Positions 1-64,000 of a stretch of 64,000 nt of DNA are shown one piece after another; position 1 is the stretch's first letter, and every line of letters begins with the position of its first letter. This DNA comes from Pleurocapsa minor GSE-CHR-MK 17-07R (GTDB lineage Bacteria; Chloroflexota; Anaerolineae; Aggregatilineales; Phototrophicaceae). The position numbers were made by a program, and so were the translations under genes. The DNA lies in assembly GCA_019359125.1 (NCBI GenBank), contig JAHHHY010000012.1, forward strand, positions 124,001 through 188,000, given 5' to 3'. The notes below the pieces were generated by a model. It made no database searches and was not told the origin of the DNA. It worked only from the letters and a program-made list of their open reading frames with translations.

Positions 1-129
1 CCCGATGTGGTGCGCATGTGGTGCACCCGTGCGCAGATGCGTGCGCTCAGCGATCATGCCTCGCATATCGTACAGGCTGGCCGCGCCGATCCCCGTCAGA
101 ACGGGCGGCTGGTGTATTACTGGACTTAA
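1..129 (+). CDS. C-terminal end of a DUF3090-like protein (5' truncated)
   Basis: The window opens inside a reading frame that runs to a TAA at 127-129 (42 residues visible). The end reads like the C-terminus of DUF3090 proteins: a stretch resembling TRAQMRALSDHA, then QAGR. The cysteine-rich CPLCG segment usual after that point seems to be missing, so the tail may be a shortened variant. The next gene starts 3 bp later and belongs to the SCO1664 family. DUF3090 and SCO1664 genes are neighbours in many Actinobacteria and Chloroflexota, and this supports the call more than the short sequence does. Function unknown. Confidence 0.55.
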   Translation, partial: PDVVRMWCTRAQMRALSDHASHIVQAGRADPRQNGRLVYYWT

Positions 130-132
130 TCC

Positions 133-888
133 ATGACCGAACCTGAGCTTCTGCCAGAGTCGAAACCGATCAGCGCCTCGCGCGCGCTGGAAATCCTGCA
201 GCACGGCGACATCCATGAGGAATACGGGATGCTGCGCTGGAGCTCGAACTATGCCTTTCTCGTGGCTATGAAGTACGAAGACGATATCGTCACGGCTGTC
301 TATAAGCCGCAGAAAGGCGAGCGCCCGCTGTGGGACTTCCCTGATGGCACGCTGTGCCACCGCGAATTCCTGTCATTTCTGACCTCGCAGGCGCTGGGCT
401 GGGGCATCGTCCCGCCGACGGTGCTGCGCGCCGGCTCTCGCGGGCTGGGCACCTTTCAGTTCTACATCGACCACGACCCGGAACAGCATTACTTCACGTT
501 CCCCGACGACATCAAAGCGCAGCTGGTGCGCATGGCGGCGTTTGACGTGATCGTGAACAATGCCGACCGTAAAGGCGGGCACTGCCTGCTGGACGCGACC
601 GGCCACGTGTGGGGCATCGACCACGGCATCACCTTCCATGCCCAGCACAAATTACGCACGGTCATCTGGGACTACGCCGGGCAGCCGCTGGAAGACGACC
701 TGCTGGAAGACCTGCGGGCACTGCTGGATATGGTCGAGTCGCAGGACTCGCACTATCGCCAGTCTGCCGAGGAACTGATCAGCACCGGAGAGTTACGAGC
801 CTTTCACCGCCGCCTCAAAACCCTGGTCGAGACCGGCTGCTATCCCACCCCCGGCCCCGGGCCAAACTATCCGTGGCCTGCGGTTTAG
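133..888 (+). CDS. SCO1664-family protein with PI3/4-kinase-like fold
   Basis: 251 residues. A lysine in VYKP (K58), the motif NNADRKGGH (about 142-150) and the motif GIDHG (161-165) match the nucleotide-binding lysine, catalytic loop and metal-binding DxG of the phosphatidylinositol 3/4-kinase-like superfamily. SCO1664-type proteins are soluble members of unknown substrate. The start lies 3 bp after the DUF3090-like stop, so the two genes are probably translationally coupled in one operon. In Actinobacteria the same pair often sits with a histidine phosphatase gene, which would lie upstream of this window. The substrate cannot be stated. Confidence 0.8.
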   Translation: MTEPELLPESKPISASRALEILQHGDIHEEYGMLRWSSNYAFLVAMKYEDDIVTAVYKPQKGERPLWDFPDGTLCHREFLSFLTSQALGWGIVPPTVLRAGSRGLGTFQFYIDHDPEQHYFTFPDDIKAQLVRMAAFDVIVNNADRKGGHCLLDATGHVWGIDHGITFHAQHKLRTVIWDYAGQPLEDDLLEDLRALLDMVESQDSHYRQSAEELISTGELRAFHRRLKTLVETGCYPTPGPGPNYPWPAV

Positions 889-934
889 CCAGTTCTGACA
901 GCAAAAGATTGTGAAAAATGCTTAACATAACAAC

Positions 935-964
935 TTGCGGTTATTAAAGCTTTGCGTCCATACT
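935..964 (+). promoter_or_regulatory. Putative promoter of the 5'-nucleotidase gene
   Basis: TTGCGG at 935-940 and CATACT at 959-964 are separated by 18 bp, upstream of the secreted phosphatase gene. The -10 element lies inside the perfect palindrome at 958-975. Confidence 0.4.
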
Positions 965-975
965 CCGGAGTATGG
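958..975. promoter_or_regulatory. 18-bp perfect palindrome, candidate operator
   Basis: CCATACTCC followed directly by GGAGTATGG is a perfect 18-bp inverted repeat. It covers the proposed -10 element and lies 57 bp before the nucleotidase start. A dimeric repressor bound here would block RNA polymerase. No U-tract follows, so it is not a terminator. Confidence 0.5.
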
Positions 976-1031
976 TGTGAATGCTCCGCTTCACATCGTT
1001 TTTTCCACAAAGTACCCCGGAGGGTATTCTC

Positions 1032-2639
1032 ATGTTATTTAGACGCGCTTTACTCCTTGCTGGTGCTGCCGCCCTGTTCACTGTCGGCGCAGCGTTTGCA
1101 CAAGACGACACCTTCGACCTGACCATCCTGCACACCAATGACGAACACGGCCATCACGAGCCGGACAGCTCTGGCAACGGCGGCCAGGCCCGCTGGGCCA
1201 CCGTAATCGACCAGGTGCGCGCCAATGTGGAAAATGTGATCCTGGTGGACGGTGGCGACCGCTTCACCGGCACCCTGTTCCACCAGCAGCACCGCGGCCA
1301 GGACAACGCGCTCATCATGACCATGCTGGGCTACACCGGCATGACCCTGGGCAACCACGAATTTGACGACGGCGACGATGTGCTGGCCGCCTTCATCGAC
1401 TCGGTCAATTTCCCGGTCATGAGCGCCAATGTCACCATTCCTGAAGACAACCCGCTGGCCAGCCGCGTCGCGCCTTCGGCCATCGTCGATGTCAACGGCA
1501 CGCTGGTCGGCCTGATCGGCCTGACGACCGCCGACACCCCGACGATCTCCTCGCCCGGTGAAGGCATCGAGTTCAGCGATGATTACGCTGGCATCGTCAA
1601 CGGCATCGTCGAAGCGATGGCCGCGGAAGGCGTCAACAAAGTCGTGCTGCTCACGCACCTCGGCCTCGGCCTCGACATCGAGCTGGCCGCTTCGCTGGTG
1701 GGCGTGGACGTCATCGTCGGCGGCCACTCGCACACGCTGATGGGCAATGCCTACACCGCCGCCGCTGGCGTCGAGTATCCGGCAGAAGCCACCAGCGCGA
1801 CGGGCGAACCCGTCCTCGTCGTGCAGGCGGGTGGCGGCAACGGCCTGTATGGCGGACGCCTCGATGTCTCCTTCGATGCTGCCGGTCTGCTGACTGACTG
1901 GAGCGGCGACACCATCTTCCTGAGCCAGTACATCTCGCCGGATCCGGAAGTGGAAGCCCTGATCGCCACGCTGGCGGAGCCGATTGAAGCCCTGCGCGCC
2001 ACCCCCGTGGGCGAAACCACCGTGTTCCTCGTCGGCGACCGTGCGGTCTGCCGCATCGCGGAATGCACCCTGGGCAACCTGATCACCGACGCCATGCGCG
2101 CTGAAACCGGCGCCCAGATCGCCATCACCAACGGCGGCGGCATCCGCAGCAATGTGCCGATCGAATCCACCCCTGCAGACGTCGCCCTGGATGCCCCGTA
2201 CACCGTCACGCTGGGCGACGTGCTGACCGTGCTGCCCTTCGGCAACCTGACCTCCTCGTTCGAGCTGAGCGGCGCCGATATCGTCGCTGCCATCGAACAC
2301 GGCGTCGGCGCTGTCGAAAACGGCAACGGCCGCTTCCCGCAGGTCTCCGGCCTCCGCTACACGTTTGACCCGGCGCAGGCTGCCGGCAGCCGCGTCGTCA
2401 GCGTGGAAGTCCAGGGTGAAGACGGCTCCTTCAGCCCTATCGACGAAGCCACCATCTACACCGTCGCCAGCAATGACTTCACCCGCCGCGGTGGCGACGG
2501 CTACACCATGTTTGCCGAGAACGCCGTCAACCCGTACGACTTCGGTCGTCCGCTGGATCAGGTGCTGGCCGATTACATCGCCGCCAACAGCCCGATCACG
2601 CCCGTGGTTGAAGGCCGCATCACCGTCGTCGGTTCGTAG
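1032..2639 (+). CDS. Secreted 5'-nucleotidase / UDP-sugar hydrolase family phosphatase
   Basis: 535 residues. Start chosen at ATG 1032 because a GGAGGG sequence lies just upstream and the protein then begins with a signal peptide (MLFRRALLLAGAAALF) cut after AFA. The N-terminal metallophosphoesterase domain shows all metal-binding blocks: HTNDEHGH, VDGGDRF, LGNHEFD, HLG and GGHSH. The C-terminal 5'-nucleotidase domain has NGGGIRSNV and LPFGN, which form the substrate pocket. The family hydrolyses extracellular nucleotides to nucleosides and phosphate. It acts outside the membrane, and the nucleoside-type ABC importer at 6-11 kb could take up its products; that link is inference. No anchor is visible at the C-terminus. 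Confidence 0.9.
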   Translation: MLFRRALLLAGAAALFTVGAAFAQDDTFDLTILHTNDEHGHHEPDSSGNGGQARWATVIDQVRANVENVILVDGGDRFTGTLFHQQHRGQDNALIMTMLGYTGMTLGNHEFDDGDDVLAAFIDSVNFPVMSANVTIPEDNPLASRVAPSAIVDVNGTLVGLIGLTTADTPTISSPGEGIEFSDDYAGIVNGIVEAMAAEGVNKVVLLTHLGLGLDIELAASLVGVDVIVGGHSHTLMGNAYTAAAGVEYPAEATSATGEPVLVVQAGGGNGLYGGRLDVSFDAAGLLTDWSGDTIFLSQYISPDPEVEALIATLAEPIEALRATPVGETTVFLVGDRAVCRIAECTLGNLITDAMRAETGAQIAITNGGGIRSNVPIESTPADVALDAPYTVTLGDVLTVLPFGNLTSSFELSGADIVAAIEHGVGAVENGNGRFPQVSGLRYTFDPAQAAGSRVVSVEVQGEDGSFSPIDEATIYTVASNDFTRRGGDGYTMFAENAVNPYDFGRPLDQVLADYIAANSPITPVVEGRITVVGS

Positions 2640-2653
2640 TCCGTAGTTAACAA

Positions 2654-2737
2654 TTCCCCTGCTGGCCGCTGGTCAGCAGGGGAATGTGCAGGTTCATAAA
2701 CGTGGAGGGCAAAATTGCTCTCTACGTTTATTTTTTT
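2654..2737 (+). terminator. Two tandem hairpins, the second an intrinsic terminator
   Basis: The first hairpin has an 11-bp perfect stem (TTCCCCTGCTG at 2654-2664 with 2674-2684) but no U-tract. The second has a 12-bp stem with one G-U pair (2696-2707 with 2719-2730) followed directly by a run of T, giving a typical Rho-independent terminator for the nucleotidase gene. Confidence 0.8.
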
Positions 2738-2824
2738 CAGAAAACACTTTCGGTTACAATGAGAAGGCATTCATAACGCATCAGTCTGACTTCATTCCGC
2801 ATTTCCACCGTCCGGGAGGCTTTC

Positions 2825-5194
2825 GTGGGCAGCGATCAAGCGCGTGAACTGCGCCAGCAAGGCATTACCGCTGCAAAAGCCGGCCGCAAAGACGAGGCCC
2901 GCCAACTGCTGCAGCAGTCAATCCGCATCGAACCAAACAACGAGGCCGCCTGGCTGTGGCTGGCCAGCGTGGCCCGCGACAAGCAGGAGCGCATCTTCTG
3001 TTTGCAGAAGATCCTCGAAATTAACCCGATGAACAAGCAGGCCCGTGAAGGCCTGGAGCAGATTTCGGAAGGGTCACGCCCGCCCGCCCCGCCCACTTCC
3101 GCGCCGGGTATCCGCAAGCTGGGGTCGCCGCCGCCTTCCGCACAGCAAACGCCCCCGCCAGCGATGCCAGCACAACAGCCCGCCGCAGGCTTCAGCGCGC
3201 CGGCGACACCCGCGCCACAGGCCCGTCAGGCGTCTCCGTCCGAAGCCGATATCATGAATCAGGCGCCGGGTGTGCCGTTGCCGCCCGCCGAAAAAGTCAG
3301 CGAGGCGCAGAAACAGGCCGAGGCGATGCTGCGCCAGTTCCAGCAGCCGCCCCCGTCGGACATCGTGTGGGTCAAAAAGACCAAACGCCGTGCCGGTGAG
3401 GGCGATGTCAATGTGCTGCGCGCCCAGATAGGCGCGGGCATCGGCGCTGCCGTGGTGCTGCTGGGCATCCTCGGCATCATCTTCGTAAACACCAACGAAG
3501 ACGCCAATTACCTGGTATTCGGCCCGACGCCAACGTTCACCGCGTCGCCCACCGTCACCCCCACGGTGACGCCCGGCTTCACGCCCACGCCATCACCGGA
3601 GCCGCGCCGCAGCCCCACCCCGTCGCCGGTGCCGCCATCGAACCTGCGCGCCGCCGATCCGTATAATATCGACGCGACGGCTGTCTATCCGCCGCTGGTG
3701 GAAGGCAACATCCTGCGCGATGCCGTCAACAATATCAATCGCGGCAATTACGATCTCGCCCTGCCCACGCTGTCGGCCGAGCGCGACCTGAACCCCGGCG
3801 CGTTTAACCCATTCTATTATCAGGCGCTGGCGTATGCCCTGTCCGGCGAAATCGACCGGGCGCTGGATGTGCTGGGTGAGGCCGATGAGCAGATTACCGG
3901 GCGCACCACGCTGAATGACCTGGCGCTGGTAAACAGCGGCTATGCCCAGGTGTACTGGCTGCAATATCAGCGCGAGCTGGGCAATGGCCGGTCTGACCGC
4001 GCCAATACCGCCCTCCAGCGCATGGCCGAGCGCCTGATCGACCCTGAGAACGCCGGTGAGCTGGATGACGAGGGCAACCCGATTACCCCCGTCCCGCGTG
4101 ACACGCGCCTGGTCGAGCCGTATCTGCTGCTGTCGCGCTACTACATGGCACAGAACGACGAAGAAGCCGCCATCGAGGTGCTGGACGAAGCGCTGGCCGT
4201 CGATGCCTTATCAAACAATGTGCAGCTTCTGGTTGAAAAGGGCCGTGTGTATGCGCTGCAAGGCGAATACGACCTCGCCGCCTATCAGGCCTACCTGGCG
4301 CTGTACGTGGACCCGACGACCGAAGCCGCCTATGACCTGTCGATCCTGACCAATGTGCTGCAGGGCAATATCAGCGAGGCAGTCGCCCAGGCGCAGAATT
4401 ATCTGTATTACTACCCGGGCAGCTCGCATGCCTATCGCCTGCTGGGCGATGCGCGCCTGGCTGAAGGCAGCGTCGACCTGGCGATTGCCGCCTATTCCGC
4501 CGCTGCACAGGGCGGCACTGACGCCGAACGTGCCGATGCCCTGGCCGCCCGCGGGGCGCTGTACGTCCGCAGCCTGCGCCCGGATCTGGCGCGTGTCGAT
4601 TTCACCGAGTCGCTGCGACTGGTGGATGATCCCACCGTGCGTTTCCAGCGCCTGCGCGCCGCCGCCGCCGACCGTCGTTACGAGCTGGCCGAAGATGATA
4701 TTTCTGAGCTGCGCGGCGTGACCGACCCCGATGTGCCGGCCGACCTGCTCAGCGTGATTGAGGCGCAGGTGCTGATTCAGTCCAGCTTTGCCGATGAACA
4801 GGCGCCCGAATGCGCCGAGTCCACCACCGCCTACTCGACCGCGCTCAACCTGGCCATCCCGGTCGCGCTCAGTTCCTCGCGGGACGCGTCGCTGCTGGCA
4901 GCCGCCAATGAGCTGGTCGGCATTGCGCAGTACTGCCTCGGCGATCTGGATGGGGCCATTGCTGCCATCGGCAACGCCCTCACGCGCGAAGACTCGGCGG
5001 CGCGGCACTACTGGCGCGGGCGTATCCTGGAAGCGCGTGAGGACTTCAATGGCGCGGCGCGCGATTACGAATGGGTCGCATCGCTGGGGACGCTAGCATC
5101 ACTGGGCGCGCCCGGAGATGCAGCGGACAGGCTGGCCGCGCTGGGCGAGCTTACTGAACCGGAGGCGACTGAGGAGCCGGCTGCTGGCTCCTGA
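2825..5194 (+). CDS. Membrane-anchored TPR protein
   Basis: 789 residues from a GTG start preceded by GGGAGG. Residues about 5-85 are TPR-like helices, 90-155 are Pro/Ala-rich, and about 200-223 form a single membrane segment (GIGAAVVLLGILGIIFV). After a Thr/Pro linker, residues about 280-780 hold further TPR repeats. The layout suggests a small cytoplasmic TPR domain and a large extracytoplasmic TPR domain joined by one helix. TPR domains bind proteins; no catalytic motif is visible. The 3' end overlaps the convergent gene at 5151 by 44 bp. Partner and pathway are unknown. Confidence 0.75.
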   Translation: MGSDQARELRQQGITAAKAGRKDEARQLLQQSIRIEPNNEAAWLWLASVARDKQERIFCLQKILEINPMNKQAREGLEQISEGSRPPAPPTSAPGIRKLGSPPPSAQQTPPPAMPAQQPAAGFSAPATPAPQARQASPSEADIMNQAPGVPLPPAEKVSEAQKQAEAMLRQFQQPPPSDIVWVKKTKRRAGEGDVNVLRAQIGAGIGAAVVLLGILGIIFVNTNEDANYLVFGPTPTFTASPTVTPTVTPGFTPTPSPEPRRSPTPSPVPPSNLRAADPYNIDATAVYPPLVEGNILRDAVNNINRGNYDLALPTLSAERDLNPGAFNPFYYQALAYALSGEIDRALDVLGEADEQITGRTTLNDLALVNSGYAQVYWLQYQRELGNGRSDRANTALQRMAERLIDPENAGELDDEGNPITPVPRDTRLVEPYLLLSRYYMAQNDEEAAIEVLDEALAVDALSNNVQLLVEKGRVYALQGEYDLAAYQAYLALYVDPTTEAAYDLSILTNVLQGNISEAVAQAQNYLYYYPGSSHAYRLLGDARLAEGSVDLAIAAYSAAAQGGTDAERADALAARGALYVRSLRPDLARVDFTESLRLVDDPTVRFQRLRAAAADRRYELAEDDISELRGVTDPDVPADLLSVIEAQVLIQSSFADEQAPECAESTTAYSTALNLAIPVALSSSRDASLLAAANELVGIAQYCLGDLDGAIAAIGNALTREDSAARHYWRGRILEAREDFNGAARDYEWVASLGTLASLGAPGDAADRLAALGELTEPEATEEPAAGS

Positions 5195-5828
5195 GCGCAG
5201 CCATAAATTCAGCGACGACAGCATCCGGATTGCGATAGCAGCGATCCGCGTCAAAACGCTGAATATGCGTCAGGCCGTTGGCACGCATCATGGCATCGCG
5301 CTGGGCGTCGCTGCCTGGGGAGTGCCACGGCCCATCGACCTCCAGCATGCCCCAGCGCCCGCTGTCAAAAATCAGGAAATCGATCTCGCGGCCCTGGCGG
5401 CCGGTGCTGGTATTCAGGCGCGCCTTGGTGGGCGGCAGATACACAATGCCGGCATGTTCCAGCGCGCGCGCAATCCGCACCTCAGTCTTTGAGCGGAAAA
5501 TCATGCCCTTGAAGGGAATCTCGCGGTATGCTGCTGTCATACCGGCAGACTTGCTTCCGGTCGTGCGACGCCCCCCCTGCAAACGGGTAATCGCCGCGTT
5601 CACGCGGTCAATGCCCTTGTCGAGGCGGCGGACGATGTATTTGATGCTGTCGACGCGCTCGCGCTCCAGCACCACATACAGCAGCAGAATCCCGACGAAG
5701 AATGGCGTCAGGCGGGCTGCCCAGCCGGTGAGGATGCCGATGATATCCAGAATTGAAATGCCGATGCTGATTCCAGCGACCGCGCCCAGCAGCAGACTGA
5801 TGTAGCGATCTGGTTTATTGCCTTCCAT
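5151..5828 (-). CDS. Membrane-tethered PD-(D/E)XK / DUF559-like protein
   Basis: 225 residues. Two hydrophobic segments lie near the N-terminus (about 10-33 and 37-55). A basic linker follows, then a soluble domain from about 105. That domain has EVRIARAL, EIDFLIF and MLEVDG spaced as in DUF559/VSR-like nucleases: a helix glutamate, a metal-binding Asp and an ExD in place of ExK. The tail is Pro/Gln-rich. Similar membrane-anchored nuclease-like proteins exist but their role is unclear. An AGGA ribosome site precedes ATG 5828. It converges with and overlaps the TPR gene. Nuclease activity is inferred from motif spacing only. Confidence 0.6.
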   Translation of the reverse strand: MEGNKPDRYISLLLGAVAGISIGISILDIIGILTGWAARLTPFFVGILLLYVVLERERVDSIKYIVRRLDKGIDRVNAAITRLQGGRRTTGSKSAGMTAAYREIPFKGMIFRSKTEVRIARALEHAGIVYLPPTKARLNTSTGRQGREIDFLIFDSGRWGMLEVDGPWHSPGSDAQRDAMMRANGLTHIQRFDADRCYRNPDAVVAEFMAALRSQQPAPQSPPVQ

Positions 5829-5960
5829 ATTTCCTGCTCTCGGGGGGACCCGGCCCGCCCGGCATATCTAAACAACTGGTAACAATATTATGTCTAAAAG
5901 ATTTATTAAGGGGTCTATATGATCAGACAACTCTTTCTTAGCATTATACACGGTGAGAAG

Positions 5961-5990
5961 CAAAAGAGGCCTGTCAAAACAGACCTCTTT
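5961..5990 (-). terminator. Intrinsic terminator of the ABC importer operon
   Basis: On the minus strand an 11-bp stem with one G-U pair (5980-5990 with 5963-5973) is followed by TTTTG. It lies 28 bp after the end of the last permease gene. Confidence 0.75.
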
Positions 5991-6017
5991 CGTTAATTCA
6001 ATGCAATTTTATATGCG

Positions 6018-6992
6018 TCAGGGGTCAAAGCGCGTGCCCAACGCGGTCGGTGGGTCTGAGCGGAGGAAGTTGCGTGTCCATTTTTGGGCGCGTTCTGGCA
6101 GCAGCCGCAGCAATCGGTCGACCACGCCGCTGGACACCAGCACCAGCGTGCCAATCATCAGCAGCCACGGCAGCAGGTTGAGCAGCACCAGCGGAAAGTC
6201 GATATCCGGGCTGCGCTGAATGGCCGAGGCCAGCGCACGCAGTACCGCAAACAGATAGGCCCCCAGCACCACGCGGAACGGATGCCAGCCGCCAAAGATG
6301 ACGATCGCCAGCGCGATCCAGCCTTCCCCGCGCATGGCCGGCGGGTTGGACCAGCCTGGCTTGATAGCCAGCGAGAACGCCGCGCCGCCCAGCCCCACCA
6401 GCGCGCCGCCCAGGATGGTGTAGAAGTAACGCAGGCGGTTGACGCGGGTACCGCGTGCGAACGCCGTCTCCGGACGGTCACCGGATGCGCGCAGGGCCAG
6501 CCCGCCGCGCGTATGGAACATCCACCACCACACGCCGAAGATCAGCGCATAGCTGACATACACGATCGCCGTATGCTGGAAGAATATCGGGCCGATAATC
6601 GGGATATCCGCCAGCAGCGGCACATTCACACGCGGCATGGTAATGGCGCGCTCGCCAGACAGGTCCTGGCCCAGAAACTGGGCGATGTCGGCGCACAGCA
6701 GCGTCAGCACGAACCCTAGCGCGACCTGGTCCTGGCGCAGCTCGATATTGCCCGCCACCACGATCAGCGCGATGAGGGCGCCCACCAGCATGCCCACAAA
6801 ACAGCCCAGGAGAATATTGCCCGTCGCCAGCGCGGCTGCAAAGCCGACCATGGCGGACAGCTGAAGGCTGCCATCCAGCGACAGATTGGTCACACCACTG
6901 CGCTCGCTGATCGTCTCGCCGATACCCGCGATGACCAGCGGCGTCGCATTGGCGATGATGCTGCTGAGGATATTGATCAGTTCAGGATTCAT
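6018..6992 (-). CDS. Nucleoside ABC transporter permease 2 (NupQ/YufQ-like)
   Basis: 324 residues, strongly hydrophobic with about eight to ten membrane segments. N-terminal GIGETISERSGVTNLSLDG is characteristic of the second permease of BMP-type nucleoside importers in the branched-chain-permease superfamily. Its ATG overlaps the stop of the upstream permease by 4 bp (ATGA), so the two are translationally coupled. With the neighbouring permease it should form the membrane channel driven by the ATPase at 8098-9555. The substrate is probably purine nucleosides or related bases; this is inferred from the family. Confidence 0.85.
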   Translation of the reverse strand: MNPELINILSSIIANATPLVIAGIGETISERSGVTNLSLDGSLQLSAMVGFAAALATGNILLGCFVGMLVGALIALIVVAGNIELRQDQVALGFVLTLLCADIAQFLGQDLSGERAITMPRVNVPLLADIPIIGPIFFQHTAIVYVSYALIFGVWWWMFHTRGGLALRASGDRPETAFARGTRVNRLRYFYTILGGALVGLGGAAFSLAIKPGWSNPPAMRGEGWIALAIVIFGGWHPFRVVLGAYLFAVLRALASAIQRSPDIDFPLVLLNLLPWLLMIGTLVLVSSGVVDRLLRLLPERAQKWTRNFLRSDPPTALGTRFDP

Positions 6993-8098
6993 GATGCAGC
7001 CCCTTCACTGCCGGAGGTTGGCGCGCTGACCGTTGATGATGTGTGTGCTGCTGGCGCGGCGGAGGCGGGTCTGGCTTCGGTCAGGCGCTGGCGCAGCCCG
7101 TTGAACAGCAGCACCACCAGCACCAGGGTGCCCTGCAAGACACCCGCCAGCGACGAATCAAGCTGAAGCGAGACGCGCAGGCGCGTGCTGCCCGCCAGAA
7201 TCGCCGCAAATACGAACGCAATTATGGGCGCCCACAGCGGGCGGATGCCCACCAGCAGCACCACCAGCAGCGCCAGGAAGCCGATACCGCCGCTCACATT
7301 CGGGCGCAGGCTGTCGTAAGTAAACAGCACGCGATAGGCACCCGCCAGCCCGGCCAGCAGGCCGCAGGCCATGAACGCGCTCAGCGTGCTGCGCGTGGTC
7401 GGCACCCCCAGTAACAATGCCGAACGCGGATTCTTGCCGGTCGCCTTCAGGTTCAGGCCCCAGCGGGTGCCGCGCAGAATCCAGATCACGACCAGAATTG
7501 CCGCGACGGTAATCAGCAGCGCGATCAGCGATACAGGGAACACATCGCTCATCGGATTGAGCAGCGCATTGGCCGGGAACGGCTCGGTCGACTGCGCGTT
7601 GCCGCCTTCCGGCTGTCGCCACGGCCCGGAAATCAGGTAAATGGCATACACGCTGACAAGCGCGTTCAGGCCGACGCCGCCGAAGATTTCATGCACGCCG
7701 AAGCGCGTTTTCAGCACCCCGACCACGAAGCCCCAGAAGGCACCGCCCAGCGCCGCGATGATCAGCTCAATCGGGACAAGCAGCTCCGGCGGAAGCTGAA
7801 TCGTGCGCGCCGCCCAGCTTGCAAACAGCGCGCCCATCATGATCTGGCCTTCCATGCCGATATTCCACAGCCCGGCAGTGAAGGTGATAATCAGGCCCAT
7901 GCAGGCCAAAGCCAGCGGAATCCAGAAATTGACCACGCCCGCCACCGACTCGGTGTTGCGGAACGCCCCTTCCCACAGCTTTTCAAACACTTCAAACGGG
8001 CTTTCGCCCACGGCGATGACCAGCGCCGACGTCACCGCCAGCGATACCAGCACCGGAATAATGACATACAGCACGCGCAGGGCAGGATGCTGTTTCAT
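6989..8098 (-). CDS. Nucleoside ABC transporter permease 1 (NupP/YufP-like)
   Basis: 369 residues from ATG 8098, which overlaps the ATPase stop in a TGATG arrangement; longer upstream starts would run deep into the ATPase gene. Many membrane segments are present, including ACMGLIITFTAGLWNIGMEG, the conserved loop of this permease family. A Ser/Ala/Thr-rich C-terminal tail of about 30 residues looks disordered. It pairs with the permease at 6018-6992. Confidence 0.85.
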   Translation of the reverse strand: MKQHPALRVLYVIIPVLVSLAVTSALVIAVGESPFEVFEKLWEGAFRNTESVAGVVNFWIPLALACMGLIITFTAGLWNIGMEGQIMMGALFASWAARTIQLPPELLVPIELIIAALGGAFWGFVVGVLKTRFGVHEIFGGVGLNALVSVYAIYLISGPWRQPEGGNAQSTEPFPANALLNPMSDVFPVSLIALLITVAAILVVIWILRGTRWGLNLKATGKNPRSALLLGVPTTRSTLSAFMACGLLAGLAGAYRVLFTYDSLRPNVSGGIGFLALLVVLLVGIRPLWAPIIAFVFAAILAGSTRLRVSLQLDSSLAGVLQGTLVLVVLLFNGLRQRLTEARPASAAPAAHTSSTVSAPTSGSEGAAS

Positions 8099-9555
8099 CA
8101 GAACGCGCCTCCGATCAGCCGGCCCAGTTCGTCGATGGTCACCTGCGAGGCATCGGCAATTTCCGTCGTGCGCCCGGCAAAACACACCACGATACGGTCA
8201 CTGTACTGCACGACTTCATCCAGGTCCGGCGAGGTAAACAGGATCGAAGCGCCCTGCTCACGGCGCAGCAGCAGCTGCTCCCAAATGTAGCGTGCGCTGT
8301 CCACATCCAGGCCGCGGGTGGGCTGTTCCAGCACCAGCACGGTCGGCTGGTCGGGCAGCAGCGCCATCAGAAACCGCTGCTGGTTGCCGCCGGAGAGCTG
8401 CTGGATTTCGCTTTGCGGGGTGCCGCGCACATTATAATGTTTGATCTGGGCGTCGGCGCGCGCCTGGCTGGCCTGCCAGTCGATCGTCGCGCCCTGGCCA
8501 ATCAGAGCGATATGTTCGGTCAGCGTCATGCCGGCGATCAGCCCTTCTTCCACGCGGCCCGCCGCGCAGAACACAATGCCCTCAGCCAGAAAATCGCGAT
8601 AGCGGCCGCCATTCATAGGCTTGCCGCGCACGCTCACTGTGCCCGACAGCGGATGCTCCAGGCCGGCGCAGGCGCGCAGGATCAGCTCCTGTCCGCTGCC
8701 ATCCAGACCGGCAAAGCCAATCACCTCGCCCCGGCGCGGATGCAGCGTGAAGTGGTCGACGTGCATGCGCCGCGTGCGCAGCGTCACGTTGTCCAGCTTC
8801 AGGTCCGGCTCGCCCAGCGCCACTTTCGGGCGTTCATGTGTCGTCAGCTGCTGGCCAAACATCAGCGTGACCAGCTCGTGCGTGGTGGCGGGCATCTGCC
8901 GGTCCCCCACCAGTCGCCCGCCGCGCAGCACGATCACTTCATCGCACAGCGCGATCACATCCTCCAGCTTGTGCGACACGAGCAGCACAATCATGCCATC
9001 CCGCGTGGCCAGCTCGCGCAGCGCGCCAAACAGGATATCTTTCTGCTCGGCGCTGATGCCGGTCGTTGGCTCATCCAGGATAAGCGCCTTCACGCCCAGC
9101 GCCAGCAGCCGCACAATTTCAAGCTGCTGCCGCTGGCCGATACTCAGTGATGCGACCGGCGCATCTGGCGGCAGGTGAAAACCGAAGCGTTCAGCCTGCG
9201 CACGCAGCAGCGCAGTGGCCGCTTTGCCGCTGGTGCGCCGTGCCGGTGGCTGCCCATAGATAAAGTCTTCCAGCACGGTAAACGATGCCACATCCAGGGG
9301 ATCCTGTTGCAGCATGCCGATACCTGCCTCCAGCGCTTTCAGCGGGCTGCCGAATTTCAGCGGCGTCCCGTCAATGGCGATATGCCCGGAGTCTGCTGGC
9401 TGGTAGCCGGACAAAATCTTCATCAGCGTGGACTTGCCCGCGCCGTTTTCGCCCAGGATACCGACGATCTGCCCGCTTTTCAGCGTCATGCTGATATCGC
9501 GGTTGGCATGCACGCTGCCAAAGTGTTTGTTGATATTGGTAAGCTGAATGTCCAT
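8098..9555 (-). CDS. Nucleoside ABC transporter ATPase with two ABC domains (NupO/YufO-like)
   Basis: 485 residues from ATG 9555 (MDIQLTNINKHFG). The first ABC domain has Walker A GENGAGKST, signature LSIGQRQQ and Walker B LILDEPTTG. The second has signature LSGGNQQR and VLVLEQPTRG, while its Walker A is degenerate (GLDGSGQEL), as is usual in the second domain of ribose/nucleoside-type ATPases. In the second Walker B the usual catalytic acidic pair reads LEQP. It powers the two permeases downstream. It lies between the binding-protein gene and the permease genes, separated from the former by a stable hairpin. Confidence 0.9.
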   Translation of the reverse strand: MDIQLTNINKHFGSVHANRDISMTLKSGQIVGILGENGAGKSTLMKILSGYQPADSGHIAIDGTPLKFGSPLKALEAGIGMLQQDPLDVASFTVLEDFIYGQPPARRTSGKAATALLRAQAERFGFHLPPDAPVASLSIGQRQQLEIVRLLALGVKALILDEPTTGISAEQKDILFGALRELATRDGMIVLLVSHKLEDVIALCDEVIVLRGGRLVGDRQMPATTHELVTLMFGQQLTTHERPKVALGEPDLKLDNVTLRTRRMHVDHFTLHPRRGEVIGFAGLDGSGQELILRACAGLEHPLSGTVSVRGKPMNGGRYRDFLAEGIVFCAAGRVEEGLIAGMTLTEHIALIGQGATIDWQASQARADAQIKHYNVRGTPQSEIQQLSGGNQQRFLMALLPDQPTVLVLEQPTRGLDVDSARYIWEQLLLRREQGASILFTSPDLDEVVQYSDRIVVCFAGRTTEIADASQVTIDELGRLIGGAF

Positions 9556-9614
9556 AGGCCCCGACGATCTGTTCCCTCTCTGATGCACATTCAATAGCGC
9601 AGCACAATAAACGA

Positions 9615-9649
9615 GAGAAGGGGGCGCATATGGCCTGCGTCCCCTTCTC
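9615..9649 (-). terminator. Intercistronic hairpin between binding-protein and ATPase genes
   Basis: GAGAAGGGG at 615-623 pairs with CCCCTTCTC at 641-649, extended by five more pairs (one G-U), for a 14-bp stem with a 7-nt loop. Only a weak U-tract follows on the minus strand. Such hairpins after binding-protein genes usually give partial termination or protect the 3' end, so that more binding protein than ATPase is made. Confidence 0.6.
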
Positions 9650-9690
9650 CATTTCAATCGCTGCGTACAACAGCTGATGCTCAGCGCTGA

Positions 9691-10887
9691 TTATTGGCTC
9701 GCGCCGACCATGCCCTGAATCAACTGCGGCAGATACCACACATCGAGCACATCCACCAGCTGCCCTTCGGCGGCCAGTTCGGTGCCGTCCTGAAGCGACA
9801 GCGGGCCCTGCCACAGCGCAAAGGCATCGGGCACAAACGGGTTGGTTGCAAACGCGGCCAGGTCAGCGATGAACTGGTTCAGTGTGGCTGCATTCTCCTC
9901 GCTCAGGGCATCGCCCAGGCGGAAACCAATATTGGTGGTATCGGGATTGTTGATGTCGGACCAGTCCGGTCCCAGCCAGTCCCACGACTGCTCCCACGTG
10001 CCATCCGCGACCGAACCAATCATGTCGAGGTAGCTGGGGCCCCAGTGGAAGTACGGCACGCCCAGGCACACTTCCGGCCCAAGCTCACACGCGCCTTCAA
10101 AGTCGTAGGGCAGCGCCAGCACTGCTTCACCGTTACCGGCGCGCTGGGCGGCAATCTGGATCACTTCCGGCGTATCGATGCCGGAAATCACCACGTCCGC
10201 GCCATTGTCATAGAAGGAATTGGTTTCTTCGGTCGGGTCGAGCGTGACGCCGGGGATGTTGAACCAGAAGCCAATCCAGGTCACGGTGAAATTCAGTTCT
10301 TCCGGGTTGCCACCATTCAGGCCGTAGCAGTAGCGGGCGCCCAGGTAGGCCGATGATGCCAGGCGGCGGGTTTCGCCATTGATGAGGGGGCCCAGGTAGC
10401 CAATGTTGCCGGTCTGGGTGCTCAGGCCTGCGGCGCAGCCAGCGATCAGCTTCCCCCATTCCATCTGGCCCATCATGTTGCCCACGTTCGCGGGTGCTTC
10501 GCCGGCCAGCACATCATCGCCGGAGATATTGATAAAGGTCACATCGGGGAACGACTCGGCCACCGCGACGGTATCTTCTTCAAACGCGTCAGACGCGGTG
10601 AAAATAATCTGCGCGCCTTCATCGACCATATTCTGCACGACATCATTCAGGGTTGTTTCAGGAGCGTCAGCCGGGTTCAGGCTGGGGAAGAAGACCATAC
10701 GCGAGCCGGGAAGGTTCTCTTCCACATATAACCCGCCTTCATAGTGCGCCTGACTCCAGCCACGATCGTTCTCCGGCCCCACCAGCACGATACCAAAGAC
10801 GACTTCATCCTGTGCTACTGCCGGCATCACAGCCGTCAACAGCAGTACGCCAACCAAAGCTAAACTCAACAACGGTTTGCGGCTCAT
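9691..10887 (-). CDS. BMP-family substrate-binding protein
   Basis: 398 residues. N-terminal signal peptide (MSRKPLLSLALVGVLLL) ends at about AVAQ. The mature part begins with FGIVLVGPENDRGWSQAHYEG, the typical opening of Bmp/PnrA/Med lipoproteins that bind purine nucleosides. Unlike most such proteins in single-membrane bacteria there is no lipobox cysteine near the cleavage site, so the protein may be free, or anchored in another way. It is the first gene of the importer operon (binding protein, ATPase, permease, permease). Confidence 0.88.
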   Translation of the reverse strand: MSRKPLLSLALVGVLLLTAVMPAVAQDEVVFGIVLVGPENDRGWSQAHYEGGLYVEENLPGSRMVFFPSLNPADAPETTLNDVVQNMVDEGAQIIFTASDAFEEDTVAVAESFPDVTFINISGDDVLAGEAPANVGNMMGQMEWGKLIAGCAAGLSTQTGNIGYLGPLINGETRRLASSAYLGARYCYGLNGGNPEELNFTVTWIGFWFNIPGVTLDPTEETNSFYDNGADVVISGIDTPEVIQIAAQRAGNGEAVLALPYDFEGACELGPEVCLGVPYFHWGPSYLDMIGSVADGTWEQSWDWLGPDWSDINNPDTTNIGFRLGDALSEENAATLNQFIADLAAFATNPFVPDAFALWQGPLSLQDGTELAAEGQLVDVLDVWYLPQLIQGMVGASQ

Positions 10888-10923
10888 TCTACCCTCCCAT
10901 AGTTAGGGCTAAAAGCTACCCTC

Positions 10924-10952
10924 AGTGTAACGCGACTTAGGCAAATGACCAA
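10924..10952 (-). promoter_or_regulatory. Putative promoter of the nucleoside importer operon
   Basis: On the minus strand TTGGTC (952-947) and TACACT (929-924) are spaced by 17 bp, about 37 bp before the binding-protein start. The same 216-bp divergent gap (10888-11103) must also hold the promoter of the acidic TPR gene. A weak extended -10 (TGGTATGCT, 11037-11045) is visible there. Confidence 0.5.
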
Positions 10953-11103
10953 CACTTTCAAACCTCCCTCGTATACAGGCCAAACATTCCCACCCTTTTT
11001 GTTACACGACGCCGCAAGCTTTTTTTAAATAGTTTGTGGTATGCTCACTTCTAAGGCATGATGAAAGATGTCTTAATGATTTTTTTACGCTTGGGACAGC
11101 ACA

Positions 11104-14100
11104 ATGGCTGAGATTAGCTTACGTGAATACTTAGGGGAACTCGACCGGCTGATTCAGGTGCATGCAGCCGACGAGGTCATCCTCCACAGCCGTCATATCC
11201 TTTCTTTCTATCCAAAAATTGTGGCTGCTTACCGTTACCTAGGCCGCGCCCTGGTGATGAACGGGCGCTTTGATGAAGCCGAGGCCGCGTTCCGCCGCGT
11301 GCTGGGCGTGCTGCCCGATGACTTTCACGCGCATGTGGGCCTGAGCGAAATTTATGATTACAAGCGGCGCGGCGACGAAGCCATCTGGCATCTGGAGCGC
11401 GCCCTGGAAACACAGCCCAATCAGCGCGATCTGATCGACAGCATGCGCTCATTGTATAAACGCTATCGCAATATCGACAACGCGCGCATCCACCTCACCG
11501 CCGGGGCCGTGGCACGGCAGGCGATGAACAATCGTGGCTTTGAACAGGCCATCGAGACGCTGCGCACCGCCACCCAGAAGTATAAGGATCGTGGCGACCT
11601 GCGCGTGCTGCTGGCCGATGCCCTGTGGAAGGGTGGCGACCCGGTGGAAGCGGCAGAAGTCGCGCTGGATGTGCTGACCATGCTGCCCGACTGCCTGGTG
11701 GCCAACCGCATCCTGACCGAACTCTGGCTTCAGGAAGACCGCCCGTCCGACGCGCAGCGCTATCTGAATCGCGTTGAAGCGGTCGAGCCATATCTGGCGG
11801 TGGAGCTGGCGACTGGCGCTGTCGTGGACGACGACGCCTTCCGTATTCAGGCACTCGATGTGAAGCGCAGCGCGCAGACAGAGACCGCCTTTAATCGGCC
11901 GGACTGGCTGCAGGATATCAATGCCGACAGCGCCTCGGCCGCCACGCCTGCCGATGATTTTGTGCAGTGGGCCGACAGCCAGAGCACGCTGCTGGGCAAA
12001 GCTGCCGAAGCGCCAAAGCCAGAGCAGCCACTTGAACCCGCCTTTAACGAAACCAGCTTTCGCGTCGACACCAGTTCCCTGGTGGACAGCTCTGTCGAAT
12101 CGGACGACCTGCCTGACTGGATGAAAGACGCAATGCCTGCGGAGGATGGCTCGACAGGCACCATGCTTTCGGCGGACCGTCAGCAGGAAGATGAACTGCC
12201 CGATCCCATGAGCTGGCTGAGCCAGTCTGGCAGCCTGAGCGAGCCTGATTCGTTCAGCACAAAAGAGCCTGACGTCGCGGCCGCCGACAGCTGGCTGAGC
12301 GACTATGGCGGCGATTTCCTGGCTGACCAGCCGGACGACACCCCACAACCAGACGACACCGCCCTGCCCGACTGGATGAACGCGCCGGACGAAGTGCGCC
12401 CCCGCCGGACCAGCGCGGCTGTGCCCCAGGAAGACCAGATGCCTGCGCTCGACTGGCTGTCTGGCAATGACAATCTGCTGGACGAAGCACTCGGCCTGGA
12501 ATCGCTGACCAGCGCGGCCGATCCTTTCGGCAGCGAGATCAGCCTGGGCGAAGAACCGTCATGGATGGCGAGCGAGCCGGATGAAGATCCGATCACATCG
12601 ATGATTCCCACCGACCCGGCCACCACACAGGTGAGCAAGCCAAGCGGGCTGGCCGATCATGCGTCCCCCAAAGCGACGTTCGGCTTTGACACCAGCGAAC
12701 TGAATGCCTTCGAATCGGCTGAAGAAAACGCCGAAGACGACAACTGGCTGGACCAGGTGAGCAAAGAACCACCGATTGCCTCCAGCCCCATGCGCGGCCT
12801 GACCAGCCTGCTCCAGGAAGGTAATTTCGACTGGATGAACCAGGCAGGCGCGGGCGGCAGCAAAAGCGAGTCGATTGGCGATTCGCTGTCTGACGATTTC
12901 CTCGGTCAGTTTGAGTCATCCGCAAAAATCGAGAGCACCGACAGCCCGGAATGGCTGGCTGCCCTGAGCGATGATGCACCGGTCACGCCGACGATGCCCG
13001 TTGCAGCGCCCGTCTCAACGCAGGCTGAGCCGGAGTTTGAAGAAGCTGAGCCCGATTTCGGCAGTGACCTGGATTTCCCCGACCTGGATGCCTTCACGAC
13101 CGAAACCCCGGTGGCCCCGATGGCCAGCGTCAATGACGAGCTGGCATGGGATTCCCTGAGCATTATCGAACCCGACGAGGCCGTTGAGGATGTCGATGCT
13201 GCGGCTGCCAGCGACTGGCTGAGTGCGCTGGGCGCACCCGCCAGCCCGGCCGAACCAGCGTCCATCCGGCTGGACGACGACAAGATGAACGCGCTGTTTG
13301 GGGATATGGGCGAAGAATCTGGCGAGACAGCGTCCGAGGCAGAATTCACCCCTATCGAAACCGGCGAAGCAGAAGCTGTTGCATGGGAGGCATCCGAGGC
13401 GGCAACGCTGGCGGGGATTGATATTTCCTCAATGTTTGGCACCGATGAAGATGAGGCAGAGGCCGCCGAGCCAGTCGCCCCGCGTTCGTTCATCGCGGCG
13501 GATACGCACGAACTGGACGACGATGGGCCAATCTACGAATGGATGCAGCCGGCAGACGAGCCGACGACGGCGCTCGATGTCACGCCCCTGCAAATGCCAG
13601 GCGCCACCGGCCAATCCTCGCATGGTGAAACGCCGATTGACCCTGGCACTGTCGATATCACGCTGGACTGGGTCGCGCAGGAAGAAGCAGACGCCGCAGC
13701 GGTCGTCGCGGCAAAAGATGCTGCCACAAAGCTTGAAGACTCGTGGGATATCGCCTCGCTGGGCATCCTCGATGACAGCCTGACCGGCCCACTCGATGCC
13801 GAAACGCAGCCTGAAGCCGATGCCGAAGACGCGCCTGATTTTGAATCGATGTTCGCCGGACTCAGCGCATCGGAACAGGACAGCCCGACCACTGAATTCT
13901 CGCTGGAAAGCCTCTTGCAATCAGACGATGTGCCAGAGCCCGCCTTGGAAGACCTGCTGTGGGAGAGTAACTCCGAAGCAGCGCAGATGACTGAAGCGCC
14001 AGAGGGTGAGCCAGACGATACCCGCGCCACGACCGAGGAACGCGCAGCCAGCCTGCAAACGCCCGACGAACTGGATTGGCTGAGCGATATTCAGACCGAA

Positions 14101-16248
14101 GTTCAGGCGGCCGCGATTCCGCTCGAAGAAGATGAGGCTGAAGACGCACCTGCCAGTGAGCCTGACCTTGACGCCCTGTTTGCCGAGGGAGCGCCAGTCA
14201 CGACCGGGGAATTGCGCGATATTTTTGGCGTGGACAATGTGCCCTCCGCCGCATCCTCCGCAGGTGTTGACGAGCTGGAGGCGCTGTTTGCACAGCAGGA
14301 CGAACAGTCGGCCGAACCCGTCACCCTGACCGAAGACGAGGAACTGGCCGCGCTGTTTGCCGAAGAAGATATCGCTGAAGAAGACCAGGTGCCCGTCCCG
14401 GCGGCGCACGACGACCTTGAGGCCCTGTTCGCGGAGCAGGACGAACAGCCCGCCGAACCCGTCACCCTGACCGAAGACGAGGAACTGGCCGCGCTGTTTG
14501 CCGAAGCAGATATCGCTGAAGAAGACCAGGCGCCCGTCCCGGCCGCGCACGACGACCTTGAAGCCCTGTTTGCACAGCAGGAGGAACAGCCCGCCGAACC
14601 CGTCGCGCTGACCGAAGACGAGGAACTGGCCGCGCTGTTTGCAGCGGAAGGCCTGAGCGAAGAAGAGCTGGCCGCGCTGTTTGCGCCGGAAGGCACAGAC
14701 GAGCAGGAATCCCCCATCCCGGCAGCGCATGATGACCTTGAGGCGCTGTTCGCATCGGCCGAAGCTGAAGACCAACCCACGGCAGAGCTGGATGAAAAAG
14801 TAGCACAAAGTGATGAAAATCGGTTAGATTCTCTAAACATGGGCACGAATGAAACGGATTCAACGCTTGACGCGCTGGATGCCGCAATCGCCCGTACGGA
14901 GGATGCCGTGACCTGGTGGAATACAAACGCAGACGACGAATCGCCCAAGCCTTCACAGGCGGACGATAGCCTGCCTGTCAGCGATACAGCGGCGGGCGAA
15001 CAGCCAGAGGATGCTGCATCCGAGGCGGACCTGCTTGATTTTGAGGGCGAATCCAGCCCGTTTGACGCTCAGGAAGAAAGCGATCTGTTGTCGGCGGTGC
15101 GCGAGCCTGCGCCGCTGGACACCACAGCCATCGAGTCGATGGCGATGCTTGAAGCCCTGCCGGTGCCCGGACACACGGCCGCCATTGAGGCCCTGTTCCC
15201 ATCGGAAGATGCTGAGCCGAGTGATAACCTCGATCTGGATGCCCTGTTTGGCGAGGCCGAAGTGCTGAGCGACGAGGTGCCCCCGCTGGTGCCGTCGCAG
15301 TCGCAGCTGCTGAACGTGATCGCGCAGACGGATGAGACAGCAGGCGCGGACACCGAACCCGCCGATCTCGACGCTGAAGATGATGCTGTCGCGCAGGCCG
15401 AAGATGCCTGGCCGCCGCACATTGAAACTCCGGCCGCCGTCGCCGATGAGGCGGATATCCTGCCCTTTGGCGAATCGGTCGCAGACCTGGTGCTGGATGA
15501 GGAACCGTCTGAAGACCAGCCTGCCGACGACAGCGATGCGCTGGGACTGGTGAATGGCGAGTTCCTGCTGGAAGAGCTTCAGGACGAGGATGATGGGCTG
15601 CAATTCCTGGAGCCTGACGACCACGAGCCCGTCGGGACGCTGGACAGCTATGAGCTGCCTGCCGACGAAGTGCAGGACGATGACGACTGGCTGGACAGCG
15701 AAGATGATGAGCTGCCCGAGACACCACCAGTCATCGAAGAAGCAGTCGCCAGCAGCGAGTTTGATAGTCCCGCGGGCGACCCGTTCTCGACCGGCGCACT
15801 CGCCTCCGTCGAGTCTGAAAGCGGCATGGCGGAAGCCGAGCCTGAGGTCGTCGAAGAAGAGGCCTCAGATCGTATTCCGGACTGGCTGAATGCCATGGCG
15901 CCCGGCCTGGATGTGGATTATGAAGCCGAAGAAGACGCCCCGATCGAGCAGGAATACCTGACCGATACGCCCGTCAGCGCGTCGCAGGAATTCGAGAGCG
16001 GCTTCCGCTGGGTGGAAGATATCGTCGGCGAAGAATCGCAGCAGGTGCCCGTCATCGAGCAGGCCGCTGAAGGCGACCTGGGCGACGCATCGGGCAGCAC
16101 AGAAAAACCGCGTTTCCAGTTTACGCGCCAGCCCGCCTGGCTGAAGTTTACGCGCAAGCCAGCGTGGATGAAGAAACAATCGGCATCTGATTCTGAAAGT
16201 GCAGCACCGGCGGACGGCGATTCCGACCTCCCCGAGTGGCTGCGTTAA
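11104..16248 (+). CDS. Giant acidic protein: N-terminal TPR domain plus repeated Trp-Leu/Trp-Met motifs
   Basis: 1714 residues. Residues about 1-215 are TPR repeats. The remaining 1500 residues are very rich in Asp, Glu, Ala and Ser, look disordered, and carry some 17 short motifs of the form (L/P)-D/E-W-(L/M), for example DLPDWMKDAM, LPDWMNAP, SDWLSALG, PDWLNAMA and the final LPEWLR. Residues about 1057-1218 are tandem copies of a 47-residue unit. The tail (about 1657-1694) is basic and contains two nearly identical WLKFTRKP / WMKKQ segments. No membrane segment or enzyme motif is visible. The next gene encodes a protein of the same style. The layout fits a scaffold with many docking motifs; its partner is unknown. 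Confidence 0.7.
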   Translation: MAEISLREYLGELDRLIQVHAADEVILHSRHILSFYPKIVAAYRYLGRALVMNGRFDEAEAAFRRVLGVLPDDFHAHVGLSEIYDYKRRGDEAIWHLERALETQPNQRDLIDSMRSLYKRYRNIDNARIHLTAGAVARQAMNNRGFEQAIETLRTATQKYKDRGDLRVLLADALWKGGDPVEAAEVALDVLTMLPDCLVANRILTELWLQEDRPSDAQRYLNRVEAVEPYLAVELATGAVVDDDAFRIQALDVKRSAQTETAFNRPDWLQDINADSASAATPADDFVQWADSQSTLLGKAAEAPKPEQPLEPAFNETSFRVDTSSLVDSSVESDDLPDWMKDAMPAEDGSTGTMLSADRQQEDELPDPMSWLSQSGSLSEPDSFSTKEPDVAAADSWLSDYGGDFLADQPDDTPQPDDTALPDWMNAPDEVRPRRTSAAVPQEDQMPALDWLSGNDNLLDEALGLESLTSAADPFGSEISLGEEPSWMASEPDEDPITSMIPTDPATTQVSKPSGLADHASPKATFGFDTSELNAFESAEENAEDDNWLDQVSKEPPIASSPMRGLTSLLQEGNFDWMNQAGAGGSKSESIGDSLSDDFLGQFESSAKIESTDSPEWLAALSDDAPVTPTMPVAAPVSTQAEPEFEEAEPDFGSDLDFPDLDAFTTETPVAPMASVNDELAWDSLSIIEPDEAVEDVDAAAASDWLSALGAPASPAEPASIRLDDDKMNALFGDMGEESGETASEAEFTPIETGEAEAVAWEASEAATLAGIDISSMFGTDEDEAEAAEPVAPRSFIAADTHELDDDGPIYEWMQPADEPTTALDVTPLQMPGATGQSSHGETPIDPGTVDITLDWVAQEEADAAAVVAAKDAATKLEDSWDIASLGILDDSLTGPLDAETQPEADAEDAPDFESMFAGLSASEQDSPTTEFSLESLLQSDDVPEPALEDLLWESNSEAAQMTEAPEGEPDDTRATTEERAASLQTPDELDWLSDIQTEVQAAAIPLEEDEAEDAPASEPDLDALFAEGAPVTTGELRDIFGVDNVPSAASSAGVDELEALFAQQDEQSAEPVTLTEDEELAALFAEEDIAEEDQVPVPAAHDDLEALFAEQDEQPAEPVTLTEDEELAALFAEADIAEEDQAPVPAAHDDLEALFAQQEEQPAEPVALTEDEELAALFAAEGLSEEELAALFAPEGTDEQESPIPAAHDDLEALFASAEAEDQPTAELDEKVAQSDENRLDSLNMGTNETDSTLDALDAAIARTEDAVTWWNTNADDESPKPSQADDSLPVSDTAAGEQPEDAASEADLLDFEGESSPFDAQEESDLLSAVREPAPLDTTAIESMAMLEALPVPGHTAAIEALFPSEDAEPSDNLDLDALFGEAEVLSDEVPPLVPSQSQLLNVIAQTDETAGADTEPADLDAEDDAVAQAEDAWPPHIETPAAVADEADILPFGESVADLVLDEEPSEDQPADDSDALGLVNGEFLLEELQDEDDGLQFLEPDDHEPVGTLDSYELPADEVQDDDDWLDSEDDELPETPPVIEEAVASSEFDSPAGDPFSTGALASVESESGMAEAEPEVVEEEASDRIPDWLNAMAPGLDVDYEAEEDAPIEQEYLTDTPVSASQEFESGFRWVEDIVGEESQQVPVIEQAAEGDLGDASGSTEKPRFQFTRQPAWLKFTRKPAWMKKQSASDSESAAPADGDSDLPEWLR
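14272..14733 (+). repeat. In-frame 141-bp tandem repeats
   Basis: Units begin at 14272, 14413 and 14554 with exact 141-bp spacing; a fourth start at 14734 follows an enlarged 180-bp unit. Each encodes 47 residues beginning DLEALFA, then TEDEELAALFA and PVPAAHD. The period is a multiple of three, so expansion or contraction keeps the frame. The enlarged unit holds an extra EEELAALFA copy. Confidence 0.9.
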
Positions 16249-16272
16249 TTATGCACGTAGGGATTGATGCGC

Positions 16273-18345
16273 ATGTTTGACAACATCGATCTGAGCAAGA
16301 TGTCTGAGGCGGAAATCGAAGCGCTTTTCGCGAAGATGTCTCCTGACGAGATGAACACCTTTCTGGAGTCACTTGCGCGTCGACAGGGTGCCACGGAAGG
16401 CCTGACGTCCGAGACGTCTATGAATATCGCTGAGGTGGACCCGGCAACCGCCAAAATTGACGGGCCGGGCTACGTGCCCTACAGCGAAGGCAATCGCGCG
16501 CCGCGTGACGAAAGGCCAGCTGCGCCAGCCGTCGCTGCGGCTCCGCCAGCGCCAGCGCCCGTTTCGACACCACCCCCGGCACCCGTTGCCCCACCGCAGC
16601 CTGCCGCCTCGCTTCCCGAAGCGATGCCCGAAGACGACTCCGCCACGCGCGTGCAGCCTGCTGCCCAGGCAGGGTCGCTGGCCTGGCTGGAAAATCTGGC
16701 CTCCGGCGGGCTGGACCTGATGGAGCCTGCGCAGGAAGACCTGTTCAATCTCAATCTGGACGATATCGAATCGGCCGCCGCGCCATCTGCACCCGCCAGA
16801 GCCGCTGTGAATACCGAATCCTGGTTGCAGGACCTGGCCCGTTCGCAGGGTGAGCTTTCGCTGAACGAGCCGCCGGCTATCGAGGGGGATACCCTGGAAT
16901 GGCTGGAGAGCATCGCGGTCAATCAGGGTGCCAGCCGCGACGAATTCATCACTGGCGCCGGCATGTCGATCAGCCCGCCTGGTGAAGACGTCGAGCCGCT
17001 GGCCTATACGCCGTTCTCGTTTGAGACGCCGCGTGCCTCCACCAGCCCGGAAGACTTCCTCAAGTCGCTCTCGATGGAACAGGGCTACAGCGAAGCCGGA
17101 GTGACGGCTACGCAGAGGGCCGAAGACATCGATCCGTTCGCGCCGGACGCCATTCAGGAAGCACTGAATTCCGGTAATGTCACGCCTGAGCAGGTTGCCG
17201 TCTTTTTCGAACGGTCGATGGATCGCGGGCTGTCACAGCCGGAACCAGAGCCGGTCGACAACATGGATGATGTCGCCGCCGATGCGCCGCTGGCCGCCGC
17301 CGAAATGCCCTCCTGGCTGCTGGAAGGCATCAGCGCCGCGGAAGAAGAAGAAAAGTCGGCAGCACCCGCGACCGGCACCATCCCGCTGGATGAACTGCTG
17401 CCGTCGCTCGACCTGACCGGGGCATCCGCCCAAGCTCCCAATATGATGGACTGGCTGGGCGACGATCAGATGGCAGGCAATCTGAATGCCCTGCCCGATG
17501 ACCCCACCGACCTGCTGCAGGCGATTGGCATCGGCGAGCTGACCCCTGATACGTCTGATCCGTGGGTGGAAGCCCTCGACAGCGAACATGAAGCTGGTTC
17601 CGGGGATATCGACAATCCACCCGCATGGTATGTGGAACGCACCAGCGACCCGGATCGCATGGCCCGCGTGGAAGAGCTCGCCCTCGGCGAGTCTGCTTCG
17701 GCGGCCCTGACCGACGAGTCGCTGTCCGACGCCCCTCTGCCCGAACATGAAGATTTGCCGTTTGGCACGCCCGCCAATGTGCCGGAATGGCTGAATGTCA
17801 GCCAGCCGATGCCGATTGTCGATGCCGCTTCGCTGTTTACAGGCGCGGCCGAGCCCACGCTGGAAACCGCCGAGACCGGCATCCCGTCCTGGATTACGCA
17901 GGCCATCGAGGAACCGATCGTCGAGGAAGCCTCGGATGTGCCGTGGTGGGAACAGGGCGTGTCAGAGCCGGTGGCCACCATTCAGGACATCCTGCCAGAA
18001 GCAGAGCCGACGCCCGCGCCAGTCGCGGCGGCCCCCGAGCCGCCCCGCCCCGCCCCGGCTCCTGCGCCGGTTGCAGCGCCCCGCCCGCCCGTCGTCACCA
18101 ACGCGACGCTGGAAGGCGCACGCACGCGCCAGCGCAGCGGCGACCTGGACGGCAGCCTGCGCGAATACGAAGCGATTGTGCAGTCGCAGCAGCACCTGGA
18201 CGAAGCCATCACCGACCTGGTAAACCTGGCCAAGGTGCATCGCGCCAACCCGGTCGTGCATCGCATCCTGGGCGACGGCTATATGCGTCAGGGCCAGCTT
18301 CAGAAGGCGCTCGACACCTATCGCGAGGCGCTGAATAACCTGTAG
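16273..18345 (+). CDS. Acidic protein with WL-x-x-L-A modules and C-terminal TPR-like domain
   Basis: 690 residues. ATG 16273 is preferred over ATG 16267 and TTG 16264 because the AGGGA site then lies 9 bp away. The N-terminal half holds five copies of a module like TFLESLARRQG, AWLENLASGG, SWLQDLARSQG, EWLESIAVNQG and DFLKSLSMEQG. The middle is acidic with more Trp motifs (PSWLLEG, MDWLGDD, PEWLNVS, PSWITQA, PWWEQG). After a Pro/Ala linker, the last 80 residues form a TPR-like helical pair. It starts 24 bp after the larger acidic TPR gene and ends at a strong terminator, so the two are probably one operon with a shared function. No known enzyme family is recognised. Confidence 0.7.
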   Translation: MFDNIDLSKMSEAEIEALFAKMSPDEMNTFLESLARRQGATEGLTSETSMNIAEVDPATAKIDGPGYVPYSEGNRAPRDERPAAPAVAAAPPAPAPVSTPPPAPVAPPQPAASLPEAMPEDDSATRVQPAAQAGSLAWLENLASGGLDLMEPAQEDLFNLNLDDIESAAAPSAPARAAVNTESWLQDLARSQGELSLNEPPAIEGDTLEWLESIAVNQGASRDEFITGAGMSISPPGEDVEPLAYTPFSFETPRASTSPEDFLKSLSMEQGYSEAGVTATQRAEDIDPFAPDAIQEALNSGNVTPEQVAVFFERSMDRGLSQPEPEPVDNMDDVAADAPLAAAEMPSWLLEGISAAEEEEKSAAPATGTIPLDELLPSLDLTGASAQAPNMMDWLGDDQMAGNLNALPDDPTDLLQAIGIGELTPDTSDPWVEALDSEHEAGSGDIDNPPAWYVERTSDPDRMARVEELALGESASAALTDESLSDAPLPEHEDLPFGTPANVPEWLNVSQPMPIVDAASLFTGAAEPTLETAETGIPSWITQAIEEPIVEEASDVPWWEQGVSEPVATIQDILPEAEPTPAPVAAAPEPPRPAPAPAPVAAPRPPVVTNATLEGARTRQRSGDLDGSLREYEAIVQSQQHLDEAITDLVNLAKVHRANPVVHRILGDGYMRQGQLQKALDTYREALNNL

Positions 18346-18366
18346 GCCACAGCCAGCAGCAACCGG

Positions 18367-18406
18367 CAGCAGCGTCGCATCACGCACGACGCTGCTGTTT
18401 TTATTT
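18367..18406 (+). terminator. Intrinsic terminator after the acidic TPR gene pair
   Basis: CAGCAGCGTCG at 18367-18377 pairs perfectly with 18387-18397 (11 bp, 9-nt loop), followed by TTTTATTT. Confidence 0.85.
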
Positions 18407-18441
18407 GGCCAATGCTTAACCTGGCATTCAGCTTCTGCCGC

Positions 18442-18470
18442 TTGTGAAATAGGGGCGGCTTAAGCATACT
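18442..18470 (+). promoter_or_regulatory. Putative ndk promoter
   Basis: TTGTGA at 18442-18447 and CATACT at 18465-18470 are spaced by exactly 17 bp, 38 bp before the ndk start. Confidence 0.55.
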
Positions 18471-18508
18471 TATCGACGGATTGTTTCAGATTGTCAGGAG
18501 AAATATTC

Positions 18509-18961
18509 GTGGAACGCACTCTGATCATTGTGAAGCCGGATGGTGTGCAGCGCGGGCTGACCGGCGAGATTATCGCCCGTTTCGAGCGCCGCGGCCTGCG
18601 TATCATCGGCATGAAGTTCATGCAGGTCTCGCGTGAGCTGGCCGAAAAGCACTATGCCATTCATCAGGGCAAGGGCTTTTACGAAGGCCTGGTGAGCTAC
18701 ATCACCTCGTCGCCCGTGGTGGTCATAGCGCTGGAAGGCACCAATGCCATCCAGAACGCCCGCAACACCATCGGCGCCACCCGCCCGCATGAAGCTGCAC
18801 CCGGCAGCATCCGCGGCGACTTTGCCCTGGAAGTCGGCCGTAACCTGGTGCACGGCTCCGACAGCCCGGAAAACGGCGTGATCGAAGTGGGCAACTTCTT
18901 TGCCGACAGCGAGCTGGTCTCGTGGGCGCGCAACAACGACAGCTGGATTTTCGAGAAGTAG
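18509..18961 (+). CDS. ndk: Nucleoside diphosphate kinase
   Basis: 150 residues, the normal family length. GTG 18509 is chosen over the earlier in-frame TTG 18491 because AGGAG (18496-18500) lies 8 bp upstream and the protein then begins ERTLIIVKPDGVQRG. The phosphorylated histidine is H115 in NLVHGSDS. The enzyme moves the gamma phosphate from ATP to other nucleoside diphosphates in the cytoplasm. It has its own promoter and terminator. Confidence 0.97.
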   Translation: MERTLIIVKPDGVQRGLTGEIIARFERRGLRIIGMKFMQVSRELAEKHYAIHQGKGFYEGLVSYITSSPVVVIALEGTNAIQNARNTIGATRPHEAAPGSIRGDFALEVGRNLVHGSDSPENGVIEVGNFFADSELVSWARNNDSWIFEK

Positions 18962-18988
18962 CCAGCGCGTCATCCGCCAGACACAAAA

Positions 18989-19022
18989 AAACGGGGCCCG
19001 CGACATATCGCAGGCCCCGTTT
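18989..19022. terminator. Bidirectional terminator between ndk and rsfS
   Basis: AAACGGGGCC (18989-18998) pairs with GGCCCCGTTT (19013-19022). A-runs before and T-runs after let it serve both convergent genes. Confidence 0.8.
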
Positions 19023-19054
19023 CTATGATATCCTGAAAAGCGGAACGTCAGCCG

Positions 19055-19402
19055 TTACTGAATGCTGAGGACCACATTGGCCGCGCGGTAGAGCGACTCA
19101 AGATCATAGTAGTGGCGCTTGTCTTCGCTCATGATGTGGACGATCACCGTGCCATAGTCCATCAGCACCCAGCCGCTGTGTGAATCGCCTTCGACCGAGG
19201 CGGGAAGCTGGTCGTACAGCACTTTGACGACTTCGCGCACGGCATCGCTGAGCGCACGAATCTGGCGATCGCTGTTGCCCGTGCAGATCACGAAGTAATC
19301 GGCCACAGCGTAGTCGTTACGTGCGATGATCGGCGCCAGATCCAGCAGGATGATGTTTTCAGCTTTTTTGTCTTCCAGCCCGTTGACAATCTCGCGGGCC
19401 AA
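19055..19402 (-). CDS. rsfS: Ribosomal silencing factor RsfS
   Basis: 115 residues from TTG 19402. The Iojap/RsfS core is clear: LEDKKAENIILLDL, DYFVICTGNSDRQ and WVLMDYGTVIVHIM. RsfS binds ribosomal protein uL14 and stops subunit joining when nutrients are short. The start is uncertain. Family members normally begin with a segment like ETLELAREIV, and five codons upstream of the TTG the DNA encodes exactly ETLEL after an ATC at 19417-19415. An AGGAGAGG site lies 6 bp before that ATC, and an in-frame stop at 19438-19436 excludes anything longer. Translation may therefore begin at ATC. Confidence 0.9.
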   Translation of the reverse strand: MAREIVNGLEDKKAENIILLDLAPIIARNDYAVADYFVICTGNSDRQIRALSDAVREVVKVLYDQLPASVEGDSHSGWVLMDYGTVIVHIMSEDKRHYYDLESLYRAANVVLSIQ

Positions 19403-19474
19403 TTCTAACGTTTCGATGGTAAACCTCTCCTGACACTATCCCTGAGATAACAATACACAGGATTATAACATAAC

Positions 19475-20407
19475 TTGTCTACCCCAAATCCCACCTACTC
19501 ATTCACTGCCGACCAATCGGGCGAACGCCTGGACAAGGTCATCGTCACGCATGTCGGGGACCAGCTGACACGCTCGCAGATTCAGCAGTTCATCCGCGAC
19601 GGGCATGTGTCCGTCAATGGCGAGCCCGCCAAAAGTGGCTGGCGGCTGAAAGGTGGCGAAACAATCACGGTCAGGGTGCCCCCGCCGCCTGAAGACCCGC
19701 GCATCACGCCGGTCATCATCCCGCTGAACGTCATTTATGAAGATGCCGATATCGCGGTCATCAACAAGACGGCCGGGCTGGTGGTGCATCCGGGCGCGGG
19801 CGCCGAAAAGTCGACGCTGGTGCATGCCATTCTGGCGCAGTATCCCGAAATCGCGCAGATGAACTATGCGGCCAGCCGCCGTGGCATCGTGCACCGCCTG
19901 GACAAAGACACCAGCGGCATCATCCTGATCGCGCGCAACGAGCGCAGCATGCACCGCCTGATGGTGCAGTTTCAGAAGCGCACGATTGACAAGCAGTATG
20001 TCGCGCTGCTGGAGCGCACGCCCAAGACCACCAGCGGCCGCATCAACGTGCCAATCGAGCGCGACCCGAACAACCGGCAGAAAATGCACGTCTCGCACAA
20101 CGGGCGCACCGCCGTCACCGAATTTTTCGTCGAAGAGCTCTATGAGGACGGCTACGCCTTTGTGCGCCTGAATCTGCTCACCGGCCGCACCCATCAGATT
20201 CGCGTGCATATGGCTTACCTGAACACGCCGATTGCGGGCGACAGGCTGTATGGCCTGCGCCGCCAGCGCCTGCCGCTGACGCGCCAGTTCCTGCATGCCA
20301 CGCAGATCGCATTTGACCATCCGCGCACCGGCGAACGCATGTCTTTTTCGGCACCGCTGGCGCTGGACCTGAAGACGGTCTTGGACACGCTGAGGCCAAT
20401 TCGGTAA
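19475..20407 (+). CDS. RluD-like 23S rRNA pseudouridine synthase
   Basis: 310 residues from a TTG start without a clear ribosome site. An S4-like domain (LDKVIVTHVGDQLTRSQIQ, about 18-75) precedes the catalytic domain, which holds the active-site aspartate in GIVHRLDKDTSG and the LLTGRTHQIRVH motif. RluA/RluD enzymes isomerise uridines in the large-subunit rRNA. The exact target position cannot be read from sequence. It is divergent from rsfS across a 57-72 bp gap. Confidence 0.9.
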   Translation: MSTPNPTYSFTADQSGERLDKVIVTHVGDQLTRSQIQQFIRDGHVSVNGEPAKSGWRLKGGETITVRVPPPPEDPRITPVIIPLNVIYEDADIAVINKTAGLVVHPGAGAEKSTLVHAILAQYPEIAQMNYAASRRGIVHRLDKDTSGIILIARNERSMHRLMVQFQKRTIDKQYVALLERTPKTTSGRINVPIERDPNNRQKMHVSHNGRTAVTEFFVEELYEDGYAFVRLNLLTGRTHQIRVHMAYLNTPIAGDRLYGLRRQRLPLTRQFLHATQIAFDHPRTGERMSFSAPLALDLKTVLDTLRPIR

Positions 20408-20480
20408 ACTACTATCCCGTGGCCGACGCACTTTTCGGCCATTCTGCCTGACCTCAAAACCATGAGAAGGAAATCCATTC

Positions 20481-21317
20481 ATGCGTGAAGTGACGATCGC
20501 CGTCGCACAGATGAAACCCCGGCTGGGGATGCCCGAAGAAAACATCGTCAAGATGTCGGACATGATCGCCAGCATCGCATCCCAGCAGCGCGTAGACCTG
20601 ATTGTGTTCCCGGAGCTGATCACCAGCGGCAACGAGCTTGGCCTGCAATTCACCGAGCTGGCCCAGCGCGTGCCCGGTTCCACCGTGAACATTCTGGCCC
20701 AGCGCGCCAGCGACCACGGCGTGCATCTGGCATTTGGCATGGTGACCAAGGAACGTGTCGAATCGGTGCTGTACAACTCGGCCATCCTGATCGGCCCGGA
20801 TGGCGAGCTGCTGGATGTGTACAACAAGGTGCATCTGCGCGGCGAAGAGCGCATGGCCTTCCGCGAAGGCTTCAAGATTCCCGTCATCGAGACCGACTTG
20901 GGGACGATTGGCCTGCAAATCGGCTACGACCTGGCCTTCCCCGAAACCACGCGTGCCCTGTCGCTGGACGGCGCTGAAATCGTGTGCGTGCTGGCCAACT
21001 GGGAAGCCGCGCATATCGACGAATGGAAGACCTACCTGCGCGCCCGCGCCTACGAGAACGCGCTGTTCATGGTCGGCGCCAATCGCGTGGGCGAGGACGT
21101 CACGCTCACATTTGGCGGCGACAGCATGATCGTCGGCCCGCGCGGGCAGATCTTTGCCTCGATGGCCGGCCAGACCGACGCTGACACAGGCGCGCCAAAA
21201 GAAGGGTTCGTCATCGCCAAGATCGACCTGACCGACGTGCGCAAGGTGCGCGAAGAATTTCAGTTCATCCAGACGCGCCAGCCGACCGTCTACAAGAGCG
21301 TCGTTCGCCGCTACTAG
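20481..21317 (+). CDS. Nitrilase-superfamily protein lacking the catalytic cysteine
   Basis: 278 residues with the full carbon-nitrogen hydrolase fold. The usual Glu (E45 in VFPEL) and Lys (K116 in YNKVHL) are present. At the nucleophile position, normally Cys in a motif such as ICYDxxFPE, the protein reads QIGYDLAFPE, with G148 encoded by GGC at 20922-20924. The surrounding motif is otherwise intact and there is no frameshift. It should not hydrolyse amides or nitriles by the family mechanism, so it may be a binding protein or a pseudoenzyme. An AGAAGGAAA sequence precedes the start. The next gene (21424) follows in the same direction. Confidence 0.85.
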   Translation: MREVTIAVAQMKPRLGMPEENIVKMSDMIASIASQQRVDLIVFPELITSGNELGLQFTELAQRVPGSTVNILAQRASDHGVHLAFGMVTKERVESVLYNSAILIGPDGELLDVYNKVHLRGEERMAFREGFKIPVIETDLGTIGLQIGYDLAFPETTRALSLDGAEIVCVLANWEAAHIDEWKTYLRARAYENALFMVGANRVGEDVTLTFGGDSMIVGPRGQIFASMAGQTDADTGAPKEGFVIAKIDLTDVRKVREEFQFIQTRQPTVYKSVVRRY

Positions 21318-21423
21318 TTCACTGCACCATTGCAAGACGCTGTGCCTGCCCGACGCCGCTTACTGAGCACGGGCAGGCATTTTGTTTGGCCATCACGCCC
21401 GCTGTTCCAGGGACAACGCCACC

Positions 21424-22251
21424 ATGACGCAGTATTTCGGCATCGACTTCAGCGGCGCACGCGATGCCGGCCGTAAAATCTGGCTGGCCGCGCTGGAACA
21501 CGAAGCCTGGCGCAGCCTGCCACGCATCACCTCGGTGACGCGCGCATCGGACCTGCCTGATGGTGGCATCAGGCGCGACGATGCCCTGCGCGGATTGCAC
21601 ACTTTCATCGTGGCCCAGGTATCGGCCGTTTTCGGCTGCGACTTCCCCTTCAGCCTGGCGGCACCGTGCATCGCGCAGGTCACCTGGCTGGACTTCACGC
21701 GTGCCTTTGCACAGATGTACGAGTCGCCCCACGCGCTGATGCTGGCCGGAAAACAGTCTGGCCGCGAGCTGCGCCGTCTGACCGACCGCCAGACCGCCAC
21801 CCCGCTGGCACCGACGAATCTGCGTCTCGTCGGGCAAACATACCACGCCATCCGCGACCTGCTGGGCCCGCTGGCACAGTCCGGACATATTCAGGTGCCG
21901 CCGCTGATGCCAGCCGTCACAGCCAGCATACCCATCCTGATCGAGGTGTGTCCGGCATCGTTCCTGAAAGCCAACGGCCAGTATGCGCCCTACAAGGGAC
22001 GTGGCGAGAAGCTGGCTGACGCCCGTGCCCGGCTGCTCAACTGGCTGACAGCCAGCGGCGTCGCCATTCCGGACGAGATTCAGGCTGTGGCCGTGCGGGA
22101 CACAGAAGGCGATGCGCTCGACAGTATCCTGGCTGCTGTGTGCGCGTGGCTGGCAAACCTGAATAGCCCGCTGCCTGAAGCAGATGCCGCCCTGATGCGC
22201 CTGGAAGGCAAAGTCTACGGCGCGCAGCCACTGCTTCCGGGCCCGCTATGA
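21424..22251 (+). CDS. DUF429-like protein (predicted RNase H-fold nuclease)
   Basis: 275 residues from ATG 21424, chosen because the protein then starts MTQYFGIDFSGA, the conserved opening of the family; D8 is the first predicted metal ligand. Near the C-terminus DTEGDALDSILAA supplies the second acidic cluster. The family is predicted to have the RNase H fold but no substrate is established. Gap to the previous gene 106 bp. Confidence 0.7.
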   Translation: MTQYFGIDFSGARDAGRKIWLAALEHEAWRSLPRITSVTRASDLPDGGIRRDDALRGLHTFIVAQVSAVFGCDFPFSLAAPCIAQVTWLDFTRAFAQMYESPHALMLAGKQSGRELRRLTDRQTATPLAPTNLRLVGQTYHAIRDLLGPLAQSGHIQVPPLMPAVTASIPILIEVCPASFLKANGQYAPYKGRGEKLADARARLLNWLTASGVAIPDEIQAVAVRDTEGDALDSILAAVCAWLANLNSPLPEADAALMRLEGKVYGAQPLLPGPL

Positions 22252-22322
22252 CAGGTTGCATGCCCGGCACTCACGCGCTAATCTTTCAGTTCGAATGATC
22301 GGCTGCACGTGAAAGCCCCGTG

Positions 22323-22910
22323 ATGCCCACCAAACCCTCGCGCATCTTCCCGTTCGTCATCGGCCTGTTATCGTTCGCGCTGGTGCTGCTGGCAGCAGGC
22401 CTGATTGTGACGCGCCCGCAGCCAGTCGCGCTGACGATTATCCCGCCAGAGCCATCGATTACGCCGCTGCCGCCGACGCCATCGCCTACGCCTGGTCCGC
22501 TGACTGTGTATGTCACCGGACGGGTGGCACAGCCGGGGATGCTGGTCGAGGTCCCGCGTGGGGCGCGCGTGGATGATGTGCTGACCGCGGCCGGCGGCGC
22601 GCTGGCCGATGCCGATCTGTCGCTGGTCAATCTGGCGGGTATCGTGCGCGACGGCGACCAGATTCATGTGCCAGCACGCGGCGAAACGGTCACGCTGCCC
22701 ACGCCTGCGGATAATGGCATTGTGTATGTCAACAGCGCCAGCGCCGAAGAACTGGACGCCCTGCCCGGCATCGGCCCGGCGCTGGCACAGGCGATCATCG
22801 CCTATCGCGAGGCCAATGGCCCATTCATGGCGCTGGAAGATCTGGACGCGGTGGAGGGCATCGGCGAGGCGCTGATGGCCCGGCTGGCGGAGTTCATTTC
22901 ATTCGAATGA
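22323..22910 (+). CDS. ComEA-like DNA-binding protein (SLBB + helix-hairpin-helix)
   Basis: 195 residues. One N-terminal membrane segment (about 9-31), a Pro/Thr linker, an SLBB domain (LTVYVTGRVAQPG to about 115) and a C-terminal helix-hairpin-helix pair (VNSASAEELDALPGIGPALAQAI, then LDAVEGIGEALMARL). This matches ComEA, the membrane-bound DNA receptor of natural competence. ComEC is not in the window. The 3' end overlaps the convergent recombinase gene by 12 bp. A GTG lies directly before the chosen ATG. Confidence 0.85.
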   Translation: MPTKPSRIFPFVIGLLSFALVLLAAGLIVTRPQPVALTIIPPEPSITPLPPTPSPTPGPLTVYVTGRVAQPGMLVEVPRGARVDDVLTAAGGALADADLSLVNLAGIVRDGDQIHVPARGETVTLPTPADNGIVYVNSASAEELDALPGIGPALAQAIIAYREANGPFMALEDLDAVEGIGEALMARLAEFISFE

Positions 22911-23960
22911 CGATATCTCGTCATCGTCGTCATCGTCGCCAAAGCCGAGCACATCGCTCATGAGCATGGCGCCTTCGTTGCGCTGAGGCAGCTTTTTGAG
23001 ATAACGCTCGGTCACGGCCACGTTGGCATGGCGCAGCAGCCGGCTGATGACATCGACCGAGACACCGGATTCCTGTAACGAGCCTGCCACCGAACGGCGC
23101 AGGTCATGGGGCGCGACCATCCCCAGCCCCGCGTGCTGCGCCGACTCGTGTATGACCAGCCAGATGCCTTCCGGCGTCAATGCCTGGCGGCTGGGTCGTC
23201 CGCCTTTCCACAGGCGCACCACCAGCGGAAAAGACGCATCAAATCCGCGCACCTCGCGCGCCATCACCGAACGCCAGCGTTCCAGCGCGCCCATGACCGG
23301 CTTCGGCACGTCGATGATCGCGGTCTTTTTGCCCTTGCCGCGCACACGCAGCACCGCACGCCGGTTTTGCAGGCTGAGGTCATCCCAGCGCGCGCCCGCC
23401 AGTTCTTCGCGGCGCAGCGCCATCGTACACAGCATCAGCATGATGACGGCATTGCGCTGGCGCTGATTATCGCTGGTGGCCATGTCCTGTGCGCTGTCGA
23501 TCATCTGGCGCAGCTCGTCACTGGACAGCCAGCGGCCTGTGCGCTGGCCCTCGGCGGCCCGCGGAATACGCACGTTGCCCATCGCGGCACTGGCATAATC
23601 GTCCATCCAGCCCGCCTCGCTCAACAGGCTCGCCAGCGTGACGACCGCGGCGCGCGCCTGCGAGACGCCCTGTTTGCCATGCCCCTGCGAGGCCAGCTGC
23701 CCCAGCCATGCGCGCAGTTGGGCGGCTGTCAGCACGCGCTGAAGCACCCTGATCGGCAGCGCGCTCATGCGCTGGAGCCGATTCAACCCCTGCGTCTGCT
23801 TCAGATCGGCCGTATCCGCCAGATACACATCCACCCAGCGAAAATAGGCGCGCTGGGTGTGATAGCTGGTCGCGCGGCCCGGCAGCGCCATCACGAAGTT
23901 ATACGTTGGCTCGGAAGCAGACGATATCTCCGCAGGCGGGCGGGGAACCAGTGACGTCAT
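22899..23960 (-). CDS. Tyrosine recombinase (XerC/D-like)
   Basis: 353 residues. An N-terminal SAM-like DNA-binding domain precedes a complete catalytic domain: R184 (ALRREEL), K209 (RGKGKK), H285 and R288 (HDLRRS), H311 (RHANVAV) and Y320 (TERYLKK). All six catalytic positions are present, so it should be active. The protein ends in a poly-Asp tail (GDDDDDDEISSFE), uncommon in this family. No flanking att repeats, excisionase or phage genes are visible, so it is more likely a housekeeping or solitary recombinase than part of an integrated element. Confidence 0.85.
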   Translation of the reverse strand: MTSLVPRPPAEISSASEPTYNFVMALPGRATSYHTQRAYFRWVDVYLADTADLKQTQGLNRLQRMSALPIRVLQRVLTAAQLRAWLGQLASQGHGKQGVSQARAAVVTLASLLSEAGWMDDYASAAMGNVRIPRAAEGQRTGRWLSSDELRQMIDSAQDMATSDNQRQRNAVIMLMLCTMALRREELAGARWDDLSLQNRRAVLRVRGKGKKTAIIDVPKPVMGALERWRSVMAREVRGFDASFPLVVRLWKGGRPSRQALTPEGIWLVIHESAQHAGLGMVAPHDLRRSVAGSLQESGVSVDVISRLLRHANVAVTERYLKKLPQRNEGAMLMSDVLGFGDDDDDDEISSFE

Positions 23961-24104
23961 ACGGTCATCCGGCGTGACAATTGTTTGAAATTTGCAACAC
24001 GACTTTCACACATAGAATGCCCGTTTACTGACATAATCCAGACAGGGCAATACTACACGCTTCCAGCACATCGTCGCATTTTCCTGTCAGGCTGATTCTA
24101 CACC

Positions 24105-26648
24105 ATGTCTACAGCCGATCACCCAACGCCTGTGACGCCATTACCAGGCCAGCCATTTCACCCGCTAACAGACCGCACCCTGCTGGAGCTGATTCAGGAC
24201 GCTGTGGTTGTTTTTGATCCCGCTACCGAGCAGGTGCTGGAGGCCAACACCCTCGCCTGCGAACTGTATGGCTACAGCTACGAAGAGTTCCTGAACCTCA
24301 ATCTTGAGGAAGTGTCCACCAACGTCATACACGGCAAGCAAGTGCTGGCCGATCTGCTGGCCGATCCAGATGCCAATCGACAGATTGAGCTGACGCAGCT
24401 ACGCAAAGACAAAACCCCGATCGTGGTGCAGATCCAGTCGCGGCGCACCACATGGCGCGGCCAGGACGCCATCATCACGCTCAACCGTGATATCACCCAT
24501 TACCGGCGCACCCAGCGCGAGCTGGAGCAGTCTGAAGAACGCTTCGGGCGCATTTTTCACGCCAGCCCGGCAGCCACCATGCTCATCAGCCCGTCCGGCT
24601 GGCTGATGGACGCCAATGACAGCTTCTTCAAGCTGACCGGCTGGCAGCGAGGGGACATCGTCGGCAGAAATATGCATGACTTTGGCATCTTCCCGGATGA
24701 CCTGGTGGGCGTCATTCAGGCGCTGGCTGACCAGCAGCATTTGAGCGATTACGAGACGCGTGTGAGTACGCGTGCGGGCGATATCCGCCAGTGCGTGTCG
24801 TCGTATGAATGGGTGGAGCTGAATGGCGAGCTGGTTATTCTGGCCCAATTGTTCGACCTGACCGACCGCCTGCGCACCGAAAACAAGCTGCGTGAGAGCG
24901 AAGCGCGCCTGCGCAATCTGCTGACAGAAGAAGAACGGCGCAACCGCGAGGCCACGCTGCTTAACCGCGTGCGCAGCATCATCGTGCATGATATGGACCA
25001 GCAGGCCGCCATCCGCACCGTGGTCGAGGGACTGCACGAGTTGTATGGCTACACCCATGTCAGCATCTATTTCGTGAAAGAGGACGGGCTGCACCTGCAA
25101 CATCAGGTGGGCTACGAGAATGTATTGGAAGTCATCCCGAAAGGATCGGGCGTCAGCAGCCGCGTCGTCAGCACCGGAAAGCCGGTCTTTGTGGCAGATG
25201 TCACCAAAGACCCGGACTTCATCGCGCCGGTAGCGAATATCGGCTCAGAAATCTGTGCACCGCTGTTCATCCAGGAAGCGATCATTGGCACACTGAATGT
25301 CGAAACCGTGCAGGGCCATCCGCTGACTGAAACAGATCTTAACCTGATTGTCTCGCTGAGTGAACAGCTCAGCCTGGCGCTGCATCGCACCCAGTTATAT
25401 GAATCGGCGATGGCACAGCGCGAACTGGCCGAAAATCTGGCGCGCAAGAACGCCGCGCTGTATTCGGAAACGCTGTCGTATGCCGAGGACCTGGAAATCC
25501 GCGTGGTCGAGCGCACAACGCAATATCAGCAGGCCAAAGAACAGGTGGAGGCCGTGCTGAATGCCAGCGGAGACGGCATCCTGTTGGTCAACATGCAGGG
25601 CATCATCAAGCAGTGCAATCCAGCACTGGCCAATCTGCTGAAAAGCACCAGTCATGCGCTACTGGGCCTGAACTTCTTTAACATGCTCGACCATTCAACC
25701 CGTGATCTGCTGGTGCAAAGCGTGCAGCAGGTGATGAATACCGGCGAACAGCATCGCGTGGATGTGCTGCTGCATGCCTATGATAGCGAGAAGATCACCG
25801 CCGAAGCGATCATCGACGAACTGAAGACCAGCTCGTGGGGGGAAACGCTGGTCGTCATCAGCGTGCGTGATGTGACGGCACAGCACAAACTGGAAACCGA
25901 GCTGCGCGAGGCGCTGGACAAGGAACGCCAGCTGGTGGAGCTGAAGTCGCGGTTTGCCTCGATGGCCTCACATGAATTTCGCACACCGCTGGCGCTGATC
26001 CGTTCATCCGCCGACCTGCTGCGCATGTACTACGACCGCATGAGCACGGAACGACGCGAGATTTCATTTGACACGATCATCGGCCAGGTGCGCCAGCTCA
26101 CCATGCTGATCGACGACCTGCTGCTGATCAGCCGCGCCGATACGCTGGGCAGCGAATACAATCCGCGCCCAACCGATATCGTGCGCCTGTGCCAGAACAT
26201 CACCGATGAAATTCAGATGCTGGCGCTCACCCACACGATCCGTTTCACGGGCCCTGACAACCTGCCTCCTGTGATGCTTGATCCCGATTTGCTGCGCCGC
26301 GCCGTGTCGAACCTGCTGGTCAATGCGATCAAGTATTCGCCCGATGACACACTGGTAAATTTCAGCCTGGCGCACGAGGTCCATTCCAGCCATGGCACCC
26401 TGATTATCCGCGTGCAGGACTATGGCATCGGCATCCCGCGCGCCTCCCTCCGCAACCTGTTCAGCACGTTCTTCCGCGCCCCCAACGCGCGCGATATCCC
26501 TGGCACCGGCCTGGGCCTGGCCATCGTCAAACGGGCCATCGATGCCCATCGCGGCACCGTGACCGCGCATTCGCAGGAAAATGTGGGCACCACCTTCATC
26601 ATCCGTTTGCCGGCTGTGCCCGCGCCTCCCCCGGACGAAGACGCATAG
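24105..26648 (+). CDS. Soluble PAS-PAS-GAF-PAS hybrid sensor histidine kinase
   Basis: 847 residues. PAS domains at about 25-135, 145-260 and 485-595; a GAF domain at about 295-430; coiled-coil linkers; then HisKA with the phosphorylated H623 (MASHEFRTPLAL) and the ATPase domain with N box LLVNAIKYSPD, DYGIGIP and GTGLGLAIV. No membrane segment or signal peptide is seen, so it should sense a cytoplasmic signal or small molecule. No response regulator gene lies beside it, making it an orphan kinase. The Asp-rich end is just a tail. A terminator follows directly. Confidence 0.9.
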   Translation: MSTADHPTPVTPLPGQPFHPLTDRTLLELIQDAVVVFDPATEQVLEANTLACELYGYSYEEFLNLNLEEVSTNVIHGKQVLADLLADPDANRQIELTQLRKDKTPIVVQIQSRRTTWRGQDAIITLNRDITHYRRTQRELEQSEERFGRIFHASPAATMLISPSGWLMDANDSFFKLTGWQRGDIVGRNMHDFGIFPDDLVGVIQALADQQHLSDYETRVSTRAGDIRQCVSSYEWVELNGELVILAQLFDLTDRLRTENKLRESEARLRNLLTEEERRNREATLLNRVRSIIVHDMDQQAAIRTVVEGLHELYGYTHVSIYFVKEDGLHLQHQVGYENVLEVIPKGSGVSSRVVSTGKPVFVADVTKDPDFIAPVANIGSEICAPLFIQEAIIGTLNVETVQGHPLTETDLNLIVSLSEQLSLALHRTQLYESAMAQRELAENLARKNAALYSETLSYAEDLEIRVVERTTQYQQAKEQVEAVLNASGDGILLVNMQGIIKQCNPALANLLKSTSHALLGLNFFNMLDHSTRDLLVQSVQQVMNTGEQHRVDVLLHAYDSEKITAEAIIDELKTSSWGETLVVISVRDVTAQHKLETELREALDKERQLVELKSRFASMASHEFRTPLALIRSSADLLRMYYDRMSTERREISFDTIIGQVRQLTMLIDDLLLISRADTLGSEYNPRPTDIVRLCQNITDEIQMLALTHTIRFTGPDNLPPVMLDPDLLRRAVSNLLVNAIKYSPDDTLVNFSLAHEVHSSHGTLIIRVQDYGIGIPRASLRNLFSTFFRAPNARDIPGTGLGLAIVKRAIDAHRGTVTAHSQENVGTTFIIRLPAVPAPPPDEDA

Positions 26649-26664
26649 ATGCAATCAGACAAAC

Positions 26665-26694
26665 AAAAAGGCACCTTTGCGGGTGCCTTTTTTT
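26665..26694. terminator. Bidirectional terminator between histidine kinase and citrate synthase
   Basis: AAAAAGGCACC (26665-26675) pairs with GGTGCCTTTTT (26682-26692), 11 bp with a 6-nt loop, and is flanked by A-runs and T-runs. Confidence 0.9.
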
Positions 26695-26719
26695 GTTCAG
26701 CTACAGGCAGGTCAGGCGA

Positions 26720-27871
26720 CTAGCCGCGCTCGGCCAGCGGCACATACGGCTGATCGACAGCGCCGGTATACAGCACATCCGGGCGCATCAGGCGGTTGTT
26801 GGAGGCCTGTTCCATGATGTGCGCGGTCCAGCCAGCCATACGGCTCATGGCGAACAGCGGCGTGAACATATCCACATCCAGGTCGAGCGTATAGAGCACG
26901 ATCGCGCTGAAATAGTCGACGTTCGGATACAGCGTGCGCTCGATGAAATACTGGTCGGCACGGGCCAGCGTCGCCAGGTCATCGGCGATGCGGAACCACT
27001 TCTCGTTGCCACTGCCCTTGGCCAGCGCTTCGGCGCGGTCACGCAGCACGGCAGCGCGCGGGTCCAGCGCCTTGTACACGCGGTGGCCAATGCCCATGAT
27101 GCGGCGCTTGCCACTCTTGATGTTGTCCACGAACCACTTTTCGGTGTTGGCGGGATCACCGATTTCGAGGAACATCTTCATCGCTTCGGTGTTGGCGCCG
27201 CCATGAGCGGGGCCCTTCAGCGTGGAGATGCCCGACACGATCGCGCTGTGCATGTCACTGCCGGTGCTCACGGTCACGCGAGTGGCGAACGTGCTGGCGT
27301 TCATGCCGTGTTCGGTCAGCAGCACCATATAGGCGTTGACGGCATCGACGGCGGTCTGTTCCGGCGGCGCGACATCGCGCAGCATGTAGATGAAGTTTTC
27401 GGCCAGGTTGTAGTCGGCGCGCGGGGCAACCGGCTCCAGGCCCTTGCGGATGCGCGGCCAGGCGGCCGCCAGGGTGACGGCCTGCCCGTTCAGGCGCACG
27501 GCCTTGCGGCGATTGGCCTCGGGCGTATTGGTTTCGCTGTCAGGGTCATAGTGCGCCAGCATCGACACCGCCGTGCGCATGATCGCCATCGGATCAGCGT
27601 CTTTCGGCATCGACTTCAGCGCGTCGATCACAGGCTGGGGAACGGCAGCATTTGCGGCAATTTCTGCGCGCAGGGCTTCCAGCTCGGTCTGGTTCGGCAG
27701 GCGATTGTTCCACAACAGATAGACGACTTCTTCGTACAGCGCGTGGGCAGCGAGGTCTTCAATCTTATAGCCTGCGTAAACCAGTTTTCCCTCGGTGCCG
27801 TTGACCAGACTCAGGCGCGATTCGTCAATGATGACGTTGTCGAGCCCCTTATGAATAGTGACATCAGACAT
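26720..27871 (-). CDS. gltA: Citrate synthase
   Basis: 383 residues, the length of the shorter Gram-positive/archaeal-type enzymes. Conserved catalytic blocks are present: HGMNASTF, GPAHGGAN, MGIGHRVYK and NVDYFSAIV. It condenses acetyl-CoA and oxaloacetate at the entry of the TCA cycle. A 2-methylcitrate synthase role cannot be excluded by eye. GGAGA lies 8-12 bp before the ATG. It is divergent from the sulfur operon. Confidence 0.93.
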   Translation of the reverse strand: MSDVTIHKGLDNVIIDESRLSLVNGTEGKLVYAGYKIEDLAAHALYEEVVYLLWNNRLPNQTELEALRAEIAANAAVPQPVIDALKSMPKDADPMAIMRTAVSMLAHYDPDSETNTPEANRRKAVRLNGQAVTLAAAWPRIRKGLEPVAPRADYNLAENFIYMLRDVAPPEQTAVDAVNAYMVLLTEHGMNASTFATRVTVSTGSDMHSAIVSGISTLKGPAHGGANTEAMKMFLEIGDPANTEKWFVDNIKSGKRRIMGIGHRVYKALDPRAAVLRDRAEALAKGSGNEKWFRIADDLATLARADQYFIERTLYPNVDYFSAIVLYTLDLDVDMFTPLFAMSRMAGWTAHIMEQASNNRLMRPDVLYTGAVDQPYVPLAERG

Positions 27872-27901
27872 GGTTTTAATCTCCTCAACAAAGCGAAGCG
27901 G

Positions 27902-27910
27902 ATTATATCA
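27902..27910 (-). promoter_or_regulatory. Extended -10 promoter element of citrate synthase
   Basis: TGATATAAT read on the minus strand (27910-27902) is a consensus extended -10, about 30 bp before the start codon. No good -35 is visible. The rest of the 27911-28021 gap holds a short palindrome CGAAATTTCG (27968-27977) and two AAACGTT copies of unknown role. Confidence 0.5.
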
Positions 27911-28021
27911 CAGCGGTAGCCCCAGACTGAGTCCTTTTATCGATCATTAAACGTTGGCAGCGAGACGCCGAAATTTCGTCATTCCTTAAACGTTTTCTAA
28001 CGCTGTGTTTGCACCAGAAAC

Positions 28022-28049
28022 TTGACAATCATCGAAAGGGCGTGATACT
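28022..28049 (+). promoter_or_regulatory. Promoter of the sulfur amino acid operon
   Basis: A consensus TTGACA (28022-28027) is followed after 16 bp by GATACT (28044-28049). Transcription would start near 28056, only about 3 nt before the ATG of the leader peptide, giving an almost leaderless mRNA. Confidence 0.65.
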
Positions 28050-28058
28050 CTTTCTCGC

Positions 28059-28190
28059 ATGCCAAACACGATCTTTGCTACTTCCCGTTCAAATGCCACC
28101 AGCGCCACGATGATGTGCGCTTGTATGATGTGTTGCATGCAGAACACGGATCACGTCCGGGACGAGTGGCGCCTGCGCGGCTGTATCTAG
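28059..28190 (+). CDS. Met/Cys-rich leader peptide, candidate attenuator
   Basis: 43-codon frame: ATG 28059, TAG 28188-28190. Codons 18-27 read MMCACMMCCM, five Met and four Cys in ten residues; a fifth Cys is codon 42. It has no room for a ribosome binding site because the predicted transcript begins about 3 nt before it. A strong intrinsic terminator starts 22 nt after its stop, and the operon beyond makes homocysteine/methionine and handles sulfur. GCGCCAC (28102-28108) can pair with GTGGCGC (28166-28172) across the Met/Cys codons. GTGGC there can instead pair with GCCAC of the terminator arm (28215-28219), extended by CGGG with CCCG. A ribosome stalled at Cys/Met codons would favour the second pairing and allow read-through. 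Small size makes the coding call an inference. Confidence 0.6.
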   Translation: MPNTIFATSRSNATSATMMCACMMCCMQNTDHVRDEWRLRGCI

Positions 28191-28211
28191 CCGCACGATT
28201 CACGCAAGCAC

Positions 28212-28239
28212 AAAGCCACCCCGACCGGGTGGCTTTTTT
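28212..28239 (+). terminator. Leader terminator (attenuator) before the JAMM gene
   Basis: AAAGCCACCC (28212-28221) pairs perfectly with GGGTGGCTTT (28227-28236) around a 5-nt loop, with six T. It lies between the leader stop and the first structural gene of the same strand. No T-box motif or SAM riboswitch core was found here. Confidence 0.85.
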
Positions 28240-28266
28240 GTTTGCTGAGTCAGGATAAAGGAACCG

Positions 28267-28701
28267 ATGAACGTCACGCTGAGTCATTCACTGCAAGAAG
28301 AAATTGTGTCGCAGATGCAGGACTGTTTCCCCAATGAAGGGGGTGGCTTCCTGCTGGGTGAAATCGACGACGACAATATCACCATTCGTGAAATCGTCCA
28401 GATCGAGAACTCGTTCGAGGCTGAAGAGCAGTATCACCGCTATGCCATGACGCCGCAGAACTGGGTGAAGATGGAAGATACTGCCGAGGAAAAAGGCCTG
28501 ACGTTGGTGGGCTATTACCACAGCCACCCGTCCAGCCCGGCCATCCCCAGCAAGTATGACCGCGATCATGCGCTGCCAAACTTCATCTACATCATCACAG
28601 CTGTATATACCGGCCCGAAGTGCCTGGAACAGCGCGTGTGGCGACTGCGCGAAGATCGCAGCCAGTTCGACGAAGAAGAACTGATCGTCGAACATGACTA
28701 A
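28267..28701 (+). CDS. JAMM/MPN+ metalloprotease (Mec/HcyD-like)
   Basis: 144 residues. The zinc protease signature is complete: E24 (NEGGGFLLG), H85 and H87 (HSHP), S95 and D98. In bacteria such proteins (Mec in Mycobacterium, HcyD in Wolinella, QbsD in Pseudomonas) trim the C-terminus of ThiS/MoaD-like sulfur carriers and release the finished amino acid from them. The carrier encoded at 32584 ends Gly-Gly-Gln and so would need exactly this trimming. AAAGGA precedes the ATG. It is the first structural gene of the operon. Confidence 0.88.
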   Translation: MNVTLSHSLQEEIVSQMQDCFPNEGGGFLLGEIDDDNITIREIVQIENSFEAEEQYHRYAMTPQNWVKMEDTAEEKGLTLVGYYHSHPSSPAIPSKYDRDHALPNFIYIITAVYTGPKCLEQRVWRLREDRSQFDEEELIVEHD

Positions 28702-28811
28702 CGGGACTTTCGGTGGCCGCAGCCAGGCTGCCCACCGCGAACCAATCTGAGAGGAACATCGCGGGGGCTGACCCGCGGTTTCAAAGGGAACAAAGGGAGA
28801 GGTTTTTCACC

Positions 28812-29651
28812 ATGACTGATGCACTCGTCACCACCCAGTTCGTCGACGATAACCTGAGCAGCGGGAAATTCCGCCTCGTGGAAGTCGACGTCGACACCAC
28901 CCAGTACGACACAGGCCACGCACCGGGCGCAGTCTCGTTCAACTGGCAGACGCAGCTTCAGGATGGCGTCGCCCGCGACATCATCTCGCAGGAAGACTTC
29001 GAGACGCTGCTGAGCCAGCATGGCATCGGCAACGACACCTGGGTCGTGCTGTACGGCGACAACAACAACTGGTTTGCAGCCTACGCGCTGTGGCTGTTCC
29101 AGTATTATGGCCACGAGAATGTCAGTCTGATGGACGGCGGCCGCAAAAAATGGCTGGCCGAAAATCGTGAAACCACCACCGCAGTTCCCACCTTCCCCGC
29201 CACCACCTACAAAGTCACCAAAATCAATGCAGACTACCGCGCCGACCGCGATTACGTGCGCGCGCGCCTGGAAAAGAGCGAGTTTGCGCTGGTGGACGTG
29301 CGCAGCCCCGCCGAATACGTGGGCGACATCATCGCGCCGCCGGGCATGAGCGAAACCGCCCAGCGCCCCGGCCACATCCCCGGTGCCCGCAATATCCCGT
29401 GGGCGCAGGCCGTCACCGAAGACGGCTCGTTCAAGAGCAAGGCAGAGCTGGAAGCGCTGTACGGCAGCAAGGGCGTCAGCAAGGACGCCAAAGATGTGGT
29501 CGCCTACTGCCGCATCGGTGAGCGCAGCAGCCACACCTGGTTCGTGCTCAAGTACATTCTCGGCTATGAAAATGTCCGCAATTACGACGGCTCGTGGACG
29601 GAATGGGGCAACCTGATCGGCGCCCCCATCCGCAAGGGCGACCAACCGTAA
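28812..29651 (+). CDS. Two-domain sulfurtransferase (thiosulfate/mercaptopyruvate type)
   Basis: 279 residues. ATG 28812 chosen because GGGAGAGG lies just upstream and the protein then begins at the rhodanese fold; the longer frame lacks family similarity. The N-terminal rhodanese domain is inactive (no Cys). The C-terminal domain has the catalytic C233 in [12 protein letters not shown], the loop typical of CysA/SseA thiosulfate sulfurtransferases. It would carry sulfur as a persulfide, probably for the carrier-protein pathway of this operon. The 110-bp gap to the JAMM gene holds two GC-rich hairpins without U-tracts. Confidence 0.9.
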
Positions 29652-29751
29652 TTCCGGCCTCACGGCAGCATCCGCGGGCGGGCCTGATTCCCGCCCCATC
29701 ACATCTTTCAGCAGCCGAATACCCGACCGATTCTTCAGGAAAGCGACAAGC

Positions 29752-31074
29752 ATGAGCACAAACGGAACAGGCAAGCACGAACAGGGATTTCTGACCAAGG
29801 CGCTGCACGCCGGCTACTCGCCCGACCCGACCACGGGCGCGCGCGCTGTGCCGATTTACCAGACGACATCGTATCAGTTCCGCGACACCGACCACGCCGC
29901 CGCGCTGTTTGCGCTGGCCGAGCCGGGCAACATCTACACCCGTATCATGAACCCGACCACGGCGGTGTTTGAAGAACGCATCGCCGCGCTGGAAGGCGGC
30001 ATCGGCGCGCTGGCCACCGCATCCGGCCAGTTTGCCGAGACGCTGGCCATCCTCACGCTGGCCAACAGCGGTGACGAAATCATCAGCTCGGCCGCGCTGT
30101 ACGGCGGCACCTACACCCTGTTTGCCTACAGCCTGAAGCGCCTGGGCATCACCACCCATTTCGTGCAGGGCACCAACCCGGCCGACTTCGAGAAGCTGAT
30201 CAACAGCAAGACGAAGGCCATTTACCTTGAAACCATCGGCAACCCGAAGCTGGAAGTCCCCGATTTTGAGGGCATCACCGCCGTCGCCAAGGCGCACGGC
30301 ATCCCCGTCATCGTCGATAACACCTTCGGCACGCCGTACCTGTTCCAGCCGTTCAAGTGGGGCGTGAACATCAGCCTGCACAGTACCACCAAGTGGATCG
30401 GCGGCCACGGCCTGAGCATCGGCGGCGTGCTGATCGACGGCGGCAACTTCGACTGGAAGGCCAGCGGCCGTCACGACGGCATCGTCAAGCCGGAACCCGC
30501 CTATCACGGCGCGGTGCTGGCGGATGTGCTGGGCGCGGCAGCGTTCATCGGGCGCGCCCGTGTGGTCGGCCTGCGCGACTTCGGCGGCAGCCAGGCACCC
30601 TTTAATTCGTTCCTGAATATCATCGGCCTGGAGACACTGGCCCTGCGCGTGCAGCGCCACGTGGACAACGCGCTGGCGGTGGCCCAGTATCTGGAGCAGC
30701 ACCCGTCTGTGTCATGGGTCAATTATCCCGGCCTGCCCAGCCACGAAAGCTACGAACGCGCGCAGAAGTATCTGCCCAAGGGCGCGGGCGCGGTCATCGG
30801 CTTTGGCATCAAGGGCGGCAAGACGGCCGGCCGCAACTTCATCGACAACCTGAAGGTGTTCTCGCACCTGGCCAATGTGGGCGATGCGCGTTCGCTGGCG
30901 ATTCACCCGGCCACGACCACGCACAGCCAACTCAGCGCCGAAGAACAGGCATCCACCGGCGTCAGCGAAGACTATATCCGCCTGGCAGTCGGCATCGAAG
31001 ACATCAACGATATCCTGGCCGATCTGGATCAGGCGCTGGCGATTTCGCAGGGCGTCACGCAGCACGCGGTGTAA
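29752..31074 (+). CDS. metY: O-acetylhomoserine sulfhydrylase (aminocarboxypropyltransferase)
   Basis: 440 residues, a Cys/Met-metabolism PLP enzyme. The PLP lysine is K214 in [11 protein letters not shown]; the N-terminal [20 protein letters not shown] and the length fit MetY rather than MetB/CysK. It converts O-acetylhomoserine plus a sulfur donor to homocysteine. In Wolinella the donor for MetY is a protein thiocarboxylate, and the ThiS-like, JAMM and E1-like genes around it suggest the same here. AGGAA precedes the ATG. The acetylated substrate is supplied by metX downstream. Confidence 0.93.
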
Positions 31075-31093
31075 CGAGACGTTTCAATCGCCA

Positions 31094-31121
31094 GTAGGGG
31101 CAAGGCATGCCTTGCCCCTAC
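31094..31121. repeat. 28-bp perfect palindrome (dispersed repeat family)
   Basis: GTAGGGGCAAGGCA followed by its exact reverse complement, between metY and metX. Related palindromes with the same GTAGGGGC ends occur at 47112-47135 and, degenerate, near 47003-47028. No U-tract follows, so it is a REP-like element and not a terminator. Confidence 0.8.
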
Positions 31122-31176
31122 GATGATAAGCATCGGCATGTGCGCCCCACGCACAACACAGGCACAAAGGCAGTTC

Positions 31177-32418
31177 ATGAACGCGGGTCAAAACGGCACC
31201 AAAGCATACGTCAGCGCGAACCACGGCCCAGAGCCGGTCGATGGCGCCTACGCGCGTCCGGGGCAAGGCACTGTAGGCATCGTGCAGCGCCAGGTGGCCC
31301 ATTTTGACCAGCCGCTGACGCTGCGTTCAGGCCGCGTGCTTGAGGCGTTCGACATCGCATATGAGACGTATGGTACGCTGAATGACGATGCCTCGAACGC
31401 GATCCTGATCTGCCACGCGTTGTCGGGCGACGCGCACGTGGCTGGCTATTACACGGACGATCCGGCGGAACGACCCGGTTGGTGGGACGAGGCTGTCGGG
31501 CCGGGCAAAATGTTCGACACCGACCGCTATTTCGTTATTTGCAGCAACGTGCTGGGCGGCTGCCAGGGCAGCACCGGCCCCGCCTCGCCCGCGCCTGATG
31601 GCCGCCCGTATGGCCTGCGCTTCCCGGTCGTGACCATTCACGACATGGTGGCGGCCCAGGCGCGCCTGCTCGATCACCTGGGCATTCAGCGGCTGTTCAG
31701 CGTGGCCGGTGGCAGCATGGGCGCGATGCAGGCGCTGCAATGGGCGGTTGATTTTCCGGAGCGCGTCCATTCGGTGCTGTTTATCGCCAGCACGCCGGTC
31801 TCGTCCACGCAGAATATCGCCTTCAACGAGATCGGGCGGCAGGCCATCATCGCTGACCCGCGCTGGAATGGCGGCGATTACTACGACGGGCCGTATCCGG
31901 ATGCCGGGCTGGCGGTGGCGCGCATGATCGGCCACATCACGTACATGAGCGAGCACTCGCTCAACCAGAAATTCGCGCGCGAGCTGCAAGGCCATGACGC
32001 GCTGCCCTACCGGCTGGATGTGCCGGAGTTTCGCATCGAGAGCTATCTGCGCTATCAGGGTGAAAAATTCACGCAGCGCTTTGATGCCAACAGCTATCTG
32101 TACATCACCAAGGCGCTCGATTATTTCGACATCGCCGACGGCTATGGGTCGATCGATGCCGCGCTGGCGCGGACGCAGGCGCGCTTTCTGGTGGTCAGTT
32201 TCTCCAGCGACTGGCTGTATACCGCCGAACAGGGTCTGGACCTGCTGACCGCGCTGGAACGCGTGAAGAAGCCGGTCGAGTTTCACCTGCTTAATGCCGA
32301 TTTCGGACACGACTCGTTCCTGGTGGAAGTGGAGACGATGAATGCCCTGATCGGGGGCTATCTGACGCGCACATGGGAGACCATGAGCGAGGAAGCAGCC
32401 CGCTCAGCAGAAAGATGA
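31177..32418 (+). CDS. metX: Homoserine O-acetyltransferase
   Basis: 413 residues. ATG 31177 is preferred because AAAGG lies 6 bp upstream; earlier starts at 31123 and 31138 would encode a tail next to the palindrome. Alpha/beta hydrolase fold with the nucleophile S180 in GGSMGAMQALQW; DANSYLYITKALDYFD and NADFGHDSFLV give the remaining catalytic region. It acetylates homoserine with acetyl-CoA, feeding MetY. Some MetX-like enzymes use succinyl-CoA, and sequence by eye cannot fully exclude this. Confidence 0.92.
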   Translation: MNAGQNGTKAYVSANHGPEPVDGAYARPGQGTVGIVQRQVAHFDQPLTLRSGRVLEAFDIAYETYGTLNDDASNAILICHALSGDAHVAGYYTDDPAERPGWWDEAVGPGKMFDTDRYFVICSNVLGGCQGSTGPASPAPDGRPYGLRFPVVTIHDMVAAQARLLDHLGIQRLFSVAGGSMGAMQALQWAVDFPERVHSVLFIASTPVSSTQNIAFNEIGRQAIIADPRWNGGDYYDGPYPDAGLAVARMIGHITYMSEHSLNQKFARELQGHDALPYRLDVPEFRIESYLRYQGEKFTQRFDANSYLYITKALDYFDIADGYGSIDAALARTQARFLVVSFSSDWLYTAEQGLDLLTALERVKKPVEFHLLNADFGHDSFLVEVETMNALIGGYLTRTWETMSEEAARSAER

Positions 32419-32451
32419 AGGCTGAACAACCTGTCTGAACAGGTAGCACAT

Positions 32452-32522
32452 GGTGCGTGAGCCAGACGGCCAGGCAACGGTCTGCAAAACCGTGCAAACG
32501 GGTTCGACTCCCGTACGCACCT
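32452..32522 (+). tRNA. tRNA-Cys (anticodon GCA)
   Basis: 71 nt. Acceptor stem GGTGCGT / ACGCACC, anticodon stem ACGGT / ACCGT with loop CTGCAAA (anticodon GCA), T arm ACGGG-TTCGACT-CCCGT, and discriminator T, the identity base of cysteine tRNA. CCA is not encoded. It lies inside the sulfur operon, 33 bp after metX and 61 bp before the carrier gene, with no terminator on either side. A small hairpin (32429-32444) precedes it. Confidence 0.95.
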
Positions 32523-32583
32523 CTTGATTCTTTAAGTCATGCCGCCCGTCAGGGCGGCCCATTCAAGGAGCAACAGGTACACT

Positions 32584-32856
32584 ATGCCCAGCATCAAGAT
32601 TCCCACGCCGCTTCGTGTCTACGCCAGCGGCCAGGCCCAGGTCAATGTCAGCGGCGCAACCATCGGTGAAGCGCTCAACGACCTGACGACGCAGTTCCCC
32701 GATCTGCGCCCGCACCTGTTCAAAGACGACCAGCTGCGCAGTTTCGTCAATGTATTCATCGGCGACGAGGACATCCGCTTTCTGAACGGTCTGGACAGCG
32801 ACATCGCTGAGACAGACACGCTGCGTATCATCCCGTCGATTGCCGGCGGCCAGTAA
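32584..32856 (+). CDS. ThiS/MoaD-like sulfur carrier (CysO/HcyS-like)
   Basis: 90 residues with the ubiquitin-like beta-grasp fold (IPTPLRVYASG, TIGEALNDL, DLRPHLFKDD, FVNVFIGDEDIRFLNGLDS, DTLRIIPSIAGG). It ends Gly88-Gly89-Gln90. Carriers of this type must end in Gly-Gly to be adenylated and turned into a thiocarboxylate, so the final Gln should be removed first, a job fitting the JAMM protease of the same operon. The close neighbours metX, metY and the E1-like gene point to a role in sulfur amino acid synthesis rather than molybdopterin or thiamine. Confidence 0.88.
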   Translation: MPSIKIPTPLRVYASGQAQVNVSGATIGEALNDLTTQFPDLRPHLFKDDQLRSFVNVFIGDEDIRFLNGLDSDIAETDTLRIIPSIAGGQ

Positions 32857-32906
32857 GTCAACCAGTCAGCATGCCGCGGGAGTGCATCCCGGAAAGCAGC
32901 CACATC

Positions 32907-33368
32907 ATGACCGCATCTGAAGCGTCCAGGCGTGTCGATCAATCGGGCTTAAAGGTCGGCCAGGCCACCACCATCATCGCGCTCGTCATCGCCTTTGTCC
33001 TGGCCAGCCCGCTGATCGTGCTGCTGGTCGGCATCGCGCAGCTGCTGGGCGCGCTTGACTCGCCGTACGGACCGTATCGCCTGCTCTATCAAAACGTGCT
33101 CAAGCCGCGCGGCATCGTCAAGCCAAATGTGATTCCTGACAATCCGGAGCCGCATCGCTTCGCCATGCTGGTCGGCGCGATCTTCAATTTTGCCGCGACC
33201 GCGTTCCTGCTGCTGGGCGCACCGGCCGTGGGATGGGTGCTGGTGTGGGTGGTGATCGTGCTGGCCAATCTGAATTTCTGGCTGAATTTCTGCGCTGGCT
33301 GCTGGATGTATTATCAGGCGAACAAACTCGGCATCCCCGGCTTCGACCGCGCGCCGCTGGCCCGGTAA
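32907..33368 (+). CDS. DUF4395 membrane protein
   Basis: 153 residues from ATG 32907. Three to four membrane segments (about 22-48, 92-113 and 115-133). NFCAGCWMYYQ near the end holds the Cys-x-x-Cys pair typical of DUF4395. These proteins occur next to thioredoxin, rhodanese and sulfur genes. A role in moving sulfur or reducing equivalents across the membrane is likely but unproven. The thioredoxin-like gene follows after 14 bp. Confidence 0.8.
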   Translation: MTASEASRRVDQSGLKVGQATTIIALVIAFVLASPLIVLLVGIAQLLGALDSPYGPYRLLYQNVLKPRGIVKPNVIPDNPEPHRFAMLVGAIFNFAATAFLLLGAPAVGWVLVWVVIVLANLNFWLNFCAGCWMYYQANKLGIPGFDRAPLAR

Positions 33369-33382
33369 AGGATCATTTGACC

Positions 33383-33817
33383 ATGCTTGAACGCCTGATT
33401 CTGGCTGTGCTGCTGCTGGCTGTCGGATTTATCGCTTACCGACTGGCCATCGCGGCGCAGAAACGACGCACAACCGGGCTGATCGATCAGACGGCGGAAG
33501 CCGCCGCGCTGCCTGCCGCCCCGGCGACGATTATGTATTTCACCACGCCCACCTGCGTCGCCTGCCGCACCACCCAGCGGCCGGCGCTGGAGCTGGTAAA
33601 GCAGACCGTGCACGACAATGTACGAGTCGTCACGATTGATGCGTCTGAACAACCAGAGGTTGCTGGCAAGTGGGGCGTGTTTTCAGCGCCCACCACCTTT
33701 GTCATCGATCATCAGGGCCGGACAGTTGCTGTAAACCACGGGGTGGCAGATGCGCAAACGCTGCTGAAGCAGCTCCGCAGCGCCAGCCCAACCTATGTAT
33801 TTGAGGGAGCCTCATGA
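33383..33817 (+). CDS. Membrane-anchored thioredoxin-like protein
   Basis: 144 residues. An N-terminal helix (about 4-22) anchors a thioredoxin domain with active site CVAC (C58, C61), the cis-Pro region SAPTTFVI and a typical C-terminal helix. It probably reduces persulfide or disulfide intermediates of the sulfur operon. Its stop overlaps the next start by 4 bp (ATGA). Confidence 0.87.
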   Translation: MLERLILAVLLLAVGFIAYRLAIAAQKRRTTGLIDQTAEAAALPAAPATIMYFTTPTCVACRTTQRPALELVKQTVHDNVRVVTIDASEQPEVAGKWGVFSAPTTFVIDHQGRTVAVNHGVADAQTLLKQLRSASPTYVFEGAS

Positions 33818-35076
33818 CCAATCCTGTCGTCACAAAACTGGGTGACCTGACCAACGCGGAAATCAACCGCTATGGCCGCCACCTGATCATGCCCGAATTC
33901 GGCCTCGACGGCCAGCGCCGCCTGAAAGCTGCCAGCGTGCTGCTGATCGGCACGGGCGGGCTGGGCAGCCCGCTGGCGCTCTATCTGGCCGCCGCTGGTG
34001 TTGGCCGCATCGGCCTGGTCGATTACGACATCGTGGAAGAAACCAACCTGCAACGCCAGGTCATCCACGGCATCAGCAGCGTGGGCAAAAGCAAGATCGA
34101 AAGCGCCGCCAAACGCATTCTGGATATCAATCCGAATGTGACAATCGACAAGTATGAAGTGCCGTTCACCAGCGACAATGCGCTGGAAATCGCCGCGCCC
34201 TATGACGTGATTATCGACGGCACGGATAATTTCCCGACGCGCTATCTGGTCAACGATGTGTGCGTGAAGCTGGGCAAGCCGAACGTGTATGGCAGCGTGC
34301 TGCGCTTTGAAGGCCAGCTCAGCGTGTTTTACGCGCAGGAAGGCCCGTGCTACCGCTGCATGTTCCCCGAGCCTCCCCCGCCCGGCCTGGTGCCGAGCTG
34401 CGCCGAGGGCGGCGTGCTGGGCGTGCTGCCAGGCATCATCGGCACGATGCAGGCCACCGAGGCCGTCAAGCTGATTACCGGCGTGGGCGACCCGATGATT
34501 GGGCGTATGCTGCTGTTCGATGCGCTGGAGATGAGCTTCACCACCATCAAGGTGCGCAAGAACCCGAAGTGCCCGGTGTGCTCAATCCCGCGTGAAGAAG
34601 TCGAGCTGATCGATTACGAGCAGTTCTGCGGCGTGCCGGCGCACGACCATGTGCCGACGCCCATCAGCGTGACCGAAAACGGCGTCGTGGTGAACAAGAA
34701 CGTCCCGATTCCGCAGATTACCTCGGTCGAGCTGAAGGCGCGCATCGATGCGGGCGAAGACCTGTTCCTGGTGGACGTGCGCAACCCCGAAGAATGGGAA
34801 ATCGCGCAGATCGACCACAATCTGGAGATTCCCAAGCCGCGCATCATGACCGCCGCCGAGCAGGTGAAGCTGGGCCAGCAGGCGCTGGTGGACAGCGTGC
34901 TGAACTCGATCCCGCGTGACCGCGAGGTCATCATCTACTGCCGGTCGGGCGCACGCAGCACCGATGTCATCACCGCGCTGCGCGACCTGGGCTTCGACCC
35001 GAACAAGCTGGTCAACCTGGAAGGCGGCATTCTGGGCTGGGCGCGCAACGTCGACCATACGATGCCTGTGTACTAG
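33814..35076 (+). CDS. ThiF/MoeB adenylyltransferase fused to rhodanese (MoeZ/HcyF-like)
   Basis: 420 residues. The E1-like domain (about 15-265) has the ATP loop LLIGTGGLGSP, the conserved ETNLQRQV arginine region, and two zinc Cys pairs (C179/C182 and C253/C256). A C-terminal rhodanese domain carries C376 in YCRSGARS. MoeZ-type proteins adenylate the Gly-Gly end of a sulfur carrier and then transfer persulfide sulfur to make the thiocarboxylate. As the last gene of the operon it completes the set protease, carrier, activating enzyme, sulfur donor and MetY. Confidence 0.93.
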   Translation: MTNPVVTKLGDLTNAEINRYGRHLIMPEFGLDGQRRLKAASVLLIGTGGLGSPLALYLAAAGVGRIGLVDYDIVEETNLQRQVIHGISSVGKSKIESAAKRILDINPNVTIDKYEVPFTSDNALEIAAPYDVIIDGTDNFPTRYLVNDVCVKLGKPNVYGSVLRFEGQLSVFYAQEGPCYRCMFPEPPPPGLVPSCAEGGVLGVLPGIIGTMQATEAVKLITGVGDPMIGRMLLFDALEMSFTTIKVRKNPKCPVCSIPREEVELIDYEQFCGVPAHDHVPTPISVTENGVVVNKNVPIPQITSVELKARIDAGEDLFLVDVRNPEEWEIAQIDHNLEIPKPRIMTAAEQVKLGQQALVDSVLNSIPRDREVIIYCRSGARSTDVITALRDLGFDPNKLVNLEGGILGWARNVDHTMPVY

Positions 35077-35102
35077 GCCGACGGCTACATCTATTCACAT
35101 CA

Positions 35103-35140
35103 AAAAAGAGGGTGCGCCTGCACAGGCGCACCCTCTTTTT
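35103..35140. terminator. Strong terminator ending the sulfur operon
   Basis: An 18-bp perfect stem (35103-35120 with 35123-35140), starting AAAAAGAGGG and ending CCCTCTTTTT, works in both directions; the convergent esterase gene ends at 35156. Confidence 0.92.
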
Positions 35141-35155
35141 ATTTCCTGGTATGAC

Positions 35156-36211
35156 CTAGCGGCCGTAGAGCGCCGTCAGCGCCCGCGCCAGAGTGTTCGA
35201 CCAGGCAGTGTAATTGTGCCCGGCGTTAAACTCGTGATACGCCACGTCATACTGCTTCTTTTGCAGCGCGTCGTGCATGCGCCGGTTGCAGTCCAGCAGC
35301 CATTCCATCGTCCCGACATCCTGATAAATCTTCAGCGGCAGCTTGTCGCCCCGCGAAACCAGGTCGAAGACCGGATGCGGGCGCGGCACCTCCATGCCAA
35401 ATTCAAACGCACCGCTTTGCGAGAGCACATGACCAAACTGCTCGTGCATGCGCAGCCCGGTATACAGCGCCATCAGCCCGCCCATTGAGGCGCCCATCAC
35501 GCCCCATGCACCGGGATGCCGCTTCGTATCGACCGGGTTCAGCAGGGGTAATGCCGCCGGCAGCACGGCGTACTGAAGCCACAGCAGCGTGTACTCATTC
35601 GCCATATATTCCAGCATGCGCAGGCTTTTGCCATTCTCGATCATCACCAGGCCAACCGGCCAGATGCGCTTGTCGGCAATCAGGTTGTCCACCACCGTGA
35701 CCAGATGCCCGCGTTTGAGGTAGTCCGGCCCATCCCAGCACACGATGATCGGATACGGGTCGGTGGTGCCCGGCGGCGCATACACATGCACAGCGCGCTT
35801 GTTACCCGCCCCCGCGCGCGCCGTATTCACCTGTATTTTGGTGACTGTGCCCTGCGCTGTACCAAAGCGGCGTTTCGTCAGCGGGTCAGGCGACGCATCC
35901 GGCATGTACAACGCCGAGTTGTAGCCGTTGACGCCGTTCCACACGCGCCGTTTGTTCAGCGGGTCCTTTAGGCGGTCCTCCGGCTTTGAAGACGCAAAAT
36001 AGGCGTACTCGACATAGGCATCCATTGGAAATGTAAGCGTCGCAGTCCACAGGTTCGGCCCGGCGGCATGCATGCGCACCGCCTCGTCCATGTTCCAGCC
36101 ATTGAAATCCCCGGCGAGTAGCGGGGCGGCCTCGCCAGACCAGACAAAAGTGGCATGTTTACCATCAATCAGCGGGTGGCCCGCCTGCCGCGCACGCTCC
36201 AGAAGCTGCAT
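35156..36211 (-). CDS. Esterase of the enterochelin-esterase-like alpha/beta hydrolase family
   Basis: 351 residues from ATG 36211, preceded by AAGGAGG at 8 bp. The N-terminal E-set/CBM48-like domain (PLLAGDFNGWN, about 33-100) precedes a hydrolase domain with the nucleophile in GASMGG and the catalytic histidine in GHNYTAW. No signal peptide is seen, so it is probably cytoplasmic. Substrates in this family range from siderophore esters to other acyl esters, and the one used here is unknown. It shares direction with the acetyltransferase gene 22 bp upstream. Confidence 0.8.
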   Translation of the reverse strand: MQLLERARQAGHPLIDGKHATFVWSGEAAPLLAGDFNGWNMDEAVRMHAAGPNLWTATLTFPMDAYVEYAYFASSKPEDRLKDPLNKRRVWNGVNGYNSALYMPDASPDPLTKRRFGTAQGTVTKIQVNTARAGAGNKRAVHVYAPPGTTDPYPIIVCWDGPDYLKRGHLVTVVDNLIADKRIWPVGLVMIENGKSLRMLEYMANEYTLLWLQYAVLPAALPLLNPVDTKRHPGAWGVMGASMGGLMALYTGLRMHEQFGHVLSQSGAFEFGMEVPRPHPVFDLVSRGDKLPLKIYQDVGTMEWLLDCNRRMHDALQKKQYDVAYHEFNAGHNYTAWSNTLARALTALYGR

Positions 36212-36233
36212 GAATTCGCCCTCCTTGCTGCGG

Positions 36234-36773
36234 TCACAGGTAACGCTCTGGCATTTGCTCCTCAATCGTATCGTAAATGACAAACCCGCGCTTCTGATAA
36301 TTGGGCAGCGCGCCGGGGGCGTCCAGGTTGCAGGTATGCACCCAGATGCGCCCCGCGCCCTCATCCCACGCCCGCGCGATAGCCGCGCTCAGCAGCGCCC
36401 TGCCATAGCCACGCCCCACGAAGCCCGGCCGCAGCCCAAAATACGCCAGCTCGGTGGACTTGTCAGGCGCGCTGACCAGCTCGAAATAGCCGGCCGGGGC
36501 ACCTCGCACATACATGACATGGATGCTCACGTTGGGGCGCGCAATCAGCCCGGCCAGTTCGTCTTCAGGCATGAGGATGCGGTCGCGCCAGCGCCAGGCC
36601 TCGCCTACTGCCGTATAGAGGAACTTGTAGTAGCGCACATCGGGCTGGCGCAGCGCCAGCATCACGACATCGTCGTCCGCATCGGCAGGCCCGGCAGGCA
36701 TAAACTGCGCCGGGTCGGTCATGTGCAGATACCAGGTAATGAGCGTTTCAGGAACGCGAGAGTCGGGGGTCAC
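36234..36773 (-). CDS. GNAT-family N-acetyltransferase
   Basis: 179 residues from GTG 36773 with AAGGA 8 bp upstream. The acetyl-CoA pyrophosphate loop is RPGFVGRGYGRALL, followed by WVHTCNLDAPGALPNYQKRGF typical of the fold. The substrate is not evident. It probably shares a transcript with the esterase. Confidence 0.85.
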   Translation of the reverse strand: MTPDSRVPETLITWYLHMTDPAQFMPAGPADADDDVVMLALRQPDVRYYKFLYTAVGEAWRWRDRILMPEDELAGLIARPNVSIHVMYVRGAPAGYFELVSAPDKSTELAYFGLRPGFVGRGYGRALLSAAIARAWDEGAGRIWVHTCNLDAPGALPNYQKRGFVIYDTIEEQMPERYL

Positions 36774-36804
36774 GATGGTTATTCCTTAAGTAAGGCACAT
36801 TCTG

Positions 36805-36810
36805 TATAAT
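36805..36810 (+). promoter_or_regulatory. -10 element of the acyl-CoA dehydrogenase gene
   Basis: A consensus TATAAT lies 99 bp before the start; only a weak -35 (TTCCTT at 36782-36787) is seen. Confidence 0.4.
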
Positions 36811-36909
36811 GTTGGGAAATAATTGTCCTCGGAACAACTCGCTGCGCCAGTGCAGATTATCCGGATGCGTCCTCGCGCCCTGTTGTTCACAGCCGAAAAA
36901 GGTCACGCT

Positions 36910-38130
36910 ATGGATTTTTCTCTGAATCAGGAGCAGCTCGCTGCTCAGAAGATGGTCCGCGATTATGTTGCCAAGGAAGTCATCCCGGTCGTCGGGGAAT
37001 GGGACCGCAAGCAGGAGCTGAATCCGGCCACGCTGCCGCGCATGGCTGAGCTGGGCATCCTGGGCATCTCGATTCCCGTGCGTTACGGCGGCCAGGGCTT
37101 CGACTATATCACGCTGGGGCTGGTGTGCGAGGAGCTGGAACGCGGCGATACCACGTCCCGCGTGATTATGTCGGTGCACTTCGGCCTGAACTCACTCTCG
37201 CTGCTCCAGTGGGGCACCGAAGAACAGAAGCAAAAGTTCCTCGTGCCGCAGGCGCGTGGCGAAAAGTATGCCGCCTTTGGCCTAACCGAACCGGGCGCGG
37301 GCAGCGACGTGGTCAACATGACCTCGACGGCGCGCCGCGTGGGCGACAAGTACATCCTGAACGGCGAGAAAATGTGGATCAGCCTGGCCTCAAAGGCGCA
37401 TCACTTCCTCGTCATCGCCAAGACTGACCCGTCGGCCGGCCACAAGGGCATGACCGCCTTCATCGTGACCAGCGACATGCCCGGCGTCACCACCGGCGAC
37501 ATCCACGGCAAGCTGGGTGTGCGCGCAGGCAGCACCGGCTGGATCAACATGGAGAACGTCGAAGTCCCGGTCGAGAATCGCCTCGGCGAAGAAGGCGAAG
37601 GCTTCAAGGTGGCGATGGGCGCGCTGGACAACGGCCGCTACACCGTGGCCGCAGGCGCGGTCGGCCTGATTCGCGCGTGCCTGGAAGAAAGCACGAAGTA
37701 TGCCAAGGAGCGCAAGACCGGCGGCAAGCCGATCGCCGAGCATCAGCTCATCAAGCAGAAGCTGGCCTACATGACCAACTGGTATGAAAGCTCGCGCCTG
37801 CTGTACCTGAAGGCCGGCTGGATGAAGAACGAAGGCGTCCGCAACACGCGTGAAACCGGCCTGGCCAAGTGGGTCGCCACCGACTTCAGCGTGCAGGCCG
37901 CGCTGGAAGCCGTGCAGATTCACGGCTCATACGGCTTCAGCGATGAATACCCGGTGGAGCGCTACCTGCGCAACAGCAAGGGCGGCGTGATTTACGAAGG
38001 CACCAGCGAGATTCATCAGCTCATGCAGGCCGACTACGTGCTGGGCAACCGCGACGACAAGCCGCTGCGCTGCGAGCTGCCGGCCTACGATGCCGAATAC
38101 TGGCAGGCCGAGCCTGAGGCCGTGCGCTAG
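36910..38130 (+). CDS. Acyl-CoA dehydrogenase
   Basis: 406 residues from ATG 36910 (MDFSLNQEQ). The FAD-binding and substrate loops [12 protein letters not shown] and [14 protein letters not shown] and the catalytic glutamate in [12 protein letters not shown] are all present, as in short/branched-chain acyl-CoA dehydrogenases. It oxidises acyl-CoA to enoyl-CoA and passes electrons to ETF; etfBA lie about 7 kb downstream. Chain-length preference cannot be told. Confidence 0.93.
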
Positions 38131-38226
38131 GCTGAATCAGCCATTTCACACAGGGGTGGGTCATCGGCTCACCCCTGCTGGCACTTCCCCCATGCATGAT
38201 TCGCTGGATGAGCAAGGAAAATCGTC

Positions 38227-38853
38227 ATGCAGATTGAAAAGTTTCCTGCCCCATCGGTGCAAAAAGTCAGCTTTGAGGATTTTCTGATTCAGTATGACGG
38301 CGTGTCTGCTGAATGGCTGAATGGAGTCGTCGAGCGTATGTCTCCTGTGACAGGTCGTCATAATCGTCTGACGCGCTTCATCAGCAACTATCTGGAATAT
38401 TTCTGCGCGCTCAAAGACATCCCCTGCACGATCTTCACCGATACCGTCGTCATGCGCCTGGGCGATCGCGGGCGGGAACCGGATGTGATGCTCGTTCTGG
38501 GGCAGCACAGCGCACGCATCACCGGCGCCTATGTCGACGGCCCAGCCGATCTGATTGTCGAGATTGTGTCGCCTGAGAGCGATCGGCGCGACCGGGTGGA
38601 AAAACTGCAGGAGTACGAGTCCGGCGGCGTTGAAGAATACTGGATCATTGACCCAGCGTTCAGCGAAGCGCTGTTCTATCAGCGCGGAGCCGACGGGTTA
38701 TACACGCGCATCAGCCCGGACAGCACGGGTCGTTATGCCAGCAGGGTCGTATCCGGCCTGCATTTTCCTGTAACCGCGCTGTGGCAGGATGCGCTGCCCG
38801 GCCTTTCGGAAATTATCGCGATGATTCAGACAGAATTGGGCAGCAATCCGTGA
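38227..38853 (+). CDS. Uma2-family putative endonuclease (DUF820)
   Basis: 208 residues. The PD-(D/E)XK core reads EPDVMLV, DLIVEIVSPES, then K and EYWIID, as in the Uma2 family, which is greatly expanded in cyanobacteria and Chloroflexota. The role is unknown. AAGGAAAA precedes the ATG. The 3' end overlaps the GDSL gene by 4 bp. A hairpin (38151-38177) with an 8-bp stem but no U-tract lies between it and the dehydrogenase gene. Confidence 0.88.
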   Translation: MQIEKFPAPSVQKVSFEDFLIQYDGVSAEWLNGVVERMSPVTGRHNRLTRFISNYLEYFCALKDIPCTIFTDTVVMRLGDRGREPDVMLVLGQHSARITGAYVDGPADLIVEIVSPESDRRDRVEKLQEYESGGVEEYWIIDPAFSEALFYQRGADGLYTRISPDSTGRYASRVVSGLHFPVTALWQDALPGLSEIIAMIQTELGSNP

Positions 38854-39524
38854 AACTGATTTGTTTTGGCGACAGCCTGACCGCTGGCTCGTACGGCGGC
38901 AGCTATGTAAAGGCGATGCGGGCGCTCACCCCGGACATCAAAATCATCAACGGCGGCGTGGGCGGCGACACCGTCATCAACCTTCAGCAGCGCCTGGAAT
39001 CCGACGTGCTGGACAAGCAGCCCGATAGCGTGTTTCTGATGATCGGTGGCAACGACGCCATTTCCTACAGCCAGCCCAAAACGCGCTCGTACTACCGCAA
39101 CGCCAAAGGCATCCCTGATGGCGTGGTCACGCCCGATATGTTCGCGGCGGCCTATCGCGATGTGCTGATGCATCTGCATCTGGCCGGCATCGTGGTGCAT
39201 GTGGGCTGCGCGCCGGTGGAATACAGCCCGACCGTGGTCGACACGTTCCGGCAGTATCACGCGCTGGCCAAAGAGGCCGCGAGCGCCTATAACGTGCCTG
39301 TGCTGGATATGCTGGACATGTTTTTGCCCCAGCACGTTCCCGCCCGCCCCGACCTGGACATCAACACCATCCTGACGATTGGCACACGCGAGAAACGCGG
39401 CTGGACGGACTTTGAAACTGCACGCGCCGAAGGCGGATTCACCTTCACTTTTGACGGCCTGCACTTCATGCCCGAGGCGGCAGCACGCATCGGCAGGCTC
39501 ATCTCAGATTTCGTCGCCACTTAG
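38850..39524 (+). CDS. SGNH/GDSL-family hydrolase
   Basis: 224 residues from GTG 38850, overlapping the Uma2 stop (GTGA). Block I GDSLTAG holds the nucleophile S9; block III GGND; block V DGLHFMPEA supplies Asp and His. No signal peptide. Such enzymes hydrolyse acyl or acetyl esters. The tight overlap suggests co-translation with the Uma2 gene, but no functional link is known. Confidence 0.87.
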   Translation: MKLICFGDSLTAGSYGGSYVKAMRALTPDIKIINGGVGGDTVINLQQRLESDVLDKQPDSVFLMIGGNDAISYSQPKTRSYYRNAKGIPDGVVTPDMFAAAYRDVLMHLHLAGIVVHVGCAPVEYSPTVVDTFRQYHALAKEAASAYNVPVLDMLDMFLPQHVPARPDLDINTILTIGTREKRGWTDFETARAEGGFTFTFDGLHFMPEAAARIGRLISDFVAT

Positions 39525-39588
39525 CCAGCTATAAGCATTGCCCTCTACACTGTAACAGTATCGAAACATAGCAGTCAGGGTGTGTCTC

Positions 39589-39717
39589 ATGGTCGCGGCG
39601 AACGAATCGCGCATGTCCGTCTTCATCAGCATCTTCACAGTGGTCACCACCCTCGCAGTTGGCATTTACGCACATCTGGTCATCCAGAGCCGCGTACGCC
39701 GAGGGCTGCACACCTAG
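39589..39717 (+). CDS. Small single-helix membrane protein
   Basis: 42 residues from ATG 39589 to TAG 39717. One hydrophobic segment (SVFISIFTVVTTLAVGIYAH) followed by a basic end (RVRRGLHT). CAGGGTG lies about 6-12 bp upstream, and a strong terminator follows 29 bp later. The region also has a TACACT -10-like hexamer at 39546-39551. No family recognised; the terminator and ribosome site support expression. Confidence 0.5.
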   Translation: MVAANESRMSVFISIFTVVTTLAVGIYAHLVIQSRVRRGLHT

Positions 39718-39745
39718 CCGCAGCCTTATTCTCCAGCGCTCTCAT

Positions 39746-39787
39746 AAAAACATCCCCGGTGCACTCACGCATCGGGGATGTTTTTTT
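39746..39787 (+). terminator. Intrinsic terminator after the GDSL/small-protein genes
   Basis: Stem of about 17 bp (AAAAACATCCCCG with CGGGGATGTTTTT, inner GTGC/GCAT) with a 6-nt loop and a long T-run. Confidence 0.9.
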
Positions 39788-39853
39788 GCAACTTAGCCGC
39801 CCGTGCCCGCGTATAGTCTGGCATAACAGTTGTGTGTGACCGAGGGGGTTATC

Positions 39854-40018
39854 ATGGGTTGTGGACGCGCTATTCTGTGCATTATTTTCCCGCCGCTGGC
39901 GGTGATCGACCGCGGGTGTGGCACGGTGCTGATCGTGTTCGCGCTGACGCTGGCGGGCTGGGTGCCGGGCGCCATCACCGCGCTGCTGCTGAACTACGAA
40001 GCCAGCTCACGGCGTTAA
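39854..40018 (+). CDS. YqaE/Pmp3-family small membrane protein
   Basis: 54 residues from ATG 39854 with GAGGGGG upstream. Two membrane segments; the pattern IFPPLAVIDRGCG and LTLAGWVPGAITALLL matches the UPF0057/Pmp3 family (FLPPLGV, LGWIPGIIHA). Family members affect membrane potential and salt or cold stress tolerance in yeast and plants; the bacterial role is less clear. Confidence 0.8.
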   Translation: MGCGRAILCIIFPPLAVIDRGCGTVLIVFALTLAGWVPGAITALLLNYEASSRR

Positions 40019-40074
40019 CGGTCCTGCGCTATACTCGGGCGTGACGGTCTGCTTCACCCAAAAGGTCACGCCCG

Positions 40075-40905
40075 ATGAAATCCCGCTGGCAGAAATTCAT
40101 TTCCTTCGAGTGGCTCACGATTTACCGCGCCGGGCTGCTGGTCGCCGCGCTGGCCATCGGCATCATGCTGCTTGGCTACGGCTTCGTACATGCTGATGAG
40201 CCGTTCGACCTCCGCGCCTTCATCGAAGAACTCTACGCCAATATCGCCAGTGAGTTATTTGGCATCGCCATCACTATCCTCATCATCGACACCATTTATC
40301 GCCGCTATGATGAACGCGCCGAAAAACGGCGTGAACGCCAGCAACTGCGCAATCAACTGGGCAGTGGCATCAACGAAGTCGCCATTCGCGCCGCGGAAGA
40401 ACTGCGCGCCTCTGGCTGGCTGACCGATGGCACCCTGCAAGGCGAAGACCTGCGCGTGGCCAATCTGGAAAAAGCCAAGCTGTGGCAAGCCGACTTGCAG
40501 GGCGTGAACTTTCAGTGGGCCAAGCTGCAGGGCGCCAACCTGAACGACGCCGTGCTGGCCGGGGCCAATTTCACCCAGGCCAATCTGACCGCCACCCGCC
40601 TGCGCGGGGCCGATATGCGCGGGGCATTGTGCACCGGCGCGAAAATGTACCGCGCGCACCTGGTCGCTGCCTTCCTGCAGGACGCCAAGCTAACCAATGC
40701 CCATCTGGAAGGCGCGAAGCTGACGGGTGCGCATCTGGAAGGGGCGGACCTGACCGGCGCGCATCTGGACGCGCTCACCATCCTGCCCGACGGCACGCCG
40801 TGGACAGAGTCGACCGATCTGACGCGCTTCACCAATTCCGGCCATCCCGATTACTTCCAGCCGGAAGTGCTGATTTCCAGCGAGCACGACGTGGGCGACG
40901 AATAG
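40075..40905 (+). CDS. Membrane-anchored pentapeptide-repeat protein
   Basis: 276 residues. Two membrane segments (about 19-38 and 56-77), a charged helix, then about 22 pentapeptide repeats (A-N/D-L-x-x) from residue 121 to 231, as in LQGANLNDAVLAGANFTQAN. The repeats form a right-handed beta-helix that usually binds other molecules. A 45-residue acidic tail follows. Function unknown. Confidence 0.85.
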   Translation: MKSRWQKFISFEWLTIYRAGLLVAALAIGIMLLGYGFVHADEPFDLRAFIEELYANIASELFGIAITILIIDTIYRRYDERAEKRRERQQLRNQLGSGINEVAIRAAEELRASGWLTDGTLQGEDLRVANLEKAKLWQADLQGVNFQWAKLQGANLNDAVLAGANFTQANLTATRLRGADMRGALCTGAKMYRAHLVAAFLQDAKLTNAHLEGAKLTGAHLEGADLTGAHLDALTILPDGTPWTESTDLTRFTNSGHPDYFQPEVLISSEHDVGDE

Positions 40906-40914
40906 CCCGCCTGC

Positions 40915-40942
40915 TTGCGCTATGCCCAACCCGTCCTACACT
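40915..40942 (+). promoter_or_regulatory. Putative promoter before the DUF6855-like gene
   Basis: TTGCGC (40915-40920) and TACACT (40937-40942), 16-bp spacing, 32 bp before the ATG at 40975. Confidence 0.4.
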
Positions 40943-40974
40943 GGAACACAGGCACATGCGCAAAGGAGAACCTG

Positions 40975-41382
40975 ATGGCCGACGGACAAGGCACCAAAGA
41001 CAGCCCGTGGCAGCTCAAGACGCCTCCCGGAACATCCGACTACACCATTTATCGTGACGACAGCCGCCAACCGCCGATTCTGGTGTGCACCGTGGGCAGC
41101 ACCGTGCTGCACTATGATGCGCGCTGCATCGAGGATCTGCACGCCATGCTGAAAGCGCACGGCGACTGGATGGAGCTGGGCGCAGCCGACGAACAGAAAG
41201 ACGCCAAACCGGGAACGGTCGAGGCCTGGGGCCGCTCGCCAGACAATCCGCTGGGCGGCTGGTATGGCCTGAAGAAGGGCTTTCGCGGGCGTTTCGGCAT
41301 GTACATCCCGCCGCTGATGGAGGCGCTGGGCCTGGCCGAACTGGAGCACAACCCGCGCAACAACCGCATGCGCGCAAAGTAA
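40975..41382 (+). CDS. Conserved hypothetical protein (DUF6855-like)
   Basis: 135 residues with AAAGGAG before the ATG. The sequence looks highly conserved in style (SPWQLKTPPGTSDYTIYRD, HGDWMELGAADEQKD, GTVEAWGRSPDNPLGGWYG, then KKGFRGRFGMYIPPLMEAL), resembling a small family found in Actinobacteria and Chloroflexota. No catalytic motif is known. A copy of its last ten codons occurs again at about 42396-42423. Confidence 0.65.
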   Translation: MADGQGTKDSPWQLKTPPGTSDYTIYRDDSRQPPILVCTVGSTVLHYDARCIEDLHAMLKAHGDWMELGAADEQKDAKPGTVEAWGRSPDNPLGGWYGLKKGFRGRFGMYIPPLMEALGLAELEHNPRNNRMRAK

Positions 41383-41402
41383 GGCAGTGATACATTTGCA
41401 AG

Positions 41403-41440
41403 AGAAGGTCATCTCCAGCGGAATGGCCTTCTTTTATTTC
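41403..41440. terminator. Terminator between DUF6855-like and kinase-like genes
   Basis: AGAAGGTCAT (41403-41412) pairs with ATGGCCTTCT (41423-41432), one G-U pair, then TTTATTT. Confidence 0.8.
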
Positions 41441-41462
41441 ACGGGCGAGACAATGCGCTGAA

Positions 41463-42311
41463 TTAAGCCAGTTCGCTGATGATGGCTTGCAGTTCATCGG
41501 CGACACGTGCCATTGGAGATATCCGCCGGACAGGATCTTTGCTGAGCATGTTATCCACCAGCGTGATAAGACGCGGAGGCACCTGGGGCTGATGGATAGG
41601 CTGATAGTCGTCGTGGATGATCCGGACGATGAGCGCCTGCATATTGCGCGCGCGATCAGCATAAGTTGTGTCGGGTTCCCAAGGGAAGTGCCCACTGAGT
41701 GCATAGTACAGGGTGACACCCAGGGCCCAGATATCCCGTTCGATGGTTGGTGCCGCGCCCTGAAAGCATTCAGGACTCATGTAGGGCGGATTACCGGGTA
41801 CAGCCTCTGGATTCTGTTCATAATTGGCAATCGTGAACTCGATAAGCCGGGGTTGATCCTCAATCAGCAGGATATTTTCGGCTGAGACATCACAGTGAAT
41901 GATCTCATGCTGATGGAGGGCTGTCAGCGTACGGGCCATCGAGAGGATCACTGACAGCGCAAATTGTAGGGGTAAGTGACCGACTTTCTCAATGCGCATG
42001 GCAAGGTTTTCGAAATCAAAGGCGGGGTAAACGTGGTAATAGAGGGGATGCTCAAATCCAACATCGAGTAATTCGAGGATATTCAGTTGCTTCAGCTGGT
42101 GAATAAGTTTCTTTTCGTTTTCCATCTTGCGTTGCAGTTTGTCGGCCGCGAGATGTTCAATACCTACCCCAACAGCCCCGACTTCAGCAATATTGATCGT
42201 TCTCAGGGTGACAGGGGTCCGGGTGTGCATGTTGATAGCACGGTAGTAATCCGTTTCGCCCACACGGTGCATATGCTCAATGATGCGATAGGTATTCGCA
42301 ATGTTGTTCAT
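41463..42311 (-). CDS. Degenerate Ser/Thr protein kinase homologue (possible pseudokinase)
   Basis: 282 residues with a kinase fold but altered active site. There is no Gly-rich loop; the ATP-binding Lys is R37 (VTLRTIN); HRD is HCD (H139-C140-D141), so the catalytic Asp and N146 remain; the Mg-binding DFG is E158-F-T. The activation segment ends in MSPE and the C-lobe (DIWALGVTLYYALSGHFPW) is normal. No membrane segment or sensor domain. Its codons are visibly less GC-rich than the neighbours, and it is flanked by duplicated fragments of both neighbouring genes, suggesting arrival by recombination. Its start overlaps a 24-codon upstream ORF. It may bind rather than phosphorylate. Confidence 0.75.
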   Translation of the reverse strand: MNNIANTYRIIEHMHRVGETDYYRAINMHTRTPVTLRTINIAEVGAVGVGIEHLAADKLQRKMENEKKLIHQLKQLNILELLDVGFEHPLYYHVYPAFDFENLAMRIEKVGHLPLQFALSVILSMARTLTALHQHEIIHCDVSAENILLIEDQPRLIEFTIANYEQNPEAVPGNPPYMSPECFQGAAPTIERDIWALGVTLYYALSGHFPWEPDTTYADRARNMQALIVRIIHDDYQPIHQPQVPPRLITLVDNMLSKDPVRRISPMARVADELQAIISELA

Positions 42312-42382
42312 AACCGGTCCTGTGTCTCGGGATGGAAAGTGACAATGATTTGCCGCTTATGGATGGGAACTGGCACCATCAT
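42308..42382 (-). CDS. 24-codon upstream ORF coupled to the kinase-like gene
   Basis: On the minus strand an ATGATG start (42382) opens a 24-residue frame, MMVPVPIHKRQI..., whose TGA overlaps the kinase ATG by 4 bp (ATGA). Its first 14 codons resemble the start of the ArsB-like permease gene (MMPVLVYERKIM) in both DNA and protein. It may be a remnant that now couples translation, or simply a relic. Confidence 0.45.
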   Translation of the reverse strand: MMVPVPIHKRQIIVTFHPETQDRL

Positions 42383-42387
42383 AGACA

Positions 42388-42406
42388 TTTCGCCAGCCCG
42401 CGCAAC
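42388..42406. repeat. 19-bp direct repeat, copy 1
   Basis: TTTCGCCAGCCCGCGCAAC is identical to 43770-43788. The similarity runs on for about 45 bp into the adjacent start codons. On its other side (42396-42423) the sequence copies the 3' end of the gene at 40975, so this spot is a mosaic of two neighbours. Confidence 0.85.
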
Positions 42407-42474
42407 AATCGTATGCGCGCAAAGGAAGGCCCGCTCAAATCGCGAATGTCAGCGCCATCTTCAGGAAGTCGTGT

Positions 42475-42503
42475 CCCTTTTTAACTTTTCCCTTTTAACT
42501 TTC
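42475..42503. repeat. Short tandem repeat after the permease gene
   Basis: Two adjacent AT-rich copies, CCCTTTTTAACTTTT and CCCTTTTAACTTTC, immediately past the permease stop. The gap 42383-42504 otherwise holds the mosaic repeat only. Confidence 0.6.
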
Positions 42504-42504
42504 T

Positions 42505-43761
42505 TCATGTCACCGACAGCCACAGGATGCCGATCACCAGCGTGACAATCGTGATCGGCACGCCTGCCTTCAGATACTCCGCAAACGTCAGGCGCACGCC
42601 GCGCTCCCCCGCGATTTCAGCCACAATCAGATTGGCGACCGAGCCAAGCAGGGTCAGATTGCCGGCCAGCGTGCTGCTCATCGCCAGCGTCAGCCACGCC
42701 AGCTCAGGATTGGGCAGCGACGGCACCACCGGGCGGAACAAGAGCACCGCGGGCACATTCGAAACCAGGTTGCTCAGGCCGGCAGAAGCCAGGCTGAGCG
42801 GCGCGACGCCGCCCGACACCACTGGCGCGATGGCCGCAAACAACCGTTCGCTCAGGCCAGTCGTGGTCAGCGCGCCGGTAATCACAAACAGGCCCGCGAA
42901 AAAAGCCAGCAGGCTCCAGTCGATGTGCAACAGGCGATTCGGCTTCAGCCGCGAGACCAGCAGCAGCGACACGACCGCCAGCGACGTGCCCGCCGGGGGC
43001 AGCCCCACCAGGAACGCCACCAACAGGATGCCCGTCACGATCAGCGTGGAGCGCAGCAGCGGCCGATGCACCTGCGGGGGCGGCACCACTGGCATCACCC
43101 ACGGGCGCGAGAATTCCTGGCGATACACCAGCATGAGTATCAGCCACGCGGCGGCCAGCCCCAGCAGCGCGACCGGCCCCAGACGTGCCAGAAACGTGAC
43201 ATACGGAATCTCGCTGGCCTGCCCGATGAGCAGGTTCTGCGGGTTGCCAGTGATGGTGGCCGTCGAGCCGATATTTGCGCCGGTCGCCAGCCCCATCAGG
43301 TACGGAATCGGGTCACGCTTTGCGCGCAAGGCGATGTCCAGCACCAGCGGGGTGAACAGCACGCACACCGGGTCATTCAGAAACAGCGCCGACAGCATGC
43401 CACTGGCCACGATGACAAGCGCCAGCAGCATGCGCGCAGATCGCGCAAATTTCAGCACGCGTCCGCCCACCCACGCGAAGAACCCGGCCAGCCGAAGATT
43501 CACATTCAGCACCATCAGCGCGAACAGCAGCACGATCGTGCCCAGGTCGATGGCGTGGAAGGCTTCCTCCTGCCCAATCGCGCCGACACCAATCAGCAGA
43601 CCTGCCCCGGCCACCGCGATGGTGGTGCGGTTCATGCGCGTGCGCGGCACTTTGCCGATGGCGATAAACACGAATAACAGCAGGATCAATAGGGCATAAA
43701 CGATCTGCGCGGGCTGGAGGGGCGTCATGATTTTCCGCTCGTATACGAGAACGGGCATCAT
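42505..43761 (-). CDS. ArsB/NhaD-type anion permease
   Basis: 418 residues, about ten to twelve membrane segments. The motif ATGANIGSTATITGNPQNLL and its pseudo-repeat SSTLAGNLTLLGSVANL are the two inverted substrate-binding hairpins of the ArsB/CitM ion-transporter superfamily. The substrate may be arsenite, citrate, sulfate or Na+. ATG 43761 is kept because AAAGGA lies 6 bp upstream, but ATG 43728 (MTPLQPAQ) would fit the usual N-terminus. Confidence 0.82.
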   Translation of the reverse strand: MMPVLVYERKIMTPLQPAQIVYALLILLLFVFIAIGKVPRTRMNRTTIAVAGAGLLIGVGAIGQEEAFHAIDLGTIVLLFALMVLNVNLRLAGFFAWVGGRVLKFARSARMLLALVIVASGMLSALFLNDPVCVLFTPLVLDIALRAKRDPIPYLMGLATGANIGSTATITGNPQNLLIGQASEIPYVTFLARLGPVALLGLAAAWLILMLVYRQEFSRPWVMPVVPPPQVHRPLLRSTLIVTGILLVAFLVGLPPAGTSLAVVSLLLVSRLKPNRLLHIDWSLLAFFAGLFVITGALTTTGLSERLFAAIAPVVSGGVAPLSLASAGLSNLVSNVPAVLLFRPVVPSLPNPELAWLTLAMSSTLAGNLTLLGSVANLIVAEIAGERGVRLTFAEYLKAGVPITIVTLVIGILWLSVT

Positions 43762-43769
43762 GATAATCC

Positions 43770-43788
43770 TTTCGCCAGCCCGCGCAAC
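43770..43788. repeat. 19-bp direct repeat, copy 2
   Basis: Identical to 42388-42406; here it sits directly upstream of the permease ribosome site. Confidence 0.85.
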
Positions 43789-43798
43789 GGACGGTTTC

Positions 43799-43827
43799 TT
43801 GATTTTAGAACATAAATTCTATATAAT
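43799..43827 (+). promoter_or_regulatory. Promoter of the radical SAM DNA-repair gene
   Basis: TTGATT (43799-43804), 17-bp spacer, TATAAT (43822-43827). The expected transcription start, 7 bp on, coincides with the ATG at 43834, so the mRNA would be leaderless. Confidence 0.75.
43806..43821. promoter_or_regulatory. LexA-like operator inside the promoter spacer
   Basis: TAGAACATAAATTCTA: TAGAA and TTCTA are perfect inverted arms, and GAAC-N4-ATTC differs by one base from the GAAC-N4-GTTC SOS box of Gram-positive bacteria. It fills the gap between -35 and -10 of a DNA-repair gene. Confidence 0.5.
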
Positions 43828-43833
43828 GAGTGC

Positions 43834-45015
43834 ATGACGAACTTCAGCATTGCCCCCGACACGATGACAAAACTGACGCGCATGGGCGACGTCACCTTTT
43901 TCGAGCCTGCCGGTGATTCCCCGCACGAGGAGCGTCATGCGCGCCACAAACGCGCGCCGCAGGAATTTCAGTCACGCGGGCTGGAAGACTGCATCTCGCA
44001 GGTGTCCACGCCGACCGGGGCAAAGCCTATCCTCAAATCGATGCTGACAACCGCCTGCGAGCGCAACTGCTTTTACTGCCCGTTTCGCGCTGGCCGCACC
44101 CGCACCGAGCGCATCACCATCTCGCCGGATGACATGGCCCACGCGACCGACGCGCTGGCCCGCGCCGGCAAGATCACCGGCATTTTTTTGTCGTCCGGCA
44201 TCATCAAAGGCAGCGTGACCACGCAGGACAAGATCATCGACACGGCCGAAATCCTGCGCCGGAAATATCGCTATCGCGGCTACATTCACCTGAAGGTCAT
44301 GCCCGGCGCGGAAGAAGCCCAGCTTTATCGCTCGATGCAGCTGGCAGACCGCGTCAGCATCAATCTCGAAGGTCCGACCGTCGAGCGTCTCGCTGCCCTG
44401 GCGCCCAAAAAGGAATTCGACCGCGAGCTGCTGGGGCTGCTGCATGTGGCCGCCAAAATCCGCCGCGAGCATCCACACGAACGGCTGGCGCGGCCGGTCA
44501 CGCAGTTTGTGGTCGGCGCAGTCGGCGATACCGACGCCGAGCTGCTCACGCTGACCAGCCAGTTGTATGCGCGGCTGGGGCTGGCGCGGGCGTACTATTC
44601 GGCCTTTGAACCTGTCTTGCAGACGCCGCTGGAAAACACCCGCCCCACCGAGCCGCTGCGCGAACGCCGTCTGTACCAGTCCAGCTTTCTGCTGCGCGAT
44701 TACGGCTGGGATGTCGAGGACCTGCCGTTTGTCGACGCGGGCAATCTGCGCCAGGATGTCGACCCCAAGACTGCCTGGGCGGATATCCATCTGAAACAGG
44801 CGCCCATCGACCTGGCGACTGCCGAGCGCCATGACCTGCTGCGCGTGCCCGGCATCGGCCCCAGATACGCCGACCTGATCGTTCAGGCGCGCGGCCGCGG
44901 CAGGCTGACTGACCTGAACGACCTGCGCAGGCTGGGCATCGCCGCGCCCGAAAAAGCCGCGCCCTATATTCTGCTGGGCGGCCGCGCCGTCCCCGTGCAG
45001 CAAAGCCTGTTCTGA
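43834..45015 (+). CDS. Putative DNA modification/repair radical SAM protein
   Basis: 393 residues. The iron-sulfur motif is C75-x3-C79-x2-C82 (CERNCFYC). Next come radical SAM core segments (FLSSGIIKG, YIHLKVMPGAEEAQ, INLEGPT). The C-terminal helix-hairpin-helix region (LLRVPGIGPRYADLIVQARGRG) suggests DNA binding. This is the family usually encoded beside a uracil-DNA-glycosylase-like partner; that partner is not in the window. The reaction is not established. The leaderless promoter with a LexA-like box supports DNA-damage control. Confidence 0.88.
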   Translation: MTNFSIAPDTMTKLTRMGDVTFFEPAGDSPHEERHARHKRAPQEFQSRGLEDCISQVSTPTGAKPILKSMLTTACERNCFYCPFRAGRTRTERITISPDDMAHATDALARAGKITGIFLSSGIIKGSVTTQDKIIDTAEILRRKYRYRGYIHLKVMPGAEEAQLYRSMQLADRVSINLEGPTVERLAALAPKKEFDRELLGLLHVAAKIRREHPHERLARPVTQFVVGAVGDTDAELLTLTSQLYARLGLARAYYSAFEPVLQTPLENTRPTEPLRERRLYQSSFLLRDYGWDVEDLPFVDAGNLRQDVDPKTAWADIHLKQAPIDLATAERHDLLRVPGIGPRYADLIVQARGRGRLTDLNDLRRLGIAAPEKAAPYILLGGRAVPVQQSLF

Positions 45016-45023
45016 CGCCAGAT

Positions 45024-45045
45024 TAATCAAATCCAGATTTGATTA
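45024..45045. promoter_or_regulatory. Inverted repeat upstream of etfBA
   Basis: TAATCAAATC and GATTTGATTA, perfect 10-bp arms with a 2-bp centre, ending one base before the proposed etf -35. No U-tract follows. This suggests a regulator site rather than a terminator. Confidence 0.5.
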
Positions 45046-45074
45046 TTGCAGCAGCACCTCCCCTGGGATACACT
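45046..45074 (+). promoter_or_regulatory. Putative etfBA promoter
   Basis: TTGCAG (45046-45051), 17 bp, TACACT (45069-45074), 40 bp before the start codon. Confidence 0.5.
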
Positions 45075-45113
45075 TTCGGCAGTTTGGAAGATAACCTTTT
45101 TCAGGAGGATGCC

Positions 45114-45893
45114 TTGCACGTCGTTGCATTTACGCGCAGCACACCAGACACCGCTGCCAAAGTCGAAGTAGGGGCAAACGGACAGCCCACGTGGGGAGAC
45201 GCCGCCACCGTCGTCAATCCGTGGGATGAATATGCACTGGAGGAAGCCATCCTGCAGGCCGAAGCGACCAGCGGCCAGGCGACCGTAATCGCGCTGGGAG
45301 ACGAGCTGCACAACGAGGCGCTCAAGCACAGCCTGGCGATGGGCCTGAACGCGGCCATCCGCGTGGAAGACGCCGCGCTGAACACCGGCGATGCGCTGGC
45401 CGCCGCCTCTGCCGCCGCCGCAGCCGTGAAGAAGCTGGGCGATGTGAAGCTGGTCATCTGCGGCAAAGAGGCCGTGGACACCGGCACCGATCAGCATATC
45501 TTCCAGATGGCGCGCAAGCTGGGCTGGACGCTGCTGTCGAATGTCTCGAAAATTCTGTCGGTGGACGAGGCGGCAGGCACGATTCGCGTCGAGCGCCAGA
45601 TCGAACAGGGCAAACAGGTCGTCAGCGCCGCGCTGCCGGCCGTGCTCACGGTGACCAAAGAGATCAACGAGCCGCGCTATCCATCCTTCATCGGCATTCG
45701 CAAGGCCTCGAAAGCGACGATTCCCGTGTGGTCACTGGCAGACCTGGCCGCCGAGGTTCCCTCCGCAGGCGTCAGCGTGACCGGCTACCGCAATCTGCCG
45801 CCGCGCGATGTCAAGCTGGAGATGCTGTCCGGCACGCCCGAAGAAATGGCCGCGAAGCTGGTCGATCTGCTGATTGAAGAGAAGGTGCTGTAA
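45114..45893 (+). CDS. etfB: Electron transfer flavoprotein beta subunit
   Basis: 259 residues from TTG 45114, chosen because AGGAGG lies 5 bp upstream and the protein then opens as MHVVAFTRSTPD. The AMP/adenine-binding core is typical: ALGDELHNEALKHSLAMG, LVICGKEAVDTGTDQ and the recognition-loop region LPAVLTVTKEINEPRYPS. With EtfA it accepts electrons from acyl-CoA dehydrogenases. Its stop overlaps the etfA start by 1 bp. Confidence 0.93.
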   Translation: MHVVAFTRSTPDTAAKVEVGANGQPTWGDAATVVNPWDEYALEEAILQAEATSGQATVIALGDELHNEALKHSLAMGLNAAIRVEDAALNTGDALAAASAAAAAVKKLGDVKLVICGKEAVDTGTDQHIFQMARKLGWTLLSNVSKILSVDEAAGTIRVERQIEQGKQVVSAALPAVLTVTKEINEPRYPSFIGIRKASKATIPVWSLADLAAEVPSAGVSVTGYRNLPPRDVKLEMLSGTPEEMAAKLVDLLIEEKVL

Positions 45894-46933
45894 TGACGAC
45901 CGTATTTGCATTTATCGAGACCTTTAAAGGCGTCGCGTCGCCTGCAAGCTGGGAAGCCGTCGCCGCCGCAAAGATGATCGCCGGGGCGGGCGGCGCCAGC
46001 GTGACCGCGCTGGTGTTTGGCGAGAATGCCTCGGCCGTGGCGTCGCAGGCCGCCCAGTATGGCGCGAACGCGGCACTGGTATGCGAGGATGCCACGCTGG
46101 CACAGTTTCGCCTGGAGCCGTTCGCCGCGCTGCTGACTGCGCTCGTGAATGAGCACAAGCCCGTAGCTGTCGTGGCCGTCTCCAGCAGCCGGGCACGCGA
46201 GCTGCTGGCCGCCAGCGCCGCTGATACCAACAGCCCGATGCTGAGCGAAGTGGCTGCGCTGACCGTGGGCGCGGACGGCAAACTGTCCGCAGAGCGCGCC
46301 GTGTATGCGGGCAAGGTCATCAGCGATGTGGCCGTGACCGGCGGCGGCACACAGTTCGTCACGCTGCGTTCGCGCGCTTTCAAGGCCGCCACGCCGGATG
46401 CCAGCGCGCAGGCCGCAGTGACGACGGTCGCGCCTGCCCTGAGCGAAGACCAGATTCCCACAAAGATCGAGTCGTTTGAAGAAGAAGTCGGCAAGGTCAG
46501 CCTGAGCGACGCCGCCATCATCGTCAGCGGTGGCCGCGCTATGGCCAACAATCCGAAGGACGCCCCGGCAGGCACAGCCGACGCCGCCGTGTGGAAGGCG
46601 CAGGACGGCTTCGCGCATACCATCCAGCCGCTGGCCGAAGCGCTGGGCGGGGCCGTGGGCGCCAGCCGCGCCGCCGTCGATGCGGGCTATATTCCGTATG
46701 CCCACCAGGTCGGCCAGACCGGCAAGGTGGTCGCGCCTGACCTGTATATCGCGGCGGGCATCAGCGGCGCCATCCAGCATCAGGCGGGCATGCGCACCAG
46801 CAAGGTGATCGTTGCCATCAACAAGGACCCGGAAGCGCCGATTTTCAAGATGGCGCGTTTCGGCCTGGTCGGGGACCTGTATGCCATCGTGCCGGCCATC
46901 ACCGCCGAAGTGAAGCGTCGCCTGGGGAAATAG
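45893..46933 (+). CDS. etfA: Electron transfer flavoprotein alpha subunit
   Basis: 346 residues. The C-terminal FAD-binding domain shows GAVGASRAAVDAGY, the QVGQTGKVVAPDLYIA loop and GISGAIQHQAGM, then IVAINKDPEAPIF. Forms the heterodimer with EtfB and passes electrons towards the quinone pool through an ETF dehydrogenase that is not in the window. The acyl-CoA dehydrogenase at 36910 is a likely donor. Confidence 0.95.
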   Translation: MTTVFAFIETFKGVASPASWEAVAAAKMIAGAGGASVTALVFGENASAVASQAAQYGANAALVCEDATLAQFRLEPFAALLTALVNEHKPVAVVAVSSSRARELLAASAADTNSPMLSEVAALTVGADGKLSAERAVYAGKVISDVAVTGGGTQFVTLRSRAFKAATPDASAQAAVTTVAPALSEDQIPTKIESFEEEVGKVSLSDAAIIVSGGRAMANNPKDAPAGTADAAVWKAQDGFAHTIQPLAEALGGAVGASRAAVDAGYIPYAHQVGQTGKVVAPDLYIAAGISGAIQHQAGMRTSKVIVAINKDPEAPIFKMARFGLVGDLYAIVPAITAEVKRRLGK

Positions 46934-47007
46934 GGTTCAGGACACATGCTGTTACATGGGCGGATGGTGTCTTTCCGCCCATGCGTTCATAACAATGTTC
47001 TCGCTGG

Positions 47008-47023
47008 GCGCCTCGCGAGGCGC
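47008..47023. repeat. Palindromic repeat (degenerate family copy)
   Basis: GCGCCTCGCGAGGCGC, followed by TCCTAC. The matching GTAGGA on the left has decayed. Same design as the palindromes at 31094 and 47112. Confidence 0.6.
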
Positions 47024-47111
47024 TCCTACAACGGCCGGCCTGACGGCCATTCATGACCTGCCTTTAAGCCGATTCCATACAAGTGCATTTCCATCCAATG
47101 AGGTCGCAGGC

Positions 47112-47135
47112 GTAGGGGCGCATCGCGATGCGCCC
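47112..47135. repeat. Palindromic repeat (family copy)
   Basis: GTAGGGGCGCATCG then CGATGCGCCC, of which 20 bp (47116-47135) are perfectly palindromic. The region 46934-47235 contains no gene: only these two repeats and the tmRNA promoter. Confidence 0.7.
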
Positions 47136-47192
47136 GCGGTTAGGCCATATTTCCTCTATTCTTACCCCACCCATACCCCCAATAGATGACCC

Positions 47193-47220
47193 TTTCCGAA
47201 CCCTCAGACTCTGCTATACT
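47193..47220 (+). promoter_or_regulatory. tmRNA promoter
   Basis: Extended -10 TGCTATACT (47212-47220) with a weak -35 TTTCCG (47193-47198), ending 15 bp before the mature 5' end. Confidence 0.6.
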
Positions 47221-47235
47221 GTCTATTGTCAACAC

Positions 47236-47616
47236 GGGGGTGACATAGACTCGACGTGGGAGTTTGGTCTCGTGTGGCAGGCCGCAGCGCCTAACTGCGT
47301 TAAAATGGGCAAAACTTTAGGTGCCAACAACACCAACACTGCCTACGCTTACGCCGCCTAGTCGGCTAAAGTAAAGGTGTTGGGCCACAGTAGCCCAACC
47401 GTCCGTCACCATCGGCCCTATCCGGGGGTGTAACGGGCGTCACCAATGATAGGGTGCTTCTGTGCCACGCCGATACGCGCAGACTAAGATTATCGGCTAG
47501 GTGGGTGTGTACCGGGTTGATCGGGGCTGCACACACCGAAAACTAACGATCAACTAAGCCTGTAGAAGCACGTTATTGGCTCTTATCGGACCGCGGGGCA
47601 GTACCGCGCACCTCCA
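47236..47616 (+). ncRNA. ssrA: Transfer-messenger RNA
   Basis: 381 nt. The 5' end GGGGGTG pairs with CACCTCC at 47609-47615, followed by A and no encoded CCA. The conserved GACATAGACTCGACG D-arm region follows. The tag frame reads (A)NNTNTAYAYAA, from GCC at about 47322 to TAG 47361, ending in the usual Ala-Ala. Further pseudoknot-like stems follow. It rescues stalled ribosomes with SmpB. Oddly, the T arm has a normal 5-bp stem (CGCGG/CCGCG) but its 7-nt loop is GGCAGTA instead of the near-universal TTCRANY. Confidence 0.93.
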
Positions 47617-47619
47617 CTG

Positions 47620-47657
47620 AAACGCCACCAGCGACCCTGTTCCCCGGTGGCGTTTTT
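47620..47657 (+). terminator. tmRNA terminator
   Basis: AAACGCCACC pairs with GGTGGCGTTT (47646-47655) and runs into a T-tract, just after the tmRNA 3' end. Confidence 0.85.
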
Positions 47658-47738
47658 GATTCCCTCGAAAGTGCTGCCATCGTTTGCTACACTGAAGGCA
47701 CATCATCTGTGCTTCGTCGGCCTTATCGGAATTCGCGT

Positions 47739-48566
47739 ATGCATCGTGCACTCATTCGTACCTCTGGAATCATTCTGCTGCTGGCTGTGCTGGCGGCCTG
47801 CAATATGTTTGCCCCTGAGGCAGGCCAGCAGACGCTGTCGGCAGAGCGCGACCTGCGCGGCACCGAAGTCGCCATCGCCCGGCTGACGGCCACGCCCATC
47901 AATGACCGCCTGAATGTGACGCTGGAAGGCGCGCTGACGGCGCTGGCGCGTTCGCATGGGCAGACCACCCGCATCGCCGCGACCCTGCAGGCGCTGGGCA
48001 CACCGTTTGTGGACAGCCGCTTCGTCACCCCGGCCGCGCTGGATAATGACGCGTCTGTCGCCGGGCAAACCGGGCTGGCCAGCTCCGGACAGACAAATAT
48101 CCAGCAGCCCGTTATCCCAGTGGTCGAGCCGACCATCATCGGCCAGGGCGCCGCGCAGGGCAATGCCAGCGATCTGGTGCCACCCACGCCCACGCCGTTT
48201 GTGGAAGGGGCCACGCTGGAACCCTCAACAGTCGGCCTGTCTGACGTGGTGACAGCGCAGGCCGTGGGCGCCGACGACTGCGCCCTGTCGCCCATCAGCG
48301 AGTTTCCCGCAACCACCGAGGGCGTGTACGTGGTGGCGCGGGCGCAGAACCTCAGCCCGGCCAATCTGCTCACGGCGCGCTTCCTGCTCAACGGCGTGGA
48401 GCAGGTCTTTTACACCTGGTCCCCATCATTCAACATCGCCCAGGGCTGCATCTGGTTTTACATGCCTGCGGCAGACGTCACCGCGCTGGCTGGCACCTGG
48501 ACGGCGCAGATCGATATCGACGGCGCGGCGGGCGTGCAGGTGCCTTTTACCGTATTCGCCGCCTGA
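47739..48566 (+). CDS. Hypothetical lipoprotein
   Basis: 275 residues from ATG 47739. Signal peptide with lipobox LAAC (cleavage before Cys at about 24). The mature part starts with a helical segment, continues with a Pro/Thr-rich linker (LVPPTPTPF) and ends in a beta-rich domain of about 100 residues with two Cys (DDCALSP, QGCIWFY) that may form a disulfide. No family recognised. An extended -10 (TGCTACACT, 47685-47693) lies upstream. Confidence 0.7.
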   Translation: MHRALIRTSGIILLLAVLAACNMFAPEAGQQTLSAERDLRGTEVAIARLTATPINDRLNVTLEGALTALARSHGQTTRIAATLQALGTPFVDSRFVTPAALDNDASVAGQTGLASSGQTNIQQPVIPVVEPTIIGQGAAQGNASDLVPPTPTPFVEGATLEPSTVGLSDVVTAQAVGADDCALSPISEFPATTEGVYVVARAQNLSPANLLTARFLLNGVEQVFYTWSPSFNIAQGCIWFYMPAADVTALAGTWTAQIDIDGAAGVQVPFTVFAA

Positions 48567-48666
48567 CCACACGTGCAGTATCGTTCAGACCGCCGTGCAC
48601 GTATCATTCACAAAGTGAACGTCTGCGGCCTCCCGCTTTGTCAATCCATTCAGAAAGTGACCTGCC

Positions 48667-50598
48667 ATGTGGCGCTACACCCATCCTAATTCAGCGGCAG
48701 ACGAAAAACCGAACCTCTCGTGGAGCCTGATCCTCCGCGTGCTGGGCTACGCCCGTCCTTACCGCCGCATCATCATCATCGTGCTGGCGCTCATCCTGTT
48801 CCAGACGCTGGTCGGGCTGGCAACGCCGCTGATTCTGCGCCAGCTCATCGACGTGACGCTGCCCAACGGCGACGCCGCCCAGCTCAATGTGCTGGCCCTG
48901 CTGTTAGTGGCCATTCCCATCAGCACCAGCATCGTCGGGATTGCCATCCGCCGGCTGGATTCCAGCATCGGTGAAGGCGTGATTTACACGCTGCGCAGCC
49001 AGCTTTTCGCGCATCTTCAGCACATGTCGCTGCGCTTCTTCACCAATACGCGCTCCGGCGAGCTGACCAGCCGCCTGAACAATGACGTTGTCAATGCGCG
49101 CACGGCCATCACCGACACGCTCATCGGCGCGATCACCAACACGCTGAACGTGATCTTCACGCTGGCCGTGATGATCTCGCTGGACTGGCGGCTGACGGTC
49201 ATCGGCGTGCTGGTGATGCCGCTGTTCTTCCTGGTGGCGCGGCGCGTCGGCAGGATCCTGCGCACCATCGCGCGTGAACAGATGGACATCAATGCCGAGA
49301 TGAACGCGATGATGGGCGAGACGCTCAATATCAGCGGCGCGCTGCTGGTCAAGCTGTTTGGCCGCGTGGACATGGAAGGCGACCGGTTCGCCCAGCGCGC
49401 TGCCCGTGTGCGCGACATCGGCATTCGCCGCGCCACGCTGGGCAGCCAGTTCTGGGCCATCGTCGGCCTGGTGGGCGTGATCGGCACCGCGCTGGTGTAC
49501 TGGGTCGGCGGACATTTTGTGCTTTCCGGCGTATTCAGCATCGGCACGATCGTCGCGTTTGCGGCCTATCTGTCGCGCCTGTACGGACCGCTGGAATACC
49601 TGATCAATATCCCGGTCGAGTTTTCCACGTCGATGGTCAGCTTTGAGCGCGTGTTTGAGATTATCGACCTGCCGATTGAGATTCAGGAGAAGGCCAATCC
49701 ACTGACTCCCGCGCAGGTGTCCGGACGGCTGACATTCGAGGATGTCACCTTCCACTACAAGACGTCTGGCGAGGGCCTGCTGACCGAAGTCAAACGCTAC
49801 GGCAAGGTCGAGAGCGTTACCGCCGTCTTCTCCGGCTCGGCCGAGGGCACTGCAAACGGCGCAACAGCACCTCCGCCTGCTCATCAGGCACGCGAGACCG
49901 CCCTGACAGGCATCTCATTCGACATCCAGCCGGGCCAGATTGCCGCGCTGGTGGGCCCCAGCGGCGCCGGCAAGACCACCCTGACCTATCTCATCCCGCG
50001 CCTGTATGAGCCGACTGGCGGGCGCATCCTGCTGGACGGGCACGACCTGCGCGACCTGTCGCTGGAGACGCTGTCGCAGCATATCGGCATGGTCACGCAG
50101 GAAACCTACCTGTTCCACGACACCATCCGCACCAACCTGCTGTATGCCCGCCTGGATGCCACCCACGAGCAGCTGGAGGCCGCCTGCAAGGCCGCCAACA
50201 TCCACGACTTCATCATGGGGCTGCCGCGCGGCTACGACACGGTGGTGGGCGAACGCGGCTACCGCCTGAGCGGTGGCGAGAAGCAGCGCCTGGCGCTGGC
50301 CCGCGTCATCCTGAAGGACCCGCGCATCCTGGTGCTGGACGAAGCGACCAGCCATCTGGACAGCCAGAACGAGAGCGCCATCCAGACGGCGCTGGAGGCC
50401 ATCATGGCAGGCCGCACCAGCATCGTGATCGCCCACCGCCTGAGCACGATCCTGGCAGCCGACCTGATCCTGGTGATGGACCGCGGCCAGATCGTCGAGC
50501 GCGGCACCCATGCCGAGCTGCTGGAGCAGAACGGCCTGTATGCCCACCTGTACGAGACCCAGTTCAAGCAGCAGGATGTGGCCGAGCCAGTGGCCTGA
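48667..50598 (+). CDS. ABC exporter, fused permease and ATPase
   Basis: 643 residues. Six membrane helices (about 30-330), then the ATPase with A-loop tyrosine (FHYK), Walker A GPSGAGKTT, Q-loop VTQETYLF, signature LSGGEKQRL, Walker B ILVLDEATS and the switch His in IAHRLS. About 45 extra residues, Gly/Ala/Pro-rich, are inserted between the A-loop and the next strand, which is unusual. It should act as a dimer exporting lipids, peptides or drugs; the substrate is unknown. Confidence 0.9.
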   Translation: MWRYTHPNSAADEKPNLSWSLILRVLGYARPYRRIIIIVLALILFQTLVGLATPLILRQLIDVTLPNGDAAQLNVLALLLVAIPISTSIVGIAIRRLDSSIGEGVIYTLRSQLFAHLQHMSLRFFTNTRSGELTSRLNNDVVNARTAITDTLIGAITNTLNVIFTLAVMISLDWRLTVIGVLVMPLFFLVARRVGRILRTIAREQMDINAEMNAMMGETLNISGALLVKLFGRVDMEGDRFAQRAARVRDIGIRRATLGSQFWAIVGLVGVIGTALVYWVGGHFVLSGVFSIGTIVAFAAYLSRLYGPLEYLINIPVEFSTSMVSFERVFEIIDLPIEIQEKANPLTPAQVSGRLTFEDVTFHYKTSGEGLLTEVKRYGKVESVTAVFSGSAEGTANGATAPPPAHQARETALTGISFDIQPGQIAALVGPSGAGKTTLTYLIPRLYEPTGGRILLDGHDLRDLSLETLSQHIGMVTQETYLFHDTIRTNLLYARLDATHEQLEAACKAANIHDFIMGLPRGYDTVVGERGYRLSGGEKQRLALARVILKDPRILVLDEATSHLDSQNESAIQTALEAIMAGRTSIVIAHRLSTILAADLILVMDRGQIVERGTHAELLEQNGLYAHLYETQFKQQDVAEPVA

Positions 50599-50663
50599 GC
50601 ATCAGCAAAAGCCCGCCGGACGCAACTCCGATTGTAGAAACCAGTAGTATCCGTAGTACTATA

Positions 50664-50699
50664 AAAATCACGCACTGCACCCGTGCGTGATTTTCTTTT
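50664..50699 (+). terminator. Terminator after the ABC exporter
   Basis: AAATCACGCAC (50665-50675) pairs perfectly with GTGCGTGATTT (50683-50693), then TCTTTT. Confidence 0.85.
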
Positions 50700-50717
50700 G
50701 ACAAGGAGCGCGTCAAC

Positions 50718-50951
50718 ATGCACGAAGAAGAAATCCTGCGTATCTCGTGGCTGAAATCCCCCTCGCCTGCTGGTCTGCTGGAAGTGCCCGGAGAGAAAGA
50801 CGACCCGGACGATGACGACGGGTTCGATGACGACGACCTGGACTCGGAAGATGCCTATGGCGATGACGAGGACGATGAGGACGACGAGGACTGGGATGAT
50901 GACGAGGATGACGCGAGCTGGGAAGACGACGACCTGCGCTATGCGAATTAG
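50718..50951 (+). CDS. Small highly acidic protein
   Basis: 77 residues with AAGGAG before the ATG. The first 30 residues are ordinary (EEEILRISWLKSPSPAG); the rest is nearly all Asp and Glu with a few aromatics (DWDDDEDDASWEDDD). It sits alone between a terminator and the pth promoter. It could be a metal-binding or charged partner protein; nothing more can be said. The strong ribosome site argues that it is translated. Confidence 0.6.
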   Translation: MHEEEILRISWLKSPSPAGLLEVPGEKDDPDDDDGFDDDDLDSEDAYGDDEDDEDDEDWDDDEDDASWEDDDLRYAN

Positions 50952-51009
50952 CGCCCGAAGATAACGCCATTTGCTGCCCGGCACCCCGTCCGCCGGACGC
51001 GAATCGTCA

Positions 51010-51038
51010 TTCACGGGGCCGCCTGCGTCATGTACACT
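51010..51038 (+). promoter_or_regulatory. Putative pth-mfd promoter
   Basis: TTCACG (51010-51015), 17 bp, TACACT (51033-51038), 34 bp before ATG 51073. Confidence 0.5.
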
Positions 51039-51072
51039 AGCGGGACTTTGGTGAGACAGGGTGGCGGGCGGT

Positions 51073-51729
51073 ATGACTGAGCTGTTTCTGATCGTTGGGC
51101 TGGGCAATCCCGGACAAAAATACGCGGAAACGCGGCACAATGTGGGCTTTCGTGCGGTCGAGGCATTCGCCCAGAAGCACGGCTTGACCTTCAGCAAAAC
51201 AGAGCATCGCGCGCAGGTGGCGTCTGGCGCAGCGATGGGCCAGCGTGTGCTGCTGGCCAAGCCGCAAACCTTCATGAATGTGAGCGGCGACTCGGTGGGC
51301 CCGCTGGCGGGCTTCTACAAGATCCCGCCAGAGCGCATCGTTGTCGTTGCCGATGACCTGGATATCCCGCTGGGCACGCTGCGCATCCGCCGAAATGGCA
51401 GCAGCGGCGGCCAGAACGGGCTGAAGCACATCCTGCAGCGCATGGGCACGCAGGACATCGCGCGCGTGCGTATCGGCATCGGCCGCCCGCCGGGCAGGCA
51501 AGACCCGGCAGACTATGTGCTGGCGCCATTCCGGGGCGACGATGCGATCCTGGCCGCGCAGGTGCAGGACAAAGCGGTTGAGGCGCTGGAAATCTGGCTG
51601 ACGCACGGCATCGATACCGCCATGACGCGCTGCAACGGCGTCGTCGGTGAGGCCAAGCCGACCAGCCCGATGAAGAAGCAGTCAGCAGCGCCACCCGCAT
51701 CCGACCCCCCAACGAATACGCCCAATTAG
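51073..51729 (+). CDS. pth: Peptidyl-tRNA hydrolase
   Basis: 218 residues; ATG 51073 preferred to GTG 51061 because the protein then starts MTELFLIVGLGNPG. Catalytic His in TRHNVGF, Asp in VADDLDIP, and Asn residues in TFMNVSG and GGQNGLKHI are all present. It frees peptides from tRNA dropped by ribosomes. A Ser/Pro-rich tail of about 25 residues extends past the usual end. mfd follows after 26 bp, a common pth-mfd arrangement. Confidence 0.95.
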   Translation: MTELFLIVGLGNPGQKYAETRHNVGFRAVEAFAQKHGLTFSKTEHRAQVASGAAMGQRVLLAKPQTFMNVSGDSVGPLAGFYKIPPERIVVVADDLDIPLGTLRIRRNGSSGGQNGLKHILQRMGTQDIARVRIGIGRPPGRQDPADYVLAPFRGDDAILAAQVQDKAVEALEIWLTHGIDTAMTRCNGVVGEAKPTSPMKKQSAAPPASDPPTNTPN

Positions 51730-51755
51730 GTGTCACACGCAAGGCGATACCCCCT

Positions 51756-54700
51756 ATGATCCTGACCGGACTCACCACCCTGCTGCGCGAGAGCGAGGCC
51801 TATCGCCGCGCCCTGAGCATCCTCAAAGACGACGCACGGCCTACGCCTACACTGGGCGTGCTGCGGGCAGCGCGTGCCTTCACGCTGGCGGCGCTGGCGC
51901 AGGACTGGCCGGGGCCGGTGGTGTATGTCACCGCACGCGTCGATCGCGCCTATAATGCCAGCGAACAGCTTCCGGTATGGCTGCCAGAACGGCGCATCCT
52001 GCGCTTTTCCGAGCCTGCGCCGCTGTTTTATGAACGCAGCGGCTGGGGCGAGAATGTCACCCGCGGGCGCATCGAGACGCTGGCCGCCCTGCTGCAGGAA
52101 AGCGACCGCGCCGCTGACACCGGTTCGCAGCAGCCGCTGATCATCACCAGCGCGCGCGCCATGATGCAGCGCACCATGCCGGTCAACCAGTTCCGCAAGG
52201 CATCGCAGGTGCTGAAAGTTGGCGCGCGTCACCCGCTGGACAGACTGATCGATGGCTGGATGAAAGCCGGCTACGAGGCAGTCAATATGGTCACCGAGGC
52301 CGGCACGTTTGCGCGGCGCGGCGGCCTGCTGGACATCTTCCCGCCCGCCATGCAAAGCGCGGTACGCATCGAGTTCTTCGATGACGAAATCGACAGCCTG
52401 CGCCTGTTTGACCCCGCCACACAGCGCACCATCGGCAAGGTGGGCGAGGTGCTGATCACGCCAGCGCGCGAGGCCCTGCCCGAAGCGACTCCCGCTGTGG
52501 CGCGCCACCTGGGCGACTGGTTCAGTTCGCTGCCGTCCGACGATATGACCAGCCCGCGCCCGGACCACGACGCGCTGGCCTCCGGCGCAGCCTTCCCGTT
52601 CCTCGAATATTATCTGCCCTATCTGAATCCGTACCCGGTGACGATGCTCGATTATGCGCCCGATGACGCGCTGATCGTGCTGGAAGACCAGGGCGAATTG
52701 CGCGACACCATGCGCGCCATTGAAGAAGCGGCTGTCAAAGCGCGCGACGAGAAGCTGGCGCAGAACCTGATTCCGCCAGACTTCCCGGTGCCGTATATCA
52801 ACTGGGACGAATTTGAGCGCGCGCTGGCCGGCCGTCATCAGGTCATCATGGGCGGGCTGGATGACATCGACAGTCCGGATGATGATCCGCTGCTGCGCGG
52901 CATCCTCGCTCCGGAGAATCGTTTCGGCGGGCAGATCAAATCGCTGCTGACCGAGCTGCGTTCGCTGAAAGCGAGTGGCGACCGCTGCATCGTCGTCACC
53001 GCGCAGGCGGCCCGCATGATCGACATCTGGCGCGAGACGGAGAATACAGCCGCCAGCGAAGACAGTGAGCTGCTTGAAGCCCCGCCGCCGCGCACGATCA
53101 CGTTTGTCGATGGCACGCTGCAGGAAGGCTTTCGCCTGCGCAGCGGGCGCGGCGACACGCACGTATTTTCCGACTCGGAAGTATTCGGTTGGAGCCGACC
53201 AGAGCCGCGCCGCCGCAAGACCGCACGCAAAGCCGGCGCGCCAGAGACACACTACGCCGACCTGAAAGAGGGCGACTACGTCGTGCACAGCGACTATGGC
53301 GTGGGCCGATTCGTCGGCCTGCGGCGGCGCACGCTGGAAGGCGTGGAGCGCGAATACCTGATGCTGGAATACGCAGGCACAGACGCGCTGTTTGTGCCCA
53401 TCCACCAGGCGGACCGGCTGACGCGCTTCGTCGGCGCGGACGACAAGCCGCCCACGCTGAACAAGCTGGGCCAGCCCGACTGGATCCGCATCAAAGGCAA
53501 GGCGCAGAAAGCCGCCGAAGAAGAAGCCCGCGAGCTGCTGGACCTGTATGCAGCCCGCGCCTCGGTCTTGCGCCCGGCCTATTCACCGGACGGCCCGTGG
53601 CAGCACGAGCTGGAAGCCTCGTTCCCGTATGTGGAGACGGAAGACCAGCTCAAGGCGGCCGCAGACATCAAGGAAGACCTGTCGCGCCCGCACCCGATGG
53701 ACCGGCTGGTGTGCGGTGATGTCGGTTTCGGCAAGACAGAAGTCGCGCTGCGGGCCGCGTTCAAGGCGGTCAACGACGGCAAGCAGGTGGCCGTGCTGGT
53801 GCCGACGACCATTCTGGCCCAGCAGCACTATGAGACGTTCAGCCGCCGACTGGCCGCGTTCCCGGTCAAGGTCGAGATGCTGAGCCGTTTCCGCACGCCG
53901 GAAGCTCAGCGGCGCATCATCGCGCTGGCCGCGCAGGGCGAAATCGACATCCTGGTGGGCACCCATCGCATCCTGTCGGAAGATGTGCAGTTCAAAGACC
54001 TGGGCATGGTGGTCATCGACGAGGAACAGCGGTTCGGCGTGAAGCACAAAGAGTATTTCAAGCGCTTCCGGAATCAGGTCGATGTGCTTACGTTGACGGC
54101 CACGCCGATCCCGCGCACGCTCTATATGAGCCTGGGCGGCATCCGCGACATCAGCATGATCCAGACGCCGCCGGAGGAACGCCTGCCCGTCATCACGCAT
54201 GTGGGCACCTACGACGACCGGCTGGTGCGCCAGGCGGTGCTGCGCGAAATGGAGCGCGGCGGCCAGGTGTATTACGTGCACAACCGCGTGCAGTCGATTG
54301 AACAGGTGCGCGAACGCCTGGAGATCATCGTGCCGGAAGCGCGCACCGTCGTCGGCCACGGGCAGATGGACGAGCGCCTGCTGGAATCGGTCATGGAACA
54401 GTTCGGCAACGGCGAGTTCGATATCCTGATCGCTACCTCGATCATCGAGAGCGGGCTGGATATCCCGAATGCCAACACGCTGATTATCGACCGGTCAGAC
54501 TGGTTCGGGCTGGCCCAGTTGTATCAGCTGCGCGGGCGCGTGGGGCGCGGCGCCCAGCAGGCCTATGCCTACTTCTTCCACCCCGCCCACAACAAGATGA
54601 ACAGCGACGTGCGCCAGCGGCTCGAAACCCTGTCCGAGTACACCAACCTGGGCGCGGGCTTCCAGATCGCCATGCGCGACCTGGAGCTGCGCGGCGCGGG

Positions 54701-55292
54701 GGATGTGCTGAGCACGCGCCAGAGCGGGCATATCGCCGCTGTGGGCCTGCACCTGTACACGCAGATGCTGGCGCAGGCCGTGCGCACGCTCAGACGCGAA
54801 AAGGCGCAGGGCGAAAGCGCGCTGCCTCCCCTGCCCCCGATCAGCCAGAGCACGGTGCAGCTGGACCTGCCGATCGCGGCTTACCTGCCCGCCGACTGGA
54901 TTCCCGAAATCGAGATGCGGCTGAGCATCTACCGACGCATCGGCAGCCTGAGCAGCCTGGAAGAAGTGGCCGGCATGCGTGCCGAGCTACAGGACAGGTT
55001 CGGCTCACTGCCCATCGCCGTGGAAGGCATGCTGTACCAGATCGAAATCAAGCTGCTGGCACAGGCCGCCAGCGCCAGCGCCATCCTGCGGCGCGACGAA
55101 CGCTTCGAGATTCGCCTGCCCTACCTGGTCGAGGTCAACCGCGAACGGCTGGAGGCGACGCTGGGGAGCGACGTGCGCGTCACCCGCGTCGCGGTAGAGC
55201 TGCGCACACGTCCTGAACTGTGGCGCGAACGACTGGCCGAAATTCTGCATTATCTGGCGCGCCACGTGCGCTCGGCGGTCGGCGGCACATAG
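51756..55292 (+). CDS. mfd: Transcription-repair coupling factor
   Basis: 1178 residues, full length. The UvrB-like N-terminal region (about 20-300), the CarD-like RNA polymerase interaction domain (LKEGDYVVHSDYGVGRFVG, about 505-570), then the RecG-like translocase: Walker A CGDVGFGKTEVAL near 650, DEEQ near 755, TATPIPRTLYMSLGGIRD, and RSDWFGLAQLYQLRGRVGRG; the C-terminal TRCF domain ends the protein. It removes stalled RNA polymerase and recruits UvrA. Confidence 0.97.
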   Translation: MILTGLTTLLRESEAYRRALSILKDDARPTPTLGVLRAARAFTLAALAQDWPGPVVYVTARVDRAYNASEQLPVWLPERRILRFSEPAPLFYERSGWGENVTRGRIETLAALLQESDRAADTGSQQPLIITSARAMMQRTMPVNQFRKASQVLKVGARHPLDRLIDGWMKAGYEAVNMVTEAGTFARRGGLLDIFPPAMQSAVRIEFFDDEIDSLRLFDPATQRTIGKVGEVLITPAREALPEATPAVARHLGDWFSSLPSDDMTSPRPDHDALASGAAFPFLEYYLPYLNPYPVTMLDYAPDDALIVLEDQGELRDTMRAIEEAAVKARDEKLAQNLIPPDFPVPYINWDEFERALAGRHQVIMGGLDDIDSPDDDPLLRGILAPENRFGGQIKSLLTELRSLKASGDRCIVVTAQAARMIDIWRETENTAASEDSELLEAPPPRTITFVDGTLQEGFRLRSGRGDTHVFSDSEVFGWSRPEPRRRKTARKAGAPETHYADLKEGDYVVHSDYGVGRFVGLRRRTLEGVEREYLMLEYAGTDALFVPIHQADRLTRFVGADDKPPTLNKLGQPDWIRIKGKAQKAAEEEARELLDLYAARASVLRPAYSPDGPWQHELEASFPYVETEDQLKAAADIKEDLSRPHPMDRLVCGDVGFGKTEVALRAAFKAVNDGKQVAVLVPTTILAQQHYETFSRRLAAFPVKVEMLSRFRTPEAQRRIIALAAQGEIDILVGTHRILSEDVQFKDLGMVVIDEEQRFGVKHKEYFKRFRNQVDVLTLTATPIPRTLYMSLGGIRDISMIQTPPEERLPVITHVGTYDDRLVRQAVLREMERGGQVYYVHNRVQSIEQVRERLEIIVPEARTVVGHGQMDERLLESVMEQFGNGEFDILIATSIIESGLDIPNANTLIIDRSDWFGLAQLYQLRGRVGRGAQQAYAYFFHPAHNKMNSDVRQRLETLSEYTNLGAGFQIAMRDLELRGAGDVLSTRQSGHIAAVGLHLYTQMLAQAVRTLRREKAQGESALPPLPPISQSTVQLDLPIAAYLPADWIPEIEMRLSIYRRIGSLSSLEEVAGMRAELQDRFGSLPIAVEGMLYQIEIKLLAQAASASAILRRDERFEIRLPYLVEVNRERLEATLGSDVRVTRVAVELRTRPELWRERLAEILHYLARHVRSAVGGT

Positions 55293-55294
55293 CG

Positions 55295-55810
55295 TTATGC
55301 GCCCGGCTCTCCGGGGGGCCTGACGACATCCAGGATTGTGCCTCCGGTAACCGCCAGCAGGTTTTCCAGCGTGAGCGGGAAGATGGCGTTGTGTGCGCCG
55401 CCGGCCGCATACAGCATGTCCCAGCGCGCCAGAGTGCTATCGATGAACGTGGTCACCGGCGTGCGATGCCCCACGGGCGGCACGCTGCCCGGCGGATAGC
55501 CGTAAATCCCGATCAGTTCTTCGGCAGTGGCGACCTTGACCTTCTTGCGCCCAACACCGTAATGCTCGGCAATTTTACGGTCATCGACCTTCTGGTCGCC
55601 GCTGGTCAGCACGACAATCGGTTCGCGGCGTCCGCCCTCCAGCTCCACCAGAAAGCAGATACTTTTGACGATCTGGCCCAGTGCGCAGCCGATATTGTCG
55701 GCGGCTTGCTGGCTGGTGGCGGTCGTATTCTCAAAAAAGCGAATTTGCGTGCCGGGCAGCGCACGGTCCAGCACAGACTGCACGTCAGCCGGGGTCAATG
55801 GCTCGGTCAT
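55295..55810 (-). CDS. YbaK/EbsC-family aminoacyl-tRNA deacylase-like protein
   Basis: 171 residues from ATG 55810 with AGGACAGG just upstream. Segments KSICFLVELEGG, VVLTSGDQKVDDRK and YPPGSVPPVGHRTP match the YbaK/ProX editing fold; K69-like and GXXPP elements needed for deacylation are visible. Such proteins hydrolyse mischarged tRNA (for example Cys-tRNA-Pro). Convergent with mfd, 2 bp apart. Confidence 0.85.
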   Translation of the reverse strand: MTEPLTPADVQSVLDRALPGTQIRFFENTTATSQQAADNIGCALGQIVKSICFLVELEGGRREPIVVLTSGDQKVDDRKIAEHYGVGRKKVKVATAEELIGIYGYPPGSVPPVGHRTPVTTFIDSTLARWDMLYAAGGAHNAIFPLTLENLLAVTGGTILDVVRPPGEPGA

Positions 55811-55883
55811 ACCTGTCCTCAAATCACGAATCTGTTGGCAACGAAGGCGGAGTAAAGCAGATTTACGTACACGATGCAAGCAT

Positions 55884-55920
55884 AAAACACAGCAGCGACC
55901 CGGATGACGAGTCGCTGCTG
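55884..55920 (-). terminator. Terminator of the MarR gene
   Basis: On the minus strand CAGCAGCGAC (55920-55911) pairs with GTCGCTGCTG (55899-55890), then TGTTTTA. Confidence 0.75.
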
Positions 55921-55957
55921 TACGGATTACATTACAGAGTTGGTGGTGATTATCGAG

Positions 55958-56506
55958 CTAGTTACGGCTGTGGGACAGGCCACTCAGCGAGGCCATCGAC
56001 ATCTTGCCATTGCCCGACTGCTGCGCTGACTTGCCACCGGCCACCGGGCTGAAGGAATCGACGCTGTAATCGGGTTCCATTGTCTGAAGCATCATCAGCA
56101 CGTTGAGGAAGGACTCAAAGTCTTCAGTCCCAAACAGGCTGCGAATCTGCTCGTCCAGGCGCGCGGCCGTTGCCGCCAGTTCCTTGCGATGCTGCTCGGC
56201 GCTCTTGGTCAGATAGATGTGCACAGCACGGCGGTCTGTCGGGTCCGGGCGGCGCTCGATCAGGCCCTTCTGCTGCAGCTTGTCCAGGTTGGGGGTGAAG
56301 CTGGTCGCTGCACGGCCCACCGCACGCGCCAGCTCGGAAGCATGCTGGCCATCGCGCTCGTACAACGCACGCAGGATATACCATTCAATGATCGTCAGCC
56401 CCAGCGGCTGGGCGGCGCGCCCAAAAAGCTGATCGAGATTACGCAGGGCGATGTCCAGATTGCACCAGACAGAGCCGTTGAAGCGAAGTTGATTCGTTTG
56501 CACCAT
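55958..56506 (-). CDS. MarR-family transcriptional regulator
   Basis: 182 residues. Winged-helix core: LGLTIIEWYILRALYERDG, SELARAVGRAATSFTPNLDKL (recognition helix), GLIERRPDPTDRRAVHIYLT (wing). The tail of about 40 residues is Ser/Gly-rich. It may regulate itself through the direct repeats just upstream of its start, and perhaps the EamA gene behind it. Confidence 0.9.
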   Translation of the reverse strand: MVQTNQLRFNGSVWCNLDIALRNLDQLFGRAAQPLGLTIIEWYILRALYERDGQHASELARAVGRAATSFTPNLDKLQQKGLIERRPDPTDRRAVHIYLTKSAEQHRKELAATAARLDEQIRSLFGTEDFESFLNVLMMLQTMEPDYSVDSFSPVAGGKSAQQSGNGKMSMASLSGLSHSRN

Positions 56507-56520
56507 GTCATTACCATTTC

Positions 56521-56545
56521 CGACTATATATCCATCGACTATATA
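56521..56545. promoter_or_regulatory. Two direct repeats before the MarR gene
   Basis: CGACTATATA occurs at 56521-56530 and 56536-56545, a 15-bp period, 15 bp before the MarR start. It overlaps the AT-rich region where a promoter would lie. The rest of the 56507-56697 gap shows no gene. Confidence 0.5.
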
Positions 56546-56697
56546 ATGAATTCTATCACAAGATACGATTCTGACACATACCTTATTTTGCAGCGTAGGG
56601 ATTCCGTGTGCTACGCGTGCAGGCTATACTATTTTCATAGATTTGCTTTATTCAAGGATTAATTTCTTAATTATTGATGTCCGGCCACACATCAGCT

Positions 56698-57636
56698 TCA
56701 GGGGGTATGTACACCCTCAGCCGGGACCATCTTCGCCTGCCCCAGCGTTTGCAGCATGATCACGCTGGCCACGATGACCAGCCCGCCCAGCCATTGAATC
56801 GGCAGCATTTCCTGGCCCAGAAAAATCACCGCCAGCGAGGCCGTGACCAGCGGCTCGAATGAATTAAACACGGCCGCCCGCGACGGACCCAACGCCTGGA
56901 TCGCCACGGTCAGCGAAAACACGGGCATGATTGTGCTGACCACGGCCAGTAGCAGCATACTCACCCATGCATTCAGCGTGGACGGGGGACGGGCGCCGCC
57001 AGACACCAGCATCACGATCAGCAGCAGGATGAGCGCCCCGCTGCACGCCAGCGCACTGCCCACAGCCGGTGAACCGGTATTGCGCAGCAGGCGACTGTTC
57101 AGCACAAAATAGATCGCCACCACGACGGCATTGCCCAGTGCATACAGCACGCCGCTCAGGTTGTCGCCCTGAAGACCGGCCGAAAAATCCGGCGCCGTCA
57201 GCGCGACGCCCACCAGCGACAGGCCAATCGCGGCCCAGCCCCACAGCGACAGGCGTTCGCCCAGCACCAGCGAAATCAGCGCGACGATGGCCGGATAGGT
57301 GTAGAAAATGACCACATAGGCGCCTGCGGTGATCAGTTGCAGGCCTTCAAAGGCCAGCAGCCCGGCGATGGCCAGCAGCACGCCCGCCAGCAGCACCTTC
57401 ACCCACGGAATGCGCCGTTCGTCGGCTTCAGGCACGCGCTCGGTGCGCCGCGCCGCCCGCTGGGCAGCGACAAACAGCCAGAAGATCGGCACGGCGATGA
57501 TGTAGCGCCAGCTGGCGATATCCAGCGCGTCCATATTGTCCTGATACAGACCCTCGGTGAACACAGGCAGCAGCGAGTAGCCCACGACGGCCAGCACCAC
57601 GAAAACCAGGCCGCGCGCAAATTTGGACTGAAGCAT
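56698..57636 (-). CDS. EamA/DMT-family transporter
   Basis: 312 residues with ten membrane segments in two EamA halves (LVFVVLAVVGYSLLPVF at the start of the first; GVLYALGNAVVVAIYF at the start of the second). Members export amino acids or other metabolites. Substrate unknown. It lies downstream of the nuo operon terminator and reads towards the MarR gene. Confidence 0.88.
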   Translation of the reverse strand: MLQSKFARGLVFVVLAVVGYSLLPVFTEGLYQDNMDALDIASWRYIIAVPIFWLFVAAQRAARRTERVPEADERRIPWVKVLLAGVLLAIAGLLAFEGLQLITAGAYVVIFYTYPAIVALISLVLGERLSLWGWAAIGLSLVGVALTAPDFSAGLQGDNLSGVLYALGNAVVVAIYFVLNSRLLRNTGSPAVGSALACSGALILLLIVMLVSGGARPPSTLNAWVSMLLLAVVSTIMPVFSLTVAIQALGPSRAAVFNSFEPLVTASLAVIFLGQEMLPIQWLGGLVIVASVIMLQTLGQAKMVPAEGVHTP

Positions 57637-57656
57637 ACCGATCCCCTGTGTGCACT

Positions 57657-57685
57657 TAACAAAAGAGGGGCTTGCAAGCCCCTCT
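57657..57685 (-). terminator. Terminator of the nuo operon
   Basis: AGAGGGGCTTG and CAAGCCCCTCT form a perfect 22-bp palindrome (57664-57685), followed on the minus strand by TTTGTT, 33 bp past nuoN. Confidence 0.85.
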
Positions 57686-57717
57686 CAACAATTCAGATTG
57701 TCTTTCGGGAGTAGTGC

Positions 57718-59232
57718 TTATGGCGTGATGCTGGCCACCAGCGAGACGCGGTCGGTGAGGACCGTAATCAGCGTGGGCAGGACGCCCAGCAGCACGGTGC
57801 CACCCAGAGCGACAGCCGCCACCCACTGCACGCCCGTCGAGTAACCCGGAGTCGCTTCTTCAGTGCTGGCCTCTGCGTCACGCAGGAACATATTCACGAT
57901 GACGCGCACATAGTAGTACGCGCTGACGACACTCGTCAACACACCAATTATAGCCAACCAGACCAGTCCGGCGTTCAGCGTGGTGGCAAACACCAGCGCC
58001 TTGCCGATGAAGCCGCCGGTCAGCGGGATGCCCGTCAGGCTCATCATAAACACGACCATCATGATGGCCAGCATCGGGCGTGCCTTGCCCAGGCCGACAA
58101 AGTGCTCCAGGTCTGCGCCGCCATTCGCGCGCTCGACCGCGATCACCACCGCAAATGCGCCCATGTTGGTGAACATATAAGCCAGCATGTAGACCAGCGC
58201 GCCACGCGTGGCTTCGTTGGCCAGGCCGGGCGAACCAGCGGCCGCTACAGCCATCAGGATATAGCCCGCGTTGGCGATGGACGAGTAAGCCAGCATACGC
58301 TTGATATTGGCCTGCGAGAGCGCGACGATATTACCGACGATCATCGTCAGGCCAGCGAGGATGGCGACCACGTTCTGCCATACAGCAGGCTCACCCGCCG
58401 TCATCGTGACCGCGGACATGCCGACCACCAGAATACGCAGCAGCGAGCCGAAACCACCCAGCTTGGCGGCCACGCTCATGAAGGCCGTCACCGGTGTGGG
58501 CGCGCCTTCGTAAACGTCGGGCGTCCACTCATGGAACGGCACCGCAGCGACCTTGAAGCCGAGGCCCACCAGCAGCAGCGCAGCGCCCAGCAGCAGGAAC
58601 AGCGACGTGCTGCTGTTCGACGCGATAATCATGCCCGCCGAAGCGGCGATCTCGTTCAGGTTGGTCGTGCCGGTGGCGCCGTACACCATCGCGCCGCCAA
58701 ACACCAGGAACGCACTGGCAAAAGCGCCCAGCAGGAAGTACTTCATACCGGCTTCTTCAGACCGGATGTCCGGCGCGCGGAAGGCCGACAGGACATACAG
58801 CGGGATGCTAAGCAGCTCCAGCGCCACAAAAATCAGGATCAGGTCGTTAGCGGCGGCCATGAACATCGCACCGGCTGTCACAAACAGCACCAGCACGTAG
58901 TATTCGCCGCGCTCGATGCCGACGCGCTTCAGGTAGTCGAAGCTGAGCACGATACTCAGCAGCGCCGTACCGATGATGATCAGGTTCATGACGCCGCTGA
59001 ACTGGTCTGCGACGTACATGCCCATGAAGCTGTCGCCCGACTGGTTGAAGACCAGCAGGTTGGCAATGAACGCAAACACCAGGTTCCCGGCCGCCAGATA
59101 GACGGTGAGGATTTTGCGGTCTTTTGGAATCCACAAATCGATCAACAGCAGGATACAGGCCCAGGCCGCAATACTGATCGCAGGCAGGGCTGCGCCCATA
59201 TTGAGCGTCTCAAGGCTGGGAAGTTGCAGCAT
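57718..59232 (-). CDS. nuoN: NADH-quinone oxidoreductase subunit N
   Basis: 504 residues, fourteen membrane segments. Antiporter-like subunit of complex I with the key glutamate in LELLSIPLYVL and lysines in GFKVAAVPFHEW. Preceded by GAGAGGG. Last gene of the nuo operon. Confidence 0.96.
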   Translation of the reverse strand: MLQLPSLETLNMGAALPAISIAAWACILLLIDLWIPKDRKILTVYLAAGNLVFAFIANLLVFNQSGDSFMGMYVADQFSGVMNLIIIGTALLSIVLSFDYLKRVGIERGEYYVLVLFVTAGAMFMAAANDLILIFVALELLSIPLYVLSAFRAPDIRSEEAGMKYFLLGAFASAFLVFGGAMVYGATGTTNLNEIAASAGMIIASNSSTSLFLLLGAALLLVGLGFKVAAVPFHEWTPDVYEGAPTPVTAFMSVAAKLGGFGSLLRILVVGMSAVTMTAGEPAVWQNVVAILAGLTMIVGNIVALSQANIKRMLAYSSIANAGYILMAVAAAGSPGLANEATRGALVYMLAYMFTNMGAFAVVIAVERANGGADLEHFVGLGKARPMLAIMMVVFMMSLTGIPLTGGFIGKALVFATTLNAGLVWLAIIGVLTSVVSAYYYVRVIVNMFLRDAEASTEEATPGYSTGVQWVAAVALGGTVLLGVLPTLITVLTDRVSLVASITP

Positions 59233-59246
59233 GAACGCTACCCTCT

Positions 59247-60815
59247 CTATTCGCCCTGACCGGCTTCAGGAAGCTGCGCAACGGTCGTCGTGTCAGGCAC
59301 GACCTGCGCCACAAGACTTTCAACAGTCGCATCAGACGGATTCATGAACGGTGCGGGCTGCAGGCCGATCCAGATCGCCAGCACAACGATGGGGACCAGG
59401 ACAGCGATTTCATTCCATTCCAGCTTCGGCAGATTCTTGTTTTCTTCCTTGTCCAGCTCGCCCATGAAAATGCGCTGGAAGAAGTTCAGCATGTAGATGG
59501 CAGCCAGGATGATACCGAGCGCGGCCACCACCGTGAAGCCAATGCCGAGGACCGTGCTGCCCATCGAGCCAAGCAGGATCGTGAATTCACCGATGAAGCC
59601 GTTCAGGCCAGGCATGCCCATGCTGGACAGCACCACGACCAGCGAGATCGCACCCAGCAGCGGCATAGCCTTCCAGATACCGCCGAAGGCCGCGAGGTCC
59701 TTGGTGTGGCGGCGTTCGTACAGCATACCCACGATGAGGAACAGGCCGCCCGTGCTGATGCCGTGATTGACCATCTGGATGATCGAGCCCTGGATGCCGA
59801 TGGAGGTCATCGCGAAGATACCCAGCACGATGAAACCCATGTGGCTGACCGATGAATACGCGACCAGCTTCTTCATGTCGGTCTGGGCAAAGCTGACCCA
59901 TGCGCCGTAGATGATGCCGATGACCGCCAGCAGCGCAATGATCGGCGCCCAGGCCACGCTGGCCTCAGGGAACATGGGCAGAAGGAAGCGAATCATGCCA
60001 TACGAACCCATCTTCAGCAGCACGCCGGCCAGAATGACCGAGCCTGCTGTGGGCGCCTGCACGTGCGCGTCTGGCAGCCACGAATGCAGAGGCCAGATGG
60101 GCACTTTGATCGCAAAGGCAATGAAGAAGCCCAGGAACAGTATGCTTTGCGTACTGAATAACCCGTCCAGCGGGAAACTGATGGTGCCCGCCTGAATCCC
60201 CGCGATAATCTCGGGGACGGCGAAGGTGCCCGCCTGCGTGCCCACATACAGCAGGGCGAGCAGCATCAGGATGGAACCGGCCATCGTATACAGGAAGAAC
60301 TTGACAGCGGCATACACGCGCTTCTCGCCGCCCCAGATACCGACGAGGAAATACATCGGCACCAGCGTCACTTCCCAGAAGATGTAGAAAATGATCAGGT
60401 CCTGCACTACGAACACGCCGATCATGGCCCATTGCAGGAGCAGCATGAACAGGTAGTACAGCTTCTCGCGGCCGCGCTCCTGGATGACATGCGCGTTAAA
60501 CGAGCTGAGGATGCCGATGCTCATAATGAACGTGGTCAGCACGACCATGATCATATTCAGGCCGTCGATGCCCACGTAGTAGCCGATGCCGTATTGCGGC
60601 AGCCACTCCCAGCGCTGAACCATTTGCAGGGCTGGATTGGCAGCATCGAAGTTTGCCCACATCACGAGCGAAAGGGCGAAAGTCACCAGGCTGGTGCCCA
60701 GGGCCGTGTATTTGATATTGCGGCTCTGCGCATCCGGTATAAACAGCAGAATGGAAAACCCGACCAGCGGCAAAAAGAGCACCACTGTGACGAGCGACAA
60801 TCCGGTATTCTCCAT
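59247..60815 (-). CDS. nuoM: NADH-quinone oxidoreductase subunit M
   Basis: 522 residues from ATG 60815, which has GGAGAG 6 bp upstream; ATG 60821 and GTG 60833 are alternatives. Proton-channel residues appear in FWEVTLVPMYFLVG (Glu) and KVPIWPLHSWLPDAH (Lys). Antiporter-like subunit between NuoL and NuoN; gaps 18 and 14 bp to its neighbours. Confidence 0.95.
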   Translation of the reverse strand: MENTGLSLVTVVLFLPLVGFSILLFIPDAQSRNIKYTALGTSLVTFALSLVMWANFDAANPALQMVQRWEWLPQYGIGYYVGIDGLNMIMVVLTTFIMSIGILSSFNAHVIQERGREKLYYLFMLLLQWAMIGVFVVQDLIIFYIFWEVTLVPMYFLVGIWGGEKRVYAAVKFFLYTMAGSILMLLALLYVGTQAGTFAVPEIIAGIQAGTISFPLDGLFSTQSILFLGFFIAFAIKVPIWPLHSWLPDAHVQAPTAGSVILAGVLLKMGSYGMIRFLLPMFPEASVAWAPIIALLAVIGIIYGAWVSFAQTDMKKLVAYSSVSHMGFIVLGIFAMTSIGIQGSIIQMVNHGISTGGLFLIVGMLYERRHTKDLAAFGGIWKAMPLLGAISLVVVLSSMGMPGLNGFIGEFTILLGSMGSTVLGIGFTVVAALGIILAAIYMLNFFQRIFMGELDKEENKNLPKLEWNEIAVLVPIVVLAIWIGLQPAPFMNPSDATVESLVAQVVPDTTTVAQLPEAGQGE

Positions 60816-60833
60816 AACCATCTCTCCGCCCAC

Positions 60834-63275
<2,442 letters not shown>

Positions 63276-63318
63276 ACAAATTCCTTCGGTGTACAGGCGA
63301 GGCTGAAAACCAGCCCAG

Positions 63319-63624
63319 CTAGCCCTTCATCTCATGCAGTTCGTCGATATTGATACTGCGTTTGCTTCTAAAAATCGCCACGATCAGCGCGAGGCCCACC
63401 GCCACTTCCGCGGCAGCCACCGTGATGACGAAGAACACGAACAACTGGCCGGTCTCGTTGCCCCAGTAGCGCGCAAATGCCACCAGCGCCAGATTGGCCG
63501 CATTCAACATCAGCTCGATGGACATGAACACCATGATGGCGTTCCGGCGCAGCAGCACGCCCATCGCTCCCAGCACAAACAGCACAATGCTGAGCATGAC
63601 GAATGATTCGGTCTGAACAACCAT
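63319..63624 (-). CDS. nuoK: NADH-quinone oxidoreductase subunit K
   Basis: 101 residues, three membrane helices; the proton-path glutamate is in FMSIELMLNAANLALV. GGGGAGAG precedes the ATG. Lies between nuoJ and nuoL. Confidence 0.97.
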   Translation of the reverse strand: MVVQTESFVMLSIVLFVLGAMGVLLRRNAIMVFMSIELMLNAANLALVAFARYWGNETGQLFVFFVITVAAAEVAVGLALIVAIFRSKRSINIDELHEMKG

Positions 63625-63654
63625 GATCTCTCCCCGTAGCAGCCCGAAATCAGC

Positions 63655-64000
63655 CTATTTCACCGGCTCGGCTTCACCAGCCGTAGCAGGCGCATTCAGG
63701 CGCGGCGCATCTTCCGTCACTTCCTGGCCCACCTGCGCGGTAATCACGCTCGTCAGCGGGCGGCTCACCTTGCGGCGCTGCTGTATCTTCTTGACCGGCT
63801 TGATTTCGCGCTGCGTCAGCACAATCACGCCGACCATCGCCGCCAGCAGCAGCAGGCCCAGCACCTGGAAGGGCAGCAGGAACTCGGTAAACAGCGAATA
63901 ACCAATCGCGCGCGGGCTGCCAAACTGAGCGGCCGTCGGCGCGGTCACCACCAGCGGCAGCGTGCGCACCGTGCCCGCGGGCAGGACTTCATCAGCCAGC
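63655..64000 (-). CDS. nuoJ: NADH-quinone oxidoreductase subunit J (C-terminal part)
   Basis: The frame is open to the window edge, so the N-terminus lies outside. The visible 114 residues hold the last membrane helix (VLGLLLLAAMVGVIVLT) after GYSLFTEFLLPFQ, typical of NuoJ, then a soluble tail of about 55 residues rich in Lys/Arg and later Ala/Glu/Pro, longer than usual. Confidence 0.92.
   Translation of the reverse strand, partial: LADEVLPAGTVRTLPLVVTAPTAAQFGSPRAIGYSLFTEFLLPFQVLGLLLLAAMVGVIVLTQREIKPVKKIQQRRKVSRPLTSVITAQVGQEVTEDAPRLNAPATAGEAEPVK

Follow-up and report, generated by a model that had tools for sequence, protein, structure and literature searches.

A predicted cysteine-codon transcription attenuator upstream of a thiocarboxylate-type sulfur operon in Anaerolineae

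Introduction

The closest described counterparts of the leader analysed here are the polycysteine leaders of mycobacteria, which the cited passages present as leaderless short ORFs with contiguous Cys codons that respond to cysteine (Canestrari et al. 2020, via PMC9031893 and PMC13236596). A predicted Cys-codon leader followed by an intrinsic terminator, the uORFC-8-2 motif, is described before cysS in Rhodobacterales in the cited section of PMC8632094, and according to the excerpt of PMC7298713 used here the trpL transcript of Sinorhizobium meliloti, which is controlled by transcription attenuation, begins with the ATG of the leader. A -10-like TANNNT element placed some 12 bp ahead of the start codon is given as a mark of leaderless bacterial genes, and is reported for 4 of 12 Chloroflexi genomes in the part of that study cited here (PMC3160421). 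Thiocarboxylate pathways, in the cited portion of PMC6225789, lead to cysteine in M. tuberculosis and to methionine in Wolinella succinogenes.

Methods

Relatives of the locus were collected through its JAMM protein, which was searched in 101 genomes; 89 matched, some by distant matches only, and 70 loci were read (30 and 40 from two sets). The best 80 of 243 JAMM matches in a second collection were added, mostly from Chloroflexi, Anaerolineae and Anaerolineaceae, with Aggregatilineales and Phototrophicales among them. The resulting 150 loci comprise 106 distinct upstream regions, counted as distinct in their last 60 nt, and expectations come from dinucleotide shuffles of these regions.

The leader region and its operon

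The DNA analysed (the window) is a stretch of 64,000 nt from Pleurocapsa minor GSE-CHR-MK 17-07R (assembly GCA_019359125.1, contig JAHHHY010000012.1, positions 124,001 to 188,000), an organism placed by GTDB in the Anaerolineae of Chloroflexota. An earlier note on this DNA had proposed a TTGACA element, a 43-codon ORF with the run MMCACMMCCM, a terminator and a set of pairing segments (GCGCCAC, GTGGCGC, CGGG, GCCAC and CCCG), all of which direct reading of the sequence recovers where Table 1 lists them; the distance from the leader stop codon to the terminator is 21 nt. The leader peptide reads MPNTIFATSRSNATSATMMCACMMCCMQNTDHVRDEWRLRGCI. In a pattern search of the organism's own genome, the -10 hexamer TACTCT stands at a spacer of 18 from the -35 element and 7 nt upstream of the leader ATG. 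GATACT, two bases further upstream, was an earlier candidate for the -10, and was replaced by TACTCT after comparison with relatives.

Table 1. Features of the leader region and of the operon behind it, in window coordinates.
Feature	Position	Strand	Basis or remark
-35 element TTGACA	28022-28027	+	read in sequence
Extended -10 TGaTACTCT	28043-28051	+	hexamer TACTCT 28046-28051, TG 28043-28044
Leader ORF, 43 codons + TAG, predicted leaderless	28059-28190	+	ATG 28059-28061, TAG 28188-28190
Candidate segment 1 (protector)	28077-28108	+	28077-28087 (centroid fold) or GCGCCAC 28102-28108 (complementarity by sequence) against segment 2
Candidate control codons 18-27, MMCACMMCCM	28110-28139	+	position and density common to relatives
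Proposed segment 2 (antiterminator 5' part), CGGG acga GTGGCGC	28158-28172	+	fold ahead of ribosome, comparative peak; CGGG 28158-28161, GTGGCGC 28166-28172; terminator-side partners GCCAC 28215-28219, CCCG 28220-28223
Intrinsic terminator (segments 3 + 4) with first part of T tail	28212-28239	+	terminator scan; stem arms 28212-28221 and 28227-28236, T tail after
JAMM (Prok-JAB), first gene after leader	28267-28701	+	PF14464, E 7.5e-21
Two-domain rhodanese, 3-mercaptopyruvate sulfurtransferase-like	28812-29651	+	PF00581; NF008557 110.6 bits, below cut-off 250; probable ATG 28812, frame open from 28713
MetY, O-acetylhomoserine sulfhydrylase family	29752-31074	+	TIGR01326 648 bits, cut-off 495
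MetX, homoserine O-acetyltransferase	31123-32418	+	NF001209 525 bits, cut-off 331; start maybe further downstream
tRNA-Cys (GCA) inside operon	32452-32523	+	RF00005 48 bits, ARAGORN
ThiS/SAMP1-like sulfur carrier	32539-32856	+	PF02597 34.5 bits; SAMP1 model 53.5 bits, below cut-off 60; start maybe further downstream
DUF4395 protein	32871-33368	+	PF14340 105.3 bits; start maybe further downstream
Thioredoxin-like protein	33383-33817	+	PF00085 38.5 bits; probable ATG 33383
MoeB/ThiF-type adenylyltransferase + rhodanese domain	33814-35076	+	PF00899 278.2 bits, PF00581 52.8 bits

Single-window scans at this locus found one promoter against 0.9 expected from shuffles and one terminator against 1.0. 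As neither exceeds shuffles at a single locus, the case rests on comparison with relatives. The upstream neighbour, citrate synthase, is transcribed divergently, so that the terminator does not end that gene. No Rfam family, SAM riboswitches and T-boxes included, exceeds its gathering score in the leader, and at E up to 5 the top match within 27950-28320 is Phe_leader, with 25.5 bits against a threshold of 55.

Thiocarboxylate pathways employ a JAMM protein, a ThiS-like carrier and a MoeB-type activator, with MetY and MetX in the methionine version. The operon shares all of these, as judged by homology, and adds rhodanese, tRNA-Cys, DUF4395 and thioredoxin-like genes to the set. CysE scores above its cut-off in just 5 of 21 genomes (this one and 20 relatives), the present genome not being among the five; cysteine may be made via homocysteine.

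The genome carries two tRNA-Cys genes, the operon copy being the second, divergent one, located directly before the carrier gene. Among leader-bearing operons in which the carrier gene and the gene preceding it are in view, a tRNA gene stands directly before the carrier in 12 of 73 others (11 tRNA-Cys and one tRNA-Tyr), or 13 of 74 with this locus included. Two loci, L174 (in which the leader is cut off) and L175, have two operon tRNA copies each. When a model of the operon tRNAs was run on 65 of the 80 second-collection loci, the only convincing new match was one further altered copy, with a changed anticodon loop, in L170. The tRNA at this place in L197 (6829-6901) has a tRNA-Tyr (GTA) reading and seems to be a tRNA-Cys whose anticodon has changed.

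Conservation of the terminator and the leader codons

A terminator-like hairpin lies within 190 nt of JAMM in 84 of the 106 distinct upstream regions, compared with 30 of 318 shuffled ones. The 22 regions without one are nine records (L240-L248; eight from Acidobacteria or Pyrinomonadaceae, one titled Enterobacter), one locus at a contig edge (L008), six loci of families f2, f6 and f8 (L062, L063, L065, L066, L067 and L069), and L042, L050, L057, L060, L068 and L070, whose families (f1, f4 and f7) carry the leader elsewhere.

Clustering of amino acids was compared with shuffles in 330-nt regions from 63 of the first 70 loci, leaving out L008 as too short and the six f2, f6 and f8 loci, in which JAMM lies inside the operon and Cys gives p values of 0.11 to 1.0. 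No amino acid other than Cys and Met (mean z 1.54 and 1.44) is clearly clustered above shuffles, the next being Arg at 0.24. Cys alone reaches p 0.05 against shuffled 330-nt regions in just 31 of the 63, for which reason position and Met were later added to the leader test. Measured from the terminator in the 84 regions that have one, the median position is -72 for the last clustered Cys and -34 for the stop codon. In 80 of 84 regions, against 4.0 per 84 shuffled, a short ORF has its stop 10-60 nt upstream of the terminator and its final Cys codon 50-95 nt upstream of it, these ranges having been chosen after the observed positions were seen. With a stricter score in the correct place (C + 0.5 M reaching 4 or more over 12 codons), 69 of 84 are found against 0.4 per 84 shuffled. 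Shuffling still leaves two or more Cys within 12 codons in 72.1 of 84 cases; it is position and density that carry the signal. The weak cases L023, L029 and L034 belong to one genus.

Substitutions were counted in 28 close pairs of leaders, which are not independent of each other. Over the cluster and the codons before it, substitutions at the three codon positions number 58, 32 and 65, fewest at position 2, while the codons after the cluster show no such bias (69, 72 and 66). Of 122 Cys codon cells in these pairs, 93 are identical, 10 are switched between TGT and TGC, and 19 are replaced.

Sensing of cysteine, as predicted from this comparison, is well supported. Cys occurs in the clusters regardless of what the operon contains, and does not differ between operons with and without MetY. 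The earlier note had also considered sensing of methionine, for which the case is weaker. Clusters before MetY operons average 3.71 Met per 12 codons and none is without Met (n = 34), whereas those before operons lacking MetY average 1.35, with 18 lacking Met (n = 48; two operons are unclassed), and the 12-codon score (C + 0.5 M) gives Met the same advantage in both groups. This raw difference is lost after phylogenetic correction (slope 0.57, SE 0.43 at the best lambda of 1.0, not significant); sensing of methionine is plausible, but the comparison is suggestive only.

Beyond these relatives, a phylum sample of 150 other genomes gave 12 in which JAMM was matched with an E of 1e-20 or lower, and a Cys leader was found in none of the 12; two of these loci have weak terminator-like matches. 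In 11 of the 12 (L338-L349) the frame upstream of JAMM resembles, by eye, what is presumably the end of a cysteine synthase gene. Origin of the leader once JAMM became the first gene would fit what is seen in these 12 Chloroflexota relatives. A strict scan of loci with ATP-sulfurylase and CysE (L252-L301) found no Cys leader with a promoter, a scan that misses many leaders, as it recovers just 39 of the first 70 JAMM loci.

Promoter and predicted leaderless start

The motif TGnTAnnnT stands exactly 7 nt before an ATG in 57 cases in the 84 regions, against 1.0 per shuffled set. In 70 of 84, the Cys ORF has an in-frame ATG or GTG with such an extended -10 placed 4-9 nt upstream. In an alignment of 76 relatives numbered from the leader start codon, the -35 is visible at -36 to -34 as T in 71, T in 62 and G in 59 rows, and the -1 base is a pyrimidine (C or T) in 74; as rows were chosen for TAnnnT 4-12 nt before the start, the -10 columns of this alignment are biased, and it is the count of 57 against 1.0 that is unbiased. 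Given the spacing of the extended -10 and the published signature of leaderless genes, the predicted transcription start is the A of the leader ATG (28059), in which case the leader ORF would itself be leaderless. The earlier note had named a start downstream of 28240 as a refutation; the promoter conserved among relatives lies upstream of the leader.

Alternative pairing

Complementarity to the 5' arm of the terminator was followed along the leader in 70 representatives of the 84 regions, near-duplicates (ratio over 0.85) and short regions being excluded. It peaks at -60 to -36 (z -0.87, SE 0.14; for the wider window -65 to -30, z -1.13, SE 0.16), that is, between the Cys/Met cluster and the stop codon. 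Windows farther upstream show no arm complementarity, and those nearest the terminator are slightly below shuffles. A weaker signal, possibly that of a protector, comes from -140 to -106 (z -0.53 and -0.48, SE 0.15, in two overlapping windows). Related regions share clustered leader codons and an arm-complementary segment in the expected place, and the comparison does not refute the attenuator put forward in the earlier note.

Folding gives a mixed picture. With a ribosome at the last clustered Cys and the RNA ahead of it folded alone, which presumes that the RNA behind the ribosome stays unpaired, the mean probability of arm pairing over 71 of the 84 loci is 0.628; it is 0.520 for naked RNA, 0.507 when the spacer is shuffled and 0.317 when the ribosome has reached the stop codon. 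The stalled state exceeds the shuffled spacer in 56 of 71 loci (p 1.2e-7) and the stop state in 63 of 71; the shuffled spacer is the fair control, because the difference between stall and stop is in part that of more RNA ahead. At the locus itself, a ribosome placed on the last clustered Cys leaves downstream RNA in which GTGGC folds onto GCCAC, as had been proposed, and arm pairing is 0.63 when stalled, 0.41 with a shuffled spacer and 0.14 at the stop; naked RNA already pairs the arm at 0.70, which counts against the attenuator. Two further comparisons were weak or negative. Folding from the ATG with a masked ribosome in 63 of the 84 loci gave no separation between the stalled and the stop state (33 of 63), and arm pairing was best with the ribosome close to the start. 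This set and the ahead-of-ribosome set exclude, besides near-duplicates and short regions, loci with cluster or stop beyond set limits. When arms were swapped between species, pairing fell slightly, with 407 of 5000 permutations equally good; the arms are alike.

A second leader in the genome

A scan of the organism's own genome for the leader promoter gave three sites at a spacer of 17 and five at a spacer of 18. Two of these eight promoter sites are followed by a Cys/Met leader: that of the sulfur operon and a second, MNASVCRHAMSMCCCCMQTAADLRLGRAE, at L249 1500-1700 (G000:C3:18867 onward), after which comes a terminator with a score of 35. The gene behind it encodes a tandem solute-binding protein (SBP_bac_3, 99.6 bits), the nearest solved relatives of which are amino-acid-binding proteins. 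Among 30 loci of SBP_bac_3 relatives, a Cys-rich short ORF with a terminator is present in this second site, and perhaps L309, only, and the closest orthologues of the gene (L304-L307) have no leader with a terminator. On the minus strand of L334, at about 1538, another promoter match in the organism's own genome opens an 11-codon ORF, MCSCPDSGQSL, with two Cys. The second leader, the predicted leaderless start and the operon tRNA-Cys gene are all absent from the earlier note.

Proposed mechanism and alternative explanations

We consider it very probable that the region upstream of the sulfur operon is a ribosome-mediated transcription attenuator that works like a classical one. Promoter geometry, cluster, terminator, arm-complementary segment and their spacing are shown by comparison; that these parts act, where transcription starts, that ribosomes stall, which way the response goes and which amino acid is sensed are inferred. 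RNA polymerase would start at the leader AUG, and a ribosome would initiate at the 5' end without a Shine-Dalgarno site. With Cys-tRNA (perhaps also Met-tRNA) plentiful, the ribosome would pass the cluster, reach the stop codon and mask segment 2, the terminator (28212-28236) would form, and the operon would go untranscribed. With Cys-tRNA scarce, the ribosome would stall in the cluster, upstream of segment 2, which would be free to pair with the terminator 5' arm and so allow read-through into the JAMM, MST-like, MetY and MetX genes and on to the tRNA-Cys, carrier and MoeB genes. GCGCCAC (28102-28108), the first arm of the earlier note, would be covered if stalling occurred at the first Cys codons, though not at the last ones, and no stalled ribosome would ever cover 28077-28087; the protector is therefore the least certain part.

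A wider proposal, which we put forward tentatively and regard as rather doubtful, is that a leaderless attenuator reading two amino acids controls a sulfur regulon together with the supply of its own sensor, Met codons going with MetY and MetX, and a second copy of the switch acting on amino-acid uptake. As the tRNA-Cys gene lies inside the attenuated operon, sulfur synthesis and tRNA-Cys would, under this proposal, both be switched on by a shortage of charged tRNA-Cys.

That the Cys and Met residues of the leader peptide sense metal or redox state, translation being stopped thereby and not by a shortage of charged tRNA, appears very unlikely. Copper-responsive upstream ORFs are a precedent for a metal-sensing leader peptide, Cys/Met clusters are well suited to soft metals, and CC, CMC and MMCC recur, but the spacing of Cys is not fixed between lineages (CCC, CTCTC, CMCMCM, CLCCC), the operon encodes enzymes of sulfur amino acids, and the second site precedes an amino-acid-binding family 3 protein. 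Control of JAMM translation or of Rho-dependent ending, with the hairpin a mere structural element, would agree with the cited accounts of mycobacterial polycysteine leaders as acting on translation (PMC9031893, PMC13236596) and with the passage that reports no obvious terminator in Actinobacterial Cys leaders (PMC1262725). We find this highly improbable in view of the stem and T run kept in 84 of 106 regions, the arm-complementary segment kept at one place, and the Shine-Dalgarno-like GGATAAAGGA that precedes JAMM, which lies outside the terminator stem. The lack of any excess in single-window scans would suit a chance or TG-rich cluster next to an unrelated terminator, yet the comparative counts exceed dinucleotide shuffles and leave this a negligible prospect.

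Transcription attenuation by stalling at Cys codons, if true, would mean a leaderless Cys-codon system in Chloroflexota, a counterpart of the mycobacterial leaders that keeps its terminator, and would tie a thiocarboxylate-type sulfur operon of Anaerolineae to the supply of Cys-tRNA. The 84 natural variants are available for studying how control codons, spacing and leaderless initiation are tuned, and a tRNA-Cys gene within the controlled operon is an unusual arrangement that is directly testable.

Comparison with known systems

Among the papers listed in searches of open-licence literature, none gave a case of leaderless Cys-codon transcription attenuation in Chloroflexota. The mycobacterial polycysteine ORFs, in the passages cited, are alike in being leaderless short Cys-codon ORFs before the genes that they control. 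They are described as attenuating translation, whereas the present leaders repeatedly show a terminator with an arm-complementary segment, contain Met as well, and come from another phylum; the terminator that is conserved here is likewise not obvious in Actinobacterial Cys leaders, as far as the cited passage goes (PMC1262725). The uORFC-8-2 motif, in the cited section, has tandem Cys codons in a conserved two-stem RNA before the cysteinyl-tRNA synthetase gene (PMC8632094), compared with which the present leaders have denser and variable clusters, a leaderless-type promoter and a biosynthetic operon behind them. The trpL leader of S. meliloti, as the excerpt drawn on presents it, reads Trp codons and belongs to Alphaproteobacteria, and shares with this leader the start of the transcript at the ATG, which is predicted here. 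Single components are thus known from mycobacteria, Rhodobacterales and Sinorhizobium, and it is their combination, as predicted for this leader, that is new within the literature searched.
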